Source: Oceanibaculum indicum P24
Lineage (GTDB): Bacteria; Pseudomonadota; Alphaproteobacteria; Oceanibaculales; Oceanibaculaceae
Length of the DNA stretch: 62,913 nt
Assembly: GCF_000299935.1 (NCBI RefSeq)
Contig: NZ_AMRL01000023.1
Location: 1 to 62,913 of the forward strand
Reading direction: 5' to 3'
Every line of letters starts with the position of its first letter. The stretch's first letter is position 1. Both the position numbers and the translations under genes were made by a program. Below the pieces are notes generated by a model, which saw only the letters and a list, made by a program, of their open reading frames with translations, ran no database searches and had not been told where the DNA came from. Below, one piece after another: positions 1-62,913 of this stretch.

Positions 1-683
1 GCCAGCCGCTCCGACAGCAGCCGCTTGCCCAGTGCCAGCCAGGCCTTTTCCTCGGGCAGGGCGGTGCCGGCGTAAACTAGCCCCTTGGCGGCCTGTACCA
101 AGCCGGTGCCATCGCCTACCGTCGTCGCAACCCGGCCGAGATGGCGGGCCTGGCGGAACAGGCTGTCCAGGAAGCGGGCGCGGAACTCGTCGTCGGCGCT
201 GGCGCAGAAGAAATCGTGATGGCCAATCCAGTTGGCGATGCGCTCGCCCAGAATATCGGCCTCCCAGGCGAAGCTGTCCCAGTCGTCGTAACGGTCGGTC
301 CAGTCCGCCACCAGCTCGCGCGCGCGGCGCCTGGCCATGTCGCCGCCGACCTGGCGCAGGTCGCGCAGCCAGGCGAAGCCGTTCAGGGCGGCCTGCCAGT
401 CACCGGTGGCGTTCTCCGGCACCCAGGCGTCAGGATCGCGGGGGTCCGCCGACAGCAGCACCACATGTCCGAGCAGCGAGAAGCGGCCCTCCAGGATCAT
501 CCGGCCATGGTCGGAATTGCCGGGCCAGCTGTCGGAGGGGACGGCGGCAATACGGTCGGGCACGCGGCCGGCGAGCATGTAGCGGTAGAGCGGCGTGCCG
601 TAGGCGAAGGTTCTGACTGTCCGCCAGAGACCGCCCGGCCTGCCGCCCTGATGCCCGCCGCTGCTCTCGCGCGTGCCGCTCAA
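1..683 (-). CDS. Heparinase II/III family protein, N-terminal part (runs off the left edge)
   Basis: The reading frame is open from a TTG at 683 to the window edge, giving about 227 residues with no stop. The protein is rich in Trp, Arg and Asp, with stretches such as WRTVRTFAYGTPLYRYM near residue 20 and LNGFAWLRDLRQ near residue 110. These look like the alpha-helical N-terminal half of heparinase II/III-like polysaccharide lyases, and the family often follows rpe in alphaproteobacteria. The TTG starts two bases after the rpe stop and has a GAGGGG ribosome site, so it is probably co-transcribed with rpe. The lyase domain is outside the window and the substrate cannot be read. Confidence 0.72.
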   Translation of the reverse strand, partial: MSGTRESSGGHQGGRPGGLWRTVRTFAYGTPLYRYMLAGRVPDRIAAVPSDSWPGNSDHGRMILEGRFSLLGHVVLLSADPRDPDAWVPENATGDWQAALNGFAWLRDLRQVGGDMARRRARELVADWTDRYDDWDSFAWEADILGERIANWIGHHDFFCASADDEFRARFLDSLFRQARHLGRVATTVGDGTGLVQAAKGLVYAGTALPEEKAWLALGKRLLSERL

Positions 684-685
684 CC

Positions 686-1348
686 CTATTTGCCCCTCAA
701 GGTCTGGATGTTGGTGGCATAGGCGGCGGTACCGCCGGCAAAAGTGGCGGTGCCGGCCACCAGCACATCGGCGCCGGCGGCAATCACCTGCGGCGCGGTG
801 CGGGCGTTGACCCCGCCATCGACCTCAAGCTCGATCGCCCGGCCGCTGTCGTCGATCATCCGGCGCAGCCGCGCAATCTTGCCAAGCTGGCTGTCGATGA
901 AGCTTTGCCCGCCGAAACCGGGATTGACGCTCATCACCAGGATCAGGTCAATGTCGCCCATCAGATATTCGACCGCCTCGACCGGCGTTGCCGGGTTCAG
1001 CACGATGCCGGCACTCTTGCCCAGCGACTTGATCAGCTGGACCGTGCGGTGCGGGTGCGGGCCAGCCTCCGGGTGGAAGCTGATGATGTCAGCGCCGGCC
1101 TCGGCAAAGGCTTCGATGAAGGAATCGACCGGCGAGATCATCAGATGCACGTCGAAGGGCAGCGGGCTGTGCGGGCGCAGCGCCTTCACCACCAGCGGGC
1201 CGATGGTGAGGTTCGGCACGAAATGCCCGTCCATCACATCGACATGCACATAGTCGGCGCCAGCCTCCGTCAGCGCGCGCACTTCCTCGCCCAGCCGGGC
1301 GAAATCGGCCGATAGGATGGAGGGGGCAATCTTCACGGGTCGAGACAT
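686..1348 (-). CDS. rpe: Ribulose-phosphate 3-epimerase
   Basis: Interconverts D-ribulose 5-phosphate and D-xylulose 5-phosphate in the cytosolic pentose phosphate pathway (Calvin cycle in autotrophs). The 220-residue length is normal for this TIM-barrel family. Visible family blocks are SILSADF at 10-16, [12 protein letters not shown] at 35-46 with metal ligands His35 and Asp37, DVHLMI with His68, the phosphate-binding NPGFGGQSF stretch and EVDGGVN with its catalytic Asp. It is third in a leftward run NUDIX-rsmB-rpe-heparinase with short gaps. The ATG follows the rsmB stop by 18 bases. Confidence 0.97.
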
Positions 1349-1366
1349 GCTGCGTTCCTTATCCCT

Positions 1367-2659
1367 TTAACCAAGACGCCGCAAGCGCGCGGCATAGAAT
1401 CCATCAACTCCGCCCTCATCCGCAAGATGGCAGGGCAGGGTGCGCACATCGCCGTCCGGGGTCATGCACTCGGCCCAGCCGCCGATCTCGGCCGGATCGA
1501 CCGGGACCCGCTCCCACGCGCCCGCAGCGCGGTCGAGAAGGGCGGCGATGCGCTCCTCCCCCTCCGCCGGCAGCAGCGAGCAGGTGGCATAGACCAGCAG
1601 CCCGCCCGGTTTTACGAGATGGGCGGCATGATCCAGCAGCCGGTCCTGCAGGGCGGCCAGCTTGGTGACATCGGCGGGCGTCTTGCCCAGCGCCACATCG
1701 GGATGGCGGCGGATCGTGCCGGTGGCGCTGCACGGTGCGTCCAGCAGCAGCGCGTCGGCAGGGTCGGCGGGCATCCATGCCGTGCCATCGGCTGCCTGGG
1801 TCGCGGCAGCAAGGCCGAGGCGCTGCAGATTGCGCGACAGCCTTTCCAGCCGTTTCACCGAACGGTCAATGGCGGTGACCCGGGCGCCGGCGGCGGCCAG
1901 CTGCGACGTCTTGCCGCCGGGCGCGGCGCACAGATCGATCACATCCTTGCCGGCAACATCCCCCAGCAGCCGGGCCGGCAGGGCGGCGGCGGCGTCCTGC
2001 ACCCACCAGGCGCCCTCTTCATAGCCGGGAAGATCGGCGATGGCACCGCCGAAGCCACGGCGGATGGTGCCGGTCGGCAGCAGGGTGCCCTCCAGCCGTT
2101 CGGCCCAGAGTGCGGCGTCTGCCTTCACGCTGATGTCGAGCGGTGGCTCGGTCATGTTGGCGGCGGCGATGGCGCGGGCGGTCACTTCGCCATATGCGCC
2201 GACGAGAGCATGCCACAGCCAGTCCGGCATGTTCAGCCATGCGGCATCCTGATCGTCCAGCAGAGCCTTGCCCTCGCGGTCCAGCCGGCGCAGCACCGCG
2301 TTCGCCAGCCCCTTGAAGCCGGCATGGCGGGTCTTTGCCAGCAGCGAGACGGCGGAATCGATGGCGGCATGGGCTGGCACATCGAGAAACAGCAATTGCG
2401 TGACGCCCAGCCGCAGGGCGTGGCGCACCGGCTGGGCCGAGGCCGGCAGCGGCTTTTCCAGGCAATGCGCGATGAGGGCGTCGGTCTGGCCCAGCCGCTT
2501 CAGCGCCGTGCTGGCGATCAGCCGGGCGAAGCCCCGGTCGCGGGCTGACAATCCGTTGCCCGCCGCCTCGTCGAACGCTTCCTCCAGCGGCCGGTTGCGG
2601 TCCAGAACGGCGGATAGCGTGGCCAGGGCCACGGCGCGGTCTGCATAGGAACGGGGCAT
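1367..2659 (-). CDS. rsmB: 16S rRNA (cytosine-967-C5)-methyltransferase RsmB
   Basis: Methylates C5 of cytosine 967 in 16S rRNA using SAM. The 430-residue protein has an N-terminal NusB-like RNA-binding domain (about 1-130) and a C-terminal Rossmann domain. SAM-binding motif I is DLCAAPGGKTSQL. The two catalytic cysteines are in DAPCSATGTIRRHPD and YATCSL, the pattern of RNA m5C methyltransferases (Sun/Fmu family). The NUDIX gene ends 8 bases upstream and rpe begins 18 bases downstream, consistent with one transcript. Confidence 0.95.
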   Translation of the reverse strand: MPRSYADRAVALATLSAVLDRNRPLEEAFDEAAGNGLSARDRGFARLIASTALKRLGQTDALIAHCLEKPLPASAQPVRHALRLGVTQLLFLDVPAHAAIDSAVSLLAKTRHAGFKGLANAVLRRLDREGKALLDDQDAAWLNMPDWLWHALVGAYGEVTARAIAAANMTEPPLDISVKADAALWAERLEGTLLPTGTIRRGFGGAIADLPGYEEGAWWVQDAAAALPARLLGDVAGKDVIDLCAAPGGKTSQLAAAGARVTAIDRSVKRLERLSRNLQRLGLAAATQAADGTAWMPADPADALLLDAPCSATGTIRRHPDVALGKTPADVTKLAALQDRLLDHAAHLVKPGGLLVYATCSLLPAEGEERIAALLDRAAGAWERVPVDPAEIGGWAECMTPDGDVRTLPCHLADEGGVDGFYAARLRRLG

Positions 2660-2667
2660 GGCCTGCT

Positions 2668-3258
2668 TCAGTAATGTCCGGTTTCGCCGGCGGGATTGCC
2701 GAGAGGCGGAAAATCGGTCATTCCGCTGGTCTGGCGATGATGGTCGAGCGCCCAGTGCACGCTGGGGAAGGCGATTTCCTGCCAGGGGATATCCTCCCAG
2801 CGGAACAGCGCCACTTCCTGCGATTCCTCACCCGCCGCGACCTCGGGCGACAGCAGCCGGGCGCGGTAGATCAGCTGCACCTGGCTGATGCGGGGAATGT
2901 TATAGACCGCCAGCAGCCGGTCGATTTCGATGCGCGCGGTTGCCTCCTCGAAGGCTTCGCGGGCGGCGCCGGCTTCCGTCGATTCGTTCAGTTCCAGATA
3001 GCCGGCCGGCAGCGTCCAATAGCCGATGCGCGGCGCAATGGCGCGGCGGCACAGCAGGATGCGGTCCTCATGCAGGCACACGGCACCGACCACGATCTTC
3101 GGATTGTCGTAATGGATGAAGCCGCAATCGTCGCAGATCAGCCTTGGCCGGTTGTCGCCCTCGGGCACGCGCCGGTTCACAGGCCCCTTGTTGAGGGCGG
3201 AATCCAGGGGCGTTTCGCCGGTCCGGGCATCGGGCCTGTCTGAGGGGTCGCGCGACAT
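2668..3258 (-). CDS. NUDIX hydrolase with N-terminal zinc ribbon
   Basis: Cleaves a nucleoside diphosphate linked to another group; the substrate is not predictable. A CDDCG half of a zinc ribbon precedes [10 protein letters not shown], and the NUDIX box is G-x5-E-x7-REAFEEAT, with REx2EE intact and the usual late glycine replaced by threonine. This zinc-ribbon/NUDIX layout is common in alphaproteobacterial ADP-ribose or NADH pyrophosphatase-like proteins. I use the ATG at 3258 (196 aa). The frame stays open to a TTG at 3294, and the ribosome site at 3258 is weak, so the start is uncertain. It is the first gene of the run leading into rsmB and rpe. Confidence 0.88.
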
Positions 3259-3343
3259 GCGCCTAGATTTGGCGGGCTTTGACGGCGGCGGCAAGCAGAA
3301 ATACCGGCCCTGTGCGCTGGGAGGCTATCGGGAGGCAGGCATG

Positions 3344-3369
3344 AAAAAGGCCGGCAAAGGCCGGCCCTT
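3344..3369 (-). terminator. Rho-independent terminator after the small gene at 3391-3660
   Basis: A perfect 7-bp GC stem (3349-3355 with 3360-3366) encloses a 4-nt loop. Read leftward it is followed by five Ts (3344-3348). It lies 22 bases past the stop of the 89-residue gene and separates it from the NUDIX operon. Confidence 0.8.
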
Positions 3370-3390
3370 GAGGCATAGGGGAGATTTAGC

Positions 3391-3660
3391 TCAGACGGTG
3401 ATGTCGAGCTGGCTGCCGCGGCCTTCCGCATTCGCCTGGCTGGCCTGCTGGGCATTTCGGGCATCGAACAGGCGACCGCCATTGCGCTGCTCGTTCTCGC
3501 GGGCGCGCTCATCCTGACGCTGCCGCTCGACGACCTGACGGTTGCTGCTAACCGCCTCCGGCGTCACCTGCACGGGCTCGCCACGAATTTCCGCAGGGCG
3601 CGGGGCCGCTACAGTCGTGGTGGGCGTCGGTGCGACAGTCGGGGTAAACGGTTGCAACAT
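3391..3660 (-). CDS. Small low-complexity protein of unknown function
   Basis: 89 residues from the ATG at 3660, which has a TAGGAG ribosome site 9 bases upstream; the longer frame to 3783 lacks one. The first 35 residues are rich in Pro, Thr and Val, and the rest is rich in Gln, Arg, Asn and Glu (VVERQRQDERARENEQRNGG), so the protein is probably disordered. There is no signal peptide, membrane segment or family match I recognise. The ribosome site and the terminator just downstream make it a credible single-gene transcript, divergent from the SCO gene. Confidence 0.7.
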   Translation of the reverse strand: MLQPFTPTVAPTPTTTVAAPRPAEIRGEPVQVTPEAVSSNRQVVERQRQDERARENEQRNGGRLFDARNAQQASQANAEGRGSQLDITV

Positions 3661-3899
3661 TACAAATACTCCTACGCCCATAAGATAGTCCTGATGCGGG
3701 GCAAATACAAGGTCCGGCCGGGCTTGCCGGAAAGCCAGATCTGGAATCCCCGGGAACAGGGCATTGTCGGACCCTGCCAACACCCCACATAAAGGCGTGC
3801 GACGGCGGGCCGCATGGATTTTGTGGGCCCGCTGCTTCTATAAGAAGAGCTTGCAATTAACCTTCCGGTTCTTTTCCGACCGTTGCGAAAGACTGCCCG

Positions 3900-4505
3900 A
3901 TGTCTTCCACCCTTCTGCGCCGCGCCCTGCTGATCTTCATCGCTGGCGCTCTCGTGCTGCTGGTCGCCCTGGCGGGCCGCGTCTACATGATGATGCAGCA
4001 GGATGCGCCGCAGGGCACGGCGGCGCTGATCGGCGGGCCGTTCGAGCTGGTCGATCAGGACGGCAAGCCGCGCCGCGACAGCGACTTCCGGGGTCAGTAC
4101 ATGCTGGTCAACTTCGGCTACACCTACTGTCCGGATGTCTGTCCGCTGGGGTTGCAGGTGATGGCGCAGGCCATGGACATGCTGCCGGAAGAAAAGGCGC
4201 AGAAGCTGACGCCGATCTTCATCACCGTCGATCCGGCGCGCGATACGGTGGAGCAGATGAAGAACTATGTCGGGTTCTTCCATCCGCGCATGGTCGGCCT
4301 CACCGGCACGCCGGAGCAGGTGGCCACCGCCGCCAAGGCCTACCGGGTCTATTACAAGAAGGTGGAGAGCGAGAGCGCCGCCGACTATCTGATGGACCAC
4401 AGTGCCATCATCTATCTGATGGGTCCGGACGGTAAGTATCTTGCGAATTTCACACATGAGACTCCGCCGGAACGGATGGCAGAGACCCTAAACAAGATGC
4501 TATAA
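3900..4505 (+). CDS. SCO1/SenC family copper chaperone
   Basis: Membrane-anchored thioredoxin-fold protein that helps build the CuA centre of cytochrome c oxidase or acts as a thiol reductant for it. Of 201 residues, 9-30 form one hydrophobic anchor and the rest faces the periplasm. The copper site is complete: Cys77 and Cys81 in YCPDVCP, and His167 in DHSAI. FITVDPARDT is the usual SCO block. It stands alone, 89 bases before the DapA-family gene. In Rhodobacter the senC gene sits with regB/regA; here the RegB/RegA genes are 44 kb away. Confidence 0.93.
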   Translation: MSSTLLRRALLIFIAGALVLLVALAGRVYMMMQQDAPQGTAALIGGPFELVDQDGKPRRDSDFRGQYMLVNFGYTYCPDVCPLGLQVMAQAMDMLPEEKAQKLTPIFITVDPARDTVEQMKNYVGFFHPRMVGLTGTPEQVATAAKAYRVYYKKVESESAADYLMDHSAIIYLMGPDGKYLANFTHETPPERMAETLNKML

Positions 4506-4594
4506 GGCGCGCGGCAGCGCCGCCGCTTGATTCGCGGCGCCTTTCCTTCATAGAGTCGTGAAAGCGCTTACAACATTCTTCAGGAGACCCCGAA

Positions 4595-5527
4595 ATGAGC
4601 ACCCTGACCGGCCCGGCGGGCGTTGTCGCCGCCAGCCTTACCGCCTTCAAGCCCGATCTTTCCATCGATACGGAGCGCACCCTCGCGCACGCCAAGTGGC
4701 TGCTGGCCAATGGCTGTGACGGCGTGCTGATCTTCGGCACCACCGGCGAGGCGAACTCGCTGTCCGTCGCCGAGCGGCTGGAGGTCATCGAGGCGATCGG
4801 CAAGTCCGACCTGCCGAAGGACAAGCTGATGATCGGCACCGGCTGCTGCGCCATCCCGGACACGGTCGCTCTGTCGAAGGCTGCTCTCGCGGCCGGCGTG
4901 GTGCGCCTGCTGATGCTGCCGCCCTTCTACTACAAGAACCAGTCCGAGGACGGGCTGTATGCCGCCTTCGCCACCGCCATCGACCGGATCAACGATCCGC
5001 GGATGAAGATCTTCCTGTACCACTTCCCGCAGATGTCGGGCGTGCCGATCCCGGATGCCGTCACCGCGAAGCTGATCAAGAACTACCCCGGCATCGTGGT
5101 CGGCATGAAGGACAGCTCCGGCGATTTCGAGCATATGAAGAAGATGCTGACCGAGCATCCCGGCTTCGAGCTGTATTCCGGCACCGAGAAGTATCTGCTG
5201 GATGTGCTGCGCCTGGGCTCGCCCGGCACGATTTCGGCCACGGTGAACGTGACCTGCGCACAGGCGGCGAAGGTGTTCGCCAATTGGAAGAGCGCCGATG
5301 CCGATGCCCTGCAGGCCGAGATGACCGCCCAGCGTGTCGCCATGGAAAGCGCGCCGGCGGCCAGCGCCATGAAGGAGATGATCGCCCGGCAGACCGGCGA
5401 TGCCGCTTGGCGCCCGGTGCGTCCGCCCTTCGTCGCGATCTCCGACGAGCGCTATGCCGCCCTGGAGGAGAAGCTGGCCCAGACCCAGTTCCGCTTCCCT
5501 GGCACCCAGGCCAAAGCTGCCGAGTAA
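4595..5527 (+). CDS. Dihydrodipicolinate synthase/N-acetylneuraminate lyase family aldolase
   Basis: Class I TIM-barrel aldolase of the DapA/NanA superfamily, 310 aa. The Schiff-base lysine is Lys172 in GMKDSSGD, the dyad Thr49-Thr50 is in GTTGE, and Tyr142 matches the catalytic tyrosine. The arginine that DapA uses to bind substrate (YNVPSRTG in E. coli) is Met147 here (YHFPQMSG). That argues against true lysine-pathway dihydrodipicolinate synthase and for another pyruvate or keto-acid aldolase. There is an AGGAG ribosome site before the ATG. It is probably a single gene, ending at the strong terminator at 5549-5580. Confidence 0.9.
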   Translation: MSTLTGPAGVVAASLTAFKPDLSIDTERTLAHAKWLLANGCDGVLIFGTTGEANSLSVAERLEVIEAIGKSDLPKDKLMIGTGCCAIPDTVALSKAALAAGVVRLLMLPPFYYKNQSEDGLYAAFATAIDRINDPRMKIFLYHFPQMSGVPIPDAVTAKLIKNYPGIVVGMKDSSGDFEHMKKMLTEHPGFELYSGTEKYLLDVLRLGSPGTISATVNVTCAQAAKVFANWKSADADALQAEMTAQRVAMESAPAASAMKEMIARQTGDAAWRPVRPPFVAISDERYAALEEKLAQTQFRFPGTQAKAAE

Positions 5528-5548
5528 GCCTTCGGCGCATGCAATAAG

Positions 5549-5580
5549 AAAAGCCCCGCTCCGAGGAGCGGGGCTTTTTC
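5549..5580. terminator. Bidirectional rho-independent terminator
   Basis: A perfect 12-base arm pair (5551-5562 with 5565-5576) is flanked by As on the left and five Ts on the right. It sits between the convergent aldolase and SRPBCC genes and can serve both strands. Confidence 0.88.
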
Positions 5581-5598
5581 ATGTGATGGCAGGTCCGG

Positions 5599-6150
5599 TC
5601 AGGCGGCGCGCGGGGCTTCCCACTCGGCCAGCTTCTTCAGATCGGCAAGGCCGGTCTCGAACGCCCCGCCCACCATCTTCTCGGAATTGCACACCAGGCT
5701 GAAGGCCTTGCCGGCGTAGTTCATCGGGCCTTCCATCGCCCAGGTGAGCTTTGTCCCGCCCTGTGCCGGCTCCAGCGTGAAGATGACGCGGTTGCTGGCC
5801 TTCATCGGGCGGCTCATTTCCAGGGCAAGGGCGATATGGCTGTGCGGCACGCTTTCGACGATGCGGATACTGCCGGTGCCGCATTGCCGGTTGCCATCCC
5901 AGGCGAGGGTCGCGCCAACCCCCTGGTCGGGGCCGGTGAAGACGCGCTTCATGTTCGGGTCCGTACGCTCGAAGGGCGACCAGTCGACGCCGCGCCGTGG
6001 GTTGTTCAGGATGGCGAAGACGGTCTCCGGCGGTGCGTCGATCCGCGTCGACCGGGCGATGCGGAAATGGTCCGGCCGCCGCGCCACGACCAGCGCCAGC
6101 AGGGCAATAGCTGCCAGAACGGCAATCGTTACGATCCAGAAAAGAGTCAT
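5599..6150 (-). CDS. SRPBCC family (START-like) protein with N-terminal membrane segment
   Basis: 183 residues from the ATG at 6150, preceded by GGAGG; the frame extends to a TTG at 6162. Residues 3-24 are a strongly hydrophobic helix. A polyketide-cyclase/START-like domain follows, recognisable from RSTRIDAPPETVFAILNN, GVDWSPFE, the central beta strands and a C-terminal helix (SEKMVGGAFETGLADLKKLAE). Such domains bind hydrophobic ligands in a deep pocket; the ligand is unknown. A perfect 16-bp palindrome lies in its upstream region. Confidence 0.85.
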   Translation of the reverse strand: MTLFWIVTIAVLAAIALLALVVARRPDHFRIARSTRIDAPPETVFAILNNPRRGVDWSPFERTDPNMKRVFTGPDQGVGATLAWDGNRQCGTGSIRIVESVPHSHIALALEMSRPMKASNRVIFTLEPAQGGTKLTWAMEGPMNYAGKAFSLVCNSEKMVGGAFETGLADLKKLAEWEAPRAA

Positions 6151-6169
6151 CTCAGCCTCCAAGTCTTAA

Positions 6170-6185
6170 AAGTTGATATCAACTT
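6170..6185. promoter_or_regulatory. 16-bp perfect palindrome, candidate operator
   Basis: AAGTTGATATCAACTT is perfectly self-complementary and lies 20 bases upstream of the SRPBCC start, in an A/T-rich island. Its shape suits a dimeric winged-helix regulator (MarR or ArsR type), but no regulator gene touches it. The nearest is the MarR-GNAT gene upstream of eamA. Confidence 0.4.
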
Positions 6186-6221
6186 AAAAGGAGGCTGTCA
6201 AAGTCGTAATCTTGGGAACCT

Positions 6222-7115
6222 CTAGCGATGCGCCATCACGATTCCGGCGACGATGGCGGCAAGGCCGGCCAGCAGCGACAGGGTCAGCGGTTCGTCGAGG
6301 AGCAGGACCCCCAGCAACGCCGCCGTCGGCGGGCTGAGCGCCAGGAACACGGCAACGCGGCTGGCTGGGGCATGGCGCAGTGCCCAGAGCCAGAGGAAGA
6401 AGAACACGCCGCTGCTGAGCCCGATGAAAAGGACAGCAAGGGCTGCGGTCATATCGATGGCGGTTAGGGGTGTGGCCCCCTGCTCCCACCAGGCCGGCAG
6501 CAGCAGCGACAGGACGGCTGCCGCCATCGCCAGCGCCCCGACCCGCACCACCGGATAACGGGCAAGGTAGGGGCGGTACAGCACGGAACATATGGCGCCG
6601 GTGACCGCACTGCCCAGCACGGCCAGCGCGCCGAGCCAGTCCCTCCCTTCTCCGGTCGGCGCGGCCAGTGTCTCACCCAGCGCCAGCCCGACGCCGATGA
6701 GTGTCAGCATCACGCCCAGACCCTTGGCGCCGCTCAGCTTTTCCTGCCCGATCAAGGCGGCCAGCAACAGCGTCAGCAAAGGCATGCTGGCAAAGACCAG
6801 GGCGGCGCGGGCGGCGGTGGTGTATTGCAGGCCGATATTCAGCAATGCCACCAGCAGCGCGAACTGGCCTATGCCCAGCAGAACGATGGCCAGCAGGTCG
6901 CGGGGCGCAAAGCGTGTCCGTGGCGCCAGCAGGGCAGGGGCCAGCAGGACCGCTAGCCCCAGCGCATAGCGCAGCAGCGTCAGCGTTGCCGGGCCTGTCT
7001 GCTCCACCGCATAGCGGCTGGCGACCAGGGTGGCGCCGACCTGGATGCCAGTGCCGGCGGCGGCCAGCCCGGCCAGCCGCGCAGTTCGCCGGTCGATTGC
7101 CGGCGCGCCTGTCAC
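6222..7115 (-). CDS. EamA family transporter (drug/metabolite exporter)
   Basis: 297-residue inner-membrane protein with about ten hydrophobic segments in two five-helix EamA repeats. The first repeat ends near residue 150, and the second starts at LGALAVLGSAVTGAICSVLY. Conserved features are TLLRYALGL in the first repeat and SRVAVFLALSPPTAALLGVLLLDEPLT near the end, the EamA signature. Its ATG overlaps the stop of the upstream MarR-GNAT gene by 4 bases, so the two are coupled in translation. The substrate is unknown; small metabolites or amino acids are usual. Confidence 0.9.
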   Translation of the reverse strand: MTGAPAIDRRTARLAGLAAAGTGIQVGATLVASRYAVEQTGPATLTLLRYALGLAVLLAPALLAPRTRFAPRDLLAIVLLGIGQFALLVALLNIGLQYTTAARAALVFASMPLLTLLLAALIGQEKLSGAKGLGVMLTLIGVGLALGETLAAPTGEGRDWLGALAVLGSAVTGAICSVLYRPYLARYPVVRVGALAMAAAVLSLLLPAWWEQGATPLTAIDMTAALAVLFIGLSSGVFFFLWLWALRHAPASRVAVFLALSPPTAALLGVLLLDEPLTLSLLAGLAAIVAGIVMAHR

Positions 7116-8041
7116 AAATCGCGCTCCCAGGTTTCGCCCACCAGATCCTTGCCGAAGCTGTGGTGCGGCTCGGAGGCGACCAGACGGAAGCCAGCTTTCA
7201 CGTAGATGTGCCGGGCGGCATGCAGCACATCATTGGTCCACAGGATCATCCGGCGATAGCCGGCCTGGCGGGCGAAGCGCAGGCATTCCTCCACCAGCCG
7301 GGCGCCGATGCCGAGCCCGCGGGCCTTGGGATCGACGATCACAAGCCGCAGCTTCGCGGTCTCCGTATCCTGCCGGACCACGAACGCCGATCCGACGCGC
7401 TCCCCGGCGATCTCGGCCATCCAGCAGCAATCGCCTGCCGGATCAAAGTTGCGCAGGAACGTCGCCGCCACCTCGGCCACCAGAGCCTCGAAGCTGATGT
7501 CCCAGCCATATTCCTCGGCATAGAGTTCGGCATGGCGCTGGATCACCCAGCCGATATCGCCCGGCCGATGCGGCCGCAGGAGATAGGCGGGGGGCTGCAG
7601 GGCCTCACCGGACAACAGGGTCTCAGCCGTTTCCAGCGATGACACCAGCCTTTGCCGCGCGGCTTCCGGCAGCGTGTCGAGGAGATCGCCGATCTCGTCA
7701 TGACTGCGCGCATTCAGCTGCGCGAAGGCAGTCTGCCCCTCCTCGGTCAGGGACAACAACGTGCGGCGGGCATCCTCCGGCGACGGGCGCCGCGCAAGGA
7801 TGCCCTTATCCTCCAGCCCCTTCAGGACGCGGCTCATATAGCCGGCGTCGAGGCCGAGATCGGCACCAAGATCGCTGGCGGTCAGCGGCGAACGCTGCGC
7901 CAGCTCATAGATGATTCGGCCTTCGGTCAGGGAATAGGGACTGCCGAGCAGCCCCTCATGCAGCACGCCGATACGCCGGGTATAGAAGCGGCTGAAGCGG
8001 CGGATCGCCGCGATGCGCTGTTCACGAATAGTCTCTTCCAT
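7112..8041 (-). CDS. MarR-type regulator fused to a GNAT acetyltransferase
   Basis: 309 residues. Positions 1-150 are a MarR winged helix: an LTASDLGADLGLDAGYMSRVLKGLE recognition region, then a wing around PEDARRTLLSLTEEG. Residues 155-309 are a GNAT domain with the acetyl-CoA loop RGLGIGARLVEE and a C-terminal YVKAGFRLV block. This fused architecture is known in bacteria, but the ligand and the acetylated substrate are not predictable. AGGAGG precedes the ATG. It overlaps the downstream eamA gene by 4 bases, so one transcript encodes a regulator/enzyme and an exporter. Confidence 0.92.
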   Translation of the reverse strand: MEETIREQRIAAIRRFSRFYTRRIGVLHEGLLGSPYSLTEGRIIYELAQRSPLTASDLGADLGLDAGYMSRVLKGLEDKGILARRPSPEDARRTLLSLTEEGQTAFAQLNARSHDEIGDLLDTLPEAARQRLVSSLETAETLLSGEALQPPAYLLRPHRPGDIGWVIQRHAELYAEEYGWDISFEALVAEVAATFLRNFDPAGDCCWMAEIAGERVGSAFVVRQDTETAKLRLVIVDPKARGLGIGARLVEECLRFARQAGYRRMILWTNDVLHAARHIYVKAGFRLVASEPHHSFGKDLVGETWERDL

Positions 8042-8084
8042 GCCCGACCCTCCTGATCAGAAGGATCGAGCATGATTTATTTAT

Positions 8085-8097
8085 TTGCCTATAGCAA
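8085..8097. promoter_or_regulatory. Candidate MarR operator upstream of the MarR-GNAT gene
   Basis: TTGCCTATAGCAA is an inverted repeat with TTGC/GCAA arms and a 5-bp centre, the shape of many MarR sites. It lies 44-56 bases upstream of the start codon in an A/T-rich stretch. Autoregulation is an inference. Confidence 0.35.
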
Positions 8098-8121
8098 CCA
8101 ATCCGCTGCTGATAGCAGGGA

Positions 8122-9201
<1,080 letters not shown>

Positions 9202-9222
9202 CGGTGTTGACCCTTCCAAGCC

Positions 9223-10062
9223 TTACTTTTCGGTTTCGACCAGGCCTTTGATGAACAGGCGCTGCATGAAGACGACAATGGCGACAGGCGGCAGCATGGC
9301 CAGCATGGCGGTCGCCATGACGGCCGGCCAGTCGGTGAAATCGTCCACGCCGATCATGTGGCTGATGCCCATGACGATGGTGTTCATGTCCTTGTCGGTG
9401 GTGATGAGCAACGGCCAGAGATACTGGTTCCAGCCATAGATGAAGAGGATGACGAACAGGGCGGCGATGTTGGTGCGCGACAGCGGCAGCACCACGTCGC
9501 GAAAGAAGCGCATCGGCCCGGCGCCGTCGATGCGCGCGGCTTCCAGCAGCTCGTCCGGGATCGTCATGAAGAACTGCCGGAACAGGAAGGTCGCGGTCGC
9601 CGACGCGATCAGCGGAATGGTGAGGCCGCCATAGGAATTCAGCAGCCCCAGATCGGCCACCACCTCGAAGGTGGGCAGGATGCGCACCTCCACCGGCAGC
9701 ATCAGCGTGATGAAGATCGTCCAGAAGCACAGCATCCGGAACGGGAAGCGGAAATAGACGATGGCGAAGGCCGAGGTCAGCGAGATCGCGATTTTGCCGA
9801 TGGCGATGACCAGCGCCATGATCAGGCTGTTCAGCATCATCTGCCCGACCGGCACCACCTTGCTCGACCCCTCGAACAGGGCGCGCGTGTAATTGTCGAT
9901 CAGATGCGGCCCTGGCACCAGCGGCAGGGGCGGCTGCAGGATCTCGCCCTGCGTCACCGTGGAGGCGACGAAGGTCACGTAGAGCGGAAAGGCGACGATA
10001 GCGATTCCGCTCAGCAGGATGATGTGGCTGAGGATCGTCAGTCCGGGGCGGCGTTCGATCAT
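9223..10062 (-). CDS. ugpE: sn-glycerol-3-phosphate ABC transporter permease UgpE
   Basis: 279-residue inner-membrane permease with six predicted helices. The EAA loop that docks onto the ATPase is [25 protein letters not shown]. The N-terminal [18 protein letters not shown] and the [25 protein letters not shown] block are typical of UgpE. It pairs with UgpA to form the channel. The start lies 10 bases after the ugpA stop, in the order ugpB-A-E-C. Confidence 0.94.
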
Positions 10063-10072
10063 GGCGCGTTCC

Positions 10073-10954
10073 TCAGTAATGCACGCGGCGTTCGATATAG
10101 CGGAACTGCACGACGGTCAGCGTGATGACGATCGCCATCAGGATGACCGACTGCGCCGCCGAACCGCCGAGGTCGAGGCTGACGAAACCGTCCGAGAACA
10201 CCTTGTACACCAGCGTCTCGGTCGCCTTGCCGGGACCGCCCTTGGTGACGGCATGGATGATGCCGAAGGTGTCGAAGAAGGCATAGACGATGTTAACGAC
10301 CAGCAGGAAGAAGGTGGTCGGGGACAGCAGCGGGAACACGATGGTCCAGAACCGCCGCGACGGGCCGGCGCCATCAATGGCAGCCGCCTCAATCAGCGAT
10401 TTCGGAATTGCCTGCAGCCCGGCCAGGAAGAACAGGAAATTGTAGCTGATCTGCTTCCAGGCGGCGGCGAACACAATCAGCGTCATGGCCTGGTTGCCGT
10501 TCAGCACATGGTTCCAGTTATAGCCCATCTGCTTCAGCCAGAAGGCGACGAGGCCGGTCGACGGGTTGAACATGAACAGCCACAGCACGCCGACGATGGC
10601 CGGGGCCACGGCATAGGGCCAGATCAGCAGGGTGCGGTAAGCGTCGGTGCCCTTGATGACGCGGTCGGCCATGACGGCCAGCACCAGCGCCATGCCGAGC
10701 GACAGCGCCGTCACCGAGATGCTGAACACGGCCGTGGTCTTGAAGGAGGAGAAATACAGCGGATCGCTCAGCAGGTTCTCGAAATTCTCGAACCAGACGA
10801 ACTCGCTCGACAGGCCGAATGCGTCCTCGATGAGGAAGGACTGGTACAGCGCCTGGCTTGCCGGCCAGAGGAAGAACACAGCCGTGATCACCAGCTGGGG
10901 AAAGACCAGGGCCAGCGGCAGCAGGCGCTGGCGGAAGACGACGCGTTTTTCCAT
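10073..10954 (-). CDS. ugpA: sn-glycerol-3-phosphate ABC transporter permease UgpA
   Basis: 293-residue inner-membrane permease with six helices. The EAA motif is [20 protein letters not shown]. The N-terminal [23 protein letters not shown] and the conserved [14 protein letters not shown] loop place it in UgpA rather than the related sugar permeases. It lies 110 bases downstream of ugpB, separated by a strong hairpin. That fits binding protein being made in excess over the membrane subunits. Confidence 0.95.
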
Positions 10955-11008
10955 CGGGGCGGTCTGTTCTGCAGAAAAGGGCGAGGTTTGTGGCTTGGTA
11001 ACGACTCA

Positions 11009-11035
11009 GGCGGCGCATCGCAAGGATGCGCCGCC
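11009..11035. promoter_or_regulatory. Intercistronic hairpin between ugpB and ugpA
   Basis: A perfect 11-bp stem (11009-11019 with 11025-11035) encloses a 5-nt loop, with no T-tract on the leftward strand. It lies 30 bases past the ugpB stop. Similar hairpins elsewhere protect the upstream message or partly stop transcription, raising the binding protein to permease ratio. That role here is inferred. Confidence 0.6.
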
Positions 11036-11064
11036 CTCTGTCGTCGTCTTGAGCCGTCAGCGGG

Positions 11065-12384
11065 TTACTTGTTGGCCCGCTCGAAGCGGCGCAGCAGCTC
11101 GTTGCCACGGGCAACCGCATTGTCCAGAGCCGCCTTGGCGGTCTTCTGGCCGGACCACACGCCTTCCAGCTCCTCGTCGATGATGGTGCGAATCTGGTCG
11201 AAGCTGCCCAGGCGCAGGCCCTTGGAGTTATCGGTCGGGGCCTTGCCGGTCATCTGCTTGATGGCGATGTCGGTGCCCGGGTTCTTCTCGTAGAAGCCCT
11301 GGCTCTTGGTCAGCTCATAGGCGGCGTAGGTGATCGGCAGATAGCCGGTATTCTGGTGCCACTCGGCCTGCACTTCCGGCGAGGACAGGAAGTTCAGGAA
11401 GTTGGCCACACCCTTGTATTCCGCCGGGGAATGGCCGGTCATCACCCACACCGACGCGCCGCCGATGATGGTGTTGTAAGGCGCGCCCTCGACTTCGGCG
11501 TGGTAGGGCAGGTTGCTGATCGCGAAGTCGAACTTGGCTTCCTTCTTCACGCCTGCATAGCCGGCCGAGCTTTCAAACATCATGCCGCATTCGCCGCTGC
11601 GGAAGCGGGCGGCAGCCTCGTTGCGGCGGCCACCGTAGAAGAACTTGCCTTCCTTCGCCCAGGTACCCAGCATGTCGATGTGCTTCACCTGCACCGGGCC
11701 GTTGAAGGTCAGCTCGGCATCCATGCCCAGCATGCCGTTCGCCTTGGTGGCGAAGGGCTGGTTGTGATAGGCGCTGAGGTTCTCCAGCTGGGTCCAGGAC
11801 TGCCAGGAGACGGTCATCGGACACTCGACGCCGGCGGCCTTCAGCTTGTCCACGGCGGCAGCGACCTCGGCCCAGGTCTTGGGCAGGGTGGCGGTGTCGA
11901 TACCGGCCTTCTTGTACAGGTCCTTGTTCACATACATGACCGGGGTGGAGCTGTTGTACGGGAACGACAGCATCTTCCCGTCCAGCGTGCTGTAGTAGCC
12001 GGTCACGGCCGACAGATAGTTCTTCGGGTCGAACGGGAAGCCATTCTCGTTCATCACCTCATAGACCGGCTTCACCGCGCCCTTGGCGGCCATCATGCTG
12101 GCGGTGCCGACCTCGTACACCTGCAGCAGGTGCGGCTGCTGCTTGGCGCGGAACGCGGCGACGCCGGCGTTCAGGGTTTCGGAGTAGTTGCCCTTGTTGG
12201 TGGCAACGACCTTGAATTCGCTCTGCGAGGCGTTGAACTTGTCAACCTGGGCCTGCAGCAGCTCGCCCAAGCGGCCGCCCATGGCGTGCCACCACTGGAT
12301 TTCGGTCTGCGCATGGGCAGCGCTGGCGCCGGTGAGCGCGGTGGCGAGAACGCCAGCAGCGAGTGTAAACTTGCGGATGATCAT
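11065..12384 (-). CDS. ugpB: sn-glycerol-3-phosphate ABC transporter substrate-binding protein UgpB
   Basis: Periplasmic binding protein, 439 residues with a Sec signal peptide (about 1-26, ending AAHAQ). The mature protein opens TEIQWWHAMGG. It has the UgpB blocks SFPYNSSTPVMYVNKDLYKKAG, TVSWQSWTQLENLSAYHNQP, FESSAGY and IIGGASVWVMTGH; the paired Trp and Ser residues in these blocks line the glycerophosphate pocket in the E. coli protein. It is the first gene of the operon, behind a tandem Pho box and a -10 CATAAT. Confidence 0.96.
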   Translation of the reverse strand: MIIRKFTLAAGVLATALTGASAAHAQTEIQWWHAMGGRLGELLQAQVDKFNASQSEFKVVATNKGNYSETLNAGVAAFRAKQQPHLLQVYEVGTASMMAAKGAVKPVYEVMNENGFPFDPKNYLSAVTGYYSTLDGKMLSFPYNSSTPVMYVNKDLYKKAGIDTATLPKTWAEVAAAVDKLKAAGVECPMTVSWQSWTQLENLSAYHNQPFATKANGMLGMDAELTFNGPVQVKHIDMLGTWAKEGKFFYGGRRNEAAARFRSGECGMMFESSAGYAGVKKEAKFDFAISNLPYHAEVEGAPYNTIIGGASVWVMTGHSPAEYKGVANFLNFLSSPEVQAEWHQNTGYLPITYAAYELTKSQGFYEKNPGTDIAIKQMTGKAPTDNSKGLRLGSFDQIRTIIDEELEGVWSGQKTAKAALDNAVARGNELLRRFERANK

Positions 12385-12446
12385 TTCAGGTCCCCCCTTT
12401 ATGGGCTGATCAGCGGTACGCTGGAGCCCTCTTGTAGGCTGAACTC

Positions 12447-12486
12447 ATTATGCTCTCGCGACAAATTTGTGAAGCTTTTATTACAG
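12447..12486 (-). promoter_or_regulatory. Tandem Pho box and -10 element of the ugpBAEC promoter
   Basis: Read leftward from 12486, three 7-mers CTGTAAT, GCTTCAC and TTGTCGC are separated by A/T spacers AAAA and AAAT, the 11-bp periodicity of PhoB direct repeats. The first 18 bases match the E. coli Pho box consensus at 14 positions. Five bases later comes CATAAT (12447-12452), a good -10. The upstream gene ada points the other way. Phosphate control of ugp is established in enterics and rhizobia, so the match agrees with the genes served. Confidence 0.7.
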
Positions 12487-12604
12487 CCGTGTGAGCGTCG
12501 GAGACTCTATTTCGACCGCGGATAAGGCCGCAAGCTTCGGGTAGTGAAGCCTTTCCCGAAGGGTGAGACTGGTGCCTGTGAAGCGGGATGACGAGGAGAA
12601 GATC

Positions 12605-13699
12605 ATGCGGGCCCAGCGACAGGAAGCGGCGCCACAGAGGGCGGTCATGCAGCCGGCGGATGAAGAGGCACGCTGGCTGCAAGTTCTGGCACGCGATAGC
12701 GATGCCGATGGCCATTTCGTCTATGCGGTGAGCTCGACGGGGATCTATTGCCGGCCAAGCTGCCCCAGCCGCAAGCCCAAGCGCGAGAATATCGGCTTCT
12801 ATGAATTGCCTGAAGCCGCCGAACAGGCGGGGTTCCGTGCCTGCAAGCGCTGCCGGCCGGAACAGGCTGCCCTTGCCGATCCGCGCATGGTGGCGGTACG
12901 CCGCGCCTGCCGGGAGATCGAGCGCACGGAACAGCCGGCACCCGATCTGGAGACGCTCGCAGCGGGTGCGGGCCTCAGCCCGTTCCATTTTCAGCGCCTG
13001 TTCAAGCAGCTGGTCGGGGTAACGCCGAAACAATATGCCGAAGCGCGCAGGCAGGCGCGGCTGCGCCACCATCTGCGCAAAGGCGAGGATGTGGCCAGCG
13101 CCCTCTATGGTGCCGGCTATGGCTCCAGCAGCCGTCTTTATGAGAAGGCGGGGGATTATCTCGGCATGACGCCGGCAGTCTATCGCAAGGGCGGCGAGGG
13201 CATGGCGCTGGGCTATGCGATGGCGGAGACAGCGTTCGGCCTACTCTATGTCGGCGCGACGGAGCGCGGGCTGTGTGCGGTCGGCCTCGCTGATGATGCG
13301 AATGAGGCGCTGGCCGATCTTGCCGCCGAATTCCCTAAGGCTGCGCGGGTACCGGATCAGCAGGGGCTGGCGCCGGCGCTGGCGGCGATCCTTGCGCATC
13401 TGGACGGGCGCAGCCCGCATCTCGACCTGCCGCTCGACATCCGCGCGACCGCTTTCCAGCATCAGGTGTGGGAGGCGCTGCGCGCCATTCCGCGCGGCGA
13501 AACGCGCAGCTACAGCGAGATTGCGGCTGCACTCGGTCGGCCGGCGGCGGTGCGCGCAGTGGCGCGGGCCTGTGCCACTAATCCGGCGGCGCTGGTCATC
13601 CCCTGCCATCGGGCGGTGCGCCAGGACGGGTCACTGGCCGGTTATCGCTGGGGCATCGATCGCAAGCGCCGTCTGCTGGCGCAGGAGCGGAAGGTTTGA
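12605..13699 (+). CDS. ada: Bifunctional DNA repair protein/transcriptional regulator Ada
   Basis: Repairs methyl-phosphotriesters and O6-methylguanine by transfer to its own cysteines, and activates the adaptive response to alkylation. I choose the ATG at 12605 (364 aa) because GAGGAG lies just upstream; the frame also opens at a GTG at 12563. In order: the zinc/methyl acceptor domain with GIYCRPSCPSRKPKR and CKRC, an AraC-type helix-turn-helix (LSPFHFQRLFKQLVGVTPKQY), and the methyltransferase with active-site PCHR in VIPCHRAV. All key residues are present. It is divergent from ugpB and has no alkB neighbour. Confidence 0.95.
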   Translation: MRAQRQEAAPQRAVMQPADEEARWLQVLARDSDADGHFVYAVSSTGIYCRPSCPSRKPKRENIGFYELPEAAEQAGFRACKRCRPEQAALADPRMVAVRRACREIERTEQPAPDLETLAAGAGLSPFHFQRLFKQLVGVTPKQYAEARRQARLRHHLRKGEDVASALYGAGYGSSSRLYEKAGDYLGMTPAVYRKGGEGMALGYAMAETAFGLLYVGATERGLCAVGLADDANEALADLAAEFPKAARVPDQQGLAPALAAILAHLDGRSPHLDLPLDIRATAFQHQVWEALRAIPRGETRSYSEIAAALGRPAAVRAVARACATNPAALVIPCHRAVRQDGSLAGYRWGIDRKRRLLAQERKV

Positions 13700-13928
13700 C
13701 GCTGGATCAATTTTCTCTGATAATGTACTGAAATTCATGTTTATATTAACGGACTGTTAAACCAAAAGCTTAAAACTGGCGATTTTGAAGGCCTTCGCAC
13801 TATCGGAGACGCAAGATCGAAGCCGATCCGGGTAATCGGGGGCATCGATTCCAAGTGGCGATAAGCTAATTGGCATATATCTCTAAAGCATGATAATGGT
13901 TGGCCGAGGATAAGGCGTTCGGGGCTCC

Positions 13929-15902
13929 ATGGCGGGAAAGCGGACAGCAGCACGGGCGAAAGCCGACACGCAGCGCCGTCGCACGAAAGGCGGCAATACA
14001 ACGCCTCGATACGGAATAGCTCGATTTTTACTAAAATGGTCTTTTGTTTCCCTGGTCTGGCTCTCCATGCTGTTTGCCGGGGTGATGGGATACTTCGCCT
14101 ATCAGCTGCCTGATATTTCCACCCTCAGCGAACAGGCGCGCCGGCCCAGTGTGCAGCTGCTCTCGGCCGATGGCGCTGCCTTTGCCAGCTTCGGCGAGGT
14201 CTATGGCGAAACCCTGCCGGTCAAGCAGATGTCGCCGCACCTGCCGCGTGCCGTCATCGCCATTGAGGACCGGCGTTTCTACGATCATTTCGGTGTCGAT
14301 CTGATCGGCCTTGCCCGCGCCAGTGTCGCCAATTTCCGCGAGGGCCGCGTGGTTCAGGGGGGCAGCACCATTACCCAGCAGCTTGCCAAGAACCTGTTCC
14401 TCACCTCCGAACGCAGCCTTGAGCGCAAGATCAAGGAAGTGATGCTGGCGCTCTGGCTGGAGCGGAAGTTCAGCAAGGATGAAATCCTCGGCATCTATCT
14501 GAACCGGGTCTATTTCGGCGCCGGCACTTATGGCGTGGATGCCGCATCCCGGCGGTATTTCGGGCGCAGCGCGCGCGACCTCGATCTCTACCAGTCGGCA
14601 ATGCTGGCCGGCCTGCTGAAGGCGCCCTCGCGCTACAACCCGTCCCGCGACAAGGCGCAGGCCGATGGCCGCGCCCGGCAGGTGCTGGCCAGCATGGTGG
14701 ATGCTGGCCTGGCCGATTCGGCGGCCGCCGCCCGCGCGGCAAAGCAGGGCACGGCCATCGCCGTCGGCGCGCGGGGCGGCGATGGCGCGCGCTACTTCGC
14801 CGATTGGGTGCTAGATCGCGCCATGGGCTATCTCGGCCATATCGACCGCGACATCATCATCGTCACCACGCTGGAACCGGCCTTGCAGCGCGCCGCGGAA
14901 GAGACGCTCGACAGCGCGCTGGCGCGGGACGGCAAGGCCGCCAAGGCCGGGCAGGCGGCGCTGGTCGCGCTCGACCTCGATGGCGGGGTGCGGGCGATGG
15001 TCGGCGGGCGCGATTACGGCCAGTCGCAGTTCAACCGGGCAACCCAGGCGCAGCGCCAGCCCGGCTCCGCCTTCAAGCCCATCGTCTATCTGGCGGCCTT
15101 GCAGGCCGGCTGGGAACCGACGGACAGCATTGAGGACCAGCCGATCCGCATCGGTGACTGGAGTCCGGCTAATTTCGACGGTCGCCATCATGGCACGGTG
15201 ACGCTGGCCGATGCCTTCGCGCAATCCTCGAACGTCGCGACCGTTCGGCTTGCCGAGCGTGTCGGCCGGTCGCGGGTGATCCAGACCGCGCGCCGCCTCG
15301 GCCTGTCGGGGGAACTGGCCAACCACCCCAGCCTGCCGCTGGGTGTCAACGAAGTCAGCCTGCTGGAGCTGACCGGCGCCTATGGCCCCTTTGCCAATGG
15401 CGGGCAGGGCGTCATCCCCTATGGCATCCGGGAAATCCGCGATGCCGACGGGCTGGTGCTGTTCCGCCACAATGGCTCAGGCATCGGCCCGGTCATGTCC
15501 CCTGCCGAGGCGGCCGCCATGACCGACATGATGGTCGGTGTAATCTCCCGGGGCACCGGCCGTGCGGCGCAGCTCAGCCGGCCCGCGGCGGGCAAGACCG
15601 GCACCAGCCAGGATTATCGCGATGCCTGGTTCGTGGGCTATTCCAGCGATCTCATCACCGGCATCTGGATGGGCAATGACAATGCTGCGCCGATGAACAA
15701 GGTCACCGGCGGCGGCCTGCCGGCAAAGGCCTGGCAGGCTTTCATGGAGCGCAGCCATCAGGGGCTGCCGCCCAGCCCGCTGTTCGCCCATGCGCTGATG
15801 CGTATCCAGCAGGCCTCCGTCGAGCCGTCGCGGCCGGCGCTGGCAACGACCGGTGTCGCGCCGGGCAACCGCGTGGATGGCCTGTCCGGTGCGCGGGATT
15901 AG
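13929..15902 (+). CDS. Class A penicillin-binding protein (PBP1 family, transglycosylase/transpeptidase)
   Basis: Bifunctional peptidoglycan synthase anchored in the inner membrane, 657 residues. A basic cytoplasmic tail (1-30) is followed by one membrane helix (about 32-58). The glycosyltransferase domain has catalytic Glu113 in [10 protein letters not shown] and [12 protein letters not shown] at 144-155. The transpeptidase has Ser380 and Lys383 in SAFK, SSN at 433-435 and KTGT at 556-559, all intact. It is shorter than E. coli PBP1a and lacks the long insert, like the compact PBP1 proteins of alphaproteobacteria. A 229-base A/T-rich intergenic stretch upstream holds no gene. Confidence 0.93.
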
Positions 15903-15938
15903 GGGTGTGTTGGACTCGCGACGGCCTGCGAGACAGGC

Positions 15939-16328
15939 ATGAGCGGCCTCAGCCAGATCGGCCAGATCGATTACACCGTCATCTACGCGCGTGATTTCGA
16001 TGCGATGCGGCGCTTCTACGAAGAGGTAATGGGCTTCCCGCTCACGCGGACGCTCAGCGCGCGCTGGCTCGAATACAAGATTGGGCCGACCATTCTGGCG
16101 CTGACCACATATGGCGGGCGGTTCGATGACCCGCAATTGCCACCGGGTGCGCTATCCGTGCAGTTGGCGTTCCGTGTTCCGCCAGAGGCGGTTGCGGTCT
16201 GCGCCGAGGAATTGCAGGCCAAGGGCGTGGCGCTCGAATCTCCGGTGACCGATCAGCCCTTCGGTCACCGGACAGTTTTCTTTAGGGACCCCGACGGCAA
16301 TATCCTCGAAATCTATGCGGAAATCTGA
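15939..16328 (+). CDS. VOC (glyoxalase/bleomycin resistance) family protein
   Basis: 129 residues with the two beta-alpha-beta-beta-beta units of the vicinal oxygen chelate fold. The first, DYTVIYARDFDAMRRFYEEVMGFPLT, and the last, HRTVFFRDPDGNILEIYAE, are classic; the C-terminal Glu of EIYAE is the usual metal ligand. The reaction is unknown. It is a single gene 36 bases after the penicillin-binding protein and convergent with the first efflux pump. Confidence 0.88.
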   Translation: MSGLSQIGQIDYTVIYARDFDAMRRFYEEVMGFPLTRTLSARWLEYKIGPTILALTTYGGRFDDPQLPPGALSVQLAFRVPPEAVAVCAEELQAKGVALESPVTDQPFGHRTVFFRDPDGNILEIYAEI

Positions 16329-16359
16329 GTCGCACGGCGCCCGGAATTAGCGTTTCCGC

Positions 16360-17556
16360 CTAGCGCTTCCTGGGCAATACCAGAAACCGGAAGCTGAGCA
16401 GCGCCAGGATGGTCATGGCGGCGATGCTGGCCGTCATCGGGATGGCGGTGCCGTCATGCCAGTGACCGACACCGATGCCGACGATTGCGGCCATGCCCAT
16501 CTGCAGGAAACCCATCAGCGCCGAGGCGGCGCCGGCCATCTGCGGATAGGGGCCGATGGCGCCGGCCATCGCGTTCGGCATGATGAGGCCGATTCCGGCC
16601 ATGACCAGCGCGAACGGGCCAACAATGCCGGTTACGCTGGGCAGGCCCGCCAGCACCAGCCCGGCCATGAAGGTTCCCGCCAGCGCGGCCAGCGTAGCGC
16701 CCAGCAGGATCAGCCGGTCGCCGCCCAGGCGCAGTGTCAGCCGCCCGGCAGCCAGCGCGCCGCTCATGAAGCCCAGCACCACGGCGGCGAAGCAGAAGCC
16801 GAAATATTCTTCCGGCACAGCCAGCACCCCGATCAGCACGAAGGAGGAGCCGGAGATGAAGCTGAAGATGGTGGAATAGGAAAAGGCGACGGTCAGCACA
16901 TAGCCGAGATAGGTGTGGTCGCGCAGTAGCAGCCGGTAATTGCCGATCAGGATGGCGGGGTCGAGCGCCCGGGGGTTGCGCTGCGCATTCGTCTCCGCCA
17001 GCAGGAGCAGCAGCCCCGCCAGGACCGTGCCGCCAAAGCCCGCCAGCACCCAGAAATTCGCCTGCCAGCCGAACCAGACATGCAGGAAGCTGCCCAGGAT
17101 GGGAGCAGCCGCCGGTACCAGCGCCATGGCGCTGGACATATAGGCCAGCACCTTGGCGGCGCGGGCTGGCCCATAGACATCGCGGACCACGGCCCGGGCC
17201 AGCACTGGCCCGCAGCAGGCACCGACCGCCTGCAGCCCGCGCGCGGCGATCAGCGTCTCGATGTTCCAGGCCAGCGCGCACAGGATGGAGGCCAGGAAAT
17301 ACAGCGCCATGCCGCCCAGCATGACCGGGCGCCGGCCGAACCGGTCGGACAGGGGACCATAGATCAGCTGCGCCACGGCGAAGCCGACCATAAAGACGCT
17401 GAGCGTCAGCTGCACGCTGGCCACGTCGGTCGAGAAGACCCGCGTCATGGTCGGCAGCGAGGCCAGATACATGTCGGTGGAGATCGGCCCCAGCGCGACG
17501 CAGGCGGTCAGCAGGACAGCGACCGGCAGGCTGTCCGCCCTTGGCTTCTCAGCCAT
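16360..17556 (-). CDS. Bcr/CflA family multidrug efflux MFS transporter (first copy)
   Basis: 398-residue inner-membrane transporter with twelve helices. The family signature LSDRFGRRPV (the MFS motif A loop) lies between helices 2 and 3, preceded by QLTLSVFMVGFAVAQLIYGP. The N-terminal PISTDMYLASLP matches Bcr/CflA proton-driven exporters of bicyclomycin and chloramphenicol type drugs. It is the last gene of a leftward MFS-metallopeptidase-MFS run and overlaps the metallopeptidase by 8 bases. It is clearly paralogous to the pump at 18274-19479. Confidence 0.92.
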   Translation of the reverse strand: MAEKPRADSLPVAVLLTACVALGPISTDMYLASLPTMTRVFSTDVASVQLTLSVFMVGFAVAQLIYGPLSDRFGRRPVMLGGMALYFLASILCALAWNIETLIAARGLQAVGACCGPVLARAVVRDVYGPARAAKVLAYMSSAMALVPAAAPILGSFLHVWFGWQANFWVLAGFGGTVLAGLLLLLAETNAQRNPRALDPAILIGNYRLLLRDHTYLGYVLTVAFSYSTIFSFISGSSFVLIGVLAVPEEYFGFCFAAVVLGFMSGALAAGRLTLRLGGDRLILLGATLAALAGTFMAGLVLAGLPSVTGIVGPFALVMAGIGLIMPNAMAGAIGPYPQMAGAASALMGFLQMGMAAIVGIGVGHWHDGTAIPMTASIAAMTILALLSFRFLVLPRKR

Positions 17557-18277
17557 AGCGATGCAGCCGGGGACCGTGCGCCTTCAGCCAGCGCTGGGCG
17601 CGCTGCCGGTCCACCTGCAGCTGGTCCACCAGCCGCCAGAACCGCACAGAATGGTTCATCTCCACCAGATGGGCGGCCTCGTGTGCGACCACATAGTCGA
17701 TCACGAAGTCGGGGGCCAGGATCAGCCGCCAGCAGAAGGACAGGTCGCCCTTCGAGGAACAGCTGCCCCAGCGGCTGCGCGTGTCGCGCACGGTCACCCG
17801 ACCGATCGGCCGGCCCAGCCGGGCGGCATAGAGACGGGAGCGGGCGGCAAGCTCGCGCCGTGCCTCTGCCTTCAGCCAGTCGGTCAGCCGGCGGGGCAGA
17901 TGCTCTTCCGGCCCTGCAATGTGGAGTTCCGGCCCGTCCGCCGGCGTCTCCAGCCAGACGACGCCGCGCCGGCCCATCCTGTCGCCGGTCGCGCGATGGC
18001 GGATCCGATGCTCGACGCCGCGATAGGGAACGCTGGCACCGGGCGCGAAAGCCAGCTTTTCCGGCACCTTGGCCAGCCGGCTTTCCAGCCAGCCTGTATG
18101 CGCTTTCAGGAAGGCCTGCGCCTCCGCCTCGCGCACGCCGGGCGGCAGCACCAGCGTGACCTTGCCGGTCTGGTCGAGGCGCAGGATCAGCCGTTGGGCG
18201 CGGGCGCTGCGGCGGACGGTGACGGACACTGTGCGGTCCCGCCCGACGGACAGCTGCATCGCGCCGGCCCCGCTCAT
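17549..18277 (-). CDS. YgjP-like (DUF45/M48-type) metal-dependent hydrolase
   Basis: 242-residue soluble protein of the YgjP/SprT-like zinc peptidase group. The metal site is His199-Glu200-x-x-His203 with a third ligand His209 in EMNHS. The preceding DTRSRWGSCSSKGDLSFCWRL (about 165-185) is diagnostic of the family. Substrates are not established. It overlaps both flanking pump genes (8 bases downstream, 4 upstream), so all three are translated from one message. Confidence 0.92.
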   Translation of the reverse strand: MSGAGAMQLSVGRDRTVSVTVRRSARAQRLILRLDQTGKVTLVLPPGVREAEAQAFLKAHTGWLESRLAKVPEKLAFAPGASVPYRGVEHRIRHRATGDRMGRRGVVWLETPADGPELHIAGPEEHLPRRLTDWLKAEARRELAARSRLYAARLGRPIGRVTVRDTRSRWGSCSSKGDLSFCWRLILAPDFVIDYVVAHEAAHLVEMNHSVRFWRLVDQLQVDRQRAQRWLKAHGPRLHRYG

Positions 18278-19479
18278 TGCAGGCGTACAGCCTCTGGTCG
18301 CGCACCGCGCACCAGCGCCAGATAGCTGGCGAAGGTCAGCAGGGCGGACAGGGCGAAGACAAGCGGCATGGGCATATCATGCACGGACTGCAGCAGGCCG
18401 ACCAGCACCGACATCACCATTGCCATCGCCATCTGCAGGAAGCCCATCAGCGCCGAGGCGACGCCGGCCATGGCGGGAAACGGGCCGATGGCGCCGGCCA
18501 TGGCGTTCGGGATCAGCATGCCCATGCCGGTCAGCATCACCATCATCGGCCCGATCAGGGTATAGGCCGTGACGAATCCGGCCAGCGAGAAGCCGATCAT
18601 CGCTCCGCCGGACAGCAGCACGACAAGCGCGCCAATCGCCACCATGCGCGGTGCCGCCACACGGCCGGAGGCCCTGTTGGCGATGGCGCTGCCGATGGCG
18701 TAGCCCAGCACGTTGAAGATCGACAGCACGCCGAACAGGTCGGGCCGGATTCCCAGCTGGTCGATCAGGATGAAGGGAGAGCCGGTCATATAGGCGAACA
18801 GGCAGCCGAAGCTGAAGGCCAGCGTCAGCGTATAGCCCATATAGAGGCGGTTGCGCAGCAGGCGCCCGAAATTACCCGCCATGACCGAGAGGTCGAGGGC
18901 ACGTGGGTCGCGGGCCGCATTGGTTTCCTGCACGCCAACCAGGGTAACCAGCAGCAGCACCAGCCCCCATCCTGCCAGGAACAGGAAATTCGCCTGCCAG
19001 CCGAAGGCGACCTGCAGCACGCCGCCCAGCACCGGGCCGGCCGCCGGCGTCAGCGCCAGGGCGAGGCCAACCAGCGCCATCACCTTGGCGTAGCGCTGGC
19101 CCTCGAACAGGTCGCGGCCGATGGCGCGGCCCAGCACCTGACCGGAACAGGCACCGATGGCCTGGAACAGCCTAGCTGCGATCAGCCATTCGATGCTGGG
19201 GGCCAGCGCGCAGGCCAGGCTCGCCAGTGCGAAGATCGCCAGCCCGCCGATCACCACCGGTCGCCGCCCAAAGCGGTCGCACAGGGGGCCATAGATCAGC
19301 TGCGCCACGGCGAATCCCGCCAGAAAGACGCTCATTGTCAGCTTCACCGTGCCGGGATCGGTGGCGAAGACGGCGGCAAGCGACGGCATGGACGGCAGGT
19401 AGATGCCGGTGGACATCTGCCCCATCGCGACCAGCACGGTCAGATAGGCGATGGTCCAGGCGGACTCCGGGCGGATCAT
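18274..19479 (-). CDS. Bcr/CflA family multidrug efflux MFS transporter (second copy)
   Basis: 401-residue twelve-helix exporter. It shares with the first copy the blocks LTMSVFLAGFAVAQLIYGP, CDRFGRRPV, an AIGACSGQVLGRAI stretch and FGWQANFLFLAG, so a local duplication followed by divergence is likely. It heads the leftward three-gene run; the metallopeptidase begins inside its last codons. The short region to the divergent ccdA gene (19480-19595) must hold promoters for both. Confidence 0.92.
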   Translation of the reverse strand: MIRPESAWTIAYLTVLVAMGQMSTGIYLPSMPSLAAVFATDPGTVKLTMSVFLAGFAVAQLIYGPLCDRFGRRPVVIGGLAIFALASLACALAPSIEWLIAARLFQAIGACSGQVLGRAIGRDLFEGQRYAKVMALVGLALALTPAAGPVLGGVLQVAFGWQANFLFLAGWGLVLLLVTLVGVQETNAARDPRALDLSVMAGNFGRLLRNRLYMGYTLTLAFSFGCLFAYMTGSPFILIDQLGIRPDLFGVLSIFNVLGYAIGSAIANRASGRVAAPRMVAIGALVVLLSGGAMIGFSLAGFVTAYTLIGPMMVMLTGMGMLIPNAMAGAIGPFPAMAGVASALMGFLQMAMAMVMSVLVGLLQSVHDMPMPLVFALSALLTFASYLALVRGARPEAVRLQ

Positions 19480-19490
19480 GATTGGCGCAC

Positions 19491-19541
19491 CAACTATCGG
19501 GAACCCGTGATATACGCGAATGACCGCAGCCTGTATAGTTG
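19491..19541. promoter_or_regulatory. Inverted repeat in the ccdAB promoter region
   Basis: CAACTAT at 19491-19497 and ATAGTTG at 19535-19541 are exact inverted 7-mers 37 bases apart, bracketing the likely promoter area; TATAGT at 19534-19539 could be a -10. CcdA-type ribbon-helix-helix antitoxins bind such short inverted half-sites to repress their own operon. Binding here is inferred from position. Confidence 0.4.
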
Positions 19542-19595
19542 TCCCTATGCTTGGCGGTACCGTTCTGTGTGCATGGCGCGCAAGGAAATAGGGAC

Positions 19596-19847
19596 ATGAG
19601 CGCTTCGACGAAACACAAGCCCGATCCGCAAAAGACCATCACGGTGACACTCGATGCGGCGGCTCTGGGCCGGCTGGAAGCCGCGGGGCAAAACCCGCAG
19701 CGTCTGGCCGCGCGTGCGCTTCGTCTCGCGGCGACGCGACTGGAGCCTGCGAAAAGCTGGGAAGCAGAGAACCTGGATGCGATAGAGCGCTATAACGCGC
19801 GGATCGAACAGTCAGGTCTGTTGAACGACAGGCTTCGCCGGTTCTGA
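19596..19847 (+). CDS. ccdA: Type II antitoxin, CcdA family
   Basis: 83 residues from the ATG at 19596, with GGGAC just upstream. The N-terminal KTITVTLDAAALGRLEAAG is a ribbon-helix-helix strand and helix for DNA binding. The C-terminal tail SWEAENLDAIERYNARIEQSG is the acidic toxin-wrapping segment of CcdA proteins (compare the WxxENxxAIxxxNxxxExxG pattern). It neutralises CcdB and represses the operon. The stop overlaps the ccdB start by one base (TGATG), giving translational coupling. Confidence 0.9.
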   Translation: MSASTKHKPDPQKTITVTLDAAALGRLEAAGQNPQRLAARALRLAATRLEPAKSWEAENLDAIERYNARIEQSGLLNDRLRRF

Positions 19848-20155
19848 TGGCTCAGTTTGACGTTCATCGCAATCTGTCCGGCGATGAACGGGTTCCATTT
19901 CTGCTCGACGTGCAGTCGCCCGTGTTGTCTTCGTTAAAGACCCGTGTGGTTATCCCGGTCGTTCCGCTGTCGGAATATCCTGTTCCGATGAGCCGGATCA
20001 ATCCTGTGGTTGAGATCGCGGGCGTTGCTTATGTTCTCGCCACCACGGAGCTTGCCGGCGCGCCGGCAACTCTCCTTGGGGAAATCGTGGCGTCACTGTC
20101 AGACAAGCGCCATGACATCGTGAACGCCATCGACTTTCTGCATCAGGGCTACTGA
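19847..20155 (+). CDS. ccdB: Type II toxin CcdB, DNA gyrase poison
   Basis: 102 residues, the same size as F-plasmid CcdB. It aligns along its length: MAQFDVHRN start, FLLDVQSPVLSSLKTRVVIPVVP, NPVVEIAGVAYVLATTELAGAPA, and DIVNAIDFLHQGY at the end, in place of the DIKNAINLMFWGI of F-plasmid CcdB, whose last three residues contact GyrA. The final WGI triplet is QGY here, so toxicity is uncertain. The gene ends only 5 bases from the convergent gyrB stop. Confidence 0.9.
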   Translation: MAQFDVHRNLSGDERVPFLLDVQSPVLSSLKTRVVIPVVPLSEYPVPMSRINPVVEIAGVAYVLATTELAGAPATLLGEIVASLSDKRHDIVNAIDFLHQGY

Positions 20156-20160
20156 AGAGC

Positions 20161-23806
<3,646 letters not shown>

Positions 23807-23817
23807 GCTGAGCCGGA

Positions 23818-24936
23818 TCAGACGCGCATGGGCATCAGGACGTAGAGCGCGCTTTCGTCGGCCTGGTCGCGCACGATGGTCGGCGAGGCGGCGTCCGCCA
23901 GGGAGAACTGTGCCTCGTCGCCTTCGATCTGCGTCGTGATGTCCAGCAGGTAACGGGAGTTGAAGCCGATCTCGATGGGGCCGGCGCCATAGGCGACCTC
24001 CAGCTCCTCGATGGCGGTGCCGTTTTCCGGGCTGGTGGCGGACAGCACCAGCATGCCGTCCTGCAGCGACAGCTTCACCGCGCGGCTCTTCTCCGTGGAG
24101 ATGGTGGCAACCCGGTCCACCGCCTCGGCAAACTCCTTGCGGCCGACCTGCAGCGTCTTGTCGTTGCCGGTCGGGATCACCCGCTCGTAATCCGGGAAGG
24201 TGCCGTCGATCAGCTTGGTGGTCAGCGTCACATCGCCGAACTGGAAGCGCAGCTTGGTCTCCGACAGGGCCACACGGATGTCGCCCTCGGAATCCTCCAG
24301 CAGCTTGCGCAGCTCGCCCACCGCCTTGCGGGGTACGATGACGCCCGGCATGCCGGCGGCCCCATCGGGCAGCGGCATTTCAACGCGCGCCAGCCGGTGG
24401 CCGTCGGTGGCAACGGCGCGCAAAACCGGCACGCCATTGTTGCTGGCGGCGTGCAGATAGATGCCGTTCAGATAATAGCGCGTCTCCTCGGTGGAGATGG
24501 CGAAGCGGGTGCGGTCGATCATCGCCTTCAACTCGCCCGCCTGCAGCATGAAATTGTGCGGCAGGTCGCCGTCGCTCAGCGCCGGGAATTCCTCGGTCGG
24601 CAGCGTCGCCAGGCTGAAGGTGGAGCGGCCGGCGCGTACCGTCAGCCGGTTGCCGCCCTCATCCTCTGTCAGCTCGATCTGTGCGCCGTCCGGCAGCTTG
24701 CGGACGATGTCGTAGAGCGTGTGCGCGGCCACCGTCGTGGCACCGGGCTGGGACACCTCGGCGCCGACTTCCTCCACCACGTCAATGTCCATGTCGGTGG
24801 CGGTCAGCGCCAGCCGGTCCGAATCGGCGCGGAGCAGGACATTGCTGAGGATGGGGATGGTGTTGCGCTTTTCGACGACGCTCTGAACGTGGGCCAGGGG
24901 CTTCAGCAGCGCGGCCCGATCGATGATCAGCTTCAT
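23818..24936 (-). CDS. dnaN: DNA polymerase III beta subunit (sliding clamp)
   Basis: 372 residues, three repeated clamp domains of about 120 residues. Family blocks are NTIPILSNVLLRA, TDMDIDVVE, RYYLNGIYLHA, ATDGHRLA, FPDYERVIP and the C-terminal YVLMPMRV that forms part of the partner-binding pocket. It encircles DNA and tethers polymerase III. The gap from dnaA (253 bases) holds a likely promoter near 25081-25108, so dnaN-recF-gyrB can be expressed separately from dnaA. Confidence 0.98.
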   Translation of the reverse strand: MKLIIDRAALLKPLAHVQSVVEKRNTIPILSNVLLRADSDRLALTATDMDIDVVEEVGAEVSQPGATTVAAHTLYDIVRKLPDGAQIELTEDEGGNRLTVRAGRSTFSLATLPTEEFPALSDGDLPHNFMLQAGELKAMIDRTRFAISTEETRYYLNGIYLHAASNNGVPVLRAVATDGHRLARVEMPLPDGAAGMPGVIVPRKAVGELRKLLEDSEGDIRVALSETKLRFQFGDVTLTTKLIDGTFPDYERVIPTGNDKTLQVGRKEFAEAVDRVATISTEKSRAVKLSLQDGMLVLSATSPENGTAIEELEVAYGAGPIEIGFNSRYLLDITTQIEGDEAQFSLADAASPTIVRDQADESALYVLMPMRV

Positions 24937-25080
24937 CCTGATAACTGCCTATCTGCGTGCGAATAGCGGTTGCGTAACATACCTGTCGGCCCGCCCCGGA
25001 CACCACGCCCGCAAGGTTGGAAGAACGGCCACGCCAAGGGGGCGGAGCAGCCTGCGGCGCGGGGCGCCGAACGGTCGCTG

Positions 25081-25108
25081 ACTATAGCACAAATGGATGA
25101 AAGTCAGG
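25081..25108 (-). promoter_or_regulatory. Possible promoter of dnaN-recF-gyrB
   Basis: Read leftward, TATAGT (25081-25086) is a good -10, and CCTGAC (25103-25108) sits 16 bases further upstream as a weak -35. It lies in the 253-base dnaA-dnaN gap, which otherwise shows nothing obvious. Leader length to the dnaN ATG would be about 140 bases. Confidence 0.35.
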
Positions 25109-25189
25109 GCAAATTTCACCCGGACGGACAAGAGATTTCGCGTGTCCAGGCGTTGCTGGCCACTAAGGATAGGGGATAGGCGCCTTAAC

Positions 25190-26713
25190 TCAGCTTTCCA
25201 GCATCCGGCGCAGCAGCTCGACATCCTCGGCGAAGGACTGGTCGTTGCCGCGCAGCTCCTCGATCTTCTTCACCGCATGCATGACAGTGGTGTGATCACG
25301 TCCGCCGAACTTGCGGCCGATCTCCGGCAGCGACCGGGCGGTCAGCTGCTTGGCGAGATACATTGCCACCTGGCGCGGCCGGGCAACGGCACGGCTGCGG
25401 CGGGCGGAATGCATGTCGGCGATGCGGATGTTGAAATGCTCAGCAACCCGCTTCTGGATTTCCTCGATGGTCACCCGGCGGTCATTGGCGCGCAGCAAAT
25501 CATGCAGCAGCTCCTGCGCGCTTTCCAGCGAGATCGGCCGGCCGACCAGCGTGGCATGGGCCACGAGGCGGTTCAGCGCGCCTTCCAGCTCGCGGACGTT
25601 GGAGGTGATCTTGTGGGCGAGGAATTCCAGAACCTTGTAGGGGATCGGAATCTCGCACTTCTCGGCCTTGGCCTGCAGGATGCCCAGCCGCAGCTCATAG
25701 CTGGTCGGGTGGATGTCGGCGACCAGCCCCCAGCCGAGGCGGGAGCGTAACCGCTCCTCCATGCCTTCCAGGTCGTGCGGCGACTTGTCGGCGGAGATCA
25801 CGATCTGCCGGTTGCGGTCCACCAGCGCGTTGAAGGTGTGGAAGAATTCCTCCTGCGTCGAATCCTTGCCGCTGATGAACTGGACATCGTCGATCATCAG
25901 CACATCGACCGAGCGGAACTGCTCCTTGAACGCCACCGTGTCCTTGAAGCGCAGCGCGCGGATGAACTGGTACATGAACTTTTCCGCCGACAGGTAGATG
26001 ACGCGGCGGTTGGGGTCGCGCTTGCGGATGTGCCAGGCGATCGCATGCATCAGATGCGTCTTGCCGAGGCCCACCCCGCCATAGAGAAACAGCGGGTTGA
26101 AGGGCACGGTCGAGGATTCGGCGGCACGGCGCGCGGCGGCGAAGGCCAGTTCGTTGGGCTTGCCGACGACGAAATTCTCGAAGGTGAAGCGCGGATCGAG
26201 TCCGGCTTCCATCTCCAGCGGCTCCAGGCCGCCACCGTGCAGGGCGGGTGCGGCGAGATGGGCAAGAACAGGCCCCGGGACAGGGCTGGACCCCGCTTCC
26301 GACTGCGCGCTGCCATTTCCCGCTTCGGGTCTCGCTTCGGGGGTGATTTCCGGAACTGTGTCCGCCGCCTCGCTCCGGGCGCCATTTGCGGTTGCCTTGC
26401 CTGGGGCCGCCTTGCTCGGGGCTGCCACGCCGGTGACGATCTCGACATTGCGCAGCGCCGGGTCTTCGCTGGCCCACAGGGCGCGCAGACGGTCGGCGTA
26501 ATGGGTGTTCACCCAGTCGCGCATGAAACGGGTCGGTACCGACAGGGTCACGCTCTGGCCATTGATGGCGATCAGCGTCAGCGGCTTCAGCCAGCTGCGG
26601 AAGGCAGAGTCGCCGACCTCGCTGCGCAAGCGTGCGCGAATCCGGGTCCATTGGGCGTCATGGGCGAACGTGCCGGTCTGGGATCCGGTGGACGTGCTAT
26701 CAAGGTGAACCAT
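25190..26713 (-). CDS. dnaA: Chromosomal replication initiator protein DnaA
   Basis: 507 residues in four domains. Domain I (about 20-100) contains [17 protein letters not shown]. Domain II is a long low-complexity linker (about 115-180) rich in Ala, Glu and Pro. Domain III is the AAA+ core with Walker [11 protein letters not shown] and Walker [11 protein letters not shown]. Domain IV carries the DnaA-box reader [15 protein letters not shown] near the end. It binds DnaA boxes, opens the origin and loads DnaB. It is leftward, with rpsT 556 bases upstream in the same direction. Confidence 0.98.
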
Positions 26714-27172
26714 TTCCGGCGCCTTTCCTTATTACTTATTGTTGCTGCGCGCGGGTGGCGTTCGGCAAGTCGGCGGCCATCACGGCAAAGCGCGGCGCAT
26801 ACAGGCGAGCGGGCACGGAAACGGTTCGCCGGAAGTCTGTTTTGGAATGCCGAGGCTGAGGGTTTGTCGCCGAATCACTTGCGGCGATGCCTGTATAAAT
26901 CCCGTTTCTGTCAGGACGTGTTATGTAAAAGCGAAACACCGAAGCCCTCATTTTAAATAAAACTCTCTATCCCGATTGTCCTACCGGGTTTCAATTTTTA
27001 ATCTAATACTCTGGACATTCAGATCGGTTTCAATTTTTAAGGCGCCGGCGTGAAATTTTGTTTCCTATTGCTTCCCGCCAACGCTTCTCAAATGTATCGG
27101 GCTAAAAATTGACTCGCAACAGGACGAATAGAGAACGGTGTATTTTTTGTCACCCGCCTGCAATGAAAATGA
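26714..27172. other. Gene-free dnaA upstream region with A/T-rich repeats
   Basis: About 460 bases with no credible gene; the short frames here lack family features. The right half is A/T-rich and holds the repeated GGTTTCAATTTTTAA motif listed separately. I found no good DnaA box (TTATCCACA) in it, so origin function next to dnaA is not supported. It presumably carries the dnaA promoter and leader. Confidence 0.55.
26987..27112. repeat. Repeated 15-mer upstream of dnaA, with a third inverted core
   Basis: GGTTTCAATTTTTAA occurs at 26987-27001 and again at 27026-27040, 39 bases apart. The 10-base core TCAATTTTTA recurs inverted at 27103-27112. Exact repetition of 15 bases within 55 bases of a GC-rich genome is unlikely by chance. 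It could be a regulator-binding array for dnaA; no known consensus fits that I can recall. Confidence 0.6.
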
Positions 27173-27213
27173 CAAAAGCCCACTCACCGGGCCAGGAATG
27201 GACCGGGTGGGCT
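27173..27213 (-). terminator. Rho-independent terminator after rpsT
   Basis: Read leftward, a stem of AGCCCAC with GTGGGCT (27177-27183 and 27207-27213), extended by a 4-bp CCGG pair past a small bulge, is followed by TTTTGTC. It lies 57 bases beyond the rpsT stop and isolates rpsT from dnaA. Confidence 0.7.
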
Positions 27214-27269
27214 GTCGTCAGTGGATGCTGGTGGCGGTTCCCGAAGGGGCCGCCGGGTGGCGCGCCGGC

Positions 27270-27530
27270 TTACAGAGCCTTGATGCGCGCGGACAGGCGG
27301 GAGAGCTTGCGGGCGACCGTGTTCTGGTGCAGCACACCCTTGGTCACGCCGCGCTGCATTTCCGGCATGGCGGCCTTCAGCGCCTGGGCGGCAGCGTCCT
27401 TGTTGCCACCGGCGATGGCGGTTTCCACCTGCTTCACGAAGGTGCGGATGCGGCTGACACGCGCACCGTTAACCGCCGTGCGGCGGATGGTCTGACGGAT
27501 GCGCTTCTTTGCCGACGCTGTGTTGGCCAT
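27270..27530 (-). CDS. rpsT: 30S ribosomal protein S20
   Basis: 86-residue, strongly basic, alpha-helical primary binder of 16S r[20 protein letters not shown] at the start and [19 protein letters not shown] at the end are diagnostic. It is a single gene with its own promoter (27581-27609) and terminator (27173-27213). rpsT upstream of dnaA is a common alphaproteobacterial arrangement. Confidence 0.97.
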
Positions 27531-27580
27531 GATGTGCCCTTGCTCGCTAAATCACTGTCGCCTTATCGAAAGGAGCGCGG

Positions 27581-27609
27581 TTTATATACCCCGGCCCCCG
27601 GCGCGTCAA
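27581..27609 (-). promoter_or_regulatory. Sigma-70-type promoter of rpsT
   Basis: Read leftward, TTGACG (27604-27609), a 17-base spacer and TATAAA (27581-27586) form a near-consensus promoter about 50 bases before the rpsT ATG. The GC-rich spacer may act as a stringent-type discriminator context. Just upstream lies a CTGTGG/CCACAG inverted repeat resembling one DnaA box. Confidence 0.7.
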
Positions 27610-27652
27610 GGCCGCTGTGGGGGTATATCCACAGCCGGCCTAGCGCATTGCC

Positions 27653-28429
27653 TCATTCGTCGCGGAAGGCGGGTTTGCGCTTTTCGATGAAGGCGGCCAT
27701 GCCTTCCTTCTGGTCCGCCGTGGCGAAGGTGGAATGGAACAGCCGGCGTTCGAACCGCACCCCTTCGGCCAGCGTGGTCTCATAGGCGCGGTTGACCGAT
27801 TCCTTCGCCATCATCACGGCGGGCTTCGACATGCCGGCGATCCGCTCGGCGGTCTTCATCGCCTCGTCCATCAGCTCGGCCGCAGGGATGATGCGGCTGA
27901 CGAGGCCGGCGCGCTCCGCCTCCTCGGCATCCATCATGCGCCCGGTCAGGCACATCTCCATTGCCTTCGACTTGCCGACGAAGCGGGTCAGGCGCTGCGT
28001 GCCGCCAGCACCCGGAATGGTGCCGATGGTGATTTCCGGCTGGCCGAACTTGGCGGTGTCGGCGGCCAGGATGAAGTCGCACATCATGGCGATCTCGCAG
28101 CCGCCGCCCAGCGCGTAGCCGGCGACCGCCGCAATCACCGGCTTGCGGCACTGGGCGAGCCGTTCCCAGCCCCTAGTGATGAAGTCGGCCTTATAGGCGT
28201 CCATGTAGGAGAAGCCGGCCATTTCCTTGATGTCGGCGCCGGCCGCGAAGGCCTTCTCGCTGCCGGTGACGAGGATGCAGCCGATCTCGGCATCGGACTC
28301 GAAATCGTCCAGCGCGGCACCAAGGTCGGCGATCAGGCCGGCGGACAGCGCATTCAGCGCCTTCGGGCGGTTCAGCGTGATGACGCCGACGGCGCCCTTC
28401 TTCTCCGCGATGATGTTTTCGTAGGCCAT
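27653..28429 (-). CDS. Enoyl-CoA hydratase
   Basis: Crotonase-fold enzyme that hydrates trans-2-enoyl-CoA in fatty-acid oxidation. It is 258 residues from the ATG at 28429; the frame extends four codons further. The oxyanion-hole block AAGADIKEM and the two catalytic glutamates in [11 protein letters not shown] and [18 protein letters not shown] match mitochondrial-type short-chain enoyl-CoA hydratase. The C-terminal tail [15 protein letters not shown] is also standard. It appears monocistronic, and its chain-length preference is not readable. Confidence 0.95.
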
Positions 28430-28491
28430 GATAGTCCCCACTTCGAGATTGTTGACGGCGCTCTGCGGCGCCCGGTCAGCGTGGCGCCCGT

Positions 28492-28860
28492 TCAGCGTGG
28501 CGTGAGGGCGAAGCGGACGGTGAGCACGCCGCCCGACCGGGCGATCTCGATCACCAGTTCCTCGCCCTCGCGGCGATAGGTTCCCTCATCTGCCTGCTGC
28601 CAGCCCAGTTGCGGCAGGGTGCGGGCATAGAAATCGGCAACCGATCCGGCATCGATGCGTCCGGTAGCCAGCGATTCGACGATGCGTCCGCCCGCCGAAT
28701 CGAAGCTCATGGCGGCATCCGGAACCGCCGTCAAGCCCGGCGCCAGCGGCAGATCCTCGAAGCCCGGCACGAACTCGTCCGCCGCGCGAGGGGCTGCCAT
28801 CAGTGACGGAAAAGACAGCGCCGCCACCAGAAGCACCGCGAACTGTCGCCTGCTGATCAT
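28492..28860 (-). CDS. Small exported protein of unknown function
   Basis: 122 residues from the ATG at 28860 (an in-frame start two codons upstream is possible). [27 protein letters not shown] is a signal peptide with a twin-arginine-like start. The mature part, about 97 residues, is acidic first, then has a predicted alpha-beta region: [45 protein letters not shown]. The [12 protein letters not shown] pattern resembles small periplasmic domains fused to or following transport proteins, but I cannot name the family. It lies 17 bases past the mutM stop and is probably co-transcribed. Confidence 0.8.
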
Positions 28861-28877
28861 GGGCACCGTCTATACCA

Positions 28878-29708
28878 TCAGCGCTGGCAGCGCGCACAAT
28901 AGAAAGTGGACCGGCCGGACTGCACCAGCCGGAGCACGGGGCGGCCGCAGCCGGGATTGCCGCAGGCCTCGCCCTCGCGGCCATAGGCCTTGAAGGCGTG
29001 CTGGAAATAACCCAGCTCGCCATCGGCCTGGCGGTAATCGCGCAGCGTCGAGCCACCGGCCTCGATGGCCTCGGCCAGCACCTGCTTCACCGCCATCGCC
29101 AGCCGCTCGGCGCGCTCGCCCTGGACGGTGTAGGCCTGCCGGCGCGGCGACAGGCCCGCCCGGTACAGCGCCTCGCAGGCATAGATATTGCCGATGCCGG
29201 CGACGACATGCTGGTCCAGCAGCGCGGCCTTGATCGGCGTGCGCCGTCCCTTCAGGGCGAGCGCCAGCGCCGGCCCGTTGAAGGCGTTCGACAGCGGCTC
29301 CGGCCCCAGCCCGGCCAGCAGCTTGTGGGTCTCCAGTGCGTCCAGCGTGGTCAGGTCCATGGCGCCGAAGCGCCGCGCATCGTTGAAGCGCACCCAGATG
29401 TCGCGGTCGGTGGCCAGCACAATATGGTCGTGCTTTTCCAGCACCGGCGGCTTGCCTTCGGTGATCAGCATGCGGCCCGACATGCCGAGATGGGCGATCA
29501 GCACCGTGCCATCCTCCAGCTCGGCCAGCAGGTATTTGGCGCGGCGGCGCAGCGCCACCACCGTGCGGCCCTGCAGGCGCTGGGCGAAATCCACGGGCAG
29601 CGGCCAGCGCAGGTCGGGCCGGCGTGCCTCGACATGGACAAGGCGGCGTCCTTCCAGATGCGGGGCCAGTCCCCGGCATACGGTCTCGACCTCGGGCAAT
29701 TCGGGCAT
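28878..29708 (-). CDS. mutM: Formamidopyrimidine-DNA glycosylase (Fpg)
   Basis: Bifunctional glycosylase/AP lyase that removes 8-oxoguanine and formamidopyrimidines. It must start at the ATG at 29708, because Pro2 and Glu3 of MPELPEVE are the catalytic nucleophile and acid; longer frames would bury them. It has 276 residues, with the helix-two-turn-helix region near [16 protein letters not shown] and a C-terminal zinc finger of four cysteines (CGNPGC ... CARC). mutM divergent from ubiE is a common alphaproteobacterial layout. Confidence 0.96.
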
Positions 29709-29782
29709 GCGACATAAAACCTTAAGCGACAACCGGCGTTACCGTAGCGAAACCGCCGGGCAGAGGCTATCTTCCCCGAACC

Positions 29783-30583
29783 ATGCAGACGGACAAGCAG
29801 GAAAAGCAGCCGACCATGCAGGCGCAGCACAGCGAAGAGACAGCCCCCTTCGGTTTTCGCGAGGTGAGGGCGGCGGAGAAGCACGGGCTGGTGCAGACGC
29901 TGTTCGGCGGCGTCGCGCAGAATTACGACCTGATGAACGATCTGATGAGCGGCGGCGTCCACCGGCTCTGGAAGTCGGCGATGATGGACTGGCTGGCGCC
30001 GCGTCCCGGCATGCGACTCATCGACGTGGCCGGCGGCACCGGCGATATCGCCTTCCGCTTCCAGGATCGCGGCGGCGGGCCGGTCATGGTCTGCGACCTG
30101 ACGCCGGAAATGCTGGCGGTAGGGCGCGACCGCGCCATCGACAAGGGCCGGCTGACGCCCTACGCCGGGGGCGGCCTCGCCTGGGTTTCCGGCAATGCCG
30201 AGAGCCTGCCCGTCGCCGACCGCTCCTTCGACGCCTATACAATCGCCTTCGGGCTGCGCAACGTGACCCGCATCGACAAGGCGCTGGCCGAGGCGCACCG
30301 CGTGCTGAAGCCGGGCGGGCGCTTCCTGTGCCTGGAATTCAGCCATGTTGTGCTGCCGGTGCTGGACAGGCTCTATGACGCCTATTCCTTCAGCGTGCTG
30401 CCGGCGCTGGGCCAGTATGTGGCGAAGGACCGTGATGCCTATGTCTATCTGGCCGAGAGCATCCGCACCTTCCCGCCGCAGGAGGAACTTGCGGCGCGCA
30501 TCCGTGCCGTAGGGTTCGAGCGTGTGAGTTATCGCAACCTGTCGGGCGGCATCGCGGCGTTGCATTCCGGCTGGCGTATCTGA
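29783..30583 (+). CDS. ubiE: Ubiquinone/menaquinone biosynthesis C-methyltransferase UbiE
   Basis: SAM-dependent methyltransferase that adds the C-methyl group in ubiquinone synthesis. 266 residues; the ATG at 29816 is an alternative start. The family signature [27 protein letters not shown] motif [13 protein letters not shown] and the C-terminal [14 protein letters not shown] are all present. The ubiB start is 5 bases after the stop, so these two quinone genes form an operon. Confidence 0.96.
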
Positions 30584-30588
30584 CCCGC

Positions 30589-32139
30589 ATGATCCGCGCC
30601 TTCCGCAATACCGGCCGGCTGATCGGCATCGTGCGCATCCTTGCCCGGCATGATGCGTTGTTTCCGCTGGAGGCCGTGCCCGGCCTGCCGGCGCTGCGCT
30701 GGTTTGGCCGGCTGCTGGGCAGGATCGGCCGCAAGCGCGGCCGGCAGCAGCGCCCCGGCCTGCGCCTGGCCGCCGCACTGCAGGAAATGGGGCCGAGCTT
30801 CATCAAGTTGGGGCAGACGCTGGCCACCCGGTCCGACCTGCTGGGCGAGGATATCGCCGCCGACCTTTCCACCCTGCAGGACCGGCTGCCGCCCTTCTCC
30901 AGCGCTCGGGCACGGGCCACCATCGAGGCGGAGCTGGAAAGGCCGCTGGCCGAGCTGTTCGCCAGCTTCGATGACCGGCCGGTCGCCGCCGCCTCGATCA
31001 GCCAGGTGCATTTCGCCGAAACGGCGGAAGGCGAAAAGGTCGCGGTGAAGGTGCTGCGCCCCGGTATCGAGGCTGCCTTTGCCCGCGATCTTGACCTGTT
31101 CGACTGGATCGCCGAGACGGTGGAACGGGTGCAGCCGCAGCTGCGCCGGCTGAAGCCGCGCGCGGTGGTCGCCACCTTTGCCGCCACGGTGCGCGCCGAG
31201 ATGGATTTGCGGCTGGAAGCCGCCGCCGCTGCCGAGCTGTCGGACAATTTCGCCGATTATGACGGCTTCCGCGTGCCGCAGGTGGACTGGCAGCGCACCG
31301 CGCGCCGAGTGCTGACGCTAGAGCGGATCGATGGCATCCGCATCGACAATGTGGCGGCGCTGAAGGAGGCCGGGCACGACACCGACCAGCTGCTGCGGCA
31401 GTCGGCGGAAGTGTTCTTCCTGCAGGTTTTCCGCGACGGCTTCTTCCATGCCGACATGCATCCCGGCAACATGTTCGTGGACGGGGACAGCGTGCTGCGC
31501 CCGGTCGATTTCGGCATCATGGGCCGGCTCGACGTGAAGACCCGCTATTTCCTCGCCGACATGCTGCTGGGCTTCCTGAACGGTGATTACCGCCGCGTCG
31601 CCGAGGTGCATTTCCAGGCCGGCTATGTTCCCGCCGACCAGTCGATCGACGATTTCATGCAGGCCTGCCGCGCCATCGGCCAGCCGATTCTGGGCCGTCC
31701 CGTGCACGAGATTTCCGTTGCCCGGCTGCTGGCGCAGCTGTTCCAGGTGACCGAGACCTTCGCCATGGAGACCCAGCCGCAGCTGCTGCTGCTGCAGAAG
31801 ACCATGCTGGTGGCCGAGGGGGTGGGGCGCACGCTGAACCCGACGCTGAACATGTGGGAGCTGGCGCGCCCGCTGATCGAGGACTGGATGCGCGCGCATC
31901 GCGGGCCGGAGGCACGCATCCGACAGGCGGCCCTGGATATCGGCCAGGTGCTGGAGCGGCTGCCGGCGCTGCTGGGCCAGATCGAGCGCGCCGCCGACCG
32001 GCTGGCCGACCCGGCCGGCGTGAAGCTGCACCCCGACACGGCGGAGGCGCTGCTGCGCCGGCGGCGTAATGGTGCGGTGGCCCTCTGGCCGCTCTGGCTG
32101 GCATTGCTGCTTGTGTCGGTGGCGGCGGTATTGTACTAG
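30589..32139 (+). CDS. ubiB: Ubiquinone biosynthesis protein UbiB (atypical kinase-like ATPase)
   Basis: 516-residue UbiB/COQ8 family protein needed for ubiquinone synthesis; it has ATPase activity rather than protein kinase activity. The diagnostic KxGQ motif is MGPSFIKLGQTLATR near residue 70. The ATP site includes ASISQVHFAE (A-rich loop) and VAVKVLRPG, the catalytic region HADMHPGNMFV, and VDFGIMGRL as the metal-binding DFG-like loop. The C-terminus ends in a hydrophobic anchor (LWPLWLALLLVSVAAVLY). It follows ubiE by 5 bases and precedes coaBC by 46. Confidence 0.96.
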   Translation: MIRAFRNTGRLIGIVRILARHDALFPLEAVPGLPALRWFGRLLGRIGRKRGRQQRPGLRLAAALQEMGPSFIKLGQTLATRSDLLGEDIAADLSTLQDRLPPFSSARARATIEAELERPLAELFASFDDRPVAAASISQVHFAETAEGEKVAVKVLRPGIEAAFARDLDLFDWIAETVERVQPQLRRLKPRAVVATFAATVRAEMDLRLEAAAAAELSDNFADYDGFRVPQVDWQRTARRVLTLERIDGIRIDNVAALKEAGHDTDQLLRQSAEVFFLQVFRDGFFHADMHPGNMFVDGDSVLRPVDFGIMGRLDVKTRYFLADMLLGFLNGDYRRVAEVHFQAGYVPADQSIDDFMQACRAIGQPILGRPVHEISVARLLAQLFQVTETFAMETQPQLLLLQKTMLVAEGVGRTLNPTLNMWELARPLIEDWMRAHRGPEARIRQAALDIGQVLERLPALLGQIERAADRLADPAGVKLHPDTAEALLRRRRNGAVALWPLWLALLLVSVAAVLY

Positions 32140-32185
32140 GCGATACTGTGTTTTATCTGCTGGGGTTTTACCTGTTGGGGCTGAC

Positions 32186-33400
32186 ATGCTGGCCGGCAAG
32201 CGCATCCTGCTAATCGTCTCGGGCGGTATCGCCGCCTATAAGAGCCTGGAGCTGGTCCGCCGCCTGCGCGAGCGCGGGGCCGCGGTGCGCTGCGCCATGA
32301 CCACCTCGGCCGAACAGTTCGTCACGCCGCTCTCCCTGCAGGCACTGACGGAGGACAAGGTCTATCGCGACCTGTTCTCGCTGACCGACGAATCCGAGAT
32401 GGGTCACATAAACCTGTCGCGTCAGGCTGACCTCATCGTCGTGGCACCGGCGACCGCCAACATTCTCGCCAAGATGGCAGGCGGGCTTGCCGATGACCTT
32501 GCCACCACGCTGCTGCTGGCAACCGACAAGGAGGTGCTGGCCGCCCCCGCGATGAATGTCCGCATGTGGACCCATGCCGCGACCCAGGCCAATCTCGACA
32601 TTCTCAGGCAGCGCGGCGTGCGCTTCGTCGGGCCGAATGAGGGCGACATGGCCTGCGGCGAATACGGGCCGGGCCGCATGGCGGAACCGCTGGAGATCGT
32701 CGCCGCCATCGAGAGCTATTTCGGCAAGGGCGCCCCGTTGGCGGGGCTGCGCGCGCTGGTCACCAGCGGCCCGACCTATGAGGCCATCGATCCGGTGCGC
32801 TTCATTGGCAACCGCTCCTCTGGCAAGCAGGGCCATGCCATCGCCACGGCGCTGGCGCGCGCGGGTGCCGCCGTCACCCTGGTCTGCGGCCCGGTGGCAT
32901 TGCCCGATCCGGCGGGGGTGAAGGTGGTGCGCATCGAATCGGCGCGCGAGATGCTGGCGGCCTGCGAATCCGCGCTGCCGGCCGATATCGCCGTGTTCGC
33001 CGCCGCTGTCGCCGACTGGCGCGTGGCGCAGGAAGCACCACAGAAGATCAAGAAGCCGGCGGAAGGCGGGGCCGCACCGACCCTCAGCTTCGCCGAGAAT
33101 CCCGATATCCTGGCCAGCATCGCCGGCCTGAAACAGGGCCGGCCGGCCCTGGTCATAGGGTTCGCGGCGGAGACCGAGAAGGTGGCGGAGCATGCCGCTG
33201 CCAAGCGCGCCCGCAAGGGCTGCGACTGGATCCTGGCGAATGACGTCTCCGCCGGGACCGGCACCTTCGGCGGCGATGCCAACACCATCCATCTGGTGAC
33301 GGAGAACGGCACCGAGGACTGGCCGCGCCTTACCAAGCAGCAGGTGGCGGAACGGCTCGCCGCCCGCATCGGCGATCATTTCGGAAAGAAAACGACATGA
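32186..33400 (+). CDS. coaBC: Bifunctional phosphopantothenoylcysteine decarboxylase/phosphopantothenate-cysteine ligase
   Basis: Catalyses two steps of coenzyme A synthesis. It is 404 residues from the ATG at 32186; the frame continues upstream into ubiB without a start signal. The N-terminal CoaC flavoprotein domain (1-190) has [16 protein letters not shown], the active-site His in [29 protein letters not shown] and the catalytic Cys in [14 protein letters not shown]. The C-terminal CoaB domain opens [25 protein letters not shown]. Its stop overlaps the dut ATG by 4 bases. Confidence 0.97.
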
Positions 33401-33864
33401 GCATTGCGCTTCCCGTCCGCATCCTGCCGCATGGCGAGGGGCTGGCCCTGCCGGCCTATCAGACGGCGGACAGCGCCGGCCTCGATCTGGTCGCGGCGGT
33501 GGAGGCGGAGATGGTGCTTCAGCCAGGCGAACGCGCGCTGGTGCCGACCGGCCTCGCCATTGCCCTGCCATCCGGCTATGAGGCGCAGATCAGGCCGCGC
33601 TCCGGCCTTGCCTTCAAGCACGGTCTCACGGTGCTGAATTCCCCGGGCACCGTCGATGCCGATTATCGCGGCGAGGTGAAGGTGCTGATGATCAATCTGG
33701 GGCAGGAGCCTTTCGCGGTGAAGCGCGGCGAGCGCATCGCCCAGATGGTGGTCGCCCCGGTGACGCAGATTGCGTGGCAGCCGGTTGCCGATCTGGACGA
33801 GACGGCGCGCGGCGCCGGAGGCTTCGGCTCGACCGGGACCGCGACCGGTACAGCCGGCACCTGA
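33397..33864 (+). CDS. dut: Deoxyuridine 5'-triphosphate nucleotidohydrolase (dUTPase)
   Basis: Hydrolyses dUTP to dUMP and pyrophosphate, keeping uracil out of DNA. 155 residues, trimeric family. All five motifs are present: [39 protein letters not shown] and the C-terminal [10 protein letters not shown] arm. The start overlaps the coaBC stop (ATGA), and coaBC-dut is a widely kept pair. The Rrf2 gene begins 5 bases after the stop. Confidence 0.97.
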
Positions 33865-33869
33865 CACCC

Positions 33870-34325
33870 ATGCTGAAATCCTCGCGCAAGCTGCTGTTCG
33901 CCATCGAGGCGGTGCTGGATATCGCCTACAACGCGGCCGATACGCCGGTGCAGAGCCGGGAGATCACCGAACGCCAGGGCATCCCCCGGCGCTATCTGGA
34001 GCCGGTGCTGCAGCAGCTTGTCCGTGCCGACATATTGATCGGCGTGCGCGGCCCGCGCGGCGGCTACCGGCTGGGGCGGGAGCGGCGGCGCATCACGCTG
34101 GGCGAGATTTGCCGCACCGTCGATGGCGGGCTGGAGGCCGAGGAAGACCGGCAAGATACCGAAGGCTCCGAACTGGGGCGCGAGGTGCTGCGCCCGCTCT
34201 GGGCCGGCCTGCGCGACGAGTTGCTGGCCAAGCTGGACGCCGTCACCATCGAGGATCTGTGCGAGGAGGCCCGCGGCAAGGACATCCGCAAGACCGGCAA
34301 GTCCGCCCTCGACTTCACGATCTGA
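33870..34325 (+). CDS. Rrf2 family transcriptional regulator without cluster cysteines
   Basis: 151 residues from the ATG at 33870; a longer frame inside dut has no signal. The winged helix covers SREITERQGIPRRYLEPVLQQLVRADIL, and GVRGPRGGYRLGR is the Rrf2 wing signature. Where IscR and NsrR carry three cysteines for an iron-sulphur cluster, this protein has DRQDTEGSELGREVLR, with none. Its two cysteines (GEIC and EDLC) lie elsewhere, so it probably does not hold a classic cluster. It is likely co-transcribed with coaBC-dut; the target is unknown. Confidence 0.88.
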   Translation: MLKSSRKLLFAIEAVLDIAYNAADTPVQSREITERQGIPRRYLEPVLQQLVRADILIGVRGPRGGYRLGRERRRITLGEICRTVDGGLEAEEDRQDTEGSELGREVLRPLWAGLRDELLAKLDAVTIEDLCEEARGKDIRKTGKSALDFTI

Positions 34326-34333
34326 CCGAAGCC

Positions 34334-35083
34334 CTACAGCCGGCCGCCGCCAATCTGGATCGAGGTGCCGGTGACGTAGGACGAAGCCGGCGACAGCAGC
34401 CACAGGATCGCCTCGGCGACTTCCGCCGCAGTGCCGGTACGGCCCATCGGCACGCCCTTCACCAGCCGGGCGAGCCGGTTCGGGTCGCCGGTCGTGTCAT
34501 GGATGTCCGTCTCGATCAGTCCGGGCGACACCGCGTTCACCCTTATCCCTTCGGCGGCTACTTCCTTGGCGAGGCCGAGCGTCAGCGTCTCGATGGCGCC
34601 CTTGCTGGCGGCATAGGGGATCAGCTCGCCGCTGCCGCCGATCCGCGCCGCGACCGAGGACAGGTTCACGATGCCGCCGCCCCGGCCGCCACGCGACTTC
34701 GCCATGTGGCGCACGGCTTCACGCGCCACCACCAGCGCGCCGGTCACATTCAGATCGATGACCGACTTGATGGTGGCGAGGTCGGTATCGGCCAGCAGGC
34801 TGCCGGTGCCGGTGATGCCGGCATTGTTCACCACGCCGGTCACCTTGCCGAGCGCCTTTTCGGCTTCCAGGAAGAGGCGGATCACGTCGGATTCGAGGGC
34901 CATGTCACCCTGGATGGCGACGGCGCGGCGGCCCTCGCTCTCGACCTCGCCAGCCACTGTCTTCGCGGCGCTGGCATTGCCCTTGTAGTTCACCACCACA
35001 TCCCAGCCGCGCTGGGCGGCCAGCCGTGCGGTGGCGGCGCCAATGCCCCGGCTGCCGCCGGTGACGATGAGAATGCCGGTCAT
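34334..35083 (-). CDS. SDR family oxidoreductase
   Basis: 249-residue short-chain dehydrogenase/reductase. The N-terminal TGGSRGIGAA is the NAD(P) glycine motif, NNAG at 88-91 follows, and the catalytic Ser and YAASK tetrad are present. NYKGNAS after strand 2 suggests NADP use. The C-terminal VSPGLIETDIH and YVTGTSIQIGGGRL are classical. The substrate is not predictable. It is convergent with the Rrf2 gene (8 bases apart) and follows the exported protein at 35110-35901 by 26 bases. Confidence 0.93.
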   Translation of the reverse strand: MTGILIVTGGSRGIGAATARLAAQRGWDVVVNYKGNASAAKTVAGEVESEGRRAVAIQGDMALESDVIRLFLEAEKALGKVTGVVNNAGITGTGSLLADTDLATIKSVIDLNVTGALVVAREAVRHMAKSRGGRGGGIVNLSSVAARIGGSGELIPYAASKGAIETLTLGLAKEVAAEGIRVNAVSPGLIETDIHDTTGDPNRLARLVKGVPMGRTGTAAEVAEAILWLLSPASSYVTGTSIQIGGGRL

Positions 35084-35109
35084 GATCCCCTCCCCTTATT
35101 CGCTTTATA

Positions 35110-35901
35110 TTACTGCTTGGGCGGAACGTCCTCCCGCTTCGGGCCGCCACGCCGTTCCGGCGCCGGGGCGGTGGTGCCCAGGATCACGGTGGCGCTCTGC
35201 ACGATGCGGCGGCTGACCGACAGGCCCTCGCCGCCAGCCTGGTCCTTCATCATGGCGGGCGCGGATTCCGCCGCCATGCCGCGCACCATCATGGCCGGGC
35301 GCGGGCTGGGCATGCCGGCCGACTGGAAATCGATCATGCGCACGCGGTAGTCCCGCTCCGGGAAGATGTCGGCCAGGCGTGCCAGCTCTTCCTTGGTCTG
35401 GCGGTACAGCTCGGCGCGCAGCGCCGATTCGACCGCCGTGTGCTCAGCCAGCGTCGGGGTGAAATCGATATCGGCGACGCGTACCGACAGGCCCGGCTTG
35501 CTGGCATTCTTGGCCTTGTCGTGCACACCGGCCAGCTTCGCCTCCGGCACGCGCGCCTCGGCGACAACCTGCCAGCGCTCCAGGCCCGCCGAATCCATCT
35601 GCCGGGAGAAGCGGGTGGTGCGCCAGTCCACACCGGCCACCAGTCCGCCCAGCGTGTCATTCACCTGTGCACGGGCATCGGCCATCTCACCACCCTGCAG
35701 CGCCATGTCGATGGCGACGATCAGCTTCGCGGTCTGGGTCTCGACCCAGCCTTCGGCCTCCAGTCGCAGCACGATCTCGTCGTCGGCGGGACCGTGGCGG
35801 CCGGCGGGCTGGGCCTGTGCGGCGAGCGGCACGCTCAGCAGCAGCACGGCCAGAACAGGCAGCGCCAGAAGGCGGGTTTTATTTGGCGCAGGATGGCGCA
35901 T
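35110..35901 (-). CDS. Exported protein of unknown function, possibly SIMPL-like
   Basis: 263 residues with a signal peptide (about 1-31, ending AAQAQ). The mature domain has the alternating strand-helix look of SIMPL (DUF541) proteins: ETQTAKLIVAIDMAL, a middle helix-rich stretch ALRAELYRQTKEELARLAD, then YRVRMIDFQSAG. The match is by pattern only. The tail (about 235-263) is rich in Pro, Arg and Lys and probably disordered. It lies directly upstream of the SDR gene in the same direction; no function can be assigned. Confidence 0.75.
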   Translation of the reverse strand: MRHPAPNKTRLLALPVLAVLLLSVPLAAQAQPAGRHGPADDEIVLRLEAEGWVETQTAKLIVAIDMALQGGEMADARAQVNDTLGGLVAGVDWRTTRFSRQMDSAGLERWQVVAEARVPEAKLAGVHDKAKNASKPGLSVRVADIDFTPTLAEHTAVESALRAELYRQTKEELARLADIFPERDYRVRMIDFQSAGMPSPRPAMMVRGMAAESAPAMMKDQAGGEGLSVSRRIVQSATVILGTTAPAPERRGGPKREDVPPKQ

Positions 35902-36009
35902 CGGAGTCTCCCTTGGCGGTTGTCCCCCTCAATCGGGGTATTTGTGCCAAGTAACGCCCGACAATGGCAAGAGTACGGCTGTTTTCGCCCCGTAAAAGCC
36001 GCGATATTC

Positions 36010-36993
36010 TCAGTTGCGCTGGTCGGCGGCGATCTGGCAGGCGCAGGCGGCGCGCAGCACGGACAGGGCGGTGGCGGAGGCGACGCCATCGCCGGTCGAA
36101 ATGCCGAGGTCGAGCAGCGGTTCGAATCCCAGCGCGCGGCCGAGTGCCGCCGCCAGCGGGTCGGCGCTCGCATGGGCCAGCAGGCAGTGCTGGATTGCCG
36201 TCGGCTCCAGCGCGCGCAGCACCAGCGCGGCTGCCAGTCCTTCGATGCCGTCGATCAGCACCGGCGTGCGGGCGAAGCGGCAGGCCAGGATGGCGCCGGC
36301 CATTGCCGCGATATCGAGGCCGCCCAGGCAGCGCAGCGCCTCCAGCGGGTCGGCCCTGGTGCCGGCATGCAACGAGACCGCCTTGTCGATGAGGGCGAGC
36401 CGCGCCGGATCGGTGGAGGGTCCGCACCAGTCCGCCGCCATGCCGCCCAGCAGCAGGGTTGCCAGCGCCGCCGCCGGCAGCTGCGATTCGGCAGAGATGC
36501 TGGCCAGCGCCAGCACATCGATGCCGGGTTCGACAGCGATCATGCCGTAGGTCATGGCGCGCGCGCAGTCGGCCTCCTCCAGCGCCGGGCCCTGCGTGAA
36601 ATCGCCGCTCGCCAGCTCGACTGACAATTCGTAGATGCGCAGGTCGGAATCGAGCGATTCCGCCAGCCGGTTCAATGGCGTCTCGCCGTCCAGGAAGCGC
36701 TTCACGGACGCCTCGCTCGCGGCCACCGGGTCGAGGCCGAGCGCGGCGGCGGCGCCATGGCTGGCGGCGAACAGGGTCAGGCGCGGATGGTTCAGCTGCG
36801 GCGCGGTCCGTCCCTGCCAGCCGGCCAGGAAGCGCGCCAGCGTCGCCAGCCGGCCAGTGCCAGGCAGGGCGGCATGGCCCGCCGCACTCGCGGCATCGCG
36901 GTCGATGTCCGGCAGGTCACCCAGCATGCGGCGGATTTCGCCGAAATGCGGCTCCTCGGCACGGGTCTCTTCGGCGCGGGGCTCCTGGGCCAT
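36010..36993 (-). CDS. Divergent CobT-like nicotinate-nucleotide-dimethylbenzimidazole phosphoribosyltransferase homologue
   Basis: 327 residues with the CobT fold order: FGEIRRMLGDLP start, a TLFAASHG strand (AADHG in canonical CobT), EEADCARAMTYGM, ALRCLGGLDIAAMAGAIL, VLIDGIEGLAAALVL and a C-terminal LLDLGISTGDGVASA. CobT transfers ribose phosphate from NaMN to the cobamide lower-ligand base. The catalytic Glu of the C-terminal GEGxGA motif aligns with Asp here, and the DHG aspartate is Ser. It may be a diverged or low-activity enzyme. A histidine phosphatase of CobC type is divergent from it. Confidence 0.8.
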   Translation of the reverse strand: MAQEPRAEETRAEEPHFGEIRRMLGDLPDIDRDAASAAGHAALPGTGRLATLARFLAGWQGRTAPQLNHPRLTLFAASHGAAAALGLDPVAASEASVKRFLDGETPLNRLAESLDSDLRIYELSVELASGDFTQGPALEEADCARAMTYGMIAVEPGIDVLALASISAESQLPAAALATLLLGGMAADWCGPSTDPARLALIDKAVSLHAGTRADPLEALRCLGGLDIAAMAGAILACRFARTPVLIDGIEGLAAALVLRALEPTAIQHCLLAHASADPLAAALGRALGFEPLLDLGISTGDGVASATALSVLRAACACQIAADQRN

Positions 36994-37110
36994 GGCGGTG
37001 TCCTCTCCATATCGGGTCGGCTCATGTCGGCGATGAAGATATCGCGACGGCGCCTCTCTCCTATATCCTCACGCGCGAGAGAGAAAGCAGAATGAAAAGG
37101 ATGCGACGGG

Positions 37111-37758
37111 ATGAACCAGGACAGTCCGATGACAACGCGCTGGTGGTGGATACGGCACGCGCCGGTCAACAGCACCGGGGGCCGGATCTACGGCGCCGGC
37201 GATCCGCTGGCGGATGTGTCGGATATCGAGAGCTTCCGGGGGCTGGCCGGGCTGCTACCGCGCGATGCGGTGTGGGTGACTACGCATCTGCAGCGCACCC
37301 ACCAGACCATGGCGGCAATCGGCGAAGCCGGCTATCCGCTGCCGGAGGCCGGCACGCAGGGCATCGAGATCGATCTCGGCGAGCAGAGTTTCGGCGATCT
37401 GCAGGGCAGGCCCCGGCATGAGGTGTTCGCCACGGTGGAATTCCAGCGCCACCGCTTCTGGCTGACCGCGCCGGAGGTGGCACCGCCTGGCGGCGAGAGC
37501 TTTGAGGATCTGCTGGGCCGGGTGACTCCGGTGGTCGAGCGGCTGACGCATGACTATGCGCGGCGGGATGTCATCTGCGTCGCCCATGGCGGTACGATCC
37601 GCGCGGCGCTGGCGCATGCGCTGGAGATACCGGCGGCCAAGGCGCTGCATTTCCAGATCGATAATTTGTCGGTCACCCGCATCGACCATCATCCGGCGGA
37701 GGAGAACTGGCCGGACCCGGCCTGGCAGGTGGTGATGGTGAACCGGCACCCGAAATAG
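37111..37758 (+). CDS. Histidine phosphatase family protein (possible alpha-ribazole phosphatase)
   Basis: 215 residues; a second ATG at 37129 also has a ribosome site. The phosphohistidine motif reads WIRHAPVN near residue 14, the RHA variant typical of CobC-like members. The other catalytic residues are in the LGEQSFGDLQG stretch and the second histidine in CVAHGGTIRAAL. Its divergence from the CobT-like gene suggests the CobC job, dephosphorylating alpha-ribazole phosphate. General phosphatase activity is equally possible. Confidence 0.85.
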   Translation: MNQDSPMTTRWWWIRHAPVNSTGGRIYGAGDPLADVSDIESFRGLAGLLPRDAVWVTTHLQRTHQTMAAIGEAGYPLPEAGTQGIEIDLGEQSFGDLQGRPRHEVFATVEFQRHRFWLTAPEVAPPGGESFEDLLGRVTPVVERLTHDYARRDVICVAHGGTIRAALAHALEIPAAKALHFQIDNLSVTRIDHHPAEENWPDPAWQVVMVNRHPK

Positions 37759-37780
37759 GCCCGGGACCAAGGGTGGAGAC

Positions 37781-37805
37781 GGAACGTATCGCCGGTCCCG
37801 GCGTT
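37781..37805 (+). promoter_or_regulatory. EcfG-type general stress promoter upstream of the SYLF gene
   Basis: GGAAC at 37781-37785, exactly 16 bases, then CGTT at 37802-37805. This is the GGAAC-N16/17-CGTT consensus of the alphaproteobacterial extracytoplasmic sigma factor EcfG (PhyR-NepR system). The expected start lies about 55 bases before the SYLF ATG. The match is exact at every consensus base. Confidence 0.7.
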
Positions 37806-37869
37806 TCTATCGGCAGGAAGTAAGCCCGCACGGCGGGCATCTGTTGCATGAAACATGAGGAGATTGGCC

Positions 37870-38556
37870 ATGCGCCGTCTGCGATACGCCCTTACCCTGG
37901 CCCTCGGCCTGTTCGTCGCCGCCCCGGCGATGACGACCCCGGCCCATGCCGACGACACGCCGCAGCTGCTGGTGGACAAGTCGCTCGGCTCGCTGCGCGC
38001 GATCCTGAATGAAAAAGGGCTGGAACCGGCCCGCGAGCATCTGAAGCAGGCCAAGGGCGTGCTGATCGTGCCCGACCTCATCAAGGCCGGCTTCATCCTG
38101 GGCGGCCAGGCTGGCGATGGCGTGCTGCTGACGCGCGGCGCGGATGGCAGCTGGAGCGGCCCGGCCTTCTATCAGGTGATAGCCGGCAGCATCGGCCTGC
38201 AGGCGGGTGTCGAATCGCGGGAGACCATCTTCCTGGTGATGAGCGATGCCGGCCTGAAGAAGCTGATGCAGAACGAGATGAAGCTTGGTGCCGATGCCAG
38301 TGTCGCCGTCGGTGGCGTTGGCGCAGGCGTTGGCGCGGCCAGTACCGGCAACCCGGAAGCCGACATTCTGGTCTATGCCAAGTCGAAGGGTCTGTTCGGT
38401 GGCGGTTCGCTGGAAGGCGGTGTCGTGAAGCCGAAGCCTGAGATGAACAAGGCCTATTACGGTGCCGACGTCACGGCCGAGGGCATCGTCATGGGTGGCG
38501 GTCGCACGCCGGCCGGCAGTGCCGAGCTGCGCAAGGAGCTTGCCGCCAACGACTAA
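37870..38556 (+). CDS. SYLF domain (Ysc84-type) lipid-binding protein, exported
   Basis: 228 residues from the ATG at 37870, which has GAGGAG 8 bases upstream. A signal peptide covers about 1-28 (ending AHAD). The mature protein is one SYLF domain: AREHLKQAKGVLIVPDLIKAGFILGGQ, FYQVIAGSIGLQAGVESRETIFLVM, then a glycine-rich DASVAVGGVGAGVGAAS stretch and GLFGGGSLEGGVVKP. SYLF domains bind phospholipids; bacterial members are periplasmic and of unclear role. A consensus EcfG promoter upstream implies stress induction. Confidence 0.92.
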   Translation: MRRLRYALTLALGLFVAAPAMTTPAHADDTPQLLVDKSLGSLRAILNEKGLEPAREHLKQAKGVLIVPDLIKAGFILGGQAGDGVLLTRGADGSWSGPAFYQVIAGSIGLQAGVESRETIFLVMSDAGLKKLMQNEMKLGADASVAVGGVGAGVGAASTGNPEADILVYAKSKGLFGGGSLEGGVVKPKPEMNKAYYGADVTAEGIVMGGGRTPAGSAELRKELAAND

Positions 38557-38598
38557 GGCCGCTTTCCCGGCCTTCTGGAAATCGGCGTCTGTCGCACA

Positions 38599-39108
38599 TC
38601 AGCGGCAGGCGCCGATTGAGTCTTCGCCGCAGCGTCGCTTGCCATCGATCCACAGCGCGCCGCGCAGATCGGCCCGGAAGAAATCCGCGTCCCGGATGTC
38701 CGCACCGGTAAAGTCCGCCTCGCGCAGGATCGCGTTATGGAACCGGGCGCGCGACAGGTTGGCGCCTTTCAGCGAGGCGCCGGTCAGGTCGGCACGGGAG
38801 AAGTCCGCATAGGTGAAGCGCCCGCCATCCAGCGAGGCGCCCGGCATCCTAGTTTCCAGGAACAGCGCCCGGTTGGCATCGGCCTCGCTTAGATCGGCCC
38901 CGGCGATGTCGCTGCGGTTCAGGTTGGTCTGCCACAGGGTCGCCTTCGTCAGGTTAGCGCCGGGCATCTCCTGCCGGCTCATATTGCAGTTCCGCCAATC
39001 CACGCCCGGACCGGGCGGATCGCCGCAGCCCGCAAGGGCGGGGGAGGGGGCAAGCGACACCGCTGTCAGCGCCGCCAGCAGGAAGGAAAGGCCGATGATC
39101 TTCTTCAT
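38599..39108 (-). CDS. Exported pentapeptide-repeat protein
   Basis: 169 residues from the ATG at 39108. A signal peptide or lipoprotein-like leader covers about 1-22 (MKKIIGLSFLLAALTAVSLA, then PSPALAGCG). The rest is about 20 pentapeptide repeats of A(D/N)LxX type (ANLTKATL, ADLTGASLKGANLSRARF, ADIRDADFFRADL), which fold as a right-handed beta-helix. The short N-terminal CGDPPGPGVDWRNCNMS holds two cysteines that could pair. Function is unknown. The frame remains open upstream to 39456, but that extension runs through the structured block at 39282-39478 and is not credible. Confidence 0.87.
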   Translation of the reverse strand: MKKIIGLSFLLAALTAVSLAPSPALAGCGDPPGPGVDWRNCNMSRQEMPGANLTKATLWQTNLNRSDIAGADLSEADANRALFLETRMPGASLDGGRFTYADFSRADLTGASLKGANLSRARFHNAILREADFTGADIRDADFFRADLRGALWIDGKRRCGEDSIGACR

Positions 39109-39281
39109 TGCCAGCCAATGTAGCGCCTCCCGGTCCGCTTGCAATGTTCGAGGGGTATTTCCGCCGTCCCGTCCGCGGTCTTCTGGCCGCGACATGCTGT
39201 TCCGGCGCAATAGCCCTATGGGGCCATGCCAGGCAAACCACCTTATCTGGTTGTTGCGAGACGCCGATTCTGATAAAAAGC

Positions 39282-39478
39282 AGAGGCGTCGAGGATGTAG
39301 GCGATAATCGCCCGGCCCGGGAAGGCACGTCCTCGACGCCTCTCTTTTCGGGGCCGGAGGCGGGCCGCAAGCGACCGCCGGAACCCCAGACGCAGAAACC
39401 GTCATTCTCTTTGCGCTGTCCGGTGCGGGGCACCAGGCTGGGCGACAGCTTGGCACGGAGCCGCCCGGCCGACAGCGC
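39282..39478 (+). ncRNA. Candidate structured RNA of unknown class
   Basis: Three compact folds follow one another. (1) 39282-39343: a 17-pair stem of 39282-39298 with 39327-39343 (one G-U), enclosing a 13-base hairpin GGCGATAATCGCC. (2) 39350-39387: a GC hairpin of GGGGCC and GGCGG with their complements, capped CGCAAGCG. (3) 39413-39478: a three-way junction with P1 8 bp (39413-39420 with 39471-39478), P2 5 bp (39422-39434) and P3 9 bp (39436-39444 with 39462-39470). The two non-Watson-Crick pairs are G-U on the plus strand but A-C on the minus strand. T-runs flank element 1 on both sides, so strand and ends are uncertain. Confidence 0.35.
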
Positions 39479-39900
39479 GCAAGATCTCCCGCAAGTCATG
39501 CCGCCCCGTCATCGCCGTCGTTGGGCCACGAAGGAACCCGGACCGGCGCGACCGCTGGCATGCCCCTTCCCCTCGGTGCCGGTCCGCCTGATCGGCTGAA
39601 CCGGACCGCGCGGTTCCGCTATCCACCATCGCCGCTGGCGCGGCGCGGTTTCCAAGCGGGCGGGTGGCGGTGCGATTCTATGGATCGTTTCCGAACAGGC
39701 CGTTTCCGGCCATCTGGTCCCGATCAGCCAGCGGGGGCCGGTAACCGGCCTGCCGCCAGCATGGCATTAACATCGCCCTGTGCCATGACGCCTACTGCGC
39801 TGGAATCAAGTCTGTCGGAATTTCATTGCCCTGGCAACGAAAAATCGGTATTAATCAACCAATTTATCGCAAGAAAAAGTTACTAAATTTCACTAACGGT

Positions 39901-40038
39901 TTTTCCACAGGCCCTTCCATTTGTACCCAAGCCGCATCCTCGCGAAAAATCATTCCATGGCTGTGTGTTGCGCCTCTGGCTGGCGTCCAAGGCGCGGTTT
40001 ATCCACAGCGGTGGATAATGTTCGGCAAAAAATCCACA
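39901..40038. other. Cluster of DnaA-box matches, candidate origin element
   Basis: TTATCCACA (perfect) at 39999-40007; its inverted partner, one mismatch, at 40010-40018, so that TTATCCAC and GTGGATAA face each other; TTTTCCACA (one mismatch) at 39901-39909; and AAATCCACA (two mismatches) at 40030-40038. An A/T-rich stretch (39830-39905) adjoins on the left. This is the only such cluster I found in the window. It could be oriC, a DnaA-titrating site or DnaA control of the sdh operon. Confidence 0.45.
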
Positions 40039-40121
40039 GGACGAGGCCTTGATGCTGCGCCGGACGGTTCTCTGCGGTGCGGGGCGTTGGACGGCTGCGC
40101 CGGGGGTAAGGCAGCGCTGCG

Positions 40122-40150
40122 TTGACTTGAAGGCGGGCGGGGTCTAAATC
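40122..40150 (+). promoter_or_regulatory. Likely promoter of sdhCDAB
   Basis: TTGACT (40122-40127), a 17-base spacer and TAAATC (40145-40150) lie 80 bases before the sdhC ATG. The -35 is good, the -10 only fair. Confidence 0.5.
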
Positions 40151-40230
40151 AACTGCGTGTTTAAGAGACGGGCCCAACCCGTTCAGGTACAGTTGAAAAC
40201 CATTCTTACCGCTCTGGCGAAGGGGGCACC

Positions 40231-40629
40231 ATGCAGTCCGGCGGGAAGGCGGCACGGCCGCTATCACCCCATTTGCAGATTTACCGTCCGCAGATTACCT
40301 CTGCGCTGTCGATCCTGCACCGCATCACCGGCGTCGCACTCTCGGTCGGCACGCTGATGCTGACCTGGTGGCTGCTGGCCGCTGCGGCTGGCCCTGATCA
40401 TTTCGCGCTGGCGCACGGCTTCATCACCTCCTGGCTTGGCTGGCTGCTGCTGCTGGGCTGGTCGGTGGCGCTGTTCTATCACCTGTCCAACGGCATCCGG
40501 CATCTTGCCTGGGACGCCGGCTGGGGCTTCGAGCTGCCGCAGGTGTACAAGAGCGGCTATGCGGTGCTTGCCGCCACGGTGATCCTGACCGCCATCGCCT
40601 GGGGCGTTGGCCTCTCGATGGGGAGCTGA
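40231..40629 (+). CDS. sdhC: Succinate dehydrogenase cytochrome b556 subunit
   Basis: 132-residue membrane subunit of complex II with three hydrophobic helices. RPLSPHLQIYRPQITSALSILHRITG is the SdhC signature: the SxxSIxHRxTG block carries Ser and Arg of the quinone site. The haem-ligand His is in FYHLSNGIRHLAWD. First gene of sdhCDAB; sdhD starts 3 bases after its stop. Confidence 0.95.
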   Translation: MQSGGKAARPLSPHLQIYRPQITSALSILHRITGVALSVGTLMLTWWLLAAAAGPDHFALAHGFITSWLGWLLLLGWSVALFYHLSNGIRHLAWDAGWGFELPQVYKSGYAVLAATVILTAIAWGVGLSMGS

Positions 40630-40632
40630 GCC

Positions 40633-41013
40633 ATGTCGATGCAATCCAATCTCGGCCGCGTGCGCGGCATGGGTTCCGCCAAGGAAGGCGTGCATCACTG
40701 GTGGATGCAGCGCCTGACCGCCATCGCGCTGGTGCCGTTGATGCTGTGGCTGGTGATCTCCATCGTCGCCCATGCCGGGGCCGGCCATGCCGCCGTGACC
40801 GCGTGGATGGGGCAGCCCATCCCGGCCATCCTGATGATCCTGCTGGTGGTCGGAGGCTACTATCATGCCAAGCTCGGTATGCAGGTGGTCATCGAGGATT
40901 ATGTGCATAACGAGGGTGTGAAGTTCGCCGCCCTCATCGGCTTGAAGTTGCTCACCGTGGTGCTAGGTGTCGCTTCCGTGTTCGCCATTCTGAAGCTGGC
41001 TTTCGGAGCTTAA
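40633..41013 (+). CDS. sdhD: Succinate dehydrogenase hydrophobic membrane anchor subunit
   Basis: 126 residues, three membrane helices. RVRGMGSAKEGVHHWWMQRLTAIALVPL is the alphaproteobacterial SdhD N-terminus. The second haem ligand is probably the His of GGYYHAKLGMQVVIEDYVH. With SdhC it anchors SdhAB and forms the ubiquinone site. Three-base gaps on both sides show tight operon packing. Confidence 0.95.
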   Translation: MSMQSNLGRVRGMGSAKEGVHHWWMQRLTAIALVPLMLWLVISIVAHAGAGHAAVTAWMGQPIPAILMILLVVGGYYHAKLGMQVVIEDYVHNEGVKFAALIGLKLLTVVLGVASVFAILKLAFGA

Positions 41014-41016
41014 CCC

Positions 41017-42813
41017 ATGCAGTCCTACAAGATTGTCGATCATGCCTATGATGTTGTCGTGGTGGGGGCCGGCGGTGCCGGCCTGCGCGCGACCATGGGC
41101 GCCACCATGGCCGGGCTGAAGACCGCCTGCGTGACCAAGGTGTTCCCGACCCGCAGCCACACGGTGGCAGCCCAGGGCGGCATCGGTGCCGCGCTGAACA
41201 ACATGAATGATGGCGATAACTGGCAGTACCACATGTACGACACCGTGAAGGGGTCGGACTGGCTGGGGGATCAGGACGCCATCGAGTACATGTGCCGCAA
41301 CGCGATCCCGGCGATCATCGAGCTGGAGCATTTCGGCATGCCCTTCAGCCGCACCGAGGAGGGCAAGATCTATCAGCGCCCGTTCGGCGGGCACACCACC
41401 AACTACGGCGAGGGCATGGCCAAGCGGGCCTGTGCCGCCGCCGACCGCACCGGCCATGCGCTGCTGCACACGCTCTACCAGCAGTGCCTGAAGCACAAGG
41501 CGGAGTTCTTCATCGAATATTTCGCGCTCGACCTCATCATCGATGAGGAGGGCGAGTGCCGTGGCGTCATGGCGCTGTGCCTGGAGGACGGCACGATTCA
41601 CCGTTTCCGCGGGCATCAGGTGGTGCTGGCGACCGGCGGCTATGGCCGCGCCTATTTCTCCTGCACCTCGGCGCATACCTGCACCGGCGATGGCGGGGCG
41701 ATGGTGCTGCGCGCCGGCCTGCCGCTGCAGGACATGGAGTTCGTGCAGTTCCACCCGACCGGCATCTATGGCGCTGGCTGCCTGATCACCGAGGGCGCGC
41801 GCGGCGAGGGCGGCTACCTCACCAATTCCGAGGGTGAGCGCTTCATGGAGCGCTATGCCCCCAACGCCAAGGATCTGGCCAGCCGCGACGTGGTCAGCCG
41901 GGCGATGACGGTGGAGATCAATGAGGGCCGCGGCGTCGGTCCGAACAAGGATCACATCCATCTGCATCTGGAGCATCTGGACCCGGCGGTGCTGCACCAG
42001 CGCCTGCCCGGTATTTCCGAGACCGCCAAGGTGTTCGCCGGCGTCGATGTGACCAAGGAGCCGATCCCCGTGGTGCCGACCGTGCACTACAATATGGGCG
42101 GCATCCCGACCAACTATCATGGCGAGGTGTTCCGGCCGACCAAGGATGATCCGGACGCCACCATCCCCGGCCTGATGGCGGCGGGCGAGGCGGCCTGCGT
42201 GTCGGTGCATGGCGCCAACCGCCTCGGCACCAACTCGCTGCTCGACCTGGTCGTGTTCGGCCGGGCCTGCGCCAACCGCTGCGGCGAGACGCTGAAGCCG
42301 GGCACCCCGCACAAGCCGCTGCCCGAGAGTGCCGGTGAGAACGCCATCGCGCGTCTCGATGCCGTGCGCTTCAACAAGGGCGGCACCAAGACCGGCGAGG
42401 TGCGGCTGAAGATGCAGCATGTCATGCAGCGTCATGCCGCCGTGTTCCGCGACCAGAACATCCTGGAGACCGGCGTGAAGAACATTCACGATGTCGCCAA
42501 AGGCCTGGTCGATGTGGCGGTGACCGACAAGTCGCTGATCTGGAACACCGACCTGGTGGAGACGCTGGAGCTTCACAACCTCATGGGCCAGGCCATCGTC
42601 ACGCTGGAATCCGGCGAGGCGCGCAAGGAAAGCCGCGGCGCGCACGCCCGCGACGACTTCACCGAGCGCGATGACGAGAACTGGATGAAGCACACCGTCT
42701 CCTGGTGCGATGTGGATAATGGCTTCAAGGTGGAGCTGGGCTATCGCCCGGTGCATCTGAACACCATGTCGAACGAGATCAAGACGATCCCGCCGAAGGC
42801 CCGCGTCTACTAA
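41017..42813 (+). CDS. sdhA: Succinate dehydrogenase flavoprotein subunit
   Basis: Oxidises succinate to fumarate with covalent FAD on the inner face of the membrane. 598 residues. The dinucleotide fold is [15 protein letters not shown]; the FAD-binding histidine is in [13 protein letters not shown]. The active-site block [21 protein letters not shown] and the [10 protein letters not shown] capping loop are intact, and the C-terminus ends [10 protein letters not shown]. It starts 3 bases after sdhD, with sdhB 41 bases downstream. Confidence 0.98.
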
Positions 42814-42854
42814 GCCCGGCCATTTCTTCTGGAGCCCAGGACAAGGAAACCCCC

Positions 42855-43634
42855 ATGGCTCAGTTCACGCTGCCCGCCAACTCCAAGGTTACCGACGGCC
42901 AGACCTACAAGGCGCCGGACGGGGCGAAGCGGGTCAAGAAGTTCAAGATCTACCGCTACGATCCCGACAGCGGGAAGACGCCGCGTGTCGATACCTACGA
43001 GATCGATCTCGACGATTGCGCGCCGATGGTTCTCGACGCGCTGATCAAGATCAAGAACGAGGTCGATACCACGCTGACCTTCCGCCGTTCCTGCCGCGAG
43101 GGCATCTGCGGTTCCTGCTCGATGAACATCGACGGCACCAACACGCTGGCCTGCCTGAAGCCGATCGAGGATGTCGAGGGCGAGGTGAAGATCTACCCGC
43201 TGCCGCACATGCCGGTGATCAAGGACCTGGTGCCCGACCTCTCGACGCCCTATGCGCAGCTGGCCTCCATTGAGCCGTGGCTGCAGACCGAATCGGCCCC
43301 GCCGCCGGATACCGAACGCCGGCAGAGCCCGGAGGAGCGCGAGAAGCTGGATGGGCTGTGGGAGTGCGTGCTGTGCTTCTGCTGCTCCACCTCCTGCCCC
43401 AGCTACTGGTGGAATGGCGACCGCTATCTCGGCCCGGCCGTGCTGCTGCAGGCCTATCGCTGGATCGCCGACAGCCGCGACGAGAAGACCGGCGAGCGTC
43501 TGGACGCGCTGGAGGACCCGTTCCGCCTCTATCGCTGCCATACCATCATGAACTGCACCAAGACCTGCCCGAAGCATCTGAACCCGGCGAAGGCCATCGC
43601 CGAGATCAAGAAGATGATGGTGATGCGCCGCTGA
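42855..43634 (+). CDS. sdhB: Succinate dehydrogenase iron-sulphur subunit
   Basis: 259 residues with three clusters: the 2Fe-2S ligands in [14 protein letters not shown] plus LACL, the 4Fe-4S set in [16 protein letters not shown], and the 3Fe-4S set in [17 protein letters not shown]. It carries electrons from SdhA to the quinone site. Last gene of the operon; the terminator at 43661-43694 follows. Confidence 0.98.
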
Positions 43635-43660
43635 TCGCGGACTGTATCGCAGGCGAAACG

Positions 43661-43694
43661 AACCCCGCCGGGCCTGCCGGCGGGGTTTTGTTTT
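43661..43694 (+). terminator. Rho-independent terminator of sdhCDAB
   Basis: A perfect 11-bp stem (43661-43671 with 43677-43687) encloses a 5-nt loop and is followed by TTGTTTT. The T-tract touches the stop codon of the convergent CbiB-like gene. Confidence 0.88.
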
Positions 43695-44682
43695 AAAGGC
43701 GCAGGCTGACCACAATGGTCGCGGCCAGTAGGCCGGCCAGCACCACGCCGGAAACCGCATAGAGCATCAGGGCGCGGCGCACATCGTCAGGCTGCAGCCG
43801 AGCCCGGCCGCTGCCGATCCATGCGCCGGGCACGGTCAGCGCGGCATGCTGGCGCGGGCCGCCAAGCGACAGATCGAGCGCGCCGGCCATCGCCGCCAGA
43901 GCTCGTCCTTCGGTCTGGTCCTTCGCCTTATCGCCGTCGCGCAGCAGGATGCGCAGGGCCGTGAGGGGCCGCGCGGTCGGCACGGCGATGGCGGCTATCG
44001 TGAAGGCAAGGCCCGCCAGCCACGAGGCCGGCGCCTGGAACAGCCGGTCGGCCAGGGTGAAGGCACGGCCATAGAGCGTCTGGTCGCCGCGCCGCAGGAT
44101 GCGCGAGCCGGCATGGGCGGCGGCCTGGGCCAGCAGGCCGGGCAGACCGAACAGCGCCGCCCACAGCAGCGGGGCCGCGACCCAGGCAACGAAGCGCTCG
44201 GTCAGCGATTCCACGGCGACGCGGGCAACGGCATGCTCGTCCAGCCGGTAGATATCGCGGTCGGTCAGCGCATCGACCGACAGCCGTGCCTCGGCCAGCG
44301 TGCCGCCCTGCAGCAGGCGGCGGGCATTCTCCGCCAGATCGTAAGTGCGGCGCAGCGTCACGAAGGCGACCATCAGCCAAAGCGCCAGCGCCCAGCCGAA
44401 GCCGCTGGTCATCGCCAGACCATGCACCGCAATCCCGACGGGAAGGACCAGGATCAGCAGGGCCAGCAGGGCCAGCCAGCTCCGGATGCGCAGCGAGCGC
44501 GGCGTGCGTTCCGGCCGGTTCAGCCGGTCGTCGAACCAGCGCGCCAGCCGGCCCAGCAGATGGGCCGGATTCAGCCGCGACAGGCTGCGCGGCCACACGA
44601 AGCCGCCGGCATAGGCATCGATAGCCAGTGCCGCGATCAGCAAGATCAGGGTTTCCGTCGATTGGCCGAGAAACAGGAGCAT
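43693..44682 (-). CDS. Divergent CbiB/CobD-like membrane protein
   Basis: 329 residues with five or so hydrophobic segments and the CbiB/CobD outline: NPAHLLGRLARWFDDRLNR early, EARLSVDALTDRDIYRLDEHAVARVAVESLTERF in the middle, LDLSLGGP and AWIGSGRARLQPDDVRRALML near the end. The family attaches aminopropanol (phosphate) to cobyric acid. Key stretches are altered: the canonical ENxxDGxxAPLF reads ERFVAWVAAPLLW, and NTxDSMxGY reads AHAGSRILRRG. It may have lost or changed its reaction. It is convergent with sdhB and alone, not in a cob cluster. Confidence 0.75.
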   Translation of the reverse strand: MLLFLGQSTETLILLIAALAIDAYAGGFVWPRSLSRLNPAHLLGRLARWFDDRLNRPERTPRSLRIRSWLALLALLILVLPVGIAVHGLAMTSGFGWALALWLMVAFVTLRRTYDLAENARRLLQGGTLAEARLSVDALTDRDIYRLDEHAVARVAVESLTERFVAWVAAPLLWAALFGLPGLLAQAAAHAGSRILRRGDQTLYGRAFTLADRLFQAPASWLAGLAFTIAAIAVPTARPLTALRILLRDGDKAKDQTEGRALAAMAGALDLSLGGPRQHAALTVPGAWIGSGRARLQPDDVRRALMLYAVSGVVLAGLLAATIVVSLRL

Positions 44683-44773
44683 GCGCTACAATGCCCATCG
44701 CCCTGCGCGAGCGTCAATTGGTGGTGAGAGACAGTATTTCTAACTGATACGCCAATAGTGGAATTCCCTCTGT

Positions 44774-44874
44774 CGTCATTCCCGGGCTTGTCCCGGGAAT
44801 CCAGGGCTCAGCCTACTCGACCGACGATCCAGCAAGCGGAAGCCTGGACCCCCGCAACAAGTGCGGGGGTGACG
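44774..44874. repeat. Palindromic intergenic repeat of alphaproteobacterial type
   Basis: Starts CGTCATTCCCGGGCTTG and ends GTGCGGGGGTGACG. Two hairpins sit at the ends (TTCCCGGG..CCCGGGAA and CCCCCGC..GCGGGGG), and outer CCAGG and CCTGG blocks are complementary. Elements of this sequence are scattered in many copies through alphaproteobacterial genomes, usually between genes. Here it lies in the 220-base gap between the CbiB-like and PhoD-like genes. Confidence 0.8.
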
Positions 44875-44902
44875 GTCTGGATGTGTGGAGGGACTCTGCT
44901 GC

Positions 44903-46345
44903 CTAAATCTCCACCTCTGACGTGCGGCCGGACTGTTCCAGCTCCCAGCTGGCGGTCCAGTCCGCGCCTCTGCGCTCCAGCACCAGATAATTGCGCTCCG
45001 CTGTGTAGGTGCCGGACTGGCCGGGCAGGCCCTGCAGGCGGATCGGATGGCCAGGCAGCGGCGAGCTGCCGAAGCGCGCCAGCAGGCCGAGACCGATGGC
45101 GTAGCCCTTGGGCGGGGCGGGATGGGATATTCCGGAGGCGACCAGCTGGTGCAGCGGCTTCGTTGGCACGTCCAGCGTGCCGTGGGTGGCCAGGTGAATC
45201 TCGCCCGACAGGCAGGTCACCGGCGTCGCGGGGTTGGCATGGAGTGCGGCCAGCCGTTCCAGGAAGTTCTTCCATTCCTCCCGGTGGGCGCGGCTCTGCC
45301 ACTGGTCGCGCAAATCGTCCTCGTATTTCTCCAGCCGCGGCGTCAGATGCATCAGCGCCTCGACCCAGGACAGGCGCGGCCCCAGCGCCGGCACGCTGGA
45401 CAGCAGCAGGACGCGCCCGCCCCCGCCTTTCCCGTCCGCGCCGGACCGGATGGTCTCCAGCATGGTCTCGAAGGATTTCCAGCCCGCCGGCCCCATGACG
45501 CGGTTCGGCCGCCGTTCGGAGCGCAGATCGGGCGCGATCACCTGTAGGCCGGGCAGGGCGACATGCCAGCCCAGGCTGGCGCCGCTGCGGTCCGGGCAAA
45601 AGCCGGGCAGCTCGTCCGGCCGGGCACCATACTGGAACAGCAGGAAATACTCGCGGGCGACGGCGAACAGCGTCTTGCCCTCCGGCGAATCCAGCTTCGC
45701 CGGGCGCAGCGAGCCCCAGCCGTCGCAGATATCGTGGTCGTCCCACATGGCGAGCGAGGGCACCCGCGCCATCATGCCGGAGATCGCCGGCTGGCCCAGT
45801 ATGTCGAGATACAGTCCGAAGAAACCGTCATGCAGGGTCTCGGCGAGATCGGCCTGCGGTGTGCCCGCCTTGGGGGGCCGCTTGCCGCGCGCCCAGCGCT
45901 TCAGCGCCGGGTGGCTTTTCAGCAGTTCGTCGGCATAGATCTGGTCGCCGCCCTGCAGCAGCAGCTGGAAGGGCCGGTCTTCATGTTCGATCCGCAGCCG
46001 CCGCCACATCGCGTTGCGTTCGTCCAATGGCCGCTCGCGGTCATCCTCCTCCTGCCCGTTGCAGGACACGAAGGCGATGCGCAGATCGCCGTGGAAATCG
46101 GCATTCACCGGATAGTGAGTGCCACCCAGGCTGTATCCGGTATCCCGCCGCATCGGCAGGGTGAAGTCATAGCGCCAGGCGGTTTTCCCCAGCCGCGTCA
46201 GCAGCCGGGTGGCAGCGATAGCCTCGCCCTCGGCATCAAGCAGCGGCGGTTCGTGTCCGTCCGGCAGCACAAGCAGGGCGGCGAGGCTGATTCGTTCCTC
46301 TGATGCACCGCGCAGATAGAGCAAGGGGCCGACAGTGTCCGTCAC
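44903..46345 (-). CDS. PhoD-like metallophosphatase family protein
   Basis: 480 residues from a GTG at 46345. The metallophosphatase motifs are GGDQIYADELL, MWDDHDICDGWGS and a late GEIHLATHG. They match the PhoD-like (DUF7800/alkaline phosphatase D) group. There is no signal peptide, unlike secreted PhoD, so it is probably cytoplasmic. It lies 4 bases after the ABC permease and is the last gene of ATPase-permease-phosphatase. Substrate unknown. Confidence 0.88.
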   Translation of the reverse strand: MTDTVGPLLYLRGASEERISLAALLVLPDGHEPPLLDAEGEAIAATRLLTRLGKTAWRYDFTLPMRRDTGYSLGGTHYPVNADFHGDLRIAFVSCNGQEEDDRERPLDERNAMWRRLRIEHEDRPFQLLLQGGDQIYADELLKSHPALKRWARGKRPPKAGTPQADLAETLHDGFFGLYLDILGQPAISGMMARVPSLAMWDDHDICDGWGSLRPAKLDSPEGKTLFAVAREYFLLFQYGARPDELPGFCPDRSGASLGWHVALPGLQVIAPDLRSERRPNRVMGPAGWKSFETMLETIRSGADGKGGGGRVLLLSSVPALGPRLSWVEALMHLTPRLEKYEDDLRDQWQSRAHREEWKNFLERLAALHANPATPVTCLSGEIHLATHGTLDVPTKPLHQLVASGISHPAPPKGYAIGLGLLARFGSSPLPGHPIRLQGLPGQSGTYTAERNYLVLERRGADWTASWELEQSGRTSEVEI

Positions 46346-46349
46346 CCGC

Positions 46350-47147
46350 CTATTCCCCCTGTTGCAGCAGCAGGCCGCGCTGGCGCGCGCTGCGGAAGGC
46401 CAACAGGAAGAAGCCCACGGCCAGCACCAGATAGACGGCGTTCACCGCCATCGCGCCAGCCCACAGGTCCCAGCGGAACACGCCCTCGAACATGACGGCG
46501 CGCATGCCCTCGAACACATAGGCCGACGGCGTGGCCCAGGCGATGGGCTGCAGCCAGAAGGGCAATGTGGCGACCGGGTAGTAGATGCCGCTGACCGGCG
46601 CGAAGGCGAAGATGGTGATCCAGGCCAGGCTTTCCGCGCCCAGCCCCACGCGCATGATGAGGCCGGTGACCGCCAGCCCCAGCGACCAGCCCATGATCAT
46701 CAGGGCGCTGAAGAAGGCGAGCAGCGGCAGGCCCAGCGAGAAGATCGAGTAATGATAGAGCGGGATCGCTAGCAGCATCGCCGGCACCACGCCGATCAGC
46801 GTGCGGATCAAGGCCATGCTCACCAGCGCCGCGGCAAATTCCTGCGGCCTCAGCGGGCTGACGAAGAGATGGCCCAGATTGCGTGACCACATTTCCTCCA
46901 GGAAGGAGATGGAAACGCCGAGCTGGCTGCGGAACACCACATCCCACAACAACACGGCGGCCAGCAGGACGCCGACGGCCTCCGCCACCCAGGAGGAGTG
47001 GCCGAGGAAGAACTGGGTGATGAAACCCCATATGACCATCTGAACGGTCGGCCAGTAGGCAAGTTCCAGCAGTCGTGGCCAGGAGCCGCGCAGCAGATAG
47101 AGATAGCGCAGCACCATTGCCGCGATCCGGTTGGCGGACGCGATCAT
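46350..47147 (-). CDS. ABC-2 type transporter permease
   Basis: 265 residues with six hydrophobic segments. The ABC-2 signature is in the middle and the C-terminal half: SLEEMWSRNLGHLFVSPLRPQEF-like cytoplasmic loop, FAPVSGIYYPVATLPFWLQPIAWATPSAYVFEGMRA. Together with the ATPase encoded just upstream (4-base overlap) it forms an exporter of the drug/polysaccharide/lipid class. Substrate unknown. Confidence 0.92.
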   Translation of the reverse strand: MIASANRIAAMVLRYLYLLRGSWPRLLELAYWPTVQMVIWGFITQFFLGHSSWVAEAVGVLLAAVLLWDVVFRSQLGVSISFLEEMWSRNLGHLFVSPLRPQEFAAALVSMALIRTLIGVVPAMLLAIPLYHYSIFSLGLPLLAFFSALMIMGWSLGLAVTGLIMRVGLGAESLAWITIFAFAPVSGIYYPVATLPFWLQPIAWATPSAYVFEGMRAVMFEGVFRWDLWAGAMAVNAVYLVLAVGFFLLAFRSARQRGLLLQQGE

Positions 47148-47911
47148 GCGGAGACCGCCTCCGGCGCGGTGTCGGGCCGGCGGGCGATGTCGAGGAAGAC
47201 TTCCTCAAGGTTCTGGCGGCCATAGCGCGCGATCAGCTCCGACGGGGCACCCCGGTCCACGATCCGCCCGCCGCGCATCATCAGCACGGCATCGCACAGC
47301 CGCTCCACCTCCTGCATGTTGTGCGAGGCGAGCAGGATGGTGGCGCCGCTGTCCTGCTGGTAGCGCCGCAGATACTGGCGCACCCAGTCCGCCGTGTCGG
47401 GGTCCAGACTCGCCGTCGGCTCATCCAGCAGCAGCACTTCCGGCCGGTTCAGCAGCGCCTTGGCCAGCGTCACCCGCGTCTTCTGCCCGGCGGACAGCTT
47501 GCCGGCGGGGCGCTCCAGCAGGGCCTCGATATCCATGTCGGCGGCGATTGCGGCTATCCGCGCCTTGCGGTCGCGCACGCCGTAGAGCCGGGCATAGATG
47601 CCCAGATTTTCGGCGACGGTCAGCCGGTGCGGCAGCTCCACATAGGGCGAGGAGAAATTCATGCGCGGCAGCGCGCGATAGCGGTGGCGCACCATATCCT
47701 CGCCCAGGATACGAATGGACCCGGAAGTGGGGATCAGCAGGCCCAGCAGCATGGACAGTGTGGTGGTCTTGCCGGCGCCATTGCCGCCCAGCAGCGCCAC
47801 GGTCTGGCCGGGCGCGATGGCGAAATCGATCCCGTCCACGGCGGTCACGGTCCGCTCGCGGCTGATATAGTCCTTGCGCAGGGATTGGACTTCGAGGACG
47901 GCATCGGGCAT
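47144..47911 (-). CDS. ABC transporter ATP-binding protein (ABC-2 exporter)
   Basis: 255 residues. Walker A is LGGNGAGKTTTLS, the signature LSAGQKTRVTLAKALL, Walker B VLLLDEPTASLDPDT and the switch His in LLASHNMQEVERL. The subgroup is that of DrrA/CcmA-like exporters. First gene of a three-gene leftward run. The RegB-type kinase gene is divergent, only 17-50 bases away depending on its start, so their promoters must overlap. Confidence 0.93.
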   Translation of the reverse strand: MPDAVLEVQSLRKDYISRERTVTAVDGIDFAIAPGQTVALLGGNGAGKTTTLSMLLGLLIPTSGSIRILGEDMVRHRYRALPRMNFSSPYVELPHRLTVAENLGIYARLYGVRDRKARIAAIAADMDIEALLERPAGKLSAGQKTRVTLAKALLNRPEVLLLDEPTASLDPDTADWVRQYLRRYQQDSGATILLASHNMQEVERLCDAVLMMRGGRIVDRGAPSELIARYGRQNLEEVFLDIARRPDTAPEAVSA

Positions 47912-47961
47912 AGCGTCTATATAGGACGATGCGGTCCGTTGCGTACAGAAGCGATAGTGAG

Positions 47962-49266
47962 ATGAGCCCGACCCCGCCAGACCGTCCGATGACGCCGTAC
48001 GAACTGACCCACCCGGTCCGTCTGCATACGCTGGTCATGCTGCGCTGGGTGGCGGTCAGCGGGCAGGCGGCGACGCTGCTGGTCACTTATTTCTGGCTGG
48101 GCTTCGACCTGCCCATCGAGCTGGGCTTCACCATCGTCGGCCTGCTGGCGCTGCTGAACCTCTCGACCGCGCTGCGCCAGCCTTCCTCGGCGCGGCTGAC
48201 CGACCGCGAGGCGGCGGGGTCGATGGCCTTCGACATCTTGCAGCTCTCGGGCCTGCTGTTCATCACTGGTGGCCTCACCAATCCCTTCGCGCTGCTGGTG
48301 CTGGCGCCGGTGACGGTGGCGGCGACCATCCTGTCGGCGCGCTCCACCATCGCGCTGTGTGTGCTCTCGCTGGCCTGCCTCAGCCTGCTGGCCTTCTTCC
48401 ACCTGCCGCTGCCCTGGATGACCCGGCCACTGTTCGACCTGCCGCAGACCTATGTGCTGGGCATCTGGGCCGGGTTGTGGATCGCGACGATCTTCATGGC
48501 GACCTTCGGCTGGCTGGTGGCGGAGGAAGCGCGGCGGATGCGCGATGCGCTGGCCGCGACGCAGATGGCGCTGGCGCGCGAACAGCGCCTGTCCGCACTG
48601 GGCGGGCTGGCGGCGGCGGCGGCGCATGAGCTGGGCAGCCCGCTCTCCACCATCGCGGTGGTTGCCAAGGAGTTGATCCGCGAAGTGCCGGCGGGCAGCG
48701 AGATCGCCGACGATCTGAAGCTGCTGCAGAGCGAGACCGACCGCTGCCGCCGCATTCTGGCGCAGCTGAGCCAGCGGCCGGAGGCAGACGGTAATGCGCC
48801 GTTCAGCCGCATCCGCCTGACCGACGCGGTGGAAGCAGCCGCAGCGCCTTATCGCCGCGATCCGATTGTGCTCGTGCTGGAAGCGGCGGATTCCGAGGGT
48901 AATCCGCCAACGGGGGAGGAGCCCACCCTGCCGCATACGCCGGAACTGATGCACGGGCTGGGCAACATCATGCAGAACGCCATCCAGTTCGCGCGTGAGA
49001 CCGTGGAGGTCCGGCTGCACTGGGATGAGAACACGGTGCTGGTGGAAATCCAGGATGACGGGCCAGGCTATCCCCTCGCCGTGCTGGACAGTCTGGGCGA
49101 GCCGTATCTCTCTGGCCGCACGCAGCGGGACGGCCATATGGGCCTTGGCATTTTCATCGCCAAGACCCTGCTGGGGCGGACCGGGGCGCTGGTCGATTTC
49201 GGCAATGCCGGAGAAGGGGGCGGCGCGCGGGTGACGCTGCGCTGGCCACGGGCGCATACCGGCTAG
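47962..49266 (+). CDS. RegB/PrrB/ActS-type redox sensor histidine kinase
   Basis: 434 residues from the ATG at 47962; the frame is open to an ATG at 47929. Six membrane helices span about 30-185, with the quinone-sensing box GGLTNPF between them. The H-box is AAAAAHELGSPLSTIAV, and the redox-active cysteine of RegB matches Cys in SETDRCRRILAQL. The ATPase has N-box NIMQNAIQFA, DDGPGYP and GLGIFIAKTLL. It senses aerobic respiratory state and phosphorylates the RegA-type regulator encoded 99 bases downstream. No senC or hvrA lies between them. Confidence 0.93.
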   Translation: MSPTPPDRPMTPYELTHPVRLHTLVMLRWVAVSGQAATLLVTYFWLGFDLPIELGFTIVGLLALLNLSTALRQPSSARLTDREAAGSMAFDILQLSGLLFITGGLTNPFALLVLAPVTVAATILSARSTIALCVLSLACLSLLAFFHLPLPWMTRPLFDLPQTYVLGIWAGLWIATIFMATFGWLVAEEARRMRDALAATQMALAREQRLSALGGLAAAAAHELGSPLSTIAVVAKELIREVPAGSEIADDLKLLQSETDRCRRILAQLSQRPEADGNAPFSRIRLTDAVEAAAAPYRRDPIVLVLEAADSEGNPPTGEEPTLPHTPELMHGLGNIMQNAIQFARETVEVRLHWDENTVLVEIQDDGPGYPLAVLDSLGEPYLSGRTQRDGHMGLGIFIAKTLLGRTGALVDFGNAGEGGGARVTLRWPRAHTG

Positions 49267-49365
49267 TATTTGCTGCTAAAAAGCTGGTTTTGGCTTCCAG
49301 AACCACCAGATAATGCCCAGGGATGAGAACGCTATCCCGGTAAGAACGAAGGAGCAGGCCGAGAC

Positions 49366-49938
49366 ATGGCGGAAGACAGTTCTCACAGGATGACGGGGCC
49401 AGTCGCCGGCGACATGACCCTGCTGCTGGTGGATGACGATTCGCCCTTCCGCCAGCGTCTGGCGCGGGCCATGGAAAAGCGCGGCTTTGCCGTTACCGAT
49501 GTGGAAACCGTCGCGGAAGGTCTGGACGCCGCGCGGCACGGTCAGCCGCCGGCTTATGCGGTGGTCGATCTGCGGCTGGCCGACGGCAGCGGCCTGGATG
49601 TGGTGGAGGCGCTGCGCAGTGCCCGCCCGGACATGCGGATCGTGATGCTGACGGGCTATGGCAACATCGCCACCGCCGTCGCCGCGATCAAGGCCGGTGC
49701 CGTCGATTACCTGCCGAAGCCGGCCGATGCCGATGCGGTCGAGGCGGCGCTGCTGGACCACAAGGAAGCGCTGCCGCCGCCGCCCGACGATCCGATGTCG
49801 GCCGACCGGGTGCGCTGGGAGCATATCCAGCGCGTGTTCCAGCAATGCGACCGCAATGTCTCGGAAACGGCGCGCCGGCTGAAGATGCACCGGCGGACCC
49901 TGCAGCGCATCCTGAACAAGCGGGCGCCGCGGCCTTAG
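49366..49938 (+). CDS. RegA/PrrA/ActR-type response regulator
   Basis: 190 residues. The receiver domain has acidic pocket DDD at about 24-26, phospho-acceptor Asp in VVDLRLADGSG, Thr in MLTGYG and Lys in YLPKPAD. A proline linker (ALPPPPDDP) precedes a Fis-type helix-turn-helix: HIQRVFQQCDRNVSETARRLKMHRRTLQRIL, the RegA recognition domain. It globally controls photosynthesis, carbon fixation, nitrogen and respiration genes in relatives. The partner kinase lies directly upstream. Confidence 0.95.
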   Translation: MAEDSSHRMTGPVAGDMTLLLVDDDSPFRQRLARAMEKRGFAVTDVETVAEGLDAARHGQPPAYAVVDLRLADGSGLDVVEALRSARPDMRIVMLTGYGNIATAVAAIKAGAVDYLPKPADADAVEAALLDHKEALPPPPDDPMSADRVRWEHIQRVFQQCDRNVSETARRLKMHRRTLQRILNKRAPRP

Positions 49939-49963
49939 CTTTTAGGGCCCTAAGCCCCGGCTG

Positions 49964-50398
49964 TCAGTTATCGGCTGTGGGAACCCAGGGCACGACGGCG
50001 ATATCGATGCCTTCCTCGCGTAGTGCCTTGGCGTCCTCGCCCGAGGTCTCGCCATAGATGCTGCGCGGATCGGCCTCGCCATAATGGATTTTGCGCGCCT
50101 CCTCGGCGAAGGCAGGACCGACATAATCGGCATTCGCCTCGATCTGCCGCCGCAGCTCGCGCAGTTGGCGCAGCTGTTCGCCCGCGACGGCCATGGCCTG
50201 ATCGCTGCCGGCGGTCGCGGGGGCGCTTTCCGTCGGTTTCGCGATGGCAGGGGCCATCAGCTGCTTTTCCACCTTGGTGCTGCCGCAGACCGGGCAGGCG
50301 ACCTCGCCCACCTTCACCAGCGCATCATAGGCAGCACTGTCGCGGAACCAGGACTCGAAACCGTGCGCCTTGTCGCAGCGTAGCTGATATCGGATCAT
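49964..50398 (-). CDS. DUF1178 family protein
   Basis: 144 residues. MIRYQLRCDKAHGFESWF and CPVCGSTKVEKQLMAPAI at the N-terminus carry a pair of CxxC-like sites for a zinc ribbon. The C-terminus RKIHYGEADPRSIYGETSGEDAKALREEGIDIAVVPWVP is diagnostic of the family. No biochemical function is known. Its start lies next to the divergent methyltransferase gene. Confidence 0.93.
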   Translation of the reverse strand: MIRYQLRCDKAHGFESWFRDSAAYDALVKVGEVACPVCGSTKVEKQLMAPAIAKPTESAPATAGSDQAMAVAGEQLRQLRELRRQIEANADYVGPAFAEEARKIHYGEADPRSIYGETSGEDAKALREEGIDIAVVPWVPTADN

Positions 50399-50474
50399 GG
50401 GGTGTCTGCATGAATGCCAATCGAATTGGGCATTTAATGTGGCGTGTCATCCGAATGAAACAAGAGAAATCGGC

Positions 50475-50993
50475 ATGCATGGTGATCCCCGCCCCTCAGA
50501 CTGGATCGTGCGCCACGCCGGGCTGGTGCCGGAGGGCGGCACGGTACTGGACGTGGCCGCGGGCGGTGGACGGCACACGCGGCTTTTCCGGCGGCTGGGC
50601 CATCCGGTGGTCGTGGTCGATATCGACATTGCCGGGCTGGCTGATCTTGCGGGCGACCCGGATGTCGAACTGCTGCGGCACGACCTTGAGGATGGCGGGC
50701 CCTGGCTGTTTGCGGATCGGCGCTTCGCCGGTGTGATCGTCACCAACTATCTATGGCGGCCGATCCTGGCGGATATTGTGGCCTCGGTGGCGCCGGGCGG
50801 GGCCCTGCTCTACGAGACCTTCGCCGCCGGCAACGAACGCTTCGGCAAGCCCAGCAACCCGGATTTCCTGTTGCAGCCCGGCGAATTGCTGGACGCCGTG
50901 CGCGGCGCGTTCAGAATCGTCGCCTACGAGGATATCGAACTGTCGGAACCGAGGCCGGCCATGGTGCAGCGGATCGCCGCCCTTCGGTCCTGA
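50475..50993 (+). CDS. Class I SAM-dependent methyltransferase
   Basis: 172 residues from the ATG at 50475; the frame also opens at 50397, overlapping the divergent DUF1178 start. SAM motif I is VLDVAAGGGRHTRLF; motif II VVVDID and an acidic DLEDGGPW follow; the motif IV region is GVIVTNYLWRP. It resembles the small tellurite-resistance/TehB-like methyltransferases. The acceptor is unknown. Confidence 0.88.
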   Translation: MHGDPRPSDWIVRHAGLVPEGGTVLDVAAGGGRHTRLFRRLGHPVVVVDIDIAGLADLAGDPDVELLRHDLEDGGPWLFADRRFAGVIVTNYLWRPILADIVASVAPGGALLYETFAAGNERFGKPSNPDFLLQPGELLDAVRGAFRIVAYEDIELSEPRPAMVQRIAALRS

Positions 50994-51011
50994 TGGGGCG
51001 CTACTGATCCG

Positions 51012-51452
51012 TCAGCGCATGATGCCCGCACCGGCCAGGAAGTCGGTGAAGGCGAACAGCAGCCAGATGATGGTGATGCCGGCACCCAGAATGACGAGCA
51101 GCCAGATCACCGAGCGCAGGAAGACCGACACCTCCGCCTTCGCGCCGGCCTTGTGCTTGTGATGCTTGAAATCGACATTGGCCTTCGTGTCGGCAGCGGC
51201 GGGTGCCGCCTTTGGCGTCTCCTTTACCAGCGTGCGCTTCTCGGTGGCCGGTTTGCTGGTGTCGTAGATGACGATCTCGCGGCCCTGATTGGCGTCGGCG
51301 TCATAATCATCCTTGATGACCTTCACGCCCTCGAAACGTTTTTCGGCATAAAGCTGCTTGGCCGTATCGACCGCCTTATCCCTGTCGGAATAGGTCGAAT
51401 CGATCATCCAGTTTCCGCCTTTCAGCGTGTGAACCTCATAGAGAATCGGCAT
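51012..51452 (-). CDS. Small membrane-anchored protein of unknown function
   Basis: 146 residues. An N-terminal 65-residue folded part (VHTLKGGNWMIDSTYSDRDKAVDTAKQLY ... VKVIKDDYDADANQGREIVIYD) suggests a small alpha-beta domain. A charged His/Lys/Ala-rich linker (FKHHKHKAGAK) and one C-terminal membrane helix (VFLRSVIWLLVILGAGITIIWLLF) follow. Tail-anchored topology is likely. I recognise no family, though DUF-type relatives are frequent in Rhodospirillales. Convergent with the methyltransferase and alone. Confidence 0.82.
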   Translation of the reverse strand: MPILYEVHTLKGGNWMIDSTYSDRDKAVDTAKQLYAEKRFEGVKVIKDDYDADANQGREIVIYDTSKPATEKRTLVKETPKAAPAAADTKANVDFKHHKHKAGAKAEVSVFLRSVIWLLVILGAGITIIWLLFAFTDFLAGAGIMR

Positions 51453-51657
51453 CAGGCGTCCCGTTTAAGGATTGCTGGTGGCTGGCCGGCGGGGCTTTTG
51501 GCCCCCCGGTGCCGTCAATACCTCGCATTGTCTTTATTTGCGCAGTTCAATCAAGCATCTTGCAGCAAGATGACAGGGTAGCCGGTTATTGCCAGAAGGG
51601 TGGCAATACCCACATGCTGAAGAAGCCATTCCGTCAAACGCCATTGCGAGGTTCCCT

Positions 51658-53181
51658 GTGTCTGCTGCGAATCCGGTTCCGGAAACAATCTCGTCCGGGG
51701 ATGCACCCCAGGCTGGTGGTCCAGCACCTGGCTTGCTTGACCGCGCGCTGACGAACCTGAAATCGGCCTGGCGCGAGATTGCCGGCGGCAAGGAACAGGA
51801 GCCGCACGCGCTGGACGATGGTGCTGTGCAGAAGCTGCGCGCCCGCATCGCCGAATGTATCGAGGCGCGTGGTGGTGAGGTTTCGGCCCGGGCCCGTGCG
51901 GCGGGTATCGGTCAGCTCTATCTTGGGTTGAACCGGGAAGGGCGCGAACGCTTCCTGACTGTGCTGGCCGGGGAGTTCGATGTCGAGGATGCGGCGCTGG
52001 ATGCGGCGCTTGCCGCCTGTCGGGAAGCACCGGACCGGGCGGCGCGGCTGGCAGCGGAGGAAAGGCTGCGCAGCGTGCTGGTGGCGCCGCGCGTGAAGCT
52101 GCTGACCCAGTTCAACGCCTTGCCGCAGGGGGTGAAATTCCTGGTCGATATGCGCGCCGACCTGCTGCGCATGGATCTGAAGCAGCCGCACCTGGCCAGC
52201 CTCGACCGCGACATGAAGGATCTGCTGACTGCCTGGTTCGATGTCGGCTTCCTCGATATGCGGGCGATCTCCTGGGACTCGCCGGCGGCCCTGCTGGAGA
52301 AGCTGATCGCCTATGAGGCGGTGCATGAAATCCGCTCCTGGGCCGATCTGCGCAACCGGCTGGACCGCGACCGGCGCTGCTACGGCTTCTTCCATCCGCG
52401 CATGCCGGACGAACCGCTGATCTTCGTCGAGGTGGCGCTGGTGAAAGGGCTGGCGGGATCGGTCCAGGCGCTGCTGGACGAAAGCGCGCCGGTGGCCGAC
52501 CCGAAAGACGCGGACACCGCGATCTTCTATTCGATCTCCAACACCCAGAACGGCCTGCGCGGTATTAGCTTCGGCAGCTTTCTCATCAAGCGCGTGGTTG
52601 ATGCGCTGGCCGCCGATCTGCCGCAGCTGAAGATCTTCTCCACCTTGTCGCCGATCCCCGGTTTCCGGCGCTGGCTGGACGGCGCGCTGGCCGCCGATCC
52701 GGAGCTGTTGCCCGATGCCGAGCGCGCGGCCATCGCCGAGCGGAATGCGGATTTTGCCGATCCGTCGGTCCTGGCGCAGCTGCTGGCCGAGCCCGGCTGG
52801 CAACAGGACAAGGCGCTGGCAGAAGCGCTGCACGAGCCGCTTGAGCGGCTGTGCGCCCGCTATCTCACCATCCAGCCCAAGGGAAGGCTGCTCGATCCGG
52901 TGGCGCGCTTCCATCTCGGCAATGGCGCGCGGATCGAACGGCTGAACTGGCTGGGTGACGTGTCCGCCAAGGGACTGAAGGAATCCGCCGGGCTGATGGT
53001 GAACTATCTCTACCGGCGCGAGGATATCGAGGAGAATCACGAGGCCTATGCGCGAGACGGCACGGTTGCCGTCTCGGCCGACATCGCCGATCTGCTGGCG
53101 CCGTGGCGGGGCGACAAGAAATCCGCTCCCAAACTGCGCGTGCGCGGCAGCCGGAATCCGCTGCGCCGTATCGCCGGCTAA
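51658..53181 (+). CDS. Malonyl-CoA decarboxylase
   Basis: Converts malonyl-CoA to acetyl-CoA and CO2. I choose a GTG at 51658 (507 aa) because GAGG lies 6 bases before it; the open frame extends to a TTG at 51589. An N-terminal helical domain (to about 170) is followed by the GNAT-like catalytic domain. Family blocks are FFHPRMPDEPLIFVEVAL, DTAIFYSISNTQNGLRGISFGSFLIK, LSPIPGFRRWL, and FHLGNGARIERLNWLGDVS; the catalytic Ser and His lie in the last two. Acetyl-CoA/malonyl-CoA context: the RamB-like gene is convergent, 8 bases away, and isocitrate lyase is nearby. Confidence 0.93.
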   Translation: MSAANPVPETISSGDAPQAGGPAPGLLDRALTNLKSAWREIAGGKEQEPHALDDGAVQKLRARIAECIEARGGEVSARARAAGIGQLYLGLNREGRERFLTVLAGEFDVEDAALDAALAACREAPDRAARLAAEERLRSVLVAPRVKLLTQFNALPQGVKFLVDMRADLLRMDLKQPHLASLDRDMKDLLTAWFDVGFLDMRAISWDSPAALLEKLIAYEAVHEIRSWADLRNRLDRDRRCYGFFHPRMPDEPLIFVEVALVKGLAGSVQALLDESAPVADPKDADTAIFYSISNTQNGLRGISFGSFLIKRVVDALAADLPQLKIFSTLSPIPGFRRWLDGALAADPELLPDAERAAIAERNADFADPSVLAQLLAEPGWQQDKALAEALHEPLERLCARYLTIQPKGRLLDPVARFHLGNGARIERLNWLGDVSAKGLKESAGLMVNYLYRREDIEENHEAYARDGTVAVSADIADLLAPWRGDKKSAPKLRVRGSRNPLRRIAG

Positions 53182-53189
53182 CCGGCCTT

Positions 53190-54602
53190 TTACATCATCG
53201 TGTAAAGGCTTTCCGGGCGGATTGCCTCGTCCAGCCGGAAACGGTGGTTGGCCGGCGGATGCGCGCGCTGGCCGCATTCCATGCGCGGGCAGATGCGGCA
53301 GCCAACACCGATCGGCACCACATGCGCGCTGTTGGCAAGGTCGAAGCCATCGGCATAGATCATCTCGCGCGCATGGATCATCGCGCAGCCGATGCCGATG
53401 GCGAAATGCCGGCGCGGGGCGTTGTGACGGTAGTCGCCCTTGGTGATGGTGCGGGCGATGCAGAAATAGCGCTCGCCGCTTGGCATCTCGGATATCTGGA
53501 TATTGATGCGTTCCGGCTGCAGGAAGGCGGCATAGACGTTCCAGCGCGGGCACGCACCGGAATGGCGCGGAATCTGGATACCCGACAGCGAGAAGCGCTT
53601 GGAGATGTTTCCGGCGATATCGGTGCGCACAAGGTGCATCGGGATGCCCTGCAGGCCCGGCCGCTGCAGGCTGGTCAGCCGGTGGCACACCTGCTCGAAG
53701 CTGGCGCCGAAGCGGCGTGCCAGACGCTCGATGTCGTAACGGTAGTCGCGTGCCATCCGGTAGAACGGCTCATAGGGCATGATGAGGGCGGCGGCGAAAT
53801 AGGCGGCCAGCGCGTTGCGCGCGAGGTCAGGCGCGTCGCCTTCCGGCAGGCTGGCCTCGGCGACGATGGCGTCGATCTCGCGCACCGCCGCCAGCAGGCC
53901 CAGTTGGTGCGCCGCCGCGAAGATCGCCGATTCCGGCGGCAATATGTCGGAGACCAAAAGCCGGCCACTGGTGGGCTCCAGCTTGCGGGCAATGCCGGAG
54001 GGCAGCGAGGAAAGGCGCCAGTCGATACCGAACACATTGGCAAGGTAGCTCTTCAGCCCGCCCTCGAAATCCTCGGCGGCATGGTCGATATCGGCGCGCA
54101 CCCGCTCCGCCGCCGCCTCCAGCGCCGGGAAGTAATTGGCATTCTCCTGGATGAAATCGGAAATCCGGTCGGTCGCCAGATGAAAGGGCGGGCCTTCCTC
54201 GCTCGGTATGTCGGGCTCTGCCTGGCGGTGCGATTCCAGCGCGCGATAGCGGTCGTAGAGATGCAGGATGGCGCGCGCCACGGCCGGGTTGCTGTGCGCG
54301 AAGTCGCGGATGTCGTGGTTGGTAAGGTCGGATTCCGCGAACAGATCCTCGCCGAACATCTCCATCAGGTCGCCGACGATCCGCGCCTCGTCGCCATCGA
54401 CCAGGTCGCCCGGCTCCACGCCGAAATACCCGGCCAGCTTGAACAGCAGCGGCACGGTGATCTTGCGGCGGTTGTGCTCGATCAAATTCAGGTAGCTGAT
54501 CGAGATTCCGAGTGCCGACGCCAGGTCGGTCTGGCTCAGCCGGCGCTGCAGGCGAAGCTTGCGGATGCGCGATCCGATCTGCGGGTCCGATTTTGCGGTC
54601 AT
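53190..54602 (-). CDS. RamB/ScfR-like XRE transcriptional regulator (short-chain fatty acyl-CoA type)
   Basis: 470 residues: an N-terminal Cro/C1 helix-turn-helix (IRKLRLQRRLSQTDLASALGISISYLNLIE), a central ImmA/IrrE-like domain lacking HExxH (FAAAHQLGLL instead), and a C-terminal DUF2083 domain with cysteines in GCRICPRMECGQRAHP. This is the architecture of RamB, which controls glyoxylate and propionate genes and can sense acyl-CoA. The gene is divergent from the small protein and isocitrate lyase, with TTTACA repeats between, so local control is likely. The activator or repressor role is not readable. Confidence 0.9.
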   Translation of the reverse strand: MTAKSDPQIGSRIRKLRLQRRLSQTDLASALGISISYLNLIEHNRRKITVPLLFKLAGYFGVEPGDLVDGDEARIVGDLMEMFGEDLFAESDLTNHDIRDFAHSNPAVARAILHLYDRYRALESHRQAEPDIPSEEGPPFHLATDRISDFIQENANYFPALEAAAERVRADIDHAAEDFEGGLKSYLANVFGIDWRLSSLPSGIARKLEPTSGRLLVSDILPPESAIFAAAHQLGLLAAVREIDAIVAEASLPEGDAPDLARNALAAYFAAALIMPYEPFYRMARDYRYDIERLARRFGASFEQVCHRLTSLQRPGLQGIPMHLVRTDIAGNISKRFSLSGIQIPRHSGACPRWNVYAAFLQPERINIQISEMPSGERYFCIARTITKGDYRHNAPRRHFAIGIGCAMIHAREMIYADGFDLANSAHVVPIGVGCRICPRMECGQRAHPPANHRFRLDEAIRPESLYTMM

Positions 54603-54615
54603 GTCCGCCCCTCGG

Positions 54616-54725
54616 TTTACAAAATTTTACAAACCGTGCCGTTTTCTTTGACCTGTGTTTTGCAGGTTTACACGGCTAACTCACGATATTTGTTGCGTAA
54701 ATTCGGCTCGTGTCAAATCTTTACA
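54616..54725. promoter_or_regulatory. Array of TTTACA/TTTGCA sites between the RamB-like gene and the aceA side
   Basis: TTTACA at 54616-54621, 54626-54631, 54667-54672 and 54720-54725, and TTTGCA at 54659-54664. RamB-type proteins bind TTTGCA-containing sites, so these are likely operators for the neighbouring regulator, acting on itself and on the small gene and aceA. The inverted TTTACA/TGTAAA pair at the regulator's own 3' end (53190-53205) is a further possible site. Confidence 0.5.
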
Positions 54726-54770
54726 TCAACAGCCCGCGCCATTGCGGAGCAGAGATTGAGGAGACCGACC

Positions 54771-55019
54771 ATGCAGGACCAGAACAACCGCACCATGCCT
54801 CCGCAAGAGGATTACTGCACCATCATCGCGCCCTCCATGGCGGAGGCGATGCGCCAGTTCACCGCCCGCGGGCTTGACCGCGAAGGCTACAGCATCGCCG
54901 GCCGCGTCGGCCGCCATGAGTTGCTGCTGGCCGATGGCGAGGCCACGACCGAGCTGTTTGCCGGCGAGAAGATGTTCGCCGCCACCTTCGTCCGCCGCCG
55001 CGCCGCGGCGACCGCCTGA
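54771..55019 (+). CDS. Small conserved-looking protein upstream of isocitrate lyase
   Basis: 82 residues from the ATG at 54771, with GAGGAG 9 bases upstream. The open frame continues far to the left but is only a shadow of the regulator gene. [43 protein letters not shown] suggests a small beta-alpha-beta fold; no signal peptide or membrane helix. It lies between the RamB-like gene and aceA, probably in the aceA transcript, so it may modulate isocitrate lyase or the glyoxylate shunt. That role is inferred from position only. Confidence 0.8.
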
Positions 55020-55141
55020 CCGCTTCCCTCAACCTCCTCGGCGGCGTTCCGGCCAAAGGCAGAAAGACCGAAGCCGCGCCGCTCTTTTCTTCCGACGACA
55101 GAGATCGGGTCGCCACCAGGCCCAGCAGATTGGAGACTATA

Positions 55142-56470
55142 ATGCTCGACCAGCCGATGAATTTCCCGCCCTCCGGCGGCGCGCCGAATGAACCCTTCCC
55201 CGCGCCGGAATGGGCGCCGGACCGCTGGCGCACTGTTGCCCGTACCTACACGATGGCGGATGTCCGTCGGCTGTCGGGCTCGCTGCCGATACGCCACACG
55301 CTGGCCGAGAACGGCGCACGCAAGCTCTGGCAGCTGCTGCATGAGGAGGATTTCGTCCCGACGCTGGGCACCTTCACCGGCAACCAGGCGGTGCAGCAGG
55401 TGAAGGCGGGGCTGAAGGCGATCTACCTGTCGGGCTGGCAGGTTGCCGCCGATGCCAACACCAGCGGCAATATGTATCCGGACCAGAGTCTGTATCCGGT
55501 GGACAGCGTGCCGTCCATCGTGCGGCGTATCAACAAGGCGCTGCAGCGGGCCGACCAGATCCAGACCATGGAACGGCAGGACGGCCAGAAGACCCCCCAG
55601 GAGTCGGGCGATCACGACTTCTTCGTGCCGATCATCGCCGATGCGGAAGCCGGTTTCGGCGGTCCGCTGAATGTCTTCGAGCTGATGAAGGCGATGATCG
55701 AGGCGGGGGCTGCCGCCGTGCATTTCGAGGATCAGCTCGCCTCGGAGAAGAAGTGCGGCCATATGGGCGGCAAGGTGCTGGTGCCGACCAGCCAGTTCGT
55801 CCGCACGCTGAACGCCGCGCGGCTGGCCAGTGACGTGATGGGCGTGCCGTCCATCATCATGGCCCGCACCGATGCGGAGGCGGCGCGCCTCATCACCTCC
55901 GACGTGGACGAGTATGACGCGCCCTTCATCACCGGCGAGCGCACGGCAGAGGGCTTCTTCCGGCTGAAGGGCGGCTTCGACTGCGCCATCGCGCGCGGTC
56001 TTGCCTACGCGCCCTATGCCGACCTGATCTGGTGCGAGACATCGACGCCCAATCTGGAGGATGCGAAGCGCTTTGCCGAGGCGATCCGCAAGCAGTATCC
56101 CGACCAGATGCTGGCCTATAACTGCTCGCCCTCCTTCAACTGGGCGAAGCATCTGGACCAGGCGCAGATGAAGGTGTTCCAGCGCGAGCTGGGAGCGATG
56201 GGCTACAAGTACCAGTTCATCACCCTGGCCGGGTTCCACAACCTCTCCTACACGACCTTCGACCTGGCGCGGCGCTACAAGACCGACGGCATGGCCGCCT
56301 ACAGCCAGCTGCAGCAGGCCGAGTTCGCGGCGGAGAAGGACGGCTTCTCCGCGACCCGCCACCAGCGCGAGGTCGGCACCTCCTACTTCGATGCGGTGTC
56401 GATGGCGGTGTCGTCCGGTCAGAGCGCCACAACGGCGATGGCCGACTCGACCGAAACGGCGCAGTTCTGA
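55142..56470 (+). CDS. aceA: Isocitrate lyase
   Basis: Splits isocitrate to glyoxylate and succinate in the glyoxylate shunt. 442 residues from the ATG at 55142, behind GGAG. The catalytic KKCGHMGG motif holds the nucleophile Cys, and [20 protein letters not shown] with [12 protein letters not shown] match the family. The prokaryotic-type length is normal. No malate synthase gene is adjacent. The 3' region carries a long hairpin (56512-56583) and a terminator (56611-56640). Confidence 0.97.
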
Positions 56471-56511
56471 GGCAATAGGATCTGGGCGGAACAGGGGAGG
56501 CGCCTCAAAAG

Positions 56512-56583
56512 TTTCGCGGATTACCGGTGCCCGGTCCGGTTCAAACCGGTCCGGGGTCAAGGGGCCGCCGGCGATCCGCGAAA
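56512..56583 (+). promoter_or_regulatory. Long hairpin in the aceA 3' untranslated region
   Basis: TTTCGCGGAT (56512-56521) pairs perfectly with ATCCGCGAAA (56574-56583), enclosing a 52-base GC-rich interior with further pairing (CCGGTT..AACCGG). It precedes the terminator by 27 bases. Such elements can stabilise a message or be released as a small RNA; neither is shown here. Confidence 0.45.
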
Positions 56584-56610
56584 ACAGAATAAACAGGGAC
56601 CGCTACCAAG

Positions 56611-56642
56611 GAACCCCGGAGAGCCCTTCTCCGGGGTTCTTC
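56611..56642 (+). terminator. Terminator after aceA
   Basis: A perfect 12-bp stem (56611-56622 with 56628-56639) encloses a 5-nt loop and is followed by a short TTCTTC tract. It abuts the stop of the convergent TetR gene. Confidence 0.72.
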
Positions 56643-57292
56643 TATGTGCGGGAAAGGCGGCGCAGCACTTCCGCCAGAATCCGCTGCCGGACCTCGGCGG
56701 GCTGGGTCTGCAGATATTTGAGCCGGCCGGAATTCATCAGATCCGCCATGCCATGCACGACGGACCAGATGCCTGCCACCTCGGCCATCAGGGATTCGTC
56801 CTGCATCAGGCCGGCAAGCGATGTGCTACCGGTATCTCCGCGCAGCCGCCGCACACCCTCCACCAGATGCAGAAAGGCCGCCGAGGCCGCCCTGTCTAGC
56901 GCGGGATCGGTAAAGTCCGGCCGGTCGGACGAGAAGATCAGCCGGAACAGCGCCGGGCTGCGTGCCGCGAAATCCAGATAGCCCTGGCCGGCAGCGTTCA
57001 TCTGCGCCGCCGGGTCCGACGCGGCGGTGCGCTGGGCCGCCCGCATGCTTTCCAGAAAGCGCGCGAAGCCTTCTGTTGCCAGGGCGGTCAGCAGGCCGCC
57101 CGCATCGCCGAAATGATGCGCCGGGGCGGCGTGGCTGACGCCGGCGCGCTTGGCGACGCCGCGCAATGAGAAGGCTTCCACGCCCTTGTCCGTCAGCTCC
57201 GCCTCGGCCGCCTCGATCAGCGCCGCGCGCAGATTACCGTGGTGATACTGCCGGCCCGATGCCGCCTCGGCGGGTTTTGCGTCTTCCTGCAT
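56642..57292 (-). CDS. TetR family transcriptional regulator
   Basis: 216 residues from the ATG at 57292, which has GGAAAG upstream; longer frames lack one. The N-terminal helix-turn-helix is GVEAFSLRGVAKRAGVSHAAPAHHFGDAGGLL, with TetR-type conserved Arg, Gly and Ser. The ligand domain has a TetR_C_33-like FRLIFSSDRPDF block. It is divergent from the ABA4-like gene; two matching palindromes lie between, so it probably represses the divergent pair and itself. Confidence 0.92.
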   Translation of the reverse strand: MQEDAKPAEAASGRQYHHGNLRAALIEAAEAELTDKGVEAFSLRGVAKRAGVSHAAPAHHFGDAGGLLTALATEGFARFLESMRAAQRTAASDPAAQMNAAGQGYLDFAARSPALFRLIFSSDRPDFTDPALDRAASAAFLHLVEGVRRLRGDTGSTSLAGLMQDESLMAEVAGIWSVVHGMADLMNSGRLKYLQTQPAEVRQRILAEVLRRLSRT

Positions 57293-57356
57293 GGTTCTTT
57301 CCGGTTGCGGTCCAGCCTTCTGAATAGCGCCTCCTGGAAGCCCGGTCAAAATAATC

Positions 57357-57402
57357 TTGACATCGTCAGGATTCGCAATCATTCCTATCTTTACATCGTC
57401 AA
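57357..57402. promoter_or_regulatory. Twin operators for the divergent TetR-type regulator
   Basis: TTGACATCGTCAG (57357-57369) and TTTACATCGTCAA (57390-57402) are near-copies, each a near-palindrome TTGAC-N3-GTCAA. Their centres are 33 bases apart, about three helix turns, placing two dimers on one face. GTCAA at 57345-57349 is another half-site. They sit between the TetR and ABA4-like starts. Confidence 0.6.
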
Positions 57403-57416
57403 GTTAGGAGGTTGTG

Positions 57417-57863
57417 ATGTCCCCCGATGCATTGTTCCAACTGGCAAACACGGCTGCCCTGCTGGGCTGGGCCGGGCTGCTGGCCACGCCGCTGGCGCCG
57501 CGTCTGTTGCCGCGCCTCTCCGCCCTGCTGGTGCCGGGCCTCTTGTCGCTGGCCTATACCGGCCTGATTCTGGCCTTCTGGTCGGGGGCGCAAGGCGGCT
57601 TCGATACGCTTGAGAATGTGATGATCCTGTTCACCCAGCCGGAAATCGTGCTGGCCGGCTGGCTGCATTACCTGGCCTTCGACCTGTTTGTCGGGGCCTG
57701 GGAAGTGCGCGCGGGCCAGCGCGCCGGCATGTCGTTCTGGCTGGTCCTGCCCTGCCTGCCGCTGACCTTCCTGTTCGGCCCGGCGGGTTTCGTCGCCTTC
57801 CTCATCCTGCGTGTCGCCCACCAGTCCGTTCGCCCGACCGTGGCGGGGCAGGTGGCGTCATGA
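57417..57863 (+). CDS. ABA4-like (DUF4281) membrane protein
   Basis: 148 residues with four membrane helices. DALFQLANTAALLGWAGLLATPL, GWLHYLAFDLFVGAWEVR and FLFGPAGFVAFLILR match the ABA DEFICIENT 4 family; the plant member is needed for neoxanthin synthesis, and the bacterial role is unknown. An AGGAGG site precedes the ATG at 57417. Its stop overlaps the next gene's ATG by 4 bases. Likely controlled by the divergent TetR. Confidence 0.88.
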   Translation: MSPDALFQLANTAALLGWAGLLATPLAPRLLPRLSALLVPGLLSLAYTGLILAFWSGAQGGFDTLENVMILFTQPEIVLAGWLHYLAFDLFVGAWEVRAGQRAGMSFWLVLPCLPLTFLFGPAGFVAFLILRVAHQSVRPTVAGQVAS

Positions 57864-58669
57864 GCACGCTGGCAATGCAGGGGGCCGGCTTCCGGCCCGT
57901 CCGTCCGCTCAATCGGTTGTTCCTTGACCTGTTTGGCGCGGAAAAACTGTTCGCCGCAACGGCACTGGTGTTGATGCTGATGATCCCGCCGACACTGCTG
58001 GCGATGGCCTTCGACGGCCGCACGTTGCTGGGCGAGAATCTCTGGATCAAGCCGCTGAAGTTCGAGATTTCCCTCACGCTGTATTTCCTGACGCTGGCCT
58101 TCTTCGCGCGCTGGCTTCCGGAAGGGATGACGGAGACCCGCTGGTACCGCCTGTTTGCGGGCGGGGTCGTGCTCAGCACGGGGCTGGAGATGCTCTGGAT
58201 TGGTGCTGCCGCGACACAGGGAATCCAGTCGCATTTCAATACGACGAGCCCGCTGATGGCGGCGCTCTATCCGATGATGGGGGCGCTGGCGACCTACCTG
58301 ACCTCATCGAGCCTGATCTACGGGCTGGCGATCCGCCGTGCCGGCGGGCTGGCGCTGGAGCCGGCCTTCCGCTTCTCGCTGATCTGGGGGCTGATCCTGA
58401 CCTTCGCGCTGACCGTGCCGGTGGCCGGCGGCATGGCGGTCGCCTTTCCCGGTCATGCTGTCGGGGCGGGCGACCTGCGGGTGCCGCACTTCCTGGCCAC
58501 CCATGCGATGCATTTCCTGCCGGTGGCGGGCTATGCGGCGGGCCGGCTGCTGCCCGCGGGGATGGCATTGCCGGCGGTGCGGTTCTTCACCCTGGGCTTC
58601 GTGCTGTTCGTGGCCTACAGCTTCGCCGAGGCGGCGATGGGCTTCGGGTTCCTTGGCCTGATCTTCTGA
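57860..58669 (+). CDS. Integral membrane protein of unknown function, about seven helices
   Basis: 269 residues, mostly hydrophobic, with seven or eight predicted helices (the first at about 33-52). Polar landmarks are LWIKPLKFEISLTLYFLTL, a central HFNTTSPLMAALYPMMGALATY and THAMHFLPVAGYAAGRLL. Several His, Glu and Asp residues sit within or near helices, as in enzymes or metal/haem-binding membrane proteins. I do not recognise the family. Translationally coupled to the ABA4-like gene (4-base overlap). Confidence 0.85.
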   Translation: MSTLAMQGAGFRPVRPLNRLFLDLFGAEKLFAATALVLMLMIPPTLLAMAFDGRTLLGENLWIKPLKFEISLTLYFLTLAFFARWLPEGMTETRWYRLFAGGVVLSTGLEMLWIGAAATQGIQSHFNTTSPLMAALYPMMGALATYLTSSSLIYGLAIRRAGGLALEPAFRFSLIWGLILTFALTVPVAGGMAVAFPGHAVGAGDLRVPHFLATHAMHFLPVAGYAAGRLLPAGMALPAVRFFTLGFVLFVAYSFAEAAMGFGFLGLIF

Positions 58670-58680
58670 CGGGTGGCGGT

Positions 58681-60522
58681 TCAGTCGGCAGAATCGAGGA
58701 TCTGGACCGCCATGCCGTTCTCCGCCCCCTTGGCCTGCTTCTTCAGCTTGCCGACGGTATCCATCATCGTATCCGGCGAGCAGCAACGCCGCCCGGCCGG
58801 AACATGCAGCAGCGCCGCGCTGCAGGTCATCAGCCGATAGCGGTGGGGTTGACCGTCCCGGTCCGTGGCGTCGATATAGCCCTTCGCCCGCGCCTCGGAA
58901 TCGTAGAAGCTGGCGATATCCTCGGCGAAGGTGCGACACAGATCGCTCACCATTTCGGCCGCACTCTCCGGCGCCACGCCTTCCAGCGCCAGGAAGAAAT
59001 CGTCGCCGCCAACATGGCCGATCAGCGCCGCGCGGTTCACGAAATGCTTCTGCAGCAGTTCGGCGAACAGCAGGATCGCCCGGTCGCCCTGCCGGAAGCC
59101 GTAGGTGTCGTTGAACGGTTTGAAATTATCGAAGTCGAAATAGACCAGCGTGACCGCCAGTTCGGGGTCCGTCGCCGCCGTGGCGACATAGGCGTGGATC
59201 GAATTGTTGCCGGGCAGCTTGGTCAGCGGGTTCTGGTCGCGCGCGGTGGCGATATTCTTCTCGTTGATCAGCCGCAGCAGCGAGGTGGTGGACAGGAAGC
59301 CGACATAGCGCTGGTCGGTGACGATCAGGATTCCCTCGGCATTTTCCGCCAGCGCGAAGATTTCCAGGATCTTGCCAGTATCGTCATGGATATCGGCCAC
59401 CGGGCAGTGGGTGATGAAATCCTTCAGCGCCTTGCCATAGGCCTTGTTGTGGATCAGGTCGCGGCCATAGGGCGAGTAGATGTAATCCTTCAGCGCTTCC
59501 TCGCGCACGATGCCGATCGGCTCCCCCTGACGGTCGATCACCGGAAAGAAGGTGCGCTGCTTGTTGGTCCGGAAGGTCTCGAACACGTCCTTCATGTCGG
59601 TATCGACCGTCAGCGGCTGGATGAACTCCATGGCCAGCCGGTCGCCGGCATTGCCATCCCGGGAGGCACGGCGGTCGCGCAGCGTGATCTGCGCCACATG
59701 CTCGTAGTGATCCTGAATCTGCGCCAGTTCCGTGGTCGGACGGGCCACGAAATAGCCCTGCACCAGGTCGCAGCCGATATCCCGGCAGGTGATCAGTTCG
59801 GCCTCGGTCTCCACCCCTTCGGCGACCACGATGATGCCCAGCACATGCGCCAGATCGACGATGGTGGAAACGAACAGCTTCTTCTTCGGATCGCGTTCGA
59901 TGCCGGTGATGAAGAACCGGTCGATCTTCACCTTGTCGGGCTGATAATCGTACAGCAGCTTCAGGCCCGAGAAACCGGTGCCGAAATCGTCAATCGCCAG
60001 CAGGTAGGATTGCGTGCGGTAGCTGCGCAGCACCCGCATGGAATCCGCAATATTGCTGGTGTCATGGCGTTCCGTCAGCTCGAAACAGACCGATCGCGGA
60101 TCAATCCCATGGCGCTCGATGATCGGCAGCGTCTGGTTGGGCTGGTAGTCCGGCGATTCCAGCAGCCTGGGATCGAGGTTGAAGAACAGCTTCCGTTCGG
60201 TGCTGCCCGGCAGCTGCGCGAATTTCGCGATGGCCTTCTCGCGCAGCAGCATGTCGGCCTTGTGCAGCAGATTCTCGCTGTAGGCATGATCGAAAAGCTG
60301 CTGGATGCTCTTGAAGCCGATGGTTTCCGCGCCGCGCAGCAAGGCTTCATAGCCATAGCAGGTGCCGCTGCGGATATTCACGATCGGCTGGAAGGCATAA
60401 TCGATATGCTCGCGCAGGGATGCCAGGAACCGGGCATTGGCATCGGCGCTGCGGCGGCCGATGGTGATGGCGGGCAAAATGGTGCCGCCGCCGTCGCTGA
60501 GATCGTCCCGGTTAAATGACAT
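58681..60522 (-). CDS. EAL-CBS-GGDEF cyclic di-GMP signalling protein
   Basis: 613 residues. The EAL phosphodiesterase (about 40-275) is first and looks active: YEALLRG, the Asn of NLDP, FELTE, AIDDFGTGFSGL, KIDRFFI and VVAEGVETEAEL. A CBS pair (about 300-430) follows, with TFFPVIDRQGEPIGIVREEAL. The GGDEF domain (about 440-600) has GHVGGDDFFLAL, an active GGDDF. Making and breaking activities in one protein, with a nucleotide-sensing CBS between, is known in the GGDEF/EAL/CBS class. No membrane helix, so it is cytoplasmic. Confidence 0.93.
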   Translation of the reverse strand: MSFNRDDLSDGGGTILPAITIGRRSADANARFLASLREHIDYAFQPIVNIRSGTCYGYEALLRGAETIGFKSIQQLFDHAYSENLLHKADMLLREKAIAKFAQLPGSTERKLFFNLDPRLLESPDYQPNQTLPIIERHGIDPRSVCFELTERHDTSNIADSMRVLRSYRTQSYLLAIDDFGTGFSGLKLLYDYQPDKVKIDRFFITGIERDPKKKLFVSTIVDLAHVLGIIVVAEGVETEAELITCRDIGCDLVQGYFVARPTTELAQIQDHYEHVAQITLRDRRASRDGNAGDRLAMEFIQPLTVDTDMKDVFETFRTNKQRTFFPVIDRQGEPIGIVREEALKDYIYSPYGRDLIHNKAYGKALKDFITHCPVADIHDDTGKILEIFALAENAEGILIVTDQRYVGFLSTTSLLRLINEKNIATARDQNPLTKLPGNNSIHAYVATAATDPELAVTLVYFDFDNFKPFNDTYGFRQGDRAILLFAELLQKHFVNRAALIGHVGGDDFFLALEGVAPESAAEMVSDLCRTFAEDIASFYDSEARAKGYIDATDRDGQPHRYRLMTCSAALLHVPAGRRCCSPDTMMDTVGKLKKQAKGAENGMAVQILDSAD

Positions 60523-60751
60523 TTTCTCTTTCTGTGCAGACGGTTGCTCCCGGATTATCCGGCAGCGTTTCAGTGCAGTTTCAACCGACTATTAGCGCAG
60601 CATCGACAATCTGGAAATCCATCCACAGCCGATGAAACAGAAAATTCATTTAGATATGGTAAACAAAACAAAGAATTTTAAGGAATTTTCCACCGATATA
60701 GATAATGAATCCCGAATGTAGCTGACGGGAAAGTAAAACAAAAAGCGACGT

Positions 60752-62041
60752 TCAGTTGCTGTTCTTAAGTGCAGCGAGGGCGCGCCAGCCAATATCCCGC
60801 CGATAAAACCCTTCCGGCCAGTCGATGCGGGCTATGGCGTCATAGGCATTCTTCTGTGCGACCGCCAGGTCTTTGCCAAGAGCGGTTACGCCCAGCACGC
60901 GGCCCCCAGTTGCCACTAACCGGTATGCCTCGTCGCGCGCGGTCCCGGCATGGAAGACAACCAGGTCATTGGCATCCGGCAGCGCCTCCAGCCCCCGTAT
61001 TTCCGTGCCCTTCTTGTAGCTTCCGGGGTAGCCGTTGCTGGCCATCACCACGCACATGGCCGGCTCGTCATGCCAGCGCAGATCGAAATGGCCGAGCTGC
61101 CGGTCGGCCGTGGCGAGAAGGGCGGGCAGGATGTCGCTCTTCAGCCGCATCATCAGCACCTGGCATTCGGGATCGCCGAAGCGGACATTGTATTCGATGA
61201 GACGCGGGCCGGTTTCGGTGATCATCAGCCCGGCATAGAGCACGCCGGTGAAGGGATAGCCCTCCGCCTTCATGCCGGCCACGGTCGGCAGGATGATCTC
61301 AGCCATGATGCGCGCGGCCATCGCCTTGTCGACGATGGGGGCCGGCGAATAGGCGCCCATGCCGCCGGTGTTCGGCCCGGTGTCGCCGTCGCCGACGCGC
61401 TTGTGATCCTGCGCATTGCCGAAGGGAATTGCCGTCTCGCCATCGGCCAGGGCGAAGAAGCTGGCCTCCTCGCCCTGCATGAATTCCTCGATGACGAGTT
61501 CCGCGCCGGCGCTGCCGAAGGCCTTGTCCGCCATCATCATGTCGATGGCGTCCATCGCTTCCCACTCGGTCATGGCGACGACCACGCCCTTGCCGGCGGC
61601 CAGCCCGTCCGCCTTCACGACGATGGGCGCGCCCTGCTGGTGCACGAAATCCTTCGCCTGCTCGATATTGGTGAAGCGGCCATAGGCGGCGGTCGGGATG
61701 TTGTGGCGGGCGCAGAAATCCTTCATGAAGCCTTTGGAGCCTTCCAGCGCCGCGGCGGCCCGGCGCGGGCCGAAGGATTTGATCCCGGCGGCGTCCAGCG
61801 CATCGACCAGCCCGGCGACCAGCGGCGCTTCCGGCCCGACCACCACAAAATCGATGGCATTATCCGTGGCGAAGCGGACCACGCCTTCGATATCCTCGGC
61901 GGCGACGGGGACGCATTCGGCCAGCTGCGCGATGCCGGCATTGCCGGGGGCGCAATAGAGCGTGTCGCACAGCGGCGAGGCAGACAGCGCCCAGGCCAGC
62001 GCATGTTCCCTGCCGCCCGATCCGACCAGAAGAATCTTCAT
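60752..62041 (-). CDS. purD: Phosphoribosylamine-glycine ligase
   Basis: Catalyses the second step of de novo purine synthesis: phosphoribosylamine + glycine + ATP to GAR. 429 residues from the ATG at 62041. The N-terminal [17 protein letters not shown], the ATP-grasp [16 protein letters not shown] block, [10 protein letters not shown] and [11 protein letters not shown] are diagnostic. It is divergent from xseA across 60 bases. The 229 bases to the EAL-CBS-GGDEF start hold A/T-rich DNA and no gene. Confidence 0.97.
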
Positions 62042-62101
62042 GCTTCTTTCTCCACCGCCGCTGGATTCCTTTCGCGAGGCGGGTCTTGTATCATAGAGCG
62101 C

Positions 62102-62913
62102 ATGACATTCGACACACTTCAGAACGAGCCCGGCTCTGCTCCCGGAAATGTCCCCGTCTTTTCCGTCGGCGAGCTGTCGCAGGCGGTGAAGCGCACCATC
62201 GAAGGCACCTTCGAGCGGGTGCGTGTGCGCGGCGAGGTCTCCGGCTTCAAGCGCCATTCCTCCGGCCATCTCTACCTGTCGCTGAAGGACGATCAGGCGG
62301 TGCTGGCCGCCGTGTGCTGGCGCGGCCAGGCCGGCCGGCTGTCGATCCAGCCGGAAGACGGGATGGAGGTGATCTGCATTGGGCGGCTGACCACCTATCC
62401 CGGCCAGTCGAAATACCAGCTCGTCATCGAGCAGATGGAGCTGGCCGGCGAGGGCGCGCTGCTGAAACTGCTGGAGGAGCGCAAGCGCAAGCTGGCGGCT
62501 GAAGGCCTGTTCGCCGCCGAGCGCAAGCGCGCGCTGCCCTATCTGCCGCGCGTGATCGGCGTCATCACCTCGCCGACCGGGGCGGTGATCCGCGACATCC
62601 TGCATCGTCTGTCCGACCGTTTCCCGCGCCATGTGCTGGTCTGGCCGGTCGCCGTACAGGGCGAGGCCTCGGCGGCGCAGGTCGCGGCGGCCGTACGCGG
62701 GTTCAACGAATTGCCGGCCGACGGTCCGGTGCCGCGCCCGGATGTGCTGATCGTCGCGCGTGGCGGCGGCAGCCTGGAGGATCTCTGGGGCTTCAACGAG
62801 GAGATCGTGGTGCGCGCCGTCGCCGAGAGCGCCATTCCGGTGATCTCCGCCGTCGGGCATGAGACCGATACGACGCTGATCGACTTCGCGTCCGACCGGC
62901 GGGCGCCGACCCC
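62102..62913 (+). CDS. xseA: Exodeoxyribonuclease VII large subunit, N-terminal part (runs off the right edge)
   Basis: Catalytic subunit of exonuclease VII, which degrades single-stranded DNA from either end. 270 residues are visible. The N-terminal OB fold ([44 protein letters not shown]) is followed by [16 protein letters not shown], the catalytic [17 protein letters not shown] and [13 protein letters not shown]. Divergent from purD; the remainder lies beyond the window. Confidence 0.96.

Follow-up and report, generated by a model that had tools for sequence, protein, structure and literature searches.

The large orphan structured RNAs OLE, ROOL and GOLLD extend over hundreds of nucleotides and adopt elaborate structures, and the CsrB-type titration RNAs are arrays of repeated hairpins carrying GGA-containing motifs. 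Oriented DnaA boxes are found off oriC in the datA, DARS1 and DARS2 loci of E. coli, which are noncoding chromosomal clusters of such boxes and act as DNA sites, changing the nucleotide state of DnaA with IHF/Fis. In the Alphaproteobacteria, a noncoding RNA beside DnaA boxes has been described in Caulobacter crescentus: CcnA, 182 nt long and presumably under activation by CtrA, lies inside the hemE-linked oriC, where it overlaps weak DnaA boxes; its C-rich (CCCC) loop pairs with GGGG close to the beginning of target mRNAs (PMC8959179). CcnA is thought to link replication and the cell cycle.

The element described here was found in a 62,913-nt stretch of Oceanibaculum indicum P24 (contig NZ_AMRL01000023.1), the whole of which we call the window. 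Like CcnA, it appears to specify an alphaproteobacterial noncoding RNA beside DnaA boxes, but by description the two are set apart: the window RNA, at a predicted ~560 nt, is longer, lies off the origin indicated by GC skew and outside any hemE-linked origin, has its boxes ahead of it and carries a conserved 3' three-way junction. As at datA and DARS, the boxes form an oriented noncoding cluster away from oriC, yet here they go together with a structured RNA that covaries and has a predicted promoter of its own. Large size and elaborate structure recall OLE, ROOL and GOLLD, from which the window RNA differs in its DnaA-linked setting and in matching no Rfam family, while repeated-hairpin arrays with GGA-containing motifs occur, as in CsrB-type RNAs, in some of its relatives. 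The sequence comparisons make it fairly probable that the whole represents a structured noncoding RNA family that is new and whose promoter is linked to DnaA, expression and control by DnaA being predictions of this reading.

Structure, strand and extent of the element

An intergenic gap of 1.1 kb, with a pentapeptide-repeat gene running leftward on one side and sdhC running rightward on the other, holds the element, which is single-copy in the 3.95 Mb draft genome of its host. The product of the pentapeptide-repeat gene (window 38599-39111), which adjoins the 3' end of the RNA, looks like a secreted protein. An earlier sequence-only reading had described three RNA-like folds at 39282-39478 in a stretch with no credible gene. 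The folds are present, and the block as a whole is more stable than its dinucleotide shuffles on either strand (z of -3.70 on the plus and -4.44 on the minus strand; 0/200 shuffles as good in both cases). Fold 1 alone (39282-39343) reaches a z of ~-6, and the third fold was recovered as a three-way junction over 66 nt, as described (z -2.87 plus, -4.13 minus). None of the open reading frames across the element region is kept in frame in the three congeners, and a protein gene was rejected on that ground. Parts of the earlier reading had to be revised. Fold 1, taken to be a stem over a smaller hairpin, is itself a three-way junction, in which a perfect 14-bp P1 encloses two small hairpins and the arms lengthen to 22 nt at 86% complementarity; and the three folds, taken to be independent, are instead the 3' part of one longer, predicted noncoding transcript of the minus strand.

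That the earlier reading could match the block to none of tmRNA, RNase P RNA, 6S, SRP RNA or a familiar riboswitch agrees with a search of the window against Rfam 15, in which no family, these classes included, reached its gathering threshold. No Rfam family matched at the element in the relatives, and no published description of such an RNA was found in a search of the open-access literature; the family is absent from Rfam and previously unlisted. Identity with 6S RNA was rejected, a probable 6S RNA of the host genome being located elsewhere (G000:C5:188894-189053, locus L108; 42.5 bits, below the Rfam cut-off of 46.4). A TPP riboswitch at the edge of one related locus (L191, 75-174) is unrelated to the element.

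The RNA gene lies almost certainly on the minus strand, an assignment on which four comparisons of sequence and fold agree. Read as minus strand, the paired positions of the relatives' alignment (A6) comprise 47 G-U vs 19 A-C cells, and those of P1 alone 7 vs 0, contrary to the G-U pairs from which a plus-strand RNA had been proposed. Within 500 nt 5' of the junction there are 92 C(UUCG)G loops on the RNA strand vs 14 on the other, against a background of 108:104. At least six T in the 16 nt following P1 on the minus strand are found in 41/52 loci vs 3/52 control positions. Finally, congener G001 keeps the three-way junction of the third fold on its minus strand; its plus strand adopts a different fold there.

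As to extent, identity drops away ~25 nt beyond P1 in nearly all compared pairs of relatives, which marks the 3' limit; on the 5' side of the junction it persists for hundreds of nucleotides among close relatives. The position homologous to the conserved promoter of the relatives would place the start of the window RNA at ~39836, so that it probably runs from there to ~39275, a length of ~560 nt (Table 1). P1 and the U-tract provide the stable stem and following U-run of an intrinsic terminator, and the conserved three-way junction inside the stem exceeds what such a terminator needs.

Table 1. Coordinates, in the window, of the element, its parts and the divergent neighbour
Feature	Position	Strand	Remarks
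Whole RNA gene (predicted)	39275..39836	-	~560 nt; 5' end ~39836, 3' end in T-run ~39275; 5' limit predicted
U-tract after P1	39274..39281	-	terminator-like; RNA strand reads GCTTTTTA; T5-6 unchanged among four species
Terminal three-way junction (fold 1)	39282..39343	-	P1 39282-39295 with 39330-39343; P2 39315-39326; P3 39300-39312; homologues covary strongly
P0 hairpin (second fold)	39350..39387	-	directly 5' of P1; in relatives' P0, 79-90% of cells paired
Internal three-way junction (third fold)	39413..39478	-	minus-strand fold the same in G001
Conserved apical loop of a hairpin within the third fold	39449..39459	-	UCCGUGCCAAG; core invariant in four congeners
AT-rich promoter region (predicted)	39838..39900	-	candidate -35 TTGCGA 39867-39872; candidate -10 ~39844-39849, weak in the window
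DnaA-box cluster	39901..40018		39901-39909(+), 39999-40007(+), 40010-40018(-); weaker box at 40030
sdhC (divergent neighbour, outside the element)	40231..40629	+	named from relatives and the sdhC-sdhD-sdhA order

Covariation, distribution and the hairpin body

Across four Oceanibaculum species fold 1 is the best-conserved part, its inner sequence being invariant and its stem compensated. A covariance model, R1, built from four Oceanibaculum minus-strand sequences (congener G003 is O. pacificum, NZ_LPXN01000106) picked up similar elements in further loci of the Rhodospirillales type, where they lie for the most part on the minus strand and 0.75-1.4 kb upstream of sdhC. The arms of P1 could be placed by a pattern search in 17 loci, nearly all of which show P0 (of the GGAGCC-UGGC-CGGCUCC type) followed by P1 (GAGGCGUC[AG]GG / CC[UC]GACGCCUC), the latter closing a junction that contains two fast-varying hairpins. 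A loop resembling UGCC[CA]AGG, comparable to the conserved apical loop of the third fold, was spotted by eye in several relatives.

Compensatory changes in the stems, for which the sequence-only reading had proposed to search related genomes, proved abundant. In an alignment of the 17 relatives made from sequence only, 84.3% of paired cells hold, a share that falls to 37-49% once partners are shifted by 1-3 columns; covariation scores 0.345 vs <=0.115 after shifting, and 20/32 pairs show two-sided changes. In 53 distinct rows aligned with the model, 90.0% of cells are paired, the covariation score is 0.441 and two-sided change is seen in 29/32 pairs, values that lean toward the model to which these rows were fitted.

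With a second model, R2 (E <= 0.01), 40/385 sampled alphaproteobacterial genomes were matched, usually with one copy each. The RNA family recurs across many alphaproteobacterial families, and ~90% of the sampled genomes of the class have no detectable copy. Among 398 genomes sampled evenly from the phylum, the sole match was the window's own genome. A few genomes contain two copies of the unit (L208 and L228 in G186, L197 and L227 in G307, L217 and L220 in G010, L205 and L223 in G313); DnaA boxes lie beside every one of these, and both G186 copies are minimal and all but lack a hairpin body.

The body of the RNA, 5' of the junction, consists of hairpins in which UUCG tetraloops abound on the RNA strand and which mostly end where the DnaA boxes start; Oceanibaculum has few such loops. 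Body length varies widely, the boxes lying from ~100 nt from P0 (L208, L228) up to >1 kb away (L204, L213, L215). At L227 (4128-4474) a 33-nt sequence, GGGTCGGGAAGCCTTCGGGCGGAACGGTCCACC, repeated 10.5 times in tandem, forms the body; each copy is a UUCG hairpin with a GGGAA/GGAAC internal loop. An 18-nt tandem repeat, CCGGTTTCCATTTTGGGC, in 6.9 copies lies on the 5' side of the RNA unit at this locus (L227, 3526-3650). Since L208 and L228 are minimal and have no array, the array is inessential to the unit. That the array serves as binding or titration sites seems to us less likely than not. CsrA is encoded in 0/4 Oceanibaculum genomes and in 14/39 RNA-positive genomes; a CsrA sponge was rejected because csrA is absent from Oceanibaculum, and CsrA is not a general partner of the RNA family.

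DnaA boxes, promoter and competing explanations

DnaA boxes, counted as at least one box within one mismatch, are present at the 5' end of the RNA in 39/39 loci of the class, usually together with an AT-rich stretch. The sdhC gene lies 0.8-4.3 kb away on the 5' side in 21/39 of these loci, the remainder having other neighbours or lying near a contig end. The boxes therefore accompany the RNA and not sdhC. Their density beside the RNA is 1.55 per kb at sdhC loci and 1.53 per kb at the others, compared with 0.10 per kb in the flank background and 0.36 per kb upstream of sdhC genes lacking the RNA. An sdhC leader, or regulation specific to sdhC, was rejected on these grounds: the unit occurs without nearby sdhC, and boxes are sparse upstream of RNA-less sdhC.

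The arrangement of boxes and putative promoter is likewise conserved. A TTG, belonging to the predicted -35 element, begins exactly 29 nt past box 1 in 27/35 alignable loci, whether or not sdhC is a neighbour. The box-1-aligned consensus of the 35 loci is ..TGTGGATAA N3 TGTGGATAA .. TTATgCACA agAAttTt .. TTG; a GATACT/TATACT-like -10 often comes next, with a GNRA-type hairpin after it. Congener G001 has TTGATA-N17-TACAAT at the place matching the window promoter. The succession of box, TTG and -10 reads as a predicted σ70-type promoter. Structure, strand, family, the DnaA-box association and this promoter spacing were all obtained by computation; transcription of the RNA, its control by DnaA and any action in trans we infer from them. 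Of these, DnaA-linked control of the RNA seems to us rather likely.

The main rival to a function exerted through the RNA is a DNA function of the datA/DARS type, in which the cluster itself would bind or remodel DnaA and the transcript would matter mainly through transcription passing through or away from the boxes. In most lineages tandem boxes 11-12 nt apart are joined by an inverted box at fixed spacing, as would suit such a site, given that the datA and DARS clusters depend on box orientation and spacing (PMC5742627); Oceanibaculum keeps the boxes and departs from this canonical geometry of its relatives. The location off the skew origin fits as well. A DNA site would nevertheless leave unexplained the covariation, the G-U bias, the strand asymmetry of the UUCG loops and the conservation of the 3' junction, and we consider this explanation unlikely.

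A box cluster with an AT-rich stretch also resembles oriC, and the element could in principle be a secondary or ancestral DnaA-dependent origin, its unwinding region adjoining a transcribed structured RNA. GC skew disagrees with this identity, a skew minimum being absent from the element in G001, G002, G302 and G359. In G001 the sign of the skew reverses on contig 1 at ~190 kb, at PPRP/hemE/hemH/rho, ~125 kb from the element; in G002 it flips near hemE, ~90 kb from the element; in the single-contig G302 the flip falls at ~0.48-0.69 Mb and the element at 3.98 Mb (~0.8 Mb or more apart); G359 shows no flip in the surroundings of the element. The genes hemE, PPRP, hemH and rho were looked for in the element loci and were not found. 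Because the skew puts the origin elsewhere, at hemE in two relatives, the element is not oriC by this test; a second origin is very unlikely. The PPRP-hemE gaps of G001 and G002 contain weak DnaA boxes only, which speaks in favour of a second origin, and the element may therefore have a DnaA-handling role. The G001 region C1:185001-198000 (L160), with maf, PPRP, hemE, hemH and rho at the skew flip, is the canonical alphaproteobacterial origin neighbourhood.

A plus-strand RNA, for which it may be said that this strand folds well too, was rejected as scarcely credible in view of the G-U/A-C and UUCG asymmetries, the side of the U-tract and the comparison with G001. Equally improbable is a repeat or mobile element, or a mere bidirectional terminator hairpin, as the long inverted repeat, flanked by T-runs, and the tandem hairpins of some relatives might suggest: the scattered repeat pattern named at the outset as speaking against an RNA is not what is seen, the element being single-copy, syntenic with sdhC in over half of the class loci, conserved in junction and promoter and matched by no plasmid or phage; moreover its flanking genes diverge, which leaves no annotated gene that the hairpin could terminate.

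A possible RNA arm of the DnaA system

On the reading of the element as a DnaA-linked RNA, a σ70-type promoter in the AT-rich stretch, directly downstream of the DnaA-box cluster, would start the minus-strand transcript. Transcription would then cross the body of tetraloop-capped hairpins, differing in number by species, and end in P0 and the conserved three-way junction, followed by the U-tract. The terminal element would most likely act as a terminator, a 3' cap and a specific protein or RNA binding site, and the body would most likely offer binding sites many times over, whether as RNP scaffold or as titration array. Because the promoter abuts the DnaA array, synthesis of the RNA would track DnaA or the replication state. 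Beyond this, we advance only tentatively, as a possibility short of even likelihood, that a DnaA-controlled promoter drives a hairpin-array RNA with feedback on the initiation of replication or on the cell cycle, so that in many alphaproteobacterial families the DnaA system would have an RNA arm. In this context TCCC is found within the junction in 25/47 cases vs 12.7 (sd 3.0) in shuffled sequences, a bias that may recall the CCCC loop of CcnA and is only a lead.

The analysis adds an Rfam-absent structured RNA family with very strong covariation and a fixed arrangement with an off-origin DnaA-box array. The family suggests a large structured RNA tied to replication control, and yields testable predictions as to strand, start, end and DnaA dependence. 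Should control by DnaA hold true, it would give direct access to the way bacteria convey replication state to gene expression, a question that CcnA in Caulobacter has barely opened.
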